From: Caryophanon sp.
GTDB lineage: Bacteria > Bacillota > Bacilli > Bacillales_A > Planococcaceae
Assembly: GCA_018384745.1 (NCBI GenBank)
Contig: JAHAYH010000095.1
Location: 1-36,011, forward strand
Direction of reading: 5' to 3'
DNA: 36,011 nucleotides
In this document: positions 1 through 36,011 of the stretch, in pieces
Position numbering within the stretch: position 1 is the first letter of the stretch
How the letters are laid out: the number at the start of each line of letters is the position of its first letter
The notes under the pieces: model-generated
The model's input: the letters and a program-made list of their open reading frames with translations, nothing else
What the model was told of the DNA's origin: nothing
The model's database searches: none
Program-made: the position numbers and the translations under genes

Positions 1-12
1 TTTATTCCCTTT

Positions 13-105
13 GGAGGTATACCCAAGTCTGGCTGAAGGGATCGGTCTTGAAAACCGACAGGCGGGTAACACCGCGCGGGGGTTCGAATCCCTCTACCTC
101 CTCCA
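13..105 (+). tRNA. tRNA-Ser (anticodon TGA)
   Basis: A class II tRNA with a long variable arm. The acceptor stem GGAGGTA (13-19) pairs with TACCTCC (95-101), the anticodon loop carries TGA, the T loop is TTCGAAT and CCA is encoded. The discriminator base is T (102), where bacterial serine tRNAs normally have G. It is the first gene visible of a cluster that probably starts beyond the left edge. Confidence 0.95.
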
Positions 106-121
106 TTTTTTCTTAAATAAA

Positions 122-197
122 GGTCCCGTGGTGTAGCGGTTAACATGCCTGCCTGTCACGCAGGAGATCGCCGGTTCGATCCCGGTCGGGACCGCCA
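122..197 (+). tRNA. tRNA-Asp (anticodon GTC)
   Basis: A 76-base cloverleaf with acceptor stem GGTCCCG/CGGGACC, anticodon loop CTGTCAC, discriminator G and encoded CCA. It is second in the + strand tRNA cluster. Confidence 0.95.
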
Positions 198-218
198 TTT
201 TTTTATTTATACTTTTTT

Positions 219-294
219 GGGTTTGTAGCTCAGTTGGTAGAGCATTAGATTGAAGCTCTAAGTGTCGGCGGTTCGATTCCGTCCAAACCCACCA
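219..294 (+). tRNA. tRNA-Phe (anticodon GAA)
   Basis: A 76-base cloverleaf. The anticodon stem TTAGA/TCTAA encloses loop TTGAAGC, giving GAA. The acceptor stem is GGGTTTG/CAAACCC (T-arm TTCGATT) and ACCA is encoded. Confidence 0.94.
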
Positions 295-300
295 TATAAT

Positions 301-374
301 GCGGGTGTAGTTTAATGGTAAAACCTCAGTCTTCCAAACTGATGTCGTGAGTTCGATTCTCATCACCCGCTCCA
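301..374 (+). tRNA. tRNA-Gly (anticodon TCC)
   Basis: A 74-base cloverleaf with acceptor stem GCGGGTG/CACCCGC, anticodon loop CTTCCAA and discriminator T followed by CCA, as is normal for Gly tRNA of this type. Confidence 0.95.
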
Positions 375-385
375 ATATTGTTTAC

Positions 386-462
<77 letters not shown>

Positions 463-471
463 TACAATTAT

Positions 472-547
472 TCCGAAGTAGCTCAGTTGGTAGAGCATCC
501 GGCTGTTAACCGGCAGGTCGCAGGTTCGAGTCCTGCCTTCGGAGCCA
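472..547 (+). tRNA. tRNA-Asn (anticodon GTT)
   Basis: A 76-base cloverleaf with acceptor stem TCCGAAG/CTTCGGA, anticodon loop CTGTTAA and GCCA at the 3' end. Confidence 0.95.
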
Positions 548-551
548 TAAT

Positions 552-642
552 GGGGACATACTCAAGAGGCTGAAGAGGCGCCCCTGCTAAGGGTGTAGGT
601 CGGGCAACCGGCGCGAGGGTTCAAATCCCTCTGTCTCCGCCA
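552..642 (+). tRNA. tRNA-Ser (anticodon GCT)
   Basis: A class II tRNA with a long variable arm. The acceptor stem GGGGACA pairs with TGTCTCC with one G-T wobble. The anticodon loop is CTGCTAA, the discriminator is the usual serine G (639) and CCA is encoded. It reads the AGC/AGT serine codons. Confidence 0.95.
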
Positions 643-644
643 GA

Positions 645-716
645 GGCCCGTTGGTCAAGTGGTTAAGACACCGCCCTTTCACGGCGGTAACACGGGTTCG
701 AATCCCGTACGGGTCA
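645..716 (+). tRNA. tRNA-Glu (anticodon TTC), CCA not encoded
   Basis: The acceptor stem GGCCCGT (645-651) pairs with ACGGGTC (709-715), the discriminator is A and the anticodon loop is CTTTCAC. Unlike the other seven tRNAs here, no CCA follows; TAC comes next, so the tail must be added by CCA nucleotidyltransferase. It is the last gene of the cluster, and the terminator stem begins directly after it. The order Asp-Phe-Gly-Ile-Asn-Ser-Glu resembles the 3' end of the large B. subtilis trnB cluster, from memory. Confidence 0.95.
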
Positions 717-759
717 TACGCAAAAAACACGTAGCAAACCGCTGCGTGTTTTTTGCGTA
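717..759 (+). terminator. Rho-independent terminator of the tRNA cluster
   Basis: A 15-bp perfect stem (717-731 with 745-759) continues inward through a wobble pair and AGC/GCT to a 5-base loop. Its 3' arm contains a six-T run (749-754). It directly follows tRNA-Glu. Confidence 0.85.
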
Positions 760-839
760 TGCTTTTTTAGTTATACATATTCGCTTCCACAACTTGCTTA
801 TTTGCATGCGCTTATTTAGCAAAAAATATCCTCATAAAA

Positions 840-873
840 CGAAAAAGAAGGCTAGCAAACGGTGCTAGCCTTC
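840..873 (-). terminator. Rho-independent terminator of yabR
   Basis: An 11-bp stem GAAGGCTAGCA/TGCTAGCCTTC (847-857 with 863-873). Read on the - strand it is followed by a T-rich run. It separates yabR from the convergent tRNA cluster. Confidence 0.85.
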
Positions 874-917
874 GGTGTATATCACACTTTTTCTTTTATC
901 AAAATAGTCAGCAGAAC

Positions 918-1385
918 TTAACCGCGTTTTGCGCCACGACCGCCACGTTTAGATTCAGTTGCGCGTTTTAATGTTGCTAGACGCTCATCGCTATCTTTTA
1001 AGAAACGTGCCATTTTTTGCTCGAAGTTTTCTTTCGGCTGACGATCATTGAAACGATCGTTTGAACGGTTATTGTTGTGGCGTGGACGTTGTGGACGATC
1101 CGAACGTTCTGGACGCTCTGAACGTTCCGGACGCTCTGGACGTTCTGGTTGAGGCTTTGCTTTACGGATTGAAAGGCCAATTTTGCCATCCGCTTCAACG
1201 TTCATCACTTTAACTTCTACTTCGTCTCCAACCTTTAAATGCTCATTAATATCTTTCACATAGTTGTCAGCAACTTCACTGATGTGAACTAGTCCTGTTG
1301 AGCCACCTGGCAGCTCGACGAACGCTCCGAAATTTGTGATTCCTGTTACTTTACCTGTTACTTTGCTGCCTACTTCAATTGACAT
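918..1385 (-). CDS. yabR: S1 domain RNA-binding protein YabR
   Basis: A 155-residue protein. Residues 1-75 form a single S1 RNA-binding domain (KVTGKVTGITNFGAFVELPGG, then GLVHISEVADNYVKD), as in general stress protein 13 and polynucleotide phosphorylase. Residues 76-102 are a low-complexity stretch of Pro-Glu-Arg repeats, followed by a basic, Asn- and Arg-rich tail ending RGGRGAKRG. A role in binding RNA or ribosomes is inferred from the domain; the exact function in Bacillus is not settled. A GGAGGA site lies upstream of the ATG. It is transcribed apart from divIC and closes with the terminator at 840-873. The next conserved gene in spore formers, spoIIE, is not found here. Confidence 0.88.
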   Translation of the reverse strand: MSIEVGSKVTGKVTGITNFGAFVELPGGSTGLVHISEVADNYVKDINEHLKVGDEVEVKVMNVEADGKIGLSIRKAKPQPERPERPERSERPERSDRPQRPRHNNNRSNDRFNDRQPKENFEQKMARFLKDSDERLATLKRATESKRGGRGAKRG

Positions 1386-1536
1386 AAAAAAAATGCTCCT
1401 CCTTAAAATATAAGCGGCTATTATTTAGCCTGTTAATCATGTTTTGTTAGAAACGATTCAAATTACTCGGTTCTTCTATTATTTATTATAGCCCACGAAA
1501 AAGGTGTGTCAACAACACACATCTTATTTTTTGCGA

Positions 1537-1983
1537 TTATTGCTCGCTACCTTTTTCAACATCTTCGCTATTTTTTTCGTCATCTTTGTCGTTTTCATTA
1601 CCTTTTGTAGGCATTGTGAAAATGATTTCGCCTTCTTCAGATAAAAAATATTCTTTACGTGCAAGCTTTAAAATATACTCATCATCCTCAAGCTTTTTCA
1701 CCTGTGTTTTTAAAATTTCTTGATCTTGCTTCACTTCTTCTAAACGTTCTGTCACCTTTAATTCTATTTTTTGTCGCTCGACTAGTTCCTCTTTTTTCGC
1801 GATTGTACTCATCATTAACCCGCTAAGCACAACGATTGTTGCGATCAACAGTAAAAACATTCGACGTTTCACATAAAATGTGGCTTTACGACGCGCTTTT
1901 TTTCGTTCATCCTTTTGTCGAACGTATTCGTTATCCATTTTTGTTACGTTTTGCTTGAGCTGTTTTCGCGGTTGCTTTTGCAC
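1537..1983 (-). CDS. divIC: cell division protein DivIC (FtsB/DivIC family)
   Basis: About 148 residues. A basic cytoplasmic N-terminus is followed by one membrane segment near residues 42-62 (MFLLLIATIVVLSGLMM), then an external coiled coil (KKEELVERQKIELKVTERLEE onwards) and the family motif DDEYILKLARKEYFLSEEGEIIF. The tail is very acidic. DivIC joins FtsL and DivIB in the divisome at the septum. The start is chosen as GTG 1983 because AGGTGG (1992-1997) sits eight bases before it; GTG 1992 or 1995 would overlap that site, and ATG at 1938 is another option. In B. subtilis yabP and yabQ lie between rqcP and divIC. Here there is only an AT-rich gap of about 240 bases, which presumably holds its own promoter. 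Confidence 0.88.
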   Translation of the reverse strand: MQKQPRKQLKQNVTKMDNEYVRQKDERKKARRKATFYVKRRMFLLLIATIVVLSGLMMSTIAKKEELVERQKIELKVTERLEEVKQDQEILKTQVKKLEDDEYILKLARKEYFLSEEGEIIFTMPTKGNENDKDDEKNSEDVEKGSEQ

Positions 1984-2225
1984 GTGCGCCACCACCTATT
2001 CTATATGTATTTCAATTATATTCCACAAACATCATACATGGAAAAAAACGTTTATACCATATCATGTATATTACTAAACGATTACAATTTTATTTTCACT
2101 ATATCGTATTCCCGATTTGTATCATATATAAACTAAAATGTGATATTTTTTCGCAGTTCGATCGATTGTTTGTTAGCTTGAATGACGCATATGTCGATAC
2201 ATTGTTGCACATTTTAAGAAAATAT

Positions 2226-2274
2226 GAAAAAACGCCCTACAAATGACGACATTCCAGCAGTCATTTGTAGGGCG
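2226..2274 (-). terminator. Rho-independent terminator after rqcP
   Basis: A perfect 15-bp stem CGCCCTACAAATGAC/GTCATTTGTAGGGCG (2233-2247 with 2260-2274). A run of six T follows on the - strand. It ends the yabM-yabN-rqcP unit. Confidence 0.92.
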
Positions 2275-2280
2275 AAACAC

Positions 2281-2571
2281 TTATTCTTCGTCGTCAATAA
2301 ATTCCGGCTCGATTTTTTCAAGACGCTCTTCTTTTAAAATCGTAAACATGTTTGCCGCATCATCTTTACGTGATGTTTCACGAATTTCATCGACGCGCGC
2401 TGTAACGATTTTTTGGCCAAAGCGAATTGCTAGCTCATCGCCAACTTTTACTGTGCTAGATGCTTTTGCTACTTTGTCATTGATCGTAATACGACCTTGT
2501 ACCGCTACTTCTTTTGCAAGCGTACGACGTTTAATTAAACGCGATACTTTTAAAAACTTATCTAAACGCAT
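2281..2571 (-). CDS. rqcP: S4 domain ribosome quality control protein RqcP
   Basis: A 96-residue S4-type RNA-binding protein (MRLDKFLKVSRLIKRRTLAKE, then GRITINDKVAKASSTVKVGD), the family called YabO or RqcP. In B. subtilis RqcP works with RqcH on obstructed 50S subunits, helping tRNA movement during C-terminal alanine tailing of stalled chains. Length and motif order match the family. The C-terminus is acidic (FIDDEE). The ATG directly abuts the yabN stop codon (TAAATG), and its ribosome-binding GGGG lies in the end of yabN, which points to translational coupling. The strong terminator at 2226-2274 follows. Confidence 0.93.
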   Translation of the reverse strand: MRLDKFLKVSRLIKRRTLAKEVAVQGRITINDKVAKASSTVKVGDELAIRFGQKIVTARVDEIRETSRKDDAANMFTILKEERLEKIEPEFIDDEE

Positions 2572-4038
2572 TTAGTCCATCCCCTTTTCCAAGCGCTTTG
2601 CATCATGCCAAAACGCATCTAATTCATTGAGTGTAAAATCAGCAAATGCTTTACCAGATGATGCGACGCAGCTTTCGATATGTTTGAAGCGGCGTGCAAA
2701 TTTCTCGTTCGCATGCAGCATCGCTTCCTCCGGTGATAGCTTGAAGAAACGTGCAATGTTCACGAGCGTAAAGAACACATCACCTAACTCGTCCATGCGC
2801 GTCGTCGCATCTCCTTGTTTCAGCTCTGCTTCAAACTCCGCCCATTCTTCATTGAACTTGGCGATTGCATCTGCTGCTTCATCCCAATCAAAGCCTACTT
2901 TTGCTGCTTCCTTTTGATAGTTATACGCAGTTTGTAAGCTAGAAGTTCCACGATACGCATCATTTAATACAGAATCTTGACGCTCCCCCTTCTCCTCACG
3001 CTTAATCGCTTCCCAATTCGCTACAACTGCTTCTGCATCTTCTGCGGTTGCATCACCAAATACGTGTGGATGACGGCGCACCATTTTTTCTGAGATCGAT
3101 GCAAGCACATCTTCAATTGTGAAATAGCCATTGTCTTCGCCGATTTGCGCATGTAAAAATACTTGCAGTAATACATCGCCAAGCTCTTCAATCATCGCAA
3201 AGTCATCCTCTGCATCAACAGCTGCTAAAAACTCATGCGCTTCTTCTAACAAATATTTCTTTAATGATTCATGCGTTTGCTTTTGATCCCACGGGCAGCC
3301 ATTTGGACCGCGTAGCGCTGCAATAATTTGACGCAGTGTCGTCCAGTCGCGATACGCTTCTGCTGTCTCGCCCACTGGTGGCATGTAGATCGTTGTTAAA
3401 TTATTAATCTCCACTTCATGGTCTAACTCATATAGCGGCACAGTCGTTAACTTCTCTTGCGACGATCCAGCTGCTGTAACGATTGTGACCGGATAATCAT
3501 CGCGATACTTCTCCATAAGTGTTAACTTCACTTCCGATGCGCTGAATGTATCGTACACTTGTGCAATTAAAATATGTTGGCGCATGTTGATGTCATCCAT
3601 CGACATATTCGTACCATCTAATAGTTGGAACCCTTCAATTGGATCGATGCGTAATGCACCAAAAATTGGGTCTAAAAAGCTTTGTCCACCTTCGATTGTA
3701 AGAGAAATCTGTCCGCGGTTATGCGCCTCAATTAAAAGCTGTACCGTTTTTTCTGCAACGAGTGGATGCCCCGGAACCGCATATAACACATCTTCATTTT
3801 GTGAAAGTGCAATTAACGTGTCGGTAATTTCGTCATACACCGCTTCAAAACCGCCGTGCTTTTCATAAATAGCATCAAAGCTTTGCAGCTGCATTCCCTC
3901 CTGCTGTAAAACCTCTAACACCGGGTGATCAATTGTACGAACGTAAATGCTCGTAGCTGCCTGTAGCTTGCGATATACGCCTAGCTGCATTTGATCGAAG
4001 TCTGCTGCCCCTAAGCCAATGACTGTAATATTGCCCAT
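2572..4038 (-). CDS. yabN: YabN: tetrapyrrole methylase-like plus MazG pyrophosphohydrolase
   Basis: A 488-residue two-domain protein. Residues 1-210 resemble SAM-dependent tetrapyrrole (corrin/porphyrin) methylases, with ITVIGLGAAD at the N-terminus and YAVPGHPLVAEKTV further on. Residues 225-488 are a full MazG nucleoside triphosphate pyrophosphohydrolase: GPNGCPWDQKQTHESLKKYLLEEAHE with the metal-binding EE..E and EELGDV pairs, and a second half with NEEWAEFEAEL and DELGDVFF. This fusion is typical of Bacillales. The MazG part is expected to hydrolyse abnormal NTPs; the methylase target is unknown. The start has GGAGG seven bases upstream. It lies 43 bases after yabM and abuts rqcP, so the three probably form one operon. 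Confidence 0.93.
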   Translation of the reverse strand: MGNITVIGLGAADFDQMQLGVYRKLQAATSIYVRTIDHPVLEVLQQEGMQLQSFDAIYEKHGGFEAVYDEITDTLIALSQNEDVLYAVPGHPLVAEKTVQLLIEAHNRGQISLTIEGGQSFLDPIFGALRIDPIEGFQLLDGTNMSMDDINMRQHILIAQVYDTFSASEVKLTLMEKYRDDYPVTIVTAAGSSQEKLTTVPLYELDHEVEINNLTTIYMPPVGETAEAYRDWTTLRQIIAALRGPNGCPWDQKQTHESLKKYLLEEAHEFLAAVDAEDDFAMIEELGDVLLQVFLHAQIGEDNGYFTIEDVLASISEKMVRRHPHVFGDATAEDAEAVVANWEAIKREEKGERQDSVLNDAYRGTSSLQTAYNYQKEAAKVGFDWDEAADAIAKFNEEWAEFEAELKQGDATTRMDELGDVFFTLVNIARFFKLSPEEAMLHANEKFARRFKHIESCVASSGKAFADFTLNELDAFWHDAKRLEKGMD

Positions 4039-4081
4039 AAAATCCTCCTATATACATTGCTCGTACATCGACATGCACGTT

Positions 4082-5698
4082 TTATTTTTTTCGATTTAAC
4101 CATAATTGATATTGCGCCATTTTACGACCAAATGGCAATAAAAACCACTCTTTATCGGCAAGTACTTTCGTTTTCGCCACGGTTGTAATAAATACAGCTG
4201 CGCCAATTGCGACAGCTGAACCACCAATGATTGCTGCTTCAAGTCGTGCTGGGAGCGATAATAATTGCTCAAGTATAAAGCTCCAACCGTACACCGCAAG
4301 CATCATGTTAAGCGATGCCAAAAATAGCTTTTGATAATACGATGCTGGTGCAAGTTTCATCGGACGTACACGCTTTAAATAATACATGAGCGACAACGCG
4401 ATGAAAAATAGCCCAATGTTGCTCGCAAACGCAGCTCCTAATACATCAAGTACCGGTACGAGCGTTACGTTCCCAATTAGCTTTAACATAAAGCCAATGA
4501 CTAAAATAACAGCTGGCACCTTTAACTTTCCAAACCCTTGTAACATCGCTGTAAATGTTAGCGTAATCGACAACGGCACAATTTGCAGCACGAAAATGCT
4601 TAGCACAGACGTTAAGCTATCTGTTTTAAAGAGCATGACATTAACGTACGGCATGACGAGCACAAGGCCAAATGACGCAGCCCAACCAAACAGTACCGCT
4701 GCACGATATGTTAGCTGAATAAAGCTATCAGCGTTACGTCCGGTCGTTTTTTTGCACATAACCGCTACCAGTGGCACGATCGCAAGTGCAAGTGAACCTG
4801 CAATGACTGCACCGAGCTGGACGAGCGGCTGTCCACGGTCATAAATACCTTTTGTTTCCTTTGCCACTGTTTCTGTAAAGCCATTTTCAAGCAACGTCGT
4901 GTATACCGTAAACGAGTCGATCATTTGGAAGCATAACAGCACAAGGCCACTCATACTAACGCTTAAGCTATAGAGTGTTAACTCTTTCACAACCGGCCAT
5001 ACACGCAGCTTTTCACCTGTTTGCTGACGCTGTGGAAACAATGCCATGCGTTTAAATACAAACAGTAACAGCACGACGCCTACAAACTCACCAATAGCTG
5101 TTGCCGCTGTTGCGACTTGTCCAGCCCCGTATAGTGAACCGCTATATTTCATGACAAGCCATGAGCCTACTAAAATAATCGATACGCGAATCGCTTGTTC
5201 AACAATTTGCGCATACGCGACCGGCTCCATGCGGCCTTTTGCTTGGAATGAACCTTTTAATACGGCCAATATCGGCATACATAATACGACGAACGAACCG
5301 GTACGCATAAGTGGCGCGAGCTGTTCATCCCCCATGACACGTGCGAGCGCTCCTGCCCCGCTATATAAAATGATGAAACAACTTACAGATAATACAACTA
5401 AATAAAAGAAAGCAATTTTCATAATTTGCAGGCGGCGAAATTCCCGCTGCTGCATCGTTTCGAGCGTATCTGCATCCGCTAACAGCTTAGAGATCGCAAC
5501 GGCAAACCCACTTGCTGTCCAAGCGACGAAAATCGAAATAAACGGATACACTTGCTGATAAATATAAAAGCCTTCATCACCAACTAAATTTTGAAATGGG
5601 ACACGATAAATTGCACCTAAAATTTTTACAATTAATGCAGAAATCGTTAGTAATGCCGCACCTTTCATGTACCCTTTCATACTCCAACTTCCAGCCAT
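4082..5698 (-). CDS. yabM: YabM, SpoVB/MurJ-like polysaccharide (lipid) flippase
   Basis: A 538-residue integral membrane protein of the MVF branch of the MOP flippase superfamily, with about 14 hydrophobic segments. The N-terminal GAALLTISALIVKILGAIYRVPF and the following LVGDEGFYIYQ are typical of SpoVB, YabM, YkvU and YtgP proteins. These move undecaprenyl-linked precursors across the cytoplasmic membrane. Position next to yabN marks it as the YabM orthologue rather than SpoVB itself, so it does not by itself indicate sporulation. The start is placed by AGAGG five bases before the ATG. It heads the yabM-yabN-rqcP unit. spoVT, which precedes it in B. subtilis, is missing. Confidence 0.88.
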   Translation of the reverse strand: MAGSWSMKGYMKGAALLTISALIVKILGAIYRVPFQNLVGDEGFYIYQQVYPFISIFVAWTASGFAVAISKLLADADTLETMQQREFRRLQIMKIAFFYLVVLSVSCFIILYSGAGALARVMGDEQLAPLMRTGSFVVLCMPILAVLKGSFQAKGRMEPVAYAQIVEQAIRVSIILVGSWLVMKYSGSLYGAGQVATAATAIGEFVGVVLLLFVFKRMALFPQRQQTGEKLRVWPVVKELTLYSLSVSMSGLVLLCFQMIDSFTVYTTLLENGFTETVAKETKGIYDRGQPLVQLGAVIAGSLALAIVPLVAVMCKKTTGRNADSFIQLTYRAAVLFGWAASFGLVLVMPYVNVMLFKTDSLTSVLSIFVLQIVPLSITLTFTAMLQGFGKLKVPAVILVIGFMLKLIGNVTLVPVLDVLGAAFASNIGLFFIALSLMYYLKRVRPMKLAPASYYQKLFLASLNMMLAVYGWSFILEQLLSLPARLEAAIIGGSAVAIGAAVFITTVAKTKVLADKEWFLLPFGRKMAQYQLWLNRKK

Positions 5699-5910
5699 AT
5701 TTTGTCCTCTTTCTTCTCATGTTCATTACAACGTAACAGTATACCATATTGCTTTTTACAGGCGACTACTTACAGCGCAGAAACAACTTTCGTCGAGGAA
5801 CTAACAAAAGAGATTTATACGTTTAATCAGGACTATTTTAGAAAAACAAGACTTTTTTACTAACACAAAATAACCTTTAAGCATTTTCATTTAAAAATAG
5901 GCAAAAAGAC

Positions 5911-5936
5911 GTTTAAATGAACATACTGACGGGTAC
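5911..5936 (+). promoter_or_regulatory. SigB-type promoter for the 5971 gene
   Basis: GTTTAA (5911-5916), a 14-base spacer, then GGGTAC (5931-5936). The B. subtilis SigB consensus is GTTTAA, 12-15 bases, GGGTAT, so only the last base differs. It lies about 35 bases before the start codon, leaving room for a short leader. Confidence 0.68.
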
Positions 5937-5970
5937 TTTTGTTAATAACTGAACGTAGGAGGTGTTTCAT

Positions 5971-6297
5971 ATGTTATCCGTACAACGTGTAACAGCGACT
6001 CCATCATCTGTGAAGCATATGCAATATGCGTATTTAGAGCATTTACAACTGTATCCTTCCGCTGCTGAAACAGCTGCATATAAGCAACCGTCTAAACAGT
6101 CAGTACAACAAAACGAACCGAGCTTTTTAGACAGACTTGAGCGCGCTCATTTACAAACACCATCAATGAAAGAACGTGGGTTTTTGAAAAAGCGTACGCA
6201 GTTCCGCGAGCAAGAGGAGCTCTTACAGCAAATGAATTATACAAATAGACTTCATTACAGTCAGCTACACAACATAGAGACGTTACACAAATCGTAA
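5971..6297 (+). CDS. small protein of unknown function, putative general stress gene
   Basis: A 108-residue protein that I do not recognise. The ATG at 5971 has an excellent ribosome-binding site (AGGAGGT, seven-base spacer), so it is preferred over the upstream GTG at 5962. The product is soluble, with no membrane segment, signal peptide or cysteine. It is rich in Gln, Leu and charged residues, and the second half (SFLDRLERAHLQTPSMKERG, then KKRTQFREQEELLQQMNY) looks helical. It is one of only two protein genes on the + strand. It stands where spoVT is found in B. subtilis but shows no AbrB-type domain. A SigB-like promoter lies upstream and a two-way terminator downstream, so it is a complete one-gene transcription unit. 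Function unknown; a stress role is inferred only from the promoter. Confidence 0.78.
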   Translation: MLSVQRVTATPSSVKHMQYAYLEHLQLYPSAAETAAYKQPSKQSVQQNEPSFLDRLERAHLQTPSMKERGFLKKRTQFREQEELLQQMNYTNRLHYSQLHNIETLHKS

Positions 6298-6308
6298 GTA
6301 ACAAACAT

Positions 6309-6352
6309 AAAAGAAGGCTATTCATCTAAGCGATGCGTAGCCTTCTTTTTTA
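6309..6352. terminator. bidirectional terminator between the small gene and mfd
   Basis: Stem AAAAGAAGGCTA/TAGCCTTCTTTT (6309-6320 with 6338-6349) with T-rich flanks on both strands. It serves the + strand gene ending at 6297 and mfd, whose stop is at 6353. Confidence 0.88.
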
Positions 6353-9300
6353 TTATGCGATGATCTCTTCTTTACGATGCGTATAAATTTGCTTCATGAC
6401 ATCTTCAAGCACATCAAATAATAGCTGTGTTGACGGTAAATGCTTTTCATCAATCGTCATCACGAGTGACTTCGTCGCATTATCCATCCCAAAGCCAATC
6501 GCTCGGCCGTATTTGTTCGTACCTTGCATCACTTCAGCAACATCAAACAGCTTCGTCGCCTCTTGTGTAAAGTTGATTGTGACAACCGTTTGTTTTAATT
6601 TAATCGCGCGTAGCCCTGTCGTTAATCCCCAAGCTTTCATGCGCGCAACGCGTAACAAACGAATCGTCTCAGATGGTAAGTCGCCGAAGCGGTCCATTAA
6701 CTCATCTGTAATTTCAACGTAGTCTTCCTCAGACGCCATCCCTTTAATGCGCTTATACATTTGAATTTTTTGGTAACCATCTGGAATATACGTATCTGGA
6801 ATGTACGCATTAATTGGCAATACAATTTCAATTTCAACTTTCTCTTCGTAATCATCGCCCATTTGACGTTCTTCAATCGCTTCTTCAAGCATTTGTGAAT
6901 AAAGATCAAAGCCGACTGAATCGATAAAGCCGTGCTGCTGCGAGCCAAGTAAATCACCTGCACCACGAATCGATAAGTCGCGCATCGCAATTTTAAAGCC
7001 AGAGCCAAGCTCCGTAAACTCTTTAATTGCTTGTAGACGCTGCTCTGCTACTTCCGTTAATACTTTTTCACGCTGATACGTAAAGTACGCATAAGCGACG
7101 CGATTGGAGCGCCCTACACGTCCTCGTAATTGATACAGCTGTGATAAGCCCATTCTGTCAGCATCATGCACAATTAACGTGTTCACATTTGGAATGTCGA
7201 CGCCTGTTTCAATAATCGTCGTTGTAACAAGCACATCGTAATCGCCTTCTAAAAATGAAATGATGACTTCCTCAAGCTCCACCTCGGTCATGCGGCCATG
7301 TGCATAACCAACGCGCGCTTCTGGAACAAGCTGGCGAATTTCTTCCACTTTACTTGCCATTTCAGCAACGCGATTGAATAAATAAAACACTTGCCCACCG
7401 CGTGCCATTTCACGTTCGATTGCCTCACGAATTAACGCACCGCCATACTCCATAACGTACGTTTGTACGGGGAAGCGGTTAGCTGGTGGCGTTTCAATGA
7501 CCGATAAATCTCGCACGCCGACCATCGACATATGCAGCGTTCGTGGAATCGGTGTTGCCGTTAATGTCAGCACATCGACGTTCGTTTTTAATTGCTTAAT
7601 TTTTTCTTTATGCGTAACACCAAATCGCTGCTCTTCATCGACAATGAGCAAACCTAAGTCGTGATACACAACATCTTTTGATAATAAGCGATGCGTACCA
7701 ATAACAATATCAACTGTGCCATCCTTTAAGCCACGGAGCGTTTCTGTTTGCTGCTTACGCGTACGGAAGCGGCTTAGTAAGCCAACAGAAATCGGGAAAT
7801 CCGCAAAGCGCTCCTTTATCGTTTCAAAGTGCTGCTGCGCTAAAATCGTCGTCGGCACTAAAAATGCTACTTGCTTACCATCCATAATCGCTTTAAACGC
7901 CGCGCGAATCGCAACTTCCGTTTTACCGTACCCTACGTCACCACAAACGAGACGGTCCATCGGGCGTTCGCGCTCCATGTCCGCTTTCACTTCGATAATT
8001 GTGCGTAGCTGGTCTTCTGTTTCTTCATACGGGAACGCCGCTTCAAATGCGCGCACATCGTCACTATCAGGCGAGAACGCATAGCCTTTTTCCGCCTCAC
8101 GCTTTGCATACAGCTTAATTAAATCGTCCGCAATATCATGTACAGCTTTTGTCACTTTCGCTTTCGTACGCTTCCATTCTGCGCCGCCTAGTTTATGCAG
8201 CTTTGGCTCACGTTCTTCAGAGCCGACGTATTTTTGAATTAAATCAATTTGCTCGATCGGCACGTATAACTTATCATCGCCACGATAACGAATATGTAAA
8301 TAATCGCGGTGAATGCCACCTACTTCGACCGTTTCAACACCGATATATTTCCCGATCCCGTGCTGCACGTGAACGATGTAGTCGCCCTCTTTCATTTCTG
8401 TATAGCTTTTAATGCGCTCTGCATTCGTCATCTTTTGAGGACGTGTGCGCTTTTTCGCCGGCAACTTAAACAGCTCATCCTCTGTCACAACCGCTAAGCG
8501 TTGCGGTGGCAACTCAAAGCCCGCCTTTAATGGTAAATCAAGCGCATACAGTCCCGCTCCATTTGGTGAGCCTTCCGTTACTGTTAAATCATAATCCGCA
8601 AGCAGCTCAACCATTTTCGTGACGCGCTCTTGGCCATCCGCTAAAAATAGCACCGTGAACCCTTCTGCACGCCAGCGCTGCACCTCTTGCTTAAACAGTG
8701 GAATTTGCCCTTGGAATTGCTGCATCGGCTTACATGTGAAGTTCTCGGTATGTTGGAACGTTACACCGTTAAATGTGCGCGCAAACAACGCAAAATGAAC
8801 GATTGTTTGCTTTAGCATCGCTAGCACTTCTTTAAACGAATAGCTTGCTTTCACATCGTGTACAAGCTTCCCTTCCTCAATGAGTGCCATAAACCATTCT
8901 TGTTCCTCGCGCTCCCAAGCATCCATCACTTCCTGTACACGCCCTAGCTCATCAATAAAGACGATGCCATGCGGTGAGAAATAATCGCCTAAATATGTTT
9001 GCTCGTCATATAGTAGCGTACCGTATTTATTGACGTAGCTTGGGATGATGTTTTGTTGCAGCTGTTCAATATCATGTTGCACGTGAATGCGCAGTGCTTC
9101 TTTCGTATCTGCCTTTTTTACTTTCGCGACGCTTTGCGTTAGCGCTTCTTCTAAACGATGCGCAATCGTCATCTTCTGCTCGCGCGTAAAAATAAACTCC
9201 GCAGCTGGTAAAAGACGCAGCTGTTGAAGCTTTGTGATCGAACGTTGTGTTTCTGCTGAAAACGTGCGAATGGAATCAACTTCGGTATCAAATAATTCGA

Positions 9301-9880
9301 CGCGAATTGGGTTCTCCTCATACGGCGGATAAATATCTAAAATCCCGCCACGAACAGCGAACTCCCCTGGTGATGTCACCATTTCCCCGCGCGTATAGCC
9401 CATGACAACAAGCTCTTCCATCCATGCATCTATATCAATTTCTTCGCCGACAGCTGTTTGTAACATATGTTGCTGCCACTGCTCTGGTGCCATCATCGGC
9501 TTACGCATTCCGGCAATAGGAATGATGTACACACCGACTTTACGATGGGCAAGTGCATCAAGCGTTAAAATACGCTGTGCGCGCAGCTCTGGGCTTGCCA
9601 TCGTCATGTCCGCTGCAATAAACTCATCTGCTGGGTAATAATATACATGCTCTTGTCCAACTAACGCTTGAAAATCTTCAACAAGTTTTTGCGCCTGTAA
9701 TAAATTCGACGTTAAAACGTATACGGGCTTTTGTAATGTTTCAAATGCTGTATGAATAAATGCCGGTCGAGCCCCTGCTGTCACACCTGTAACTAAATGA
9801 TGCAATCCTTCTTTTTCTAACATCGTGATAAACGAACGAATATGTTTATCCTCATATAAAAGTTGCGTTAATGCTTCCAT
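6353..9880 (-). CDS. mfd: transcription-repair coupling factor Mfd
   Basis: A full-length 1175-residue Mfd. In order it has the UvrB-like N-terminal module, the RNA polymerase interaction domain (EGDYIVHVQHGIGKYIGVE), a RecG-like SF2 translocase with Walker A CGDVGYGKTEVAIRAAF and Walker B DEEQRFG, the RGRVGRSNR motif, and a C-terminal regulatory domain. Mfd uses ATP to push stalled RNA polymerase off damaged template and recruits UvrA. The AGGGAGG before the start is 13 bases away, longer than usual. A terminator (9921-9953) separates it from pth. B. subtilis fin, the anti-SigF gene between pth and mfd, is absent. Confidence 0.97.
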   Translation of the reverse strand: MEALTQLLYEDKHIRSFITMLEKEGLHHLVTGVTAGARPAFIHTAFETLQKPVYVLTSNLLQAQKLVEDFQALVGQEHVYYYPADEFIAADMTMASPELRAQRILTLDALAHRKVGVYIIPIAGMRKPMMAPEQWQQHMLQTAVGEEIDIDAWMEELVVMGYTRGEMVTSPGEFAVRGGILDIYPPYEENPIRVELFDTEVDSIRTFSAETQRSITKLQQLRLLPAAEFIFTREQKMTIAHRLEEALTQSVAKVKKADTKEALRIHVQHDIEQLQQNIIPSYVNKYGTLLYDEQTYLGDYFSPHGIVFIDELGRVQEVMDAWEREEQEWFMALIEEGKLVHDVKASYSFKEVLAMLKQTIVHFALFARTFNGVTFQHTENFTCKPMQQFQGQIPLFKQEVQRWRAEGFTVLFLADGQERVTKMVELLADYDLTVTEGSPNGAGLYALDLPLKAGFELPPQRLAVVTEDELFKLPAKKRTRPQKMTNAERIKSYTEMKEGDYIVHVQHGIGKYIGVETVEVGGIHRDYLHIRYRGDDKLYVPIEQIDLIQKYVGSEEREPKLHKLGGAEWKRTKAKVTKAVHDIADDLIKLYAKREAEKGYAFSPDSDDVRAFEAAFPYEETEDQLRTIIEVKADMERERPMDRLVCGDVGYGKTEVAIRAAFKAIMDGKQVAFLVPTTILAQQHFETIKERFADFPISVGLLSRFRTRKQQTETLRGLKDGTVDIVIGTHRLLSKDVVYHDLGLLIVDEEQRFGVTHKEKIKQLKTNVDVLTLTATPIPRTLHMSMVGVRDLSVIETPPANRFPVQTYVMEYGGALIREAIEREMARGGQVFYLFNRVAEMASKVEEIRQLVPEARVGYAHGRMTEVELEEVIISFLEGDYDVLVTTTIIETGVDIPNVNTLIVHDADRMGLSQLYQLRGRVGRSNRVAYAYFTYQREKVLTEVAEQRLQAIKEFTELGSGFKIAMRDLSIRGAGDLLGSQQHGFIDSVGFDLYSQMLEEAIEERQMGDDYEEKVEIEIVLPINAYIPDTYIPDGYQKIQMYKRIKGMASEEDYVEITDELMDRFGDLPSETIRLLRVARMKAWGLTTGLRAIKLKQTVVTINFTQEATKLFDVAEVMQGTNKYGRAIGFGMDNATKSLVMTIDEKHLPSTQLLFDVLEDVMKQIYTHRKEEIIA

Positions 9881-9920
9881 ATAAAATGAAAAGCCTCCCT
9901 TCTATGTTGCCGCTCTATAC

Positions 9921-9953
9921 AGAAAAAGGAGGTGTCGAATGAACAGCCTCCTT
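9921..9953 (-). terminator. Rho-independent terminator after pth
   Basis: On the - strand AAGGAGG, a bulged C and TGT pair with ACACCTCCTT around a short loop, followed by TTTTTCT. The stem spans 9926-9953. Confidence 0.75.
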
Positions 9954-9966
9954 ACTTCGCTTTTTA

Positions 9967-10524
9967 TTAGTTAAATTCGTTCATCACATCGATAAACGGT
10001 TTTGTTAATGAACGCTCTACTGCTGCCACGCTTTTTGTAATGGCATCAGCTACAATCGGTCCATCCTCTTTTGAAAATTTTGCAAGCACATAATCTGCTA
10101 CTTTCATGCCTGCTGGTGGACGATCCACGCCAACGCGGATGCGGTTAAACTGCTGCGTCCCTAAATGCTGAATTAATGACTTAATGCCGTTATGACCACC
10201 GGCGCTACCTTTTTGACGTAGACGTAACTTACCTGTCTCTAAATCTAAATCATCGTAAATGACGATAATGTCTTCTACATCAATATCGAAGTAGTCCATA
10301 AGCGGACGTACACATTCGCCTGATAAGTTCATATATGTTAACGGCTTGAGTAAAATGACTTTACCTTCTGGGCGGTGTACCGTCGCATACATGCCGTTAA
10401 ATTTCGAGTTTGTGAGCGGTGCATTCCATTTATCCGCTAACGCATCAATTATTTCAAAGCCAATATTATGGCGAGTATATTCATATTGTTTGCCTGGATT
10501 TCCTAAGCCAATAATTAATTTCAT
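9967..10524 (-). CDS. pth: peptidyl-tRNA hydrolase
   Basis: A 185-residue enzyme that releases peptides from peptidyl-tRNA dropped by ribosomes. It starts [20 protein letters not shown], containing the conserved Asn and catalytic His of the family. It continues with [11 protein letters not shown], then [23 protein letters not shown] and RIRVGVDRP. Length is normal. It lies downstream of ctc on the same strand, but the ctc terminator at 10771-10812 intervenes, so it probably has its own promoter in the 10525-10770 gap. Confidence 0.97.
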
Positions 10525-10846
10525 CTATTTTTCACGCCTCTGTTATTTTCTAATCGTAGCTTATTTTAACATAAATAATGAATGAAATGGTTAAAGTTTG
10601 TTCGAACATTTTCAATATACGTAGTAGCACTTTTGCTCATAAATGGCGCTCACATATAAACTATTTATGCTATTTTCTACATGTAATACACAACAAACGA
10701 AGCGCTCTATTCGTTTATTATTGACGTTTCTTTTACTCGTATGTATTAAGGTTCTTACAAAGTTCGCATCAAAAATAAGGCATGACGCCATTTTCATGAC
10801 ACCATGCCTTATATAGCAGCTATTTTCATGCGATAGCTCGTATTAA
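10525..10846 (-). other. intergenic region between ctc and pth
   Basis: About 320 bases without a supported gene. It contains the ctc terminator (10771-10812) and presumably the pth promoter, although I see no convincing -35/-10 pair. A 61-codon reading frame on the - strand (10612-10797) runs through the terminator, has no good ribosome-binding site and resembles nothing, so it is not called. Confidence 0.6.
10771..10812 (-). terminator. Rho-independent terminator of ctc
   Basis: Stem ATAAGGCATG/CATGCCTTAT (10775-10784 with 10803-10812), followed on the - strand by a run of T. Confidence 0.82.
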
Positions 10847-11500
10847 TTAATCTTCACGACCTGGCTTTCCAGGATCTAATTTTTCACCTGTTGCCTCGAC
10901 GTCATCCGCTGTTACCGCAGCATCTTCTGGATCTACATCCTCAGCAGGTGGTGTTGGCGGTGTCACTGTCGCTAACGTATAATCGTCATCATTTAAAATT
11001 TCAAATTTAATTTTATCGCGAACATCTGCTAATGATAATGTATCACCAACACCAAGCTCCGAAATATCCACCTCAATTGAGTCTGGAATATCAGACGGCT
11101 TTACGCGAATTTTTAAGTCTACGTTTGGTTGTGTTAATACGCCACCTTCTTTAACACCTACTGATTCACCAACGATTGAAATTGGTACATCAACCTCTAG
11201 CTCCTCTTTCATGTTAATTGAAAGCAAGTCAAAGTGCTTCACTTGATTTTTTAGCGCATCACGTTGAATTTCATTAATAATTGCACTATACGTTGTGCCA
11301 TCTAATTTAATTTTAAAAATGTGGTTAATGCCGTTGCGCTGTACTTCACGAGCCATCTCTTTGTACTCGAAGTAAACGGGTGTCGTTTCCTCTACGTTAT
11401 AGCCATAAATAACACTTGGTAATTTACCTTCGTTTCTTAATTGGGTTAGTATTGAGTGACTCCCAGTTTCACGCTTATTTGCTGTAATGACTGTATTCAT
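10847..11500 (-). CDS. ctc: 50S ribosomal protein L25 / general stress protein Ctc
   Basis: A 217-residue long-form L25 (TL5/Ctc). The N-terminal L25 domain is followed by the C-terminal beta domain (VPISIVGESVGVKEGGVL, then LKIRVKPSDIPDSIEVDIS) and an acidic, Pro-rich tail. It binds 5S rRNA in the large subunit and is induced by stress in Bacillus. An AGGGGA site precedes the ATG. A near-perfect SigB promoter at 11561-11585 drives it. In B. subtilis ctc directly follows prs; here a glycosylation cassette separates them. Confidence 0.95.
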   Translation of the reverse strand: MNTVITANKRETGSHSILTQLRNEGKLPSVIYGYNVEETTPVYFEYKEMAREVQRNGINHIFKIKLDGTTYSAIINEIQRDALKNQVKHFDLLSINMKEELEVDVPISIVGESVGVKEGGVLTQPNVDLKIRVKPSDIPDSIEVDISELGVGDTLSLADVRDKIKFEILNDDDYTLATVTPPTPPAEDVDPEDAAVTADDVEATGEKLDPGKPGRED

Positions 11501-11560
11501 CGTTCATAGTCCCCTTTCAGTTGCAGAACAAATTATTTATTTGCTACACACAGTTAAATA

Positions 11561-11585
11561 ATACCCTTGAAACATATATTTAAAC
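11561..11585 (-). promoter_or_regulatory. SigB promoter of ctc
   Basis: On the - strand GTTTAA (11580-11585), a 13-base spacer and GGGTAT (11561-11566), identical to the SigB consensus in both boxes. The predicted leader is about 50 bases. ctc is a classical SigB-dependent gene in B. subtilis. Confidence 0.85.
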
Positions 11586-11601
11586 ATATTTGGCGCAAAA
11601 C

Positions 11602-12000
11602 TTACGATTTAAACGCAAAATAACGCTGCCCTGCATAGTTGCAAAGAGTGAATAATACCATACCAACAGCCATTGCAATATTCTCCTGTATACGAACCGA
11701 TGTATCACTTAGGACGAACAACACAAGCGGTTTAGCGAGCGCATACGCAATAACGTAGCACACGACAATATTGAGTGCGAATTTCACGACGTACTTCCAT
11801 GATTTATCCGTTTGTTGGAATGTGAAATACTTATTTAAAAAATAGCTTAAAATGCTCGCTAAAAAATAATTCCAAAACGATGCACTCCAGTAGCTAAAGC
11901 CTGCGATATTATACAGCCCAAACATAATTCCAGTACCGACAACAGTATTAATGATACCGACAATTAAAAACTTTATAAACGTTTTATCAATTTTCTTCAT
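11602..12000 (-). CDS. GtrA/GtcA-like membrane flippase
   Basis: A 132-residue protein with four membrane helices, of the GtrA-like family (FIKFLIVGIINTVVGTGIMF at the start, NYFLASILSYFLNKYFTFQ in the middle). Such proteins are thought to flip undecaprenyl-phosphate-linked sugars to the outside of the membrane. The start overlaps the preceding glycosyltransferase by 14 bases, so the two are translationally coupled. It is the last gene of the three-gene cassette. No clear terminator follows, so read-through into ctc is possible. The acceptor polymer (teichoic acid or another glycan) cannot be told from sequence. Confidence 0.88.
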   Translation of the reverse strand: MKKIDKTFIKFLIVGIINTVVGTGIMFGLYNIAGFSYWSASFWNYFLASILSYFLNKYFTFQQTDKSWKYVVKFALNIVVCYVIAYALAKPLVLFVLSDTSVRIQENIAMAVGMVLFTLCNYAGQRYFAFKS

Positions 12001-12913
12001 CTGTTGTTTTCTCCGCTACGATGTATCGTGGTCGCTTGCGTACTTCATCATAAATGCGCGCAATATAATAACCAATAATCCCGAGACTTACCATCATAAT
12101 ACTGCCAATAATAAGTAGTAATAAAATAACGGTCGTAAAACCTTCTAGCGCTTCACCGTTAAAAAACTGGACGAACGCATTCACACCAACGACAATAGCA
12201 AGCAACGAAAATAAGATGCCGAGCGCCGTTACAATTTGCATCGGCAGCATTGAAAAGGACGTCACATTTGTAATTGCATAACGTACAAGCCCCCTTAATG
12301 ACCATGTCGTTTCTCCTTCTACACGCTCGTTGACAACGTACGCTACAGAGGTCGAACGATACCCGAGCCAATACGTGAGCGCGCGGAAAAACAGTTGATT
12401 TTCTTGTAGCTGTAAATACGAATCAACAACTTTACGATCAAGCAGCTTATAATCTGATGAGCTTTCCATATTAAATTTTGTAATGCGGCGAATCGTTTCA
12501 TAAAACAGCTTTGATGCACCTTTATAAAAGGCAGACTCTTTGCCTCGGTGCTCTTTTACACCTTCAACAATTTCGTAGCCTTGCTCCCAAAGTGCATACA
12601 TATCTAATATTTTCTCTGGTGGATGCTGCATATCTGAATCCATCACAACAACACATTCTCCGCGTGCCTCTGATAAGCCAGCGTAAATAGCAGCCTCCTT
12701 CCCAAAGTTACGTGATAAGCAAATACCGCGTACGTTTATATGCTCTATGCTCGCCTTTTCAATTTCATGCCACGTTTCATCGCGCGGTCCATCGTTTACA
12801 AAAATAATCTCATACGACGCAGTAAACTGTTCGAGCGTTTTATGCAAGCAAGCTACTGCATAATGAATACCTTTCTTTTCCTTATATGTTGGCAATACAA
12901 TCGACAGCTTCAT
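11987..12913 (-). CDS. family 2 glycosyltransferase, GtrB/CsbB type
   Basis: A 308-residue GT2 enzyme resembling GtrB, CsbB and dolichol-phosphate mannose synthases. It begins KLSIVLPTYKEKKGI, has EIIFVNDGPRDETW, SRNFGKEAAIYAGL and the metal-binding DSDMQHPP, and ends with two membrane helices near residues 225-285. It is expected to load a sugar onto undecaprenyl phosphate inside the cell for flipping by the GtrA-like partner. Its ATG shares one base with the stop of the upstream gene (TAATG). In B. subtilis csbB is SigB-regulated; whether that holds here is not visible. Confidence 0.92.
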   Translation of the reverse strand: MKLSIVLPTYKEKKGIHYAVACLHKTLEQFTASYEIIFVNDGPRDETWHEIEKASIEHINVRGICLSRNFGKEAAIYAGLSEARGECVVVMDSDMQHPPEKILDMYALWEQGYEIVEGVKEHRGKESAFYKGASKLFYETIRRITKFNMESSSDYKLLDRKVVDSYLQLQENQLFFRALTYWLGYRSTSVAYVVNERVEGETTWSLRGLVRYAITNVTSFSMLPMQIVTALGILFSLLAIVVGVNAFVQFFNGEALEGFTTVILLLLIIGSIMMVSLGIIGYYIARIYDEVRKRPRYIVAEKTTDEEN

Positions 12914-14454
12914 TAGTCCATCTCCCTAAACTTCACTACAGCTGTTCCATCAATGACTTGTACAGAAGAAGCATTCGGCCAAACATCCATTTGCTTAAAC
13001 TGCGTTGTCTTTTGAATGCGCTCAATTTGCTGCGCATCTGCTGCCTTTAATTGCACACCATAATACACATCATACAGCTTTTGATAATGGAACGAGGTCG
13101 GTAAAAAAATCTCGCCTGACGAGCCTGTTATCGATGGAATCGCTTCTGGAATATCTATTGAAGTAAGTGGTGAATGTAAGCGTGTATAGCCTAGCACTGC
13201 AATATTTTTCACCTCATGATAATTTTCAAGTGCTTCAATACGCATTAATACACGGTCGGCTAATGCAAATGACTTCTCATATTTAATGTTCATATTGAAA
13301 TACGCGATATTGGCAATAATGCCAAAATTAATCACAACCGCAATAACTGAAAGCCATGTTGTAGAAGCAGCTATTTTTATCGGCATACGCATTGATACAT
13401 CAACCTTATCAAAGAAGCAAAGCGCAAGTACATATACCGTTACATTCGCATACACCATCAGCATATGGTATTGTACGTCACCTGATGTGAAATACACTGC
13501 ATAATATGCAATTGGGATGAGCGCTATAATGATGCATGTAAGTAACAGCTTCCCAACATGCTTATATAACTTTTGCTGCACACTAAAGTACACAGTAAAC
13601 AAGATGAGTAGCATTGCTAAAACGATATGAAGGAAATCCCATGTGCGCAGTGCACCAACTGTATACAGTCCTTCAAAGAAAAACTTCAGCATTTGCTCAT
13701 GTATTGTATAGCGCAGTGCCCATATTTCACTTAGTGACGGAATTCCTGCTGTATCGAGCCCTTGGTAGCTTACAATTAACCCTTGCATTTGATAAATTTT
13801 GTAATGAATTAAATAAAGTGCCATACCACCTGTAAATACAATGAGCATTTGACCGCTTTGTACAAACAACGCTTTCACGCTATGACCTTTTATTAATAGT
13901 TGCTGTAATGCAAAAACACAAATAAATGCCAAAATAATTGTTAAGTTTGCCTGATAAATACCAACGCTTATATACGTCAATAAAATACCTACTAGCCAGC
14001 CGTAGTGCCATAGCTTTGTGACAACAAGTGCCGAAATCGCGACCAATATACCTAGCATATAGCCATCTGCGGTAAACATATATGAAAACGTTGATGTCAC
14101 CGTAGGAAAAGCAACAACGACTCCACCAATAACAATTGCTGTGCTATTTTTTTGAATGTCGAGAAGAATCACAATAAGAAGCGCTACAACACTTAAATAA
14201 AATAGCGAAAACACACCATTTACCCACGGCAAATCAAAATAAGAGCTCCACATGCTCGCATATTGTAAAAAGAACCGACCAGAAGCGGTCTTATTTTGCT
14301 CCTCATGTATATTTGAAAAGCTATCATGCGTATGGTAATGATTTAAAAAAATAAAGCTATGAACTAGCAATCCAATAATAAATGCTGCAACGAATGCCCA
14401 TTTTGATTGCTTCGATAAACGGCTCGTTATATTGCGCAGCCACACATCAATCAT
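12913..14454 (-). CDS. GtrC-like multi-pass membrane glucosyltransferase
   Basis: A 513-residue membrane protein. The N-terminal two thirds hold roughly ten or more hydrophobic helices, with an external loop after the first (NHYHTHDSFSNIHEEQNKT) that carries acidic residues typical of GT-C enzymes. The last 120 or so residues form a soluble domain. Architecture and context match the glucosyltransferase (GtrII/GtrC-like) partner of GtrA/GtrB systems, which transfers the lipid-linked sugar to an outer polymer; YfhO plays this part in B. subtilis. The start follows AGGAGG. It is the first gene of the cassette. Identity of the acceptor is unknown. Confidence 0.75.
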   Translation of the reverse strand: MIDVWLRNITSRLSKQSKWAFVAAFIIGLLVHSFIFLNHYHTHDSFSNIHEEQNKTASGRFFLQYASMWSSYFDLPWVNGVFSLFYLSVVALLIVILLDIQKNSTAIVIGGVVVAFPTVTSTFSYMFTADGYMLGILVAISALVVTKLWHYGWLVGILLTYISVGIYQANLTIILAFICVFALQQLLIKGHSVKALFVQSGQMLIVFTGGMALYLIHYKIYQMQGLIVSYQGLDTAGIPSLSEIWALRYTIHEQMLKFFFEGLYTVGALRTWDFLHIVLAMLLILFTVYFSVQQKLYKHVGKLLLTCIIIALIPIAYYAVYFTSGDVQYHMLMVYANVTVYVLALCFFDKVDVSMRMPIKIAASTTWLSVIAVVINFGIIANIAYFNMNIKYEKSFALADRVLMRIEALENYHEVKNIAVLGYTRLHSPLTSIDIPEAIPSITGSSGEIFLPTSFHYQKLYDVYYGVQLKAADAQQIERIQKTTQFKQMDVWPNASSVQVIDGTAVVKFREMD

Positions 14455-14524
14455 AAAGTTCCTCCTTCAAATTTTCCGTTCGATATATGAAAAAGATACG
14501 ATGTGTATTCCTTTTTTATCGCAC

Positions 14525-14552
14525 ATTATATATTCAACATTTAATTATACAA
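14525..14552 (-). promoter_or_regulatory. possible SigA promoter of the glycosylation cassette
   Basis: A perfect TATAAT (14525-14530) lies 16 bases downstream of a weak TTGTAT (14547-14552) on the - strand. A second TATAAT overlaps at 14544-14549. The -35 match is poor, so the exact promoter is uncertain. Confidence 0.4.
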
Positions 14553-14582
14553 CACATTCCATTAGTAAAAAGCACGATTCAC

Positions 14583-14617
14583 GCACAAAAAAGACGGTAT
14601 CGAATTTTTCGATACCG
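14583..14617 (-). terminator. Rho-independent terminator of glmU-prs
   Basis: Stem CGGTATCGAA/TTCGATACCG (14595-14604 with 14608-14617) around a 3-base loop, followed on the - strand by TCTTTTTTG. It isolates prs from the glycosylation cassette. Confidence 0.9.
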
Positions 14618-14639
14618 CCTTGGACTATTTTATAACAAA

Positions 14640-15599
14640 TTAATCAAATAAAATACTTACAGATTTATTTTCATAAACACGAGAAATTGCATCTGCCATT
14701 AATTTTGCTACTGAAAGCTCAACGATTTTTGGTGATTTTTTATCTTCTGATAATTGAATTGTGTTTGTTACAATTAATTCTTTAATTACAGAGTTATCAA
14801 TACGCTCGATTGCTGGACCAGATAATACTGGGTGTGAACATGAAGCGTAAACTTCTTTTGCACCAGCTTCTTTTAATGCGTTTGCACCGATTGTAATTGT
14901 ACCAGCAGTATCGATGATGTCATCAATTAAGATACAAATTTTACCGTCTACATTACCAACGATATTCATTACTTCTGCTACATTTGGCTTCGGACGACGT
15001 TTATCGATAATTGCGATTGGCGCTTTTAGGCGCTCCGCTAATTTACGAGCACGTGTTACACCACCGTGGTCAGGAGATACAACAACGATATCTTCTGAGT
15101 TGAAGCCTTTGCTTGAGAAGTAATCCCCAATTAAAGGTACTGCTACTAAGTGGTCGATTAAAATATCGAAGAAACCTTGAATTTGTGGTGCGTGTAAATC
15201 TAAAACGATTACGCGTGTTGCACCAGCAGTTTCTAAAAGATTTGCAACTAATTTCGCTGTGATTGGCTCACGAGCACGAGCTTTACGGTCTTGACGAGCA
15301 TACCCGTAATAAGGCATTACAACGTTGATTGTACGTGCAGACGCACGTTTAACAGCGTCAATCATAATTAAAAGTTCCATTAAATGTTCATTTACTGGCG
15401 CAGACGTTGATTGCACGATGAATACATCGCAACCACGAATGCTTTCTTCAATGCTAATTTGCACTTCACCATCAGAGAAAGTTTTTACTGAAGATTTACC
15501 AAGTTCAATGCCCATTTCTTGTGCAATTTCTTGCGCAAGTGGGTTGTTTGAATTTAATGAGAAAAGTTTTAATTTTGAGTCAGCATATTGATACGGCAT
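14640..15599 (-). CDS. prs: ribose-phosphate pyrophosphokinase
   Basis: A 319-residue enzyme that makes PRPP from ribose 5-phosphate and ATP for purine, pyrimidine, histidine and NAD synthesis. It shows the class I signature [17 protein letters not shown] and the PRPP-binding loop [13 protein letters not shown]. Length is typical. GGAGG precedes the ATG. It lies 27 bases after glmU, forming the conserved glmU-prs pair, and a terminator follows directly. Confidence 0.97.
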
Positions 15600-15626
15600 G
15601 ACGGCCTCCTGTTTAATTATAAATTA

Positions 15627-16991
15627 TTATTTTAATTTGTTTACGTAGTCTAGCTTGTTCTCTTGACGAGCACGCGCAATCGCTAATGCATCTGCAGGAA
15701 CATCTTTTGTAACCGTTGAACCCGCTGCGACGAACGCACCTTTACCAACCGTTACGGGTGCTACTAAATTTGAGTTACAGCCGATGAACGCGTCATCTTC
15801 AATCACTGTTTCAAATTTATTTTTACCATCGTAGTTTACAGTAATAGAACCGCAACCGATGTTCACATCTTTTCCTACTTTCGCATCGCCAATGTAGCTT
15901 AAATGCGAAACTTTTGCACCTTCTTGTAACACGCTCTTCTTCACTTCAACAAAGTTACCAATTTTCACGTTGTTGCCTAAATCCGATTGTGGACGTAAAT
16001 GTGCAAATGGACCAACCGCTGTTTCATCACCAACAGTGCTATCTGTCACAACAGAGTTTTTGATCGCTGTTGCATTGCCGATTGTACTGTTTGTGATGTG
16101 GCTATTTGGACCGATGATGCAATCTTCACCAATTGTTGTGTGACCTTCAATCACTACGCCTGGCTTTAATACAGTATCGCGACCGATAACGGCATCTGCA
16201 CTAATTGACGTGCTATGCGGTGCTAAAATCGTTACGCCGTTGCGCATATGTGTTTCTTGAATGCGTGCTTGCATTAACGTTTCCGCCTCTGCAAGTGCTA
16301 CGCGATCATTAACACCTAGCGTTTCGTTAAAGTCAGGTGTTACGTATGCCGTTACAACCTCACCTTGCTTTTGTAAAATTTCAATCACGTCTGGTAAATA
16401 ATATTCACCTTGTGCGTTGTCATTTCCAACAAGTTTTAACGTTTCAAATAAAGCTTTATTATCGAAGCAATAAGTGCCTGTATTAATCTCAGTTACAAGT
16501 TTTTGCGCATCGTTTGCATCTTTTTGCTCAACGATTTGTGCTACTTGTCCAGCTTCATCACGAATGATGCGACCGTACCCAGTTGGGTTTTCTGCAACAG
16601 CTGTTAAAATTGTTGCTTTCGCATTTTGTTCGTTGTGGTGTGCAAGTAATGCTTGCATCGTCTCTGGACGAATTAATGGTGTATCACCGCAAATAACTAA
16701 CGTTGTACCTTCTTCATTTCCTAAAGCGCTTTCAGCTTGCTGTACGGCATGCGCTGTGCCTAGTTGTTCAGCTTGTAATGCGTATTCGCTTTTATCGCCT
16801 AGCTGCTCTTTCACCATTTCTGCGCCATGACCAACGATCGTAACAATGCGCTCAACATCTAATGAATGAATGTTGTCAACGACATGCTGTACCATCGGCT
16901 TACCACATACAGGGTGAAGAACTTTGTATAGCTTGGACTTCATACGTGTACCTTGACCAGCTGCCAAAATTACCGCGTAAATATTAGCCAT
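15627..16991 (-). CDS. glmU: bifunctional GlmU: GlcNAc-1-P uridyltransferase / GlcN-1-P acetyltransferase
   Basis: A 454-residue enzyme making UDP-GlcNAc for peptidoglycan and teichoic acids. The N-terminal pyrophosphorylase domain has [12 protein letters not shown] near residue 9. The C-terminal half is a left-handed beta helix of hexapeptide repeats ([20 protein letters not shown]) ending in the acetyltransferase site. The start is ATG 16991, eight bases after GGAGG; an in-frame TTG upstream lies before that site. A SigA-like promoter is found at 17059-17088. Confidence 0.97.
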
Positions 16992-17006
16992 TTTTGAGTC
17001 CTCCAA

Positions 17007-17321
17007 TACGCTGATTTTCTATTATGACTATAAAGCAAACGCCCTGTTATTTCAAGTTGTTATACGTTAGGTGAAAACGCACTGTCAATACTTTCTAACA
17101 AGTTTTGTCGACAAAATGTACCAAAAAGCTACTTCAACATAATAAACGAAAACAGCAATCTTTGACTTATAAAAGAAAACAATGACGCAAACGCGCAACA
17201 TTCATTGTTATAAAAATTTATAGAATTTTCGTTCATTTGCTATTTACGATGTAAGGTCTGACTTTTAAGGAACCATTTGAATAATATGTGACATTTTCAA
17301 AAAGCGCTTTTCTGTTATGGA
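17007..17321 (-). other. glmU upstream region
   Basis: About 315 bases between glmU and the spoVG terminator with no gene. It holds the glmU promoter (17059-17088), a 14-base palindrome TTTTGTCGACAAAA (17103-17116) just upstream of it, and AT-rich sequence beyond in which I see nothing else. Confidence 0.7.
17059..17088 (-). promoter_or_regulatory. SigA-type promoter of glmU-prs
   Basis: On the - strand a perfect TTGACA (17083-17088), an 18-base spacer and TATAAC (17059-17064). The leader to the glmU ATG is about 60 bases. Confidence 0.75.
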
Positions 17322-17367
17322 ACACAAAAAAATAAAAAACTGCACTAACAATGTTATGTTAGTACAG
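17322..17367 (-). terminator. Rho-independent terminator of spoVG
   Basis: Stem CTGCACTAAC/GTTAGTACAG (17340-17349 with 17358-17367, one wobble), followed on the - strand by a long T-rich run with two T stretches. Confidence 0.85.
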
Positions 17368-17380
17368 CGACTACTTACAA

Positions 17381-17692
17381 TTATACTGTTACTGGTTCCA
17401 CATTTGTTGCTTCATCTACAACCGCAGAACCTTCTGTTACATCTGCTTCTGCATAAGCAGCTAAAATTTTATCTTGAATTTTCGCGCGCATTTCCACGTT
17501 AATCGGGTGTGCGATGTCGCGGAATTCGCCCTCTTTTGTGCGCTTTGATGGCATTGCGACAAACAAGCCATTGTTGCCATCAATAACACGCAAATCGTGA
17601 ATGACAAACGCATCATCCAATGTGATCGATACGATTGCACGCATGCGACCTTCTGTTTCCACTTTTCGTAAACGAATATTTGTTACTTCCAT
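17381..17692 (-). CDS. spoVG: SpoVG, RNA/DNA-binding regulator
   Basis: A 103-residue SpoVG ([20 protein letters not shown], then [14 protein letters not shown] and [22 protein letters not shown]). It is a conserved nucleic-acid-binding regulator that also occurs in bacteria that do not sporulate, such as Staphylococcus and Listeria, so its presence does not prove sporulation. The start is ATG 17692 with AAGGATGG upstream; a longer frame to 17752 would begin upstream of the predicted promoter -10. A SigH-like promoter is at 17739-17766. In B. subtilis spoVG is driven by SigH and repressed by AbrB, which is also encoded in this window. Confidence 0.95.
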
Positions 17693-17738
17693 TATGTACA
17701 CCATCCTTGATGATTTGTATTTTATTCCAAGTAATTTT

Positions 17739-17766
17739 ATTCGCGATGGCATAAGTTAATTCCTTC
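17739..17766 (-). promoter_or_regulatory. SigH-like promoter of spoVG
   Basis: On the - strand GAAGGAATT (17758-17766) matches the SigH -35 consensus RNAGGAWWW, and GAAT (17739-17742) matches the -10 core, with 15 bases between. The expected purine three bases before GAAT is a C. The leader to the ATG is about 40 bases. Confidence 0.62.
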
Positions 17767-17835
17767 TTTTAAAAAGATATTTTTATATAATTTGGAATTT
17801 TCGAGAATAAATAGACTCACACGCTCTCATCAACA

Positions 17836-18737
17836 TCATTCGTCCTCTTTGAAGCCTATTTGTTCGATGTCCATGCATAGCGTATGAGTTTTTTCATCAT
17901 TGTTGTTACATATAAGAAGGCAACAGGCGTACAACTTTTTTGGATTACACAATTTTTTCGTCTCTGCATATGTTTCCTGCACAGCATCGCTATTTTGCTG
18001 TTGATTCATAATGAGTGTGTGAATCGCTTCGCTAAAACGCTCCATACTTTTCGCTCCAGTCGTCGCTTCTTCCGCTGCTGAAGAAGCTTGCTCTACAACA
18101 TGCTGAAGCGTCTCCATCATGTTTTCAACGCTTTTCTTTGTCGCATTTGTCATATCGACTACGCTTAAAATTTGCTGTTGCTGCTCTTTCGCACCAGATG
18201 TTACGTCGCTTGCCGCTTCTGTCATATGAAGCTGCGCGCGAGACGATTCCTCATTTAACGAAGTGATTTTCTGCAAATTGTTTGTAATCGATTGTACGAC
18301 TTGCTCTAGCTTCAGCCGCTGCATTGTATCTTTGTCAGCTTGCTCACTGGCGTTTATCATTAAATGATTCGCTTCACAATGTACTTGGTTTGTAAAACGA
18401 GTCAGTGAAAACAGCGTAATCGATGACAATAAATGCAACAAGTAAACGTTAGTATAAGAAACGACAAGTGTTCCTTCACCTTGTATGCCTACTGTAGCAA
18501 CTATACTTAACGTAATAACATAACCAAATATAAAAACCGGTATTTGGCTATGAAGCGCCGAAGCAATTAACGCTAAAAATGCAACACCAATCGCACCCAC
18601 TTTTGGTACGTCGAATATAAGGGAGCTAATCGCAATCGTCGCAATTAAAAGTACACCTATATATGGAAACAACACGCGTATAATCGGGATACGTTTTTGC
18701 GCTTTAAATCTTCCAACAACAATTGTTCAAGGTTCAT
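17836..18737 (-). pseudogene. broken methyl-accepting chemotaxis protein gene
   Basis: A chemoreceptor remnant. ATG 18737 has GGAGG eight bases upstream and encodes MNLEQLLLEDLKRKN, but this frame stops after 26 codons. The receptor continues in another frame (RIPIIRVLFPYIGVLLIAT), as expected from loss of one base in the A run near 18695. Next come four or so membrane helices and an MCP-type coiled coil (EEATTGAKSMERFSEAIHTL). The frame then ends in a Cys-rich, unrelated tail (KKLCNPKKLYACCLLICNNN) at 17836. The conserved hairpin tip that contacts CheA/CheW is missing in all frames. It lies between spoVG and ridA, which are neighbours in B. subtilis. A sequencing error could explain the first lesion but not the lost C-terminus. 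Confidence 0.75.
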
Positions 18738-18946
18738 TGGGACGTCCTCCTTTTGTTATTAACGAATCGATCGATCAATAATACCGCTTGCTTTTTGTCG
18801 AAATACTCGCCTTCTCGTACCACTTATTTCCTGCTCATTCAATCTATTACACCTTTTTATGAATAGTAAGTATCATTTATCAACATTATATTTAAGACAA
18901 ATGGCTTTTTGTTATGTGCTGCACATATATCTTTTTTCTACGCAAT

Positions 18947-18988
18947 AAAAAAAAGCAGAGTAGCTGCGAAAACAGCGCCTCTGCTTTT
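18947..18988 (-). terminator. Rho-independent terminator of purR-ridA
   Basis: Stem AAAAGCAGAG/CTCTGCTTTT (18951-18960 with 18979-18988), with further T on the - strand. Confidence 0.88.
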
Positions 18989-18990
18989 GA

Positions 18991-19368
18991 TTATTTTACA
19001 AGTGCAATTACTTCAATTTCTACTTTTACATCTTTCGGTAAACGTGCTACTTCAACAGCTGAACGCGCTGGCTTATGCTCACCAAAATGATGTGCGTACG
19101 CTTCGTTCATTTGTACGAAGTCGTTCATATCCTTCATAAATACCGTCGTTTTAATAACTTGATCTAATGAAGAACCTGCCTCTGCAAGCACTGCCTTTAA
19201 GTTTTCAAACACTTGGTTTGTTTGTGCAGTAATGTCGCCATCCACTAACTCGCCTGTTGCTGTTAATGGAATTTGACCTGACGAATAAAATACATTGTTC
19301 ACGATCATACCTTGCGAATACGGCCCAATAGCAGCTGGGGCGTTTGTTGTTGAAACTACCTTCATCAT
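18991..19368 (-). CDS. ridA: RidA (YabJ) enamine/imine deaminase
   Basis: A 125-residue RidA/YjgF/UK114 protein. It starts [18 protein letters not shown] and has [20 protein letters not shown] and [23 protein letters not shown], including the conserved Arg that binds substrate carboxylate. It hydrolyses reactive 2-aminoacrylate-type intermediates from PLP enzymes. The ATG follows the purR stop directly (TAAATG), with AAGGAG inside the end of purR, so the two genes are coupled, as in B. subtilis. Confidence 0.95.
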
Positions 19369-20196
19369 TTAATCTCTCTCCTTAGAAAAAAAGTTTCCTT
19401 CACTTAAAGCAATCGTACGGTCTTTCTCGTTTACTTCATGTAGTTTGATGAGTGAATAGTAGTCATCTACTAACGTTTCATCTGCATGCTCCGCCTCTAC
19501 AAGTACCGCAATACCTGCTAGCTCACAGTCAAATTCCTCAAGTAGATTTTTCATGCCGTTCATCGTACCGCCAACTTTCATAAAGTCGTCAGTAATTAAC
19601 ACACGCTGTCCACTTTTCATGCTACGTTTTGATAATACCATTGTTTGAATTCTTCTTGAAGAGCCTGATACGTAATTAATGCTCACCGTCGAACCTTCTG
19701 TTACTTTGCTATCGCGACGCACAACAACAACCGGCACATTTAAATGACGCGCAATCGCATGCGCAATTGAAATACCTTTCGTTGCAACCGTCATAATGAC
19801 ATCGATTTGCTGATCTGCAAATGCACTCGCAAATACTTTACCGACTTGGTTCATTAAATCTGGATTGCCGAGTAAATCGGTCATAAATAAATAGCCGCCT
19901 GGTAATAAACGGTCTGATTGGCTAAGTTGTTCGATTAAGTTCGCCGTAACACTTTGAATTTCTTTTGCTGACATTTTCGGGATGTATTTCACACCACCGG
20001 CTGCGCCAGGCACAGTTACTAATAGCCCGATTCCTTTTTCTTCAAATGTTTCTTTAACGATTGTTAAGTCTTCACTAATCGATGATTTCGCCGATTGGTA
20101 AAGCTCTGAAAAGTAAGTTAACGGGATTAGTTGATGTGGATGCTCGAGTAAGTAAAATGTCATGTCGACAAGTCTCTCGCTACGCTTCCATTTCAT
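19369..20196 (-). CDS. purR: purine operon repressor PurR (PRTase fold)
   Basis: A 275-residue Bacillus-type PurR. It has an N-terminal winged helix (KWKRSERLVDMTFYLLEHPH) and a phosphoribosyltransferase-like domain with the PRPP-binding loop RVLITDDFMKVGGTMNG. It represses purine genes at paired PurBoxes and is released by PRPP. Upstream TATTCG within 20220-20230 may be part of a PurBox, but no complete pair is visible. GGAGAGG precedes the ATG. It lies 61 bases after ispE. Confidence 0.96.
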   Translation of the reverse strand: MKWKRSERLVDMTFYLLEHPHQLIPLTYFSELYQSAKSSISEDLTIVKETFEEKGIGLLVTVPGAAGGVKYIPKMSAKEIQSVTANLIEQLSQSDRLLPGGYLFMTDLLGNPDLMNQVGKVFASAFADQQIDVIMTVATKGISIAHAIARHLNVPVVVVRRDSKVTEGSTVSINYVSGSSRRIQTMVLSKRSMKSGQRVLITDDFMKVGGTMNGMKNLLEEFDCELAGIAVLVEAEHADETLVDDYYSLIKLHEVNEKDRTIALSEGNFFSKERD

Positions 20197-20257
20197 ATAA
20201 CCCTCTCCTTATTGAAATACGAATATTTTATACACAATTTAACATGAATGTACGTTT

Positions 20258-21124
20258 TTATACAAGTGCATTTCGTTCGCCGACTAAGCGGATCGTGTAC
20301 ACTTCATCACAAAAGCCTTTTAAACCGTTGTAAATACGGCTAACACGCGCCTCGTGCTCAACAAGACCAAATATTGTCGGTCCGCTTCCACTCATGAGCA
20401 CAGCATCTGCACCAAAGCGCTTCATTTGCTCTTTAATAACCGCCACTTCTGGGTGCATATTTAATGTGACTGTTTCAAGCACATTGCCAATAGCGCCGCA
20501 CATTTTAGTAAAGCTTCCTTCTTCAATCGCTTGTAACATCGCGCTTGTATCCGGATGCTCAATGCCGTCTAAACGTAAATTGCCGTATACATCTGCTGTT
20601 GATACGCCGATTGATGGCTTTGCAAGCACAACCCAGCATGCAGGTGGCGCTGCAAGTTCTTGAATTTTCTCACCGCGACCTGTTGCAAGTGCCGTCCCAC
20701 CATAAACGCAAAATGATACGTCAGAGCCAACTTTAGCGCCTAGCTCTGCTAATGTATCTAAGCTTAAATTTAAATTCCATAGCTCATTTAAGCCGCGTAA
20801 CGTTGCAGCCGCATCACTACTACCGCCAGCTAACCCAGCTGCAATCGGAATTTCCTTTTCAATTGAAATCGATACGCCTTGCTGAATGTTGTATGCTTCT
20901 TTTAGCACTTTTGCCGCCTGATACGCTAAATTTCGATAGTCGTTCGGTACAAAACGATCCGCTGATAAAATAACGATTTCTTCGTCATCTCGTAATTCTA
21001 AACCGATACGATCTGCCAAATCAACCGTTGTCATGACCATTTCTACTTCATGATAACCATCTGGACGTTTATGTAATACGTCTAACGTTAAATTAATTTT
21101 TGCTGGTGCCTTTACGTAAAGCAT
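20258..21124 (-). CDS. ispE: 4-diphosphocytidyl-2-C-methyl-D-erythritol kinase
   Basis: A 288-residue GHMP kinase of the MEP isoprenoid pathway; it phosphorylates CDP-methylerythritol. Motif 1 is [12 protein letters not shown], the ATP loop is [19 protein letters not shown] and motif 3 is [13 protein letters not shown]. The start is ATG 21124, seven bases after GGAGG; the frame is open further upstream but that part has no family similarity. sspF, found between veg and ispE in B. subtilis, is absent. Confidence 0.96.
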
Positions 21125-21280
21125 GCTTAGTTCCTCCTGCCACATTTCAACGCAACTCCGTCTACGTATAGAGTACGCCTTCATTTTCATGTGTTCTATT
21201 TTACCATACAACACACAAAAACAATCGCTACAAGTGCAGTGCTTTTTTCGTCGGCGCTCTAACAAGATGACAACACGAAA

Positions 21281-21315
21281 ACATAAAAAACACTCAGGCA
21301 TTACTGCCATGAGTG
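21281..21315 (-). terminator. Rho-independent terminator of veg
   Basis: CACTCAGGCA (21291-21300) pairs with TGCCATGAGTG (21305-21315) with a small internal mismatch. TTTTTTATG follows on the - strand. Confidence 0.82.
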
Positions 21316-21346
21316 CTTGATATGTAAACATATAAATCAAAACAAG

Positions 21347-21601
21347 TTACTTTGCTGTAATAACTTCTTCTTCAAAAGTAATTTCTACAGCTTCCGTTAA
21401 AATATCTGTATAACTATACGATACACGTTTAGTTGTGTTATCGTCTTGATCGAGTTCAACGACAAAAATCGCGCGGTACGTATCACAAAGTACGCCCGTA
21501 CACTCGACGGTTTTCTTGCGACCACCATTTGCTTTTAATTGCAAACGCTCTCCCAAATGACTATCTAACGACTTTTTAATGTCAGCTAATGTTTTTGGCA
21601 T
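21347..21601 (-). CDS. veg: Veg protein (biofilm-associated)
   Basis: An 84-residue Veg ([20 protein letters not shown], then [20 protein letters not shown] and [13 protein letters not shown]). In B. subtilis Veg is abundant in vegetative cells and promotes biofilm gene expression. The start is ATG 21601 with GAGGTG nine bases upstream; the longer frame would cover a promoter. Two tandem SigA promoters at consensus spacing lie upstream, in keeping with strong expression. Confidence 0.94.
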
Positions 21602-21626
21602 TTTCGCATACACCTCACTATATGTC

Positions 21627-21655
21627 AGTATATTACGAAATATTATTTTTGTCAA
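21627..21655 (-). promoter_or_regulatory. veg proximal SigA promoter
   Basis: On the - strand TTGACA (21650-21655), a 17-base spacer and TATACT (21627-21632). Confidence 0.82.
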
Positions 21656-21667
21656 TCAAAATATAAT

Positions 21668-21696
21668 ATTATAATCGTACATATATACAATGTCAA
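21668..21696 (-). promoter_or_regulatory. veg distal SigA promoter, full consensus
   Basis: On the - strand TTGACA (21691-21696), a 17-base spacer and TATAAT (21668-21673), matching both boxes exactly. It ends 13 bases before the proximal promoter's -35. Confidence 0.82.
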
Positions 21697-21834
21697 TTAT
21701 TTTTACACCCATCGCCAATTTTTTCGCGATTCATGACGAAAAACGTTGCAATGTCGCCATTTCCATGCCTTTTCGCTCCATTTTGATGATCATTTTTCTG
21801 TCGCGAACATCGCATCGTTCATTAGAGCATTCGG

Positions 21835-21883
21835 AAAAAATAAAAGCAGCAACAGGAAGGATTCCATCCATTCTGTCGCTGCT
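21835..21883 (-). terminator. Rho-independent terminator of rsmA
   Basis: AGCAGCAACAG (21845-21855) pairs with CTGTCGCTGCT (21873-21883) with one wobble, and a T-rich run follows on the - strand. Confidence 0.85.
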
Positions 21884-21892
21884 CACTATTCA

Positions 21893-23327
<1,435 letters not shown>

Positions 23328-23495
23328 ACTTGTTTTCCTCTTTCCTCGTTCTAACATAATGCTCTGATTTATTTTACATCGGTCTGTATCGTCTGTCCAA
23401 TTGCAACGTAACGACATCGTGTAAACATAGCAAACGGCAGAGAACATCATGCTCTCCACCGCTTCGATTGCTTAATTGAATTTATTATGCTGCGT

Positions 23496-24698
23496 TTAGT
23501 TCAGTACTTTAATGCGCACTGTTTTTCGACCCCACGCATACGCATCTTCTACATTTGGCATAAATAGATCGATAATATGCCCTTTAATAGCGCCACCTGT
23601 ATCGCCAGCGACCGCATAGCCGTAGCCTTCCACCCATACTTTAGAGCCAAGTGGAATGACGTTCGGATCTACAGCAATCACCTTTAAATGTGGATTCGCT
23701 AGTAAGTTAATGCCTGTTTTCGTAATGCCGCTACAGCCGTTACATGTTGCTGTATACGCTGTCGCTGTTACGTAAAACTCTTGACCACTCGGTGGTTCGC
23801 TGCCTGCATCACCGCTATGTGACACCGATGCCACAGCTACTTTTGTACCAACCGATACAATTTTGTTTGTCGGTTCAGCAATGACATTTTCTGCTTTTAA
23901 TGTGCGTGACACTTCTTGCCCATTTTCTGTGACAACTTCATATGTACGAGCCACTTTCCCTTTGCTGCCTTCTTGCATTACTTTTTCGTGCCCTTTTAGT
24001 AAAGATTCATCATTTTTTGTTTCAACTGCAAAATCAATTGAATCTTCCACTACATCGGTAACCTTTTGTACGCGAACAACTTCGATTTCTTGTCCTGGAG
24101 TAATGATGTCCTCCAGCTTACTTTCGACACGATCGAGTTCTCCCAATTGAACTCCTTGTTGTTTTAAAAAGTTAACGACCGTAGTCGAAGTGGACCACAC
24201 TTGTTTTGGCTGACCGCCGTCAACAATCGTTACTTCAAACGCTTTCTGAATGTTTATTTTATCGTTTTCTCCAATTTTAGCTTGTAAGCTGTGCGACAAT
24301 ACGTCATGCTCAGTTACGTCAATGTTGGCTTCCGCTAAAATATTTTTCAATACGTCTTCAGTTGTCCAAATGCTTGTTTGTTCATTATCAACTGAAATGA
24401 TTACTTCTTTTGCCTGTTCCCAATCAATTACCATTCTTGTTGTAACTGTGGTGTCCAGTGAGGGTTGTACTTCATCAAATGTCGAAACGTCAATGCCTTC
24501 TTCAGCAAGCGCTTCTTTTACTGTATGTGCATGTGTAGTAAACTGCGTAACTTCTCCGTCCGCATTTAGCGTCACGGTTTTTTTTGTGCCTTCATAAAGC
24601 ACGAAACTAATAACTGAAACAAATAAAATCATTGAAAAGATTGTTTGTTTCTTCCTCAGTGAACGTAAGAACAGGTTCTTCATGGAATAATTTGTCAT
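23496..24698 (-). CDS. yabE: YabE-like cell wall protein: three DUF348 repeats, G5 and 3D domains
   Basis: A 400-residue exported or membrane-anchored protein. A hydrophobic segment (TIFSMILFVSVISFVLYEG) follows a short basic N-terminus. Then come three ubiquitin-like DUF348 repeats (about residues 40-90, 97-145 and 152-200), a G5 domain, and a C-terminal 3D domain with the catalytic-type aspartates in AVDPNVIPLG, AGDTGGAIKG and IDLFM. The 3D fold is related to lytic transglycosylases and resuscitation-promoting factors, so peptidoglycan remodelling is expected. ATG 24698 has AGGAGG eight to ten bases upstream. A consensus promoter lies at 24726-24754. Confidence 0.92.
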   Translation of the reverse strand: MTNYSMKNLFLRSLRKKQTIFSMILFVSVISFVLYEGTKKTVTLNADGEVTQFTTHAHTVKEALAEEGIDVSTFDEVQPSLDTTVTTRMVIDWEQAKEVIISVDNEQTSIWTTEDVLKNILAEANIDVTEHDVLSHSLQAKIGENDKINIQKAFEVTIVDGGQPKQVWSTSTTVVNFLKQQGVQLGELDRVESKLEDIITPGQEIEVVRVQKVTDVVEDSIDFAVETKNDESLLKGHEKVMQEGSKGKVARTYEVVTENGQEVSRTLKAENVIAEPTNKIVSVGTKVAVASVSHSGDAGSEPPSGQEFYVTATAYTATCNGCSGITKTGINLLANPHLKVIAVDPNVIPLGSKVWVEGYGYAVAGDTGGAIKGHIIDLFMPNVEDAYAWGRKTVRIKVLN

Positions 24699-24725
24699 GA
24701 AAAACGCCTCCTTAATACTTGTTGG

Positions 24726-24754
24726 ATTATACGGGGTACTTTTCACCCTGTCAA
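24726..24754 (-). promoter_or_regulatory. consensus SigA promoter of yabE
   Basis: On the - strand TTGACA (24749-24754), a 17-base spacer and TATAAT (24726-24731). The spacer contains a GGGT/ACCC inverted repeat that could be an operator. Confidence 0.85.
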
Positions 24755-24831
24755 CAGTAATGCATTTTTCTTACATCTCTGTTAACGCTATGTAAGCGCT
24801 ACAACATTTGTAGGAGGCGGATTCTCATTCG

Positions 24832-25602
24832 TTATGAAATTTTGAAAAATTTTAGTGCATTTGCAGTTGTTGCAGCTGCGACTTCTTCGACAGAAAGCTC
24901 TTTTAGACGTGCAATTTCTTCCGCAACGAGCGTCACATAAGATGGTTCATTGCGCTTACCGCGATATGGATGTGGCGTTAAATACGGCGCATCTGTTTCG
25001 ATTAATAAATGCTCTAATGGAATTTCTGTTGCGACTTCTTTTGGCTGACGTGCGTTCTTAAACGTCACAGGGCCACCTAAGCTGATCATAAAGTTCATGT
25101 CGATGCAGCGACGCGCTGTTTCCACACTGCCACCATAACAATGCATAATGCCGCCGACGTCCTTTGCGTTTTCTTCTTCTAAAATGCGAACGACATCGCC
25201 CGTTGCATCACGGTTATGAATAATAATTGGTAAGTTTAATTTTTTCGCTAATTGAATTTGCTTGCGGAACCAATGTTGCTGAATATCTTTTGGTGACTTG
25301 TCCCAATAATAATCTAAGCCCGTCTCTCCAATGCCGACTACTTTTGGATGCTGTGCAAGCTCTTCAATCCATTGTAAATACGCGTCTGTGCAATCGATTG
25401 CGTCAACTGGATGCCAACCAATCACCGCATAAATGAAGTCGTAGTCGTCAACGAGTTGCATTGCTCGCTTGATCGTCACTTCATCAAACCCAATAACAAT
25501 CATGCGCTCTACTTTCGCATCAAGTGCGCGCTGAATGACGTCTTGTAAATCATTTTCCCAATATTGATCTGCATTTAAATGGACATGTGTATCAATAAAC
25601 AT
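24832..25602 (-). CDS. tatD: TatD-family metal-dependent DNase (YabD)
   Basis: A 256-residue TIM-barrel hydrolase. Metal ligands are visible in FIDTHVHLNAD, GIGETGLDYYW, PIIIHNRDA, IMHCYGG and IETDAPYLTPHPYRGKRNEP. Family members are 3'-5' DNases acting in DNA repair or turnover. AGGTGG precedes the ATG. It follows metG on the same strand, but a terminator (25680-25721) and a pair of Spo0A-like boxes (25630-25648) lie between, so it likely has its own regulated promoter. Confidence 0.95.
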   Translation of the reverse strand: MFIDTHVHLNADQYWENDLQDVIQRALDAKVERMIVIGFDEVTIKRAMQLVDDYDFIYAVIGWHPVDAIDCTDAYLQWIEELAQHPKVVGIGETGLDYYWDKSPKDIQQHWFRKQIQLAKKLNLPIIIHNRDATGDVVRILEEENAKDVGGIMHCYGGSVETARRCIDMNFMISLGGPVTFKNARQPKEVATEIPLEHLLIETDAPYLTPHPYRGKRNEPSYVTLVAEEIARLKELSVEEVAAATTANALKFFKIS

Positions 25603-25629
25603 CGTATAACCACCTTTTCGTATTCGACC

Positions 25630-25648
25630 ATTTCGACAATGTCGAAAT
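25630..25648. promoter_or_regulatory. palindromic pair of Spo0A boxes before tatD
   Basis: ATTTCGACAATGTCGAAAT is a perfect 19-base palindrome made of two inverted TGTCGAA heptamers, the Spo0A recognition core. It lies 14 bases downstream of a TATAAT (25662-25667, - strand), in the tatD leader. A further TGTCGAA is at 25692-25698. Confidence 0.5.
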
Positions 25649-25679
25649 TCACGTTTTTGTTATTATAATATAATATTTC

Positions 25680-25721
25680 AAAACGAAAGCCTGTCGAAGC
25701 AAAATCACTTCTCCAGGCTTT
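25680..25721 (-). terminator. terminator of metG
   Basis: Stem AAAGCCTG/CAGGCTTT (25686-25693 with 25714-25721) with an inner GAAG/CTTC helix. The following T stretch is short, so strength is uncertain. Confidence 0.65.
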
Positions 25722-25727
25722 GTTTCA

Positions 25728-27754
<2,027 letters not shown>

Positions 27755-27893
27755 GTACACTATCCTTTGCTATGCATGTTCAAGCGTAATTGTATGACAT
27801 TTAGACATCATTCGACATCGCGATGTTAAAATGTACTACTTTCGATAGTTATAACATATATTGAATATTAATTACTTCAATCTCTGAAATAAG

Positions 27894-27926
27894 TTCGACA
27901 AATAGGGATTTTGTCGAATTGTCGAA
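27894..27926. promoter_or_regulatory. upstream Spo0A-box cluster
   Basis: TTCGACAAA (27894-27902) and TTTGTCGAA (27910-27918) form a perfect 9-bp inverted repeat with a 7-base centre. Another TGTCGAA follows at 27920-27926. All three contain the Spo0A core TGTCGAA. Confidence 0.55.
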
Positions 27927-28061
27927 CTGAAAATTCAAGCCTATTAATTCCAACTTTATAACTAATTTTAACATTTTGTGTTAATATCTCGCAAAAAAGG
28001 GTATTTCAATCTACATAGGCGCTTAATTTATACTTTATGTTCATTGATTAGTGCTAAATTA

Positions 28062-28090
28062 TTGACGTTTATGGAATTAGTTGGTATGAT
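28062..28090 (+). promoter_or_regulatory. SigA-type promoter of abrB
   Basis: TTGACG (28062-28067), a 17-base spacer and TATGAT (28085-28090). The leader to the ATG is roughly 68 bases and contains the 0A boxes. Confidence 0.78.
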
Positions 28091-28111
28091 ACCACATAGA
28101 CAAGAAGATAA

Positions 28112-28128
28112 TGTCGAATTTTGACGAA
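28112..28128 (+). promoter_or_regulatory. tandem Spo0A boxes in the abrB leader
   Basis: TGTCGAA (28112-28118) and TGACGAA (28122-28128) start ten bases apart, one helical turn, just downstream of the predicted transcription start. This is the arrangement through which Spo0A represses abrB in B. subtilis. Confidence 0.72.
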
Positions 28129-28164
28129 ATGTATATACTGATATATATTAGGAGGAATACTTTT

Positions 28165-28443
28165 ATGAAATCAACAGGAATTGTGCGTAAAGTAGACGAA
28201 CTAGGACGCGTAGTTATTCCAATCGAATTACGTCGTACGTTAGGAATCGCAGAAAAAGATGCGTTAGAAATTTATGTAGATGACGATAAAATCATCTTAA
28301 AGAAATATATGCCTAACATGACTTGCGCAGTAACTGGCGAAGTATCTGATGATAACTTCCGTTTAGTTGGCGGTAAACTAATTCTTAGCCCAGAAGGCGC
28401 ACAACAATTAGTGAAAGAAATCGAATCAAACTTAAAAAAATAA
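28165..28443 (+). CDS. abrB: transition-state regulator AbrB
   Basis: A 92-residue AbrB (MKSTGIVRKVDELGRVVIPI, then ELRRTLGIAEKDALEIYVDD and the single-Cys NMTCAVTGEV). The N-terminal swapped-hairpin domain binds DNA and the C-terminal half forms tetramers. AbrB represses stationary-phase genes, including spoVG in B. subtilis, during growth. The start is ATG 28165 with GGAGG nine bases upstream; a longer frame from 28111 would begin inside the 0A-box leader. It is one of two + strand protein genes and stands alone, with its own promoter, tandem 0A boxes and terminator. Confidence 0.95.
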   Translation: MKSTGIVRKVDELGRVVIPIELRRTLGIAEKDALEIYVDDDKIILKKYMPNMTCAVTGEVSDDNFRLVGGKLILSPEGAQQLVKEIESNLKK

Positions 28444-28455
28444 TCGTTTATTTTT

Positions 28456-28490
28456 CCGACATGTAACCCGTTACATGTCGGATTTTATAT
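28456..28490 (+). terminator. Rho-independent terminator of abrB
   Basis: A perfect 12-bp stem CCGACATGTAAC/GTTACATGTCGG (28456-28467 with 28470-28481), then ATTTTATAT. Confidence 0.85.
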
Positions 28491-28504
28491 ATCTTTTCAC
28501 CCAT

Positions 28505-28552
28505 AAAAAAGCTGCCGTATATCGACATTTCGATGTATACGACAGCTTTTTT
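28505..28552 (-). terminator. Rho-independent terminator of rsmI
   Basis: AAAAAAGCTGCCGTATATCG (28505-28524) pairs with the arm 28531-28552, which ends CAGCTTTTTT, with two small mismatches. T-rich ends on both strands could let it act in both directions. Confidence 0.85.
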
Positions 28553-28559
28553 CATTTAT

Positions 28560-29432
28560 TTATTGATGATATGCGTTATAAACGTCGCGCTTTTGCATAC
28601 CACGTAACTTAGCAACTTCCTTAATCGCATCTTTTGACGATTGTCCGAACTCACTCATAACGTAGTCTACATGCTCCTCGAGTGAAAAGTCTTGCCAGTA
28701 CGGTGCTTCATCGAGTAATTCGTCTGCTTCTTCATTTCCTTCAAGAACGATGCAAAACTCGCCGCGAATTTCGTTGTTGTTTGCCCATTCAACCGCTTCT
28801 TCTAACGTACCGCGTAAAAACTCCTCAAACTTTTTCGTCAGCTCGCGCGCCAATACAACGCGGCGATTGCCAAGCACAAGGTGCATATCTTTTAACGTGT
28901 CCTTTAAGCGGTGTGGTGCTTCGTAAAATAAAATCGTTTCTTGACGACGACGCAGCGTTTCAAGCGTTTCTTTACGCTCCTTTTTCGCACGCCCTAAAAA
29001 GCCGTAAAAATAAAATGGCTGCGGTGTAAGTCCTGATGCAATGAGTGCCGTCAGCGCTGCATTTGCTCCTGGAATTGGCACAACCGCAAATCCTTCTGCG
29101 ATCGCTTTTTCGACAATGTCTGCCCCAGGATCTGAAATACATGGAAGCCCTGCATCGCTTACAAGTGCCACTTGCTTCCCGTCACGCAGCATGTTTAAAA
29201 TTTTCTCGCCGCCTACTTCAATATTATGTTCATGATAGCTTGTAAGTGGTGTGGCGATCTCGAAGTAATTGCATAGCTTTTTCGTGTTGCGCGTATCTTC
29301 TGCTGCAATCATATCCACTTCTTTTAAAATGCGCAGTGCACGCATCGTCATATCTTCTAAATTTCCAATTGGCGTTGCGACTAAATATAAACAACTACCG
29401 ATTTCATGTGTACTACTTTTTTGAGACTTCAT
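28560..29432 (-). CDS. rsmI: 16S rRNA 2'-O-methyltransferase RsmI (YabC)
   Basis: A 290-residue tetrapyrrole-methylase-fold enzyme that 2'-O-methylates C1402 of 16S rRNA (E. coli numbering). Motifs include LVATPIGNLEDMTMRAL, AAEDTRNT, SDAGLPCISDPGADIV and PGANAALTALIASGL. GGAGGGG precedes the ATG. Its start overlaps the end of yazA by 20 bases, so it is coupled to the yabB-yazA pair upstream. Confidence 0.96.
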   Translation of the reverse strand: MKSQKSSTHEIGSCLYLVATPIGNLEDMTMRALRILKEVDMIAAEDTRNTKKLCNYFEIATPLTSYHEHNIEVGGEKILNMLRDGKQVALVSDAGLPCISDPGADIVEKAIAEGFAVVPIPGANAALTALIASGLTPQPFYFYGFLGRAKKERKETLETLRRRQETILFYEAPHRLKDTLKDMHLVLGNRRVVLARELTKKFEEFLRGTLEEAVEWANNNEIRGEFCIVLEGNEEADELLDEAPYWQDFSLEEHVDYVMSEFGQSSKDAIKEVAKLRGMQKRDVYNAYHQ

Positions 29433-29688
29433 CGCTACCCCTCCTAATGACTTGTTCCTTTTGTTTGCGCGTCAATTGCTTAAACGCATATTCACGACGC
29501 ATCGCTTCTTGCTTCGTGTCGAAATATTCGACATGAATAACCGTCACGGGCAAGCGCGCTTTCGTATATTTTGCGCCCTTTCCTGCATTATGCGTTGCAG
29601 TGCGGCGTTCGACGTTGTTCGTGTAGCCAGCATAAAACGAGCCATCTGCACATTCAAGCACATAAAAAGCATGTTTATTGCTGTCCAT
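29413..29688 (-). CDS. yazA: GIY-YIG domain protein YazA
   Basis: A 91-residue single-domain GIY-YIG protein related to the UvrC and SLX1 nuclease cores ([22 protein letters not shown], then [13 protein letters not shown] and [18 protein letters not shown]). The residues at the motif positions are FYV and YAG rather than the literal letters, as is common in this family. A nuclease role is inferred; the cellular function is unknown. It overlaps yabB by 14 bases at its start and rsmI by 20 at its end. The ribosome-binding site is weak. Confidence 0.93.
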
Positions 29689-30421
29689 ATAACAACACTT
29701 TCACTTCATCTGTATATTCATTATTATCTTCATACACAAATAATGGTGGCAGCACCTTTAGCCCTGCTTTTCCATCTTTAATACCTTCAATTAAAATCGT
29801 ATTTGCTTCCTTACCACGCTTTGGATACACAAGCTGCATACGCTTTGGCTCTAAGCGGTATTTACGCATGAGCGTCACAATATCAAGCATGCGCTCTGGA
29901 CGATGAACAAATGAAGCTTTTCCGCCTTGTTTCAGCAAGCGGCTCGCCGCAAAAATCGCTTGATCCAGCGTTAAATGAAGCTCATGGCGTGCAATTGCAT
30001 GATGTTCGTTGCTATGCTTTTCCGTTAATTCATGCGCTAAAAAATACGGCGGGTTACACGTTACCGCATCGTACTTTTCGACACCGAGCGTTGCGGGTGC
30101 GTCGTTCACATCCCCTTCGACAATCGTAATTTGTGCCTCTAACTCATTGTATGAAACGCTACGGCGCGCCATATCAGCTAAACGTGGCTGCAATTCAACC
30201 GCTGTAATATGTGCCTTTGAACGCGCGGATAAAAACAGTGGAATAACGCCGTTGCCTGCACAAAGGTCAACAATTTTACCGCGACTTGATAACGGAATGC
30301 CCGCAAATTTCCCAAGCAATACCGCATCTAATGAAAATGAAAATACAGACGGGCTTTGAATAATGCGCAAATCCTCCGCTAATAAATAATCTAAGCGCTC
30401 ATCGCCTTGTAAAAACTCCAT
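29675..30421 (-). CDS. yabB: YabB, TrmN6-like tRNA adenine N6-methyltransferase
   Basis: A 248-residue class I SAM methyltransferase. Motif I is [16 protein letters not shown] and the catalytic NPPY is in [11 protein letters not shown], as in N6-adenine methylases. Relatives modify A37 of valine tRNA in E. coli (TrmN6); activity here is inferred. The start is ATG 30421 with GGAGG seven bases upstream, preferred over a start eight codons earlier that has no such site. A hairpin terminator lies between it and yabA. Confidence 0.9.
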
Positions 30422-30439
30422 AAAATCCTCCTGTAAATC

Positions 30440-30481
30440 GAACAAAAGGCTGCGACTTACAGCAGTAAGCGCAGCCCTTCT
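30440..30481 (-). terminator. terminator or attenuator between yabA and yabB
   Basis: AAAAGGCTGCGACTTAC (30444-30460) pairs with GTAAGCGCAGCCCTTCT (30465-30481) with a small bulge, and TTTTGTT follows on the - strand. It sits 20 bases before the yabB start, so it may only reduce read-through. Confidence 0.72.
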
Positions 30482-30492
30482 GTTTTGTTGTA

Positions 30493-30852
30493 TTAGCCAT
30501 TTTGTTTATTTAAAAACGATAGACAAAATAGACAATCTTCACCTTTTCGTGAGCTTCCGAAATGTACATGACAAACGTGGAAGCCTTCGTGATAAAGACG
30601 TGCTAAATTATCATAGCCTTCCCCAATGTCCACAGCACTCACTTGTTCCCCCGATTGCGCCTCGTCCTCAGAAGGCTGTGTGCTTAACACTTCCTCTAAA
30701 CGTTTACGCAGGTGAAGGTTTTCCGTTTGAAGTGCTTGGTGCTCTTCCATCATATGTGCAACGAATTGCTTTAATGTAGAAAATTGCTCCTGCATCACTT
30801 CGAGCTGTTGTTCGAACTCCATAACAGTATCTAAAAAATTACGGTCCTTCAC
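30493..30852 (-). CDS. yabA: replication initiation control protein YabA
   Basis: A 119-residue YabA. An N-terminal coiled coil (residues 5-60, [20 protein letters not shown]) is used for tetramer formation, followed by an acidic linker. The C-terminal zinc domain has [20 protein letters not shown] with Cys and His ligands. YabA binds DnaA and DnaN and restrains replication initiation. The start is GTG 30852 with GAGGTG upstream. It follows ricT by 26 bases. Confidence 0.94.
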
Positions 30853-30878
30853 TCAAGCCACCTCATTAATCTTTTTAT

Positions 30879-31694
30879 CTATATAAGATTTTTTTCCCAA
30901 TCTAATAGTTCTTGTAGCGCGTATTCGACAACGCGATCTGTCTCTTTCAATTGTACTTGAATTAAGCGTTCGAGTACATTCAATCCGACAACTTTTCCTT
31001 TGCCATCCGGTGTTTTCGTAAATTCACCGATATCTGGCATTCCTGCTTTTGCTTCTTCGTAATCGTCGTTTTCATACTTTAAGCAGCACATTAAGCGACC
31101 GCACAAACCTGAAATTTTTGACGGGTTGAGTGATAAGTTTTGATCTTTCGCCATCTTGATCGATACAGGCTCAAAATCACCTAAAAACGTTGAACAGCAA
31201 AGCATACGACCACATGGACCGATACCACCTAATAGCTTTGCTTCATCGCGCACACCAATTTGTCGAAGCTCAATACGCGTGCGGAAAATCGCCGCTAAAT
31301 CTTTTACTAAATCGCGGAAATCGACACGCCCTTCAGCTGTGAAGTAAAAAATAATTTTATTGCGATCAAACGTATATTCCACATCAACAAGCTTCATCTC
31401 TAGCTTATGCTCGATAATTTTCGTCGTCGCTAATGCGAATGCTTCATTTGATTCAGCAATATTTTCTTCTACTTGTAAGCTATCGCGTTCGTCTGCTGGG
31501 CGTACCACTTGTTTTAGCGGTAGCACAACGTCATTTTCCGTCACTTGTTTCACCGGCACAACAACTTTACCATATTCAATGCCTCGTGCTGTTTCAACGA
31601 TGACATATTGTCCAACATGCAAATCAAATTGCACTGGATCGAAATAATATATTTTACCCGCCTTTTTAAAGCGGACCCCTACAACATTATACAA
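30879..31694 (-). CDS. ricT: RicT (YaaT), PSP1 domain protein
   Basis: A 271-residue PSP1-domain protein with an Fe-S-type cysteine set (GGIGPCGRMLCCSTFLGDFE, then KISGLCGRLMCCLKYENDDY). In B. subtilis RicT forms the RicAFT (Y) complex with YmcA and YlbF, which promotes RNase Y-dependent mRNA maturation and supports Spo0A activation, biofilm and competence. It starts with TTG 31694, six bases after GGAGGGG, and that site overlaps the end of holB, so the genes are coupled. Confidence 0.95.
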   Translation of the reverse strand: MYNVVGVRFKKAGKIYYFDPVQFDLHVGQYVIVETARGIEYGKVVVPVKQVTENDVVLPLKQVVRPADERDSLQVEENIAESNEAFALATTKIIEHKLEMKLVDVEYTFDRNKIIFYFTAEGRVDFRDLVKDLAAIFRTRIELRQIGVRDEAKLLGGIGPCGRMLCCSTFLGDFEPVSIKMAKDQNLSLNPSKISGLCGRLMCCLKYENDDYEEAKAGMPDIGEFTKTPDGKGKVVGLNVLERLIQVQLKETDRVVEYALQELLDWEKNLI

Positions 31695-31697
31695 AAA

Positions 31698-32693
31698 TTA
31701 CCCCTCCTGCAGATTCAGCATGAGCTGCTCCATCATCAGTGTCCGGTTCATGTTGCGCTGTAAATGACTGCGTGCTTGTAAAATGGCTTGCATGCGGTTC
31801 GACAACTGTTCATATGTCGAATGAAGTGCAAGTTCACGCAATACAGGTGCAGCATCCGGATACGTAAAAGCGGCATCATCGGGATTGGCTTTATATGCCA
31901 CAATATCTCTATAAGCAAAGAGCAGTAAGTCTAATGCTTGTTCCATATCGCTTTTCTCTTTCAATGACGGTAGCCAATCTTCATGCACAAGGAGCAATGC
32001 TTCATGTACATTTTTTTGAACTGCTTCTACTAATTTTAACACTGTTTTTCGTGCATGTGCAAACTGCTCATCTTGAGATAACGCAATTGCAGTTTCCATC
32101 TCGTTTGTCACCATACTAACGGTCGCAGCCATCGACTGTGTCACCCCTGCTTCAACAAGCTGCGGAATAAAGATGTGTCGTGGCAACGTTTGAAATTTAA
32201 TATGCTGACAACGAGACCGTATCGTCGGTAAAATGGCCTGCATTTGCTCCGTTAATAAAATGGCAGTCACTATGCCATCTGGTTCTTCTAAATATTTTAA
32301 CAATGTGTTCGCTGCCCCTACATTTAAACGATCTGCATGATGTAAAATGTAAATTTTGCGCCCGCTTTCCATCCCTTTTTTCTTCATTTCTGCAAGCAAA
32401 TCACGCACTTGCTCAATTTTAATGAATGCCCCATCCGGCTCGATCGTAAGGACGTTCGGATGATTGCCAGATGTCACACGCATACAGTTGCGGCATGTTT
32501 CACATGGCACGTCATGTTGCGGCTGTTCACAAAGAAGCAACTTCGTAAAAGCAAGTGCTACATCACGCTTTCCTGTGCCTTGATTGCCATCAAAGATGTA
32601 GGCATGTGCCGTACGATTTTTTGTAACAATCGTTTGAAGTTGCTTAATGACGACTGGTTGGATTGTTTGTAATTGCTCAAATGTACGCGTCAA
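31698..32693 (-). CDS. holB: DNA polymerase III delta' subunit
   Basis: A 331-residue clamp-loader subunit. The P-loop region is FDGNQGTGKRDVALAF, the zinc module is PCETCRNCMRV and the RFC box region is LLKYLEEPDG followed by ILPTIRSRC. It helps load the beta sliding clamp. The start is TTG 32693 with AGGAGGA about seven bases upstream. It is separated from yaaR by a terminator and precedes ricT by three bases. Confidence 0.95.
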   Translation of the reverse strand: MTRTFEQLQTIQPVVIKQLQTIVTKNRTAHAYIFDGNQGTGKRDVALAFTKLLLCEQPQHDVPCETCRNCMRVTSGNHPNVLTIEPDGAFIKIEQVRDLLAEMKKKGMESGRKIYILHHADRLNVGAANTLLKYLEEPDGIVTAILLTEQMQAILPTIRSRCQHIKFQTLPRHIFIPQLVEAGVTQSMAATVSMVTNEMETAIALSQDEQFAHARKTVLKLVEAVQKNVHEALLLVHEDWLPSLKEKSDMEQALDLLLFAYRDIVAYKANPDDAAFTYPDAAPVLRELALHSTYEQLSNRMQAILQARSHLQRNMNRTLMMEQLMLNLQEG

Positions 32694-32717
32694 AGCCTAC
32701 TCCTCCTGCTCTTGTTA

Positions 32718-32746
32718 GAAAAAACCCCGCGCGACTCGCACGGGTT
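32718..32746 (-). terminator. terminator overlapping the end of yaaR
   Basis: On the - strand AACCCGTGCG pairs with CGCGCGGGGTT (one bulge), then TTTTTTC. The first bases of the stem belong to the yaaR stop codon. Confidence 0.82.
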
Positions 32747-33182
32747 ATGTGTATAAGTTAATTAATAAACCTTTAATTTCACCTATTTTATCTAATAAAT
32801 CAATTGTTTCTTTTTCATCATTTAGTAAATCTTCCGCCAGTTCAACTAGCTTCTTATCTACCGTTTCGACCACTTTTAATCGTCTTCCTTCACCGAAGCG
32901 ATTCCACGTTTGCGATTGCTTTAAATCAAAGCCGTAATCTACAGCCTCTTGTAAAAAGCGCTTCACGAGCATTTTAAAGCGTGTAAGCTCACGTAAATTA
33001 CGTGAACGTGCCACGCGATCGCCTGCTGCTGAAATGTCGCCAAGCAATCTCGTTAATTGCTCTGACTGCATTTTACCACCTTGCTTTACGACCATATCGC
33101 CAAAGCGCGTATTCACTTGGTTTCGTTGCTGCGCTGCTTGGTTCATCCCTAAGCCCGCTCGCATGTTTTGGTTAATTTTCAT
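32745..33182 (-). CDS. yaaR: YaaR family protein (DUF327), unknown function
   Basis: A 145-residue soluble, mostly helical protein of the YaaR family (GLGMNQAAQQRNQVNTRFGD, then RNLRELTRFKMLVKRFLQEA and QTWNRFGEGRRLKVVETVDK). It is conserved between holB and darA across Bacillales, but no function is established. GAGGG precedes the ATG. Its stop codon lies inside the stem of its own terminator. Confidence 0.9.
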   Translation of the reverse strand: MKINQNMRAGLGMNQAAQQRNQVNTRFGDMVVKQGGKMQSEQLTRLLGDISAAGDRVARSRNLRELTRFKMLVKRFLQEAVDYGFDLKQSQTWNRFGEGRRLKVVETVDKKLVELAEDLLNDEKETIDLLDKIGEIKGLLINLYT

Positions 33183-33237
33183 CGGTCAATCCCTCATTTC
33201 AACGGATGTTCGCTTGACGCTTCCATCACTTTAACTG

Positions 33238-33573
<336 letters not shown>

Positions 33574-33629
33574 TCACCCTTTCAACAATAGGTAAGTTTA
33601 TTATAGCATACAACGTCAGTAGCGATATA

Positions 33630-34253
33630 TTACTTTCCAAGTGCCTCGCTTAAAATTGCCCACACATCGTCAACAACCGCTTGTAGTGGCTGATTCGCAT
33701 TCACAACACGAATGCGTGCTGGATCCTGTGCAATTAGTTGCTGATACCCGTCATATACTTTATGGTGAAACGCTAGCCCTTCAACGTCCAAACGATTTTT
33801 TTCACGCTCATCTGCTGCTTGAATGCGCGCTAAACCATCCTCTGGTTGAATGTCAAAAAAGATTGTTACATCCGGCATACGCTCACCAATCGCGAACTCA
33901 TTAATGCCTTTTACATCGCTCATGCCAATGCCACGTGCATACCCTTGATATGCAAGTGATGAATCAATAAAGCGATCGCATAACACATGTGTGCCCGCTT
34001 GTAATGCAGGCTCTACTTTTTCAAAGAAATGCTGCGCACGTGCAGCTGCATATAGCAAAGCTTCTGTACGTTCATGCATCGCTGTATGTGCTTTATTTAA
34101 AATGACTTCGCGAATTTTTTCTGCAATTTCAATACCGCCTGGCTCGCGTGTAAATAACACGTTTTCGCCTTCAAGACGCTCCGCAATTTGCTGCAAAACC
34201 GTTGTTTTCCCCGCACCTTCTGGACCTTCAAATGTAATAAATAATGCTGTCAT
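33630..34253 (-). CDS. tmk: thymidylate kinase
   Basis: A 207-residue P-loop kinase converting dTMP to dTDP. The Walker A is [11 protein letters not shown] (residues 8-18). The DR motif is [17 protein letters not shown] and the lid region includes [10 protein letters not shown]. The start is taken as ATG 34253, matching the usual [10 protein letters not shown]-terminus; an in-frame GTG three codons upstream (34262) overlaps the yaaO stop and is possible. It lies five bases after yaaO. Confidence 0.95.
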
Positions 34254-34258
34254 TGTCT

Positions 34259-35671
34259 TCACTCTTTCGTTACGTATAATTGTTGTGTTTTTATTTCATG
34301 CTCCCCTTGAATCGGGCAGCTTAACTGTTCATATTGTATCATTGCTTGTATGTGCGCGGCTGTAATTACCTCACCTTTTACAAGCAATGGAATACCTGGT
34401 GGATACGGAACAATTTGCGCAGCACTTTTGCGACCAATTGCTTCATTAAACGATATTAATTCGGTTTTCGTGTCATACATCGGCTCAATTTTTGTCACCG
34501 GTGTTGTATAGTTCAACATTGGTAACTGTGTATATGCTTGTTGCTGTGTATGCAGTGTAGCAACCGCACGTATAATTGCAGTAATTGCTTCATCATACGG
34601 ATACGTCTGTTCAGCCGTTAATAGCGGCAGGACAAACAATACTTGCTCATTATCAGCGAGCTCAATAAATACATGCTCCGCTTCAAGCGCGTCCTTCAAC
34701 TGAAAGCCATTATACCCTTCAACACGTACACATAGCTTCAATGGATCGTTTACTTCAACAACGATGACGCCTTTTATTTTTCGCAATGTAGCGATAAAGC
34801 GATGACGCTCATGCATCATATAGCGATAATCTGGATCGCTATAATTCGCGACGCAGTAACGGGCATCGTCAAGTGAAGCAAGTAATACATACGACGGGCT
34901 ACTCGATTGTAGCATGCGTAAATATTTAGCGATGCGCTCCTTATTCACTATATCGGAGCGTACATGTAAAAACGAAGCCATCGTCATCGCATTTAACGTT
35001 TTATGGGCAGACTGCACAACAACATCTGCGCCTAACGCTAATGCGGAATGTGGCATACTTGCATGTGCGGCGAAATGGGCGCCATGTGCTTCATCAACAA
35101 GCACAGCAATATTCGCCTCATGTGCACGATCAATAAATTGTTTTAATTGTGGTGCGATTACACCGTAGTACGTAGGGGATGTAATAATGACTGCTTTTGC
35201 TTCTGGGTGTTGTTGCAATGCTTGTTCAAGTGTCTCCACTTCAACATACCCTGCTGTTTTTGACGCCTCGTGTACATTTGGGGCTAATAATACCGGCACT
35301 GCCTCCACTAACTCTAGCGCATGAAAAATTGATTTATGCGCATTACGTTGTACTAAAACAACATCACCACGCTGACACGTCGCATAAATCATCGCTAAAT
35401 TTCCAACCGTTGAACCATTCACTAAAAAGAAGCTAGCGTCTGACTTATACGCTTGCTGTAGTAGCTGTTGTGCTTCTAAAATACATTCTTCTGGGTAATG
35501 AAGGTCATCTAATGTTGTGAGTTCTGTTACGTCATAACGAAGTGCTGTCTTATAAGGGGTAGGAAGTGTTGAAAGCATGCCGTTTTTATGACCCGGAACA
35601 TGAAAAGAGATCGGCTGTTTATCATGAAATTGCTGTAAAGCCTCGACTAAAGGACGTCGTTGTTGATGCAT
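34259..35671 (-). CDS. yaaO: YaaO, Orn/Lys/Arg decarboxylase family PLP enzyme
   Basis: A 470-residue fold type I PLP enzyme of the group III amino acid decarboxylases. It has FHVPGHKNG near residue 23, [15 protein letters not shown] near 83, [10 protein letters not shown] at 191-200 and the PLP lysine in SAHKTLN at about residue 224. The substrate is probably lysine or arginine, giving cadaverine or agmatine; sequence alone does not decide. GAGGT precedes the ATG. It is the first protein gene after the rRNA operon terminator. Confidence 0.9.
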
Positions 35672-35703
35672 TATAAAAACCTCACTTTGTAAATAAAATA
35701 GAA

Positions 35704-35739
35704 CAAAAAAACCGATTAAGCGTTATGCTTAATCGGTTT
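35704..35739 (-). terminator. Rho-independent terminator of the rRNA operon
   Basis: ACCGATTAAGC/GCTTAATCGGT is a perfect stem around a 5-base loop, followed by an eight-T run on the - strand, directly downstream of the 5S gene. Confidence 0.92.
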
Positions 35740-35746
35740 GTGTGTG

Positions 35747-35861
<115 letters not shown>

Positions 35862-35914
35862 CTATTGAAAGATTTGTTCTTTCAAAACTGGATAAAATCG
35901 ACTTGAAAACAAGT

Positions 35915-36011
35915 TTGGTTAAGTCCTCGACCGATTAGTATTCGTCAGCTCCACATGTCGCCACGCTTCCACCTCGAACCTATCTACCTGATCGTCTTTC
36001 AGGGGTCTTAC
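35915..36011 (-). rRNA. rrl: 23S ribosomal RNA, 3' end only
   Basis: The last 97 or so bases of a 23S rRNA on the - strand, ending CTAATCGGTCGAGGACTTAACC. The rest lies beyond the right edge. A spacer of about 53 bases separates it from 5S. Confidence 0.94.

Follow-up and report, generated by a model that had tools for sequence, protein, structure and literature searches.

What is a gene of 108 codons doing between mfd and a spoVB-like gene, reading against its neighbours and apparently carrying a stress promoter of its own? A contig of Caryophanon sp. raises this question, and we have addressed it by comparing the whole analysed stretch of 36,011 nucleotides (hereafter the window) with related genomes. 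The genome to which the window belongs is about 90% complete.

A complete single-gene unit

The unit claimed in the earlier note is present in full. Specifically, the two promoter boxes, the ribosome-binding site and the 108-codon reading frame all occur at the coordinates given in Table 1. The gene lies on the + strand, opposite to all of its neighbours as had been claimed, such that it converges on mfd and diverges from the spoVB-like gene. The hairpin between the gene and mfd has a computed folding energy of -21.8 kcal/mol on the + strand and -23.4 kcal/mol on the - strand, with z about -7.2 for both. A simple terminator scan did not pick up this hairpin, yet its strong folding on both strands indicates that the proposed two-way terminator is real. 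An Rfam search for an RNA element at the gene gave no match.

Table 1. Features of the gene, its neighbours and the ctc-like control (window coordinates)
Feature	Coordinates	Strand	Remarks
SigB-type promoter GTTTAA-N14-GGGTAC	5911..5936	+	GTTTAA 5911-5916, GGGTAC 5931-5936; transcription start expected near 5944
Ribosome-binding site AGGAGGT	5957..5963	+	7 nt before ATG 5971
108-residue protein gene, undescribed family	5971..6297	+	ORF, ATG 5971, stop at 6297
Two-way terminator hairpin, common to gene and mfd	6309..6349	both	folding z -7.16 and -7.23
mfd, convergent neighbour	6353..9880	-	ORF; named from sequence and position
spoVB-like exporter, divergent neighbour	4082..5698	-	Polysacc_synt 94 bits
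SigB-type promoter GTTTAA-N13-GGGTAT, upstream of ctc-like gene	11561..11585	-	positive control
ctc-like L25/TL5 gene	10847..11500	-	Ribosomal_TL5_C and L25p matches; positive control

Elsewhere in the window, genes named by eye for a GtrA-like protein, a glycosyltransferase-like protein and a large membrane protein occupy 11602-14454 (- strand), between prs (14640-15599) and ctc. The contig end (13-716) holds eight tRNA genes (Ser, Asp, Phe, Gly, Ile, Asn, Ser, Glu), and the open reading frames there are shadows of these.

An undescribed protein family under purifying selection

One sequence profile detected homologues in 26 genomes out of 261 from the bacterial family. These carriers represent five genera and hold the gene at the same locus in the same orientation, which bears out its conservation and synteny among relatives. 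A homologue is also encoded in the congener record of C. tenue DSM 14152. A wider profile adds three further genera at the same locus, giving eight in all (coded here as g1, g6, g7, g10, g14, g16, g17 and g19); entries from related genomes are not independent of one another. For the neighbouring mfd, the C-terminus has a single match per genome in each of 41 genomes.

Among the members listed, the start codon is preceded by a ribosome-binding site. Pairs of relatives give Ka/Ks values of 0.02-0.16, computed only where synonymous sites are unsaturated. Judged by these sequence comparisons, the reading frame encodes a real protein under purifying selection. Searches of Pfam, NCBIfam, PHROGs and PDB sequences with the gene, its homologues and its paralogues yielded only sub-threshold matches, and our literature search found no paper on the gene or on the mfd-spoVB locus in the bacterial family. 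By these comparisons, the gene belongs to an undescribed Caryophanaceae protein family that is restricted to one bacterial family, save for distant paralogues. A phage or plasmid origin was also considered and rejected, as collections of both gave no match.

A recurrent SigB-type promoter

The promoter was scored against dinucleotide shuffles with a fixed consensus (GTTTAA, 12-15 nt, GGGTAT; for comparison, see PMC7824861), with the -10 box placed 15-60 nt before the start codon. The window gene scores p=0.001 (0.001-0.004 across shuffle tests), with its -10 box 34 nt before the ATG. The strict pattern GTTTAA-N13/14-GGGTA occurs only four times in 2.15 Mb, compared with one hit for the control pattern in reverse. 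Of these four sites, one belongs to this gene and another is the promoter of ctc, both within the window. As ctc is a textbook SigB gene, its score (p=0.001) serves as a positive control.

Sites of the same type lie 23-45 nt before the start codon in g1, g14 and g19, and a weaker one is seen in g7. Individual scores are 0.002 for one congener (G002), 0.001-0.002 for two g19 members and 0.08 for a third, mostly 0.01-0.09 in g14, and 0.04-0.18 in g7. Combined by group, the values are 3e-5 for g1, 2e-5 for g19, 3e-6 for six representatives of g14 and 0.017 for g7. The matched negative control, spoVT as it diverges from the gene at the same loci, has no SigB site (p 0.99). Moreover, the genome of the window encodes the expected regulator: an rsbT-rsbU-rsbV-rsbW-sigB cluster was read off its contig, with the rsb genes named from their sequences and sigB scoring 406 bits over its cut-off. 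Thus the claim that the gene has a SigB promoter of its own finds good support in the sequences, and actual dependence on SigB is probable.

Could the promoter matches nonetheless be accidental or secondary, with the gene expressed mainly from SigA or another factor? A consensus match is no proof, and although 18 of the 23 sigB-bearing carriers have a site at p<0.1, in four genera, the other 5, including C. tenue, lack a clear one. Against this stand the same architecture and distance in separate genera, the negative result for spoVT, and a search of the + strand upstream of the gene that found no SigA-type site. We therefore regard an accidental promoter as improbable.

Two carriers (G017 and G176) are without an intact sigB, and neither has a SigB site. 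Relative to its sister genome G180 (L138), G176 (L137) is missing about 2.4 kb comprising rsbU, rsbV, rsbW and most of sigB; rsbT and the tail of sigB remain, making this a natural sigB loss. However, G180 retains sigB and also has no clear site, so the joint absence of promoter and sigB in G017 and G176 is suggestive only, and this pair does not prove a clean co-loss.

The gene is a neighbour of spoVT, not its substitute

The gene had also been assigned to the slot of spoVT. The neighbourhood is right, but no replacement has taken place: relatives that sporulate have mfd, the gene (reversed), an intact spoVT and spoVB in this order, whereas Caryophanon and genus g7 have lost spoVT and kept the gene. 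Because relatives carry both, spoVT was lost from beside the gene, and the idea of a SpoVT substitute can be discarded. The gene also has no SpoVT-type sequence (MKATGIVRRIDDLG...).

Sporulating relatives have about ten sigma-70 matches, compared with 3-5 in the genomes of Caryophanon and g7, where SigF/SigG-like matches (110-165 bits) are absent from the set. In the window, yabP, yabQ and fin were not found at 1996-2280 and 9881-9966, presumably their places by B. subtilis gene order. This fits a loss of sporulation, yet the spoVB-like gene is retained.

The gene might instead be a sporulation gene of this neighbourhood that lingers in non-sporulating Caryophanon, as its neighbours are spoVT and spoVB and it adjoins spoVT in all sporulating carriers. 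However, it is under selection in Caryophanon and g7, both of which lack spoVT and SigF/SigG-like sigma genes, and most sporulating genera of the bacterial family do not have it. The sporulation-gene reading is already unlikely on these grounds, and we give mere lingering very little credence.

Homologues and paralogues with SigD-type promoters

The wider profile revealed a branch of the family that the earlier note had missed. Same-locus homologues occur in three genera: those of g6 and g17 have spoVT on one side and spoVB on the other, and in g10 spoVT is absent. Away from the locus, paralogues were detected within the bacterial family and also in members of four further families of the same class. 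At the locus, the copies in g6, g17 and g10 have no SigB site and carry SigD sites instead, scored as TMAA, 14-16 nt, NCCGATA (published consensus TAAA-N15-GCCGATAT; PMC5200910), with a combined p of 4e-12 for eight members. Six paralogues gathered after the SigD idea had arisen are an independent check of it and give p 2e-8, with one of the six scoring only outside the distance limit. An earlier paralogue set gives p 6e-5, with 3 of 8 clearly positive. The window gene has no SigD promoter upstream (p 0.47), and its genome encodes SigD.

In an Mfd tree, the SigB-type carriers (Caryophanon and four more genera) and the SigD-type carriers (three genera) form two sister clades, both supported (95/86 and 97/92), within a clade of 100/99. 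In these sequences promoter type follows clade, which makes a switch between SigD and SigB likely. The outer paralogues have SigD-type promoters, so that SigD control is more likely to be ancestral and the switch to have run from SigD to SigB.

Several families of the class hold an unnamed family of proteins of 116-134 residues with the core ENGYIRxYVxKxNGxKxLIxE (L098-L105, L110, L119, L121, L122, L124-L126), many of them with SigD promoters and none with a match in the family libraries searched. In G237 (L102 916-2240, - strand), a paralogue is the first of three small adjacent genes without a family match. Two proteins of this trio share a similar KYRTGI/AYKRSI tail, also seen in other paralogues.

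A possible role at the cell surface or in motility

Three segments are shared across the family: MxVxxIxT at the N-terminus, LLxxLNY at the C-terminus and, between them, a core, ENGYIRxYLxKxNGxRxLIS, whose sequence suggests a beta hairpin. The core motif (ENGYIRxYxxKxNG) is present in relatives from g14, g16, g19 and g7, whereas in the three Caryophanon proteins it is gapped or divergent and only the two ends are kept. The similarity of the window copy to the family is carried mainly by these ends and by close relatives. The core segment is likewise missing from the g7 member of G090 (L037 1488-1752), in what the tree suggests is a loss separate from that in Caryophanon. FlaG was weighed for its similar-looking hairpin and SigD control, and was dropped because the gene, its homologues and its paralogues had no Pfam match up to E 1.

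A structure model built from two sequences is mostly of low confidence (mean pLDDT 69, pTM 0.33) with a confident C-terminal helix, which would be more in keeping with a small protein that binds a partner than with an enzyme. Our best guess is a small helix-forming binding protein whose motility or cell-surface role has been redeployed under stress. The link to motility or the surface is a guess drawn from the SigD control of relatives; none of the family members has a linked motility gene. Caryophanon itself moves by means of peritrichous flagella (PMC6971209).

The sequences themselves establish the gene, the selection on it, and the existence of two types of promoter that divide between the clades. 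As an explanation, we lean somewhat toward a SigB-controlled monocistronic gene, ancestrally of the SigD regulon, whose small soluble product binds a motility, flagellar or surface partner under stress. Stress would cause the Rsb partner switch to release SigB, whose RNA polymerase would start at the expected site; the monocistronic transcript would have a leader of roughly 27 nt and end at the hairpin. The family would ancestrally have belonged to the SigD (motility-phase) regulon, and the mfd-locus copy would have come under SigB in the clade of Caryophanon and four more genera. The protein would probably bind its partner through the conserved C-terminal helix. This partner, for which a component of motility, the flagellum or the cell surface is the likeliest candidate, would be adjusted under stress; both its identity and the effect on it are guesses. 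We hold it an even call whether this fixed-locus lineage, by passing from SigD to SigB in one sister clade, formed a natural link between stress and motility, with the Caryophanon protein remodelled further through loss of the core motif.

Alternatively, the gene may encode a plain general stress protein with its own protective role, in which case the resemblance to SigD-controlled proteins would go back to an old paralogy or to one small domain in common, with no functional continuity. SigB sites conserved over four genera and Caryophanon proteins without the core motif agree with this alternative. The two lineages also occupy different slots (mfd|gene|spoVT versus spoVT|gene|spoVB) and share only 14-24% identity, which would allow for an old paralogy. 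On the other side, profile similarity is full-length (the first g6 homologue reached 33.5 bits before it entered the profile), locus and orientation are the same, and promoter type follows the sister clades. On balance a plain stress protein seems rather unlikely. Of the earlier proposal of an undescribed general stress protein, "undescribed" and probable SigB control stand, whereas the stress role is probably derived, given the SigD promoters of the other branch and of most paralogues.

Comparison with known systems

With this gene an undescribed family joins the likely SigB regulon, and a single locus offers an example of a gene whose promoter is of the stress type in one clade and of the motility type in the sister clade. 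A change of sigma factor thereby becomes directly testable, and the family gains a first handle. SpoVT resembles the window gene in chromosomal neighbourhood only; the gene lies on the opposite strand, is unrelated in sequence and coexists with spoVT in relatives. The likeness to the B. subtilis SigB regulon (ctc and other SigB-induced genes) is closer, as it extends to promoter architecture, sigB with its rsb genes, and a small monocistronic gene, but the window protein has no counterpart in the family libraries searched. Finally, whereas the window copy has a SigB site and has lost the core motif, its distant relatives carry TMAA-N15-CCGATA promoters like those of the SigD-controlled small proteins of B. 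amyloliquefaciens FZB42 (PMC5200910).

Follow-up and report, generated by a model that had tools for sequence, protein, structure and literature searches.

The abrB leader and its tandem 0A boxes

The window, meaning the whole 36,011 nt stretch analysed here, carries abrB within the gene order metS-abrB-rsmI-yazA-trmN6-yabA; the gene is identified from its domain, its match to abrB of named Bacillales and this order. The elements in and around its leader are as follows.

28062–28090, + strand: SigA-type abrB promoter, TTGACG-17-TATGAT, with TG before the −10 (sequence reading; kept in genus mates)
28112–28118, + strand: 0A box 1, TGTCGAA (core match, family comparison)
28122–28128, + strand: 0A box 2, TGACGAA (core match, family comparison)
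28150–28156, + strand: abrB ribosome binding site, AGGAGGA, approximate (by eye)
28165–28443, + strand: abrB, transition-state regulator of 92 aa (AbrB domain, sequence match to AbrB of other Bacillales, metS-abrB-rsmI synteny)
28455–28482, + strand: terminator-like hairpin 3′ of abrB, with a 12-pair stem and a T-rich tail (sequence reading)

The promoter comprises a −35 element, TTGACG (28062–28067), a 17 nt spacer and an extended −10, TATGAT (28085–28090). Downstream of it, and upstream of abrB, the two boxes lie 10 bp apart from start to start, separated by TTT and together spanning 28112–28128. Two TGNCGAA cores with this spacing, situated 3′ of the abrB promoter and followed by abrB itself in metS-abrB-rsmI synteny, constitute the arrangement of a Spo0A-repressed abrB operator. 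The complete pair, TGNCGAANNNTGNCGAA, occurs only once in the 2.15 Mb assembly, within the abrB leader. A promoter-like match at 28121–28149, which overlaps box 2, was judged to be a chance occurrence (6 promoter-like sites found, 5.3 expected). As Rfam at gathering thresholds returned only tRNA and rRNA from the window, no known riboswitch accounts for the abrB leader.

Repression of abrB by Spo0A is classical (Strauch et al. 1990, as cited in PMC3485338). The sequence-only reading of this DNA had described a good SigA promoter followed by TGTCGAA and TGACGAA ten bases apart, in the layout of the B. subtilis abrB promoter. Promoter and boxes are indeed present at the positions given above, whilst the likeness in layout extends to box order and spacing, but not to the distance from the −10. 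In B. subtilis, compared here through its close relative B. inaquosorum (L031), TGTCGAA and then TGACGAA are similarly found 10 bp apart, 3′ of a SigA promoter and 5′ of abrB. The spacer there is TAA rather than TTT, however, and the −10 element and box 1 are 16 nt apart in those leaders of the B. subtilis group that were read, as opposed to 21 nt in the window and 19–22 nt across the family. A further difference is that the host lineage here is without sporulation genes.

Loss of sporulation genes and conservation of the boxes

Comparison with a sporogenous relative, G017 (gene names in which we assigned ourselves, from the proteins and where they lie), reveals that fin, spoVT, yabP and yabQ are missing from the window, with gene order otherwise conserved, in keeping with the earlier claim that neighbouring sporulation genes are gone. 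In G002, spoIIE is also missing from between yabR and tilS. Amongst 200 genomes of the family, SpoIVA is missing from every member of six genera, amounting to 46 genomes (counted by subtraction for those not in the match list); SpoIVA was the sole spore marker in the genome-wide searches, and asporogenous herein means SpoIVA-less. The window's genus belongs to such a lineage, with this core spore gene absent from all three of its members (G000, G001 and G002). Within a different genus, g2, SpoIVA matches are weaker in G003, G038 and G053 (E-values of 1.9 × 10−12, 2 × 10−56 and 1.1 × 10−40, respectively) than in G021 (4.9 × 10−87), and Spo0A_C scores remain high despite this; sporulation may be decaying inside this genus.

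Of the same 200 genomes, only this assembly and the members of genus g9 lack Spo0A. For the five SpoIVA-less genera that retain Spo0A, 44 abrB leaders were read from 43 genomes, this one included, and both boxes are perfect at all 12 core positions in every one of them (44/44). Identity across these leaders is 1.00 for the box cores, versus 0.69 before and 0.54 after the pair, and in the three members of the window's genus all 12 core positions are kept while the flanks vary. Conservation also extends to the order, with 12/12 core positions found in 63 of the 80 leaders from named Bacillales, 11 in a further 11, 10 in five and 9 in one. Non-spore-formers that encode Spo0A have been catalogued previously (Exiguobacterium, Macrococcus and B. 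selenitireducens; PMC3533761), and the genera described here resemble them in keeping Spo0A after spore-gene loss; the two Exiguobacterium abrB leaders read both retain 11/12 core positions. They differ in comprising five genera of one family, accompanied by a sister genus without Spo0A and without boxes.

That sister genus, g9, consists of two genomes, G010 (100 % complete) and G028 (98 %), with Spo0A absent from both. Neither box occurs within 280 bp in their abrB leader, the entirety of which has been replaced, although metS-abrB-rsmI-yabA synteny is intact; a search of g9 for a short Spo0B-type protein returned none. The loss of Spo0A was probably a single event, and since one probable loss is shared by two genomes with a replaced leader, the joint disappearance of Spo0A and boxes counts as one data point. 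Evidence from g9 that Spo0A would be what maintains the boxes is thus good, but not replicated.

Spo0A, its phosphorelay and the reading of the operator

A search of the whole assembly for the Spo0A_C domain gave no match; what matched the Spo0A of a genus mate were other response regulators, through their receiver domains. In both genus mates spo0A sits between recN and fapA. Besides spo0A, no clear ortholog of yqxC, ahrC, recN, fapA, glpQ or bcd was found in this assembly, making the missing block yqxC-ahrC-recN-spo0A-fapA-glpQ-bcd. Because recN and five further neighbours are also missing, the absence of spo0A points to a gap, and because the joint loss of recN and ahrC in one event is less likely, a missing contig is the likelier cause. 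The assembly consists of 170 contigs and, though rated 90 % complete, measures 2.15 Mb, compared to 3.3–3.6 Mb in the genus mates; as a result of this small size, gene absences from it are unreliable without synteny. The spo0A locus most likely falls in an assembly gap. Two other members of the phosphorelay were located.

Between fbaA and pyrG, this assembly: spo0F, 121 aa receiver protein (neighbourhood)
Between rpmA and obg, this assembly: spo0B, 194 aa SPOB_a protein (domain and neighbourhood)

Both reading frames are open, and both genes lie in the canonical neighbourhoods of the Spo0 phosphorelay. Identification of Spo0F and Spo0B through gene neighbourhood has precedent, with L21, L27 and ObgE as markers for Spo0B, and no role outside the Spo0 pathway is reported for either protein (PMC6136694). 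The sequence-only reading had suggested searching for spo0A and spo0F/spo0B, with the lack of a spo0A gene refuting it. The latter two are present and spo0A is formally lacking; this is uninformative, however, because its whole block is missing and the genus mates carry the gene.

One alternative is that spo0A was truly lost here, and so recently that the operator is a relic yet to decay. The lack of a Spo0A_C domain would fit such a loss, as would the far-drifted DNA-binding domains of Spo0A in the genus mates. Set against this, six neighbours are missing alongside spo0A, as a gap would produce, spo0F and spo0B are dedicated to Spo0A and yet persist with open frames, and the cores are fully kept in all three genus members despite varying flanks. 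A recent genuine loss is accordingly considered improbable.

The drift of the protein itself is pronounced. Of the two Spo0A domains, the DNA-binding one is the better conserved in sporogenous relatives (0.86, versus 0.68 for the receiver), whilst in the SpoIVA-less genera its identity is 0.73 in g10, 0.60 in g13, 0.55 in g8, 0.43 in g1 and 0.36 in g7, with the receiver dropping only to 0.48–0.63. In the window's genus, the DNA-binding domain thus shares no more than 43 % identity with its counterpart in sporogenous relatives. Residues 227–240, through which sigma-A is presumably contacted in activation, drop the most, from 0.83 among sporogenous genera to 0.12–0.58 in SpoIVA-less ones. Across 33 sequences (including one from B. 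subtilis that serves mainly for numbering), the phospho-site residues D10, D11, D56 and K108 are invariant, as are the recognition-helix residues E213, R214 and R217 in all genera sampled, which we take to be those contacting 0A-box bases. Drifted domains with these invariant residues are found at loci L001, L002 and L220–L249. The notion that Spo0A of G001 and g7 is without a base-contact arginine was rejected, as the changed residue is R211 and E213, R214 and R217 are kept. On the DNA side, PMC3485338 describes G2, C4 and G5 of the 0A box as specifically contacted. Where dS was estimable, dN/dS for spo0A is 0.01–0.12 in g8, g10 and g13, in which Spo0A is under purifying selection; in the window's genus it is approximately 0.34 with dS near saturation, and constraint there may be relaxed. 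The DNA-binding domain has therefore drifted in SpoIVA-less genera, with the core recognition residues and the abrB operator unchanged.

Strong divergence of this domain in g1 and g7, beside a constant operator, might suggest that the boxes are maintained for a regulator other than Spo0A. The invariance of E213, R214 and R217 argues against this, as does the disappearance of the boxes from g9, the only genus lacking Spo0A, and such a regulator, for which we know of no candidate, is very unlikely. Chance resemblance in AT-rich leader DNA is refuted: although lone TGNCGAA sites are frequent across the window (42 observed versus 24 expected) and unremarkable, the notable feature is the spaced pair, which arose in 0/20,000 dinucleotide shuffles of the DNA between metS and abrB on the + strand (1/20,000 when either strand is counted) and is conserved across the order.

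The boxes of the abrB leader would thus be the ordinary Spo0A operator of abrB, in a circuit that likely serves as a stationary-phase switch without spores, a reading to which we give a probability of about 0.82. A phosphorelay of kinase, Spo0F and Spo0B would raise the level of phosphorylated Spo0A, which would bind the two 10 bp-spaced boxes just 3′ of the promoter; abrB would be turned off, and genes silenced by AbrB during growth released. Because the genus has lost its spore genes but retains Spo0A, the circuit is most likely now a switch from growth to stationary phase in which no spores are made. For this genome we infer the position of spo0A within the gap, the binding and repression by Spo0A, and the physiological output. 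The operator is probably part of a known circuit still in use, and the earlier proposal that Spo0A control of abrB persists finds support in the comparisons, namely the 44 perfect leaders, the co-loss in g9, purifying selection in three of these genera and the presence of spo0F and spo0B. The uses suggested for the phosphorelay in that proposal, namely stationary phase, biofilm or cell morphology, would be candidate outputs of the circuit. Seen across these genera, the apparent survival of Spo0A-AbrB control beyond the loss of sporulation is well supported.

As such, the operator is a further instance of known control, with clean comparative support; less ordinary are the drift of the Spo0A DNA-binding domain in SpoIVA-less genera and a second 0A-like element approximately 200 bp upstream of the operator. 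The role of Spo0A beyond spores is put to a natural experiment by these SpoIVA-less genera, five of which have retained Spo0A along with the abrB operator and one of which has neither. Genes on which 0A boxes survive in those five would represent the regulon outside sporulation, and repression could be parted from activation by means of the drifted DNA-binding domains.

A distal 0A-like element and other features of the window

Two stretches upstream of the abrB promoter contain further 0A-like sequences.

27797–27818, − strand: degenerate tandem 0A-like pair, TGTCGAA-TGA-TGTCTAA, upstream of metS, including a 0A-like site at 27811–27817 (sequence reading)
27894–27926, strand left unassigned: distal 0A-like cluster of TTCGACA at 27894 and TGTCGAA at 27912 and 27920, located some 200 bp 5′ of box 1

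The distal element (27894–27926) is common to the window and both genus mates, and is missing from abrB leaders in g7, g13, the Spo0A-less g9 and part of g8. In 46 of 80 named Bacillales loci (within L004–L083), a + strand TGTCGAA precedes box 1 by 180–240 bp, versus 1.0 expected, and the wider stretch holds 79 copies on the + strand versus 25 on the − strand. A second TGNCGAA, matching at least 5/6, follows exactly 10 bp on in 14/63, with 0–2 at other offsets. The distance of the element follows abrB and not metS. A published account of a distal metS-abrB 0A site was not found in the open-access literature, and this tandem 0A-like element, whose spacing from the abrB operator is conserved across many Bacillales, is apparently undescribed. 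It is conceivable, if doubtful, that Spo0A in SpoIVA-less Caryophanaceae-type genera has been reduced to a small-regulon, mainly repressing form, and that the distal element in many Bacillales binds Spo0A jointly with the promoter operator.

Elsewhere in the window, three genes at 11602–14454 resemble a surface-glycan cassette by eye, encoding a GtrA-like membrane protein, a glycosyltransferase and a 513 aa membrane protein, with no matching genes in the compared region of G017. Between mfd and yabM, a 111 aa ORF (5962–6297, + strand) lies on the strand opposite to its neighbours; sporogenous G017 has a counterpart with 32 % identity in the corresponding position.
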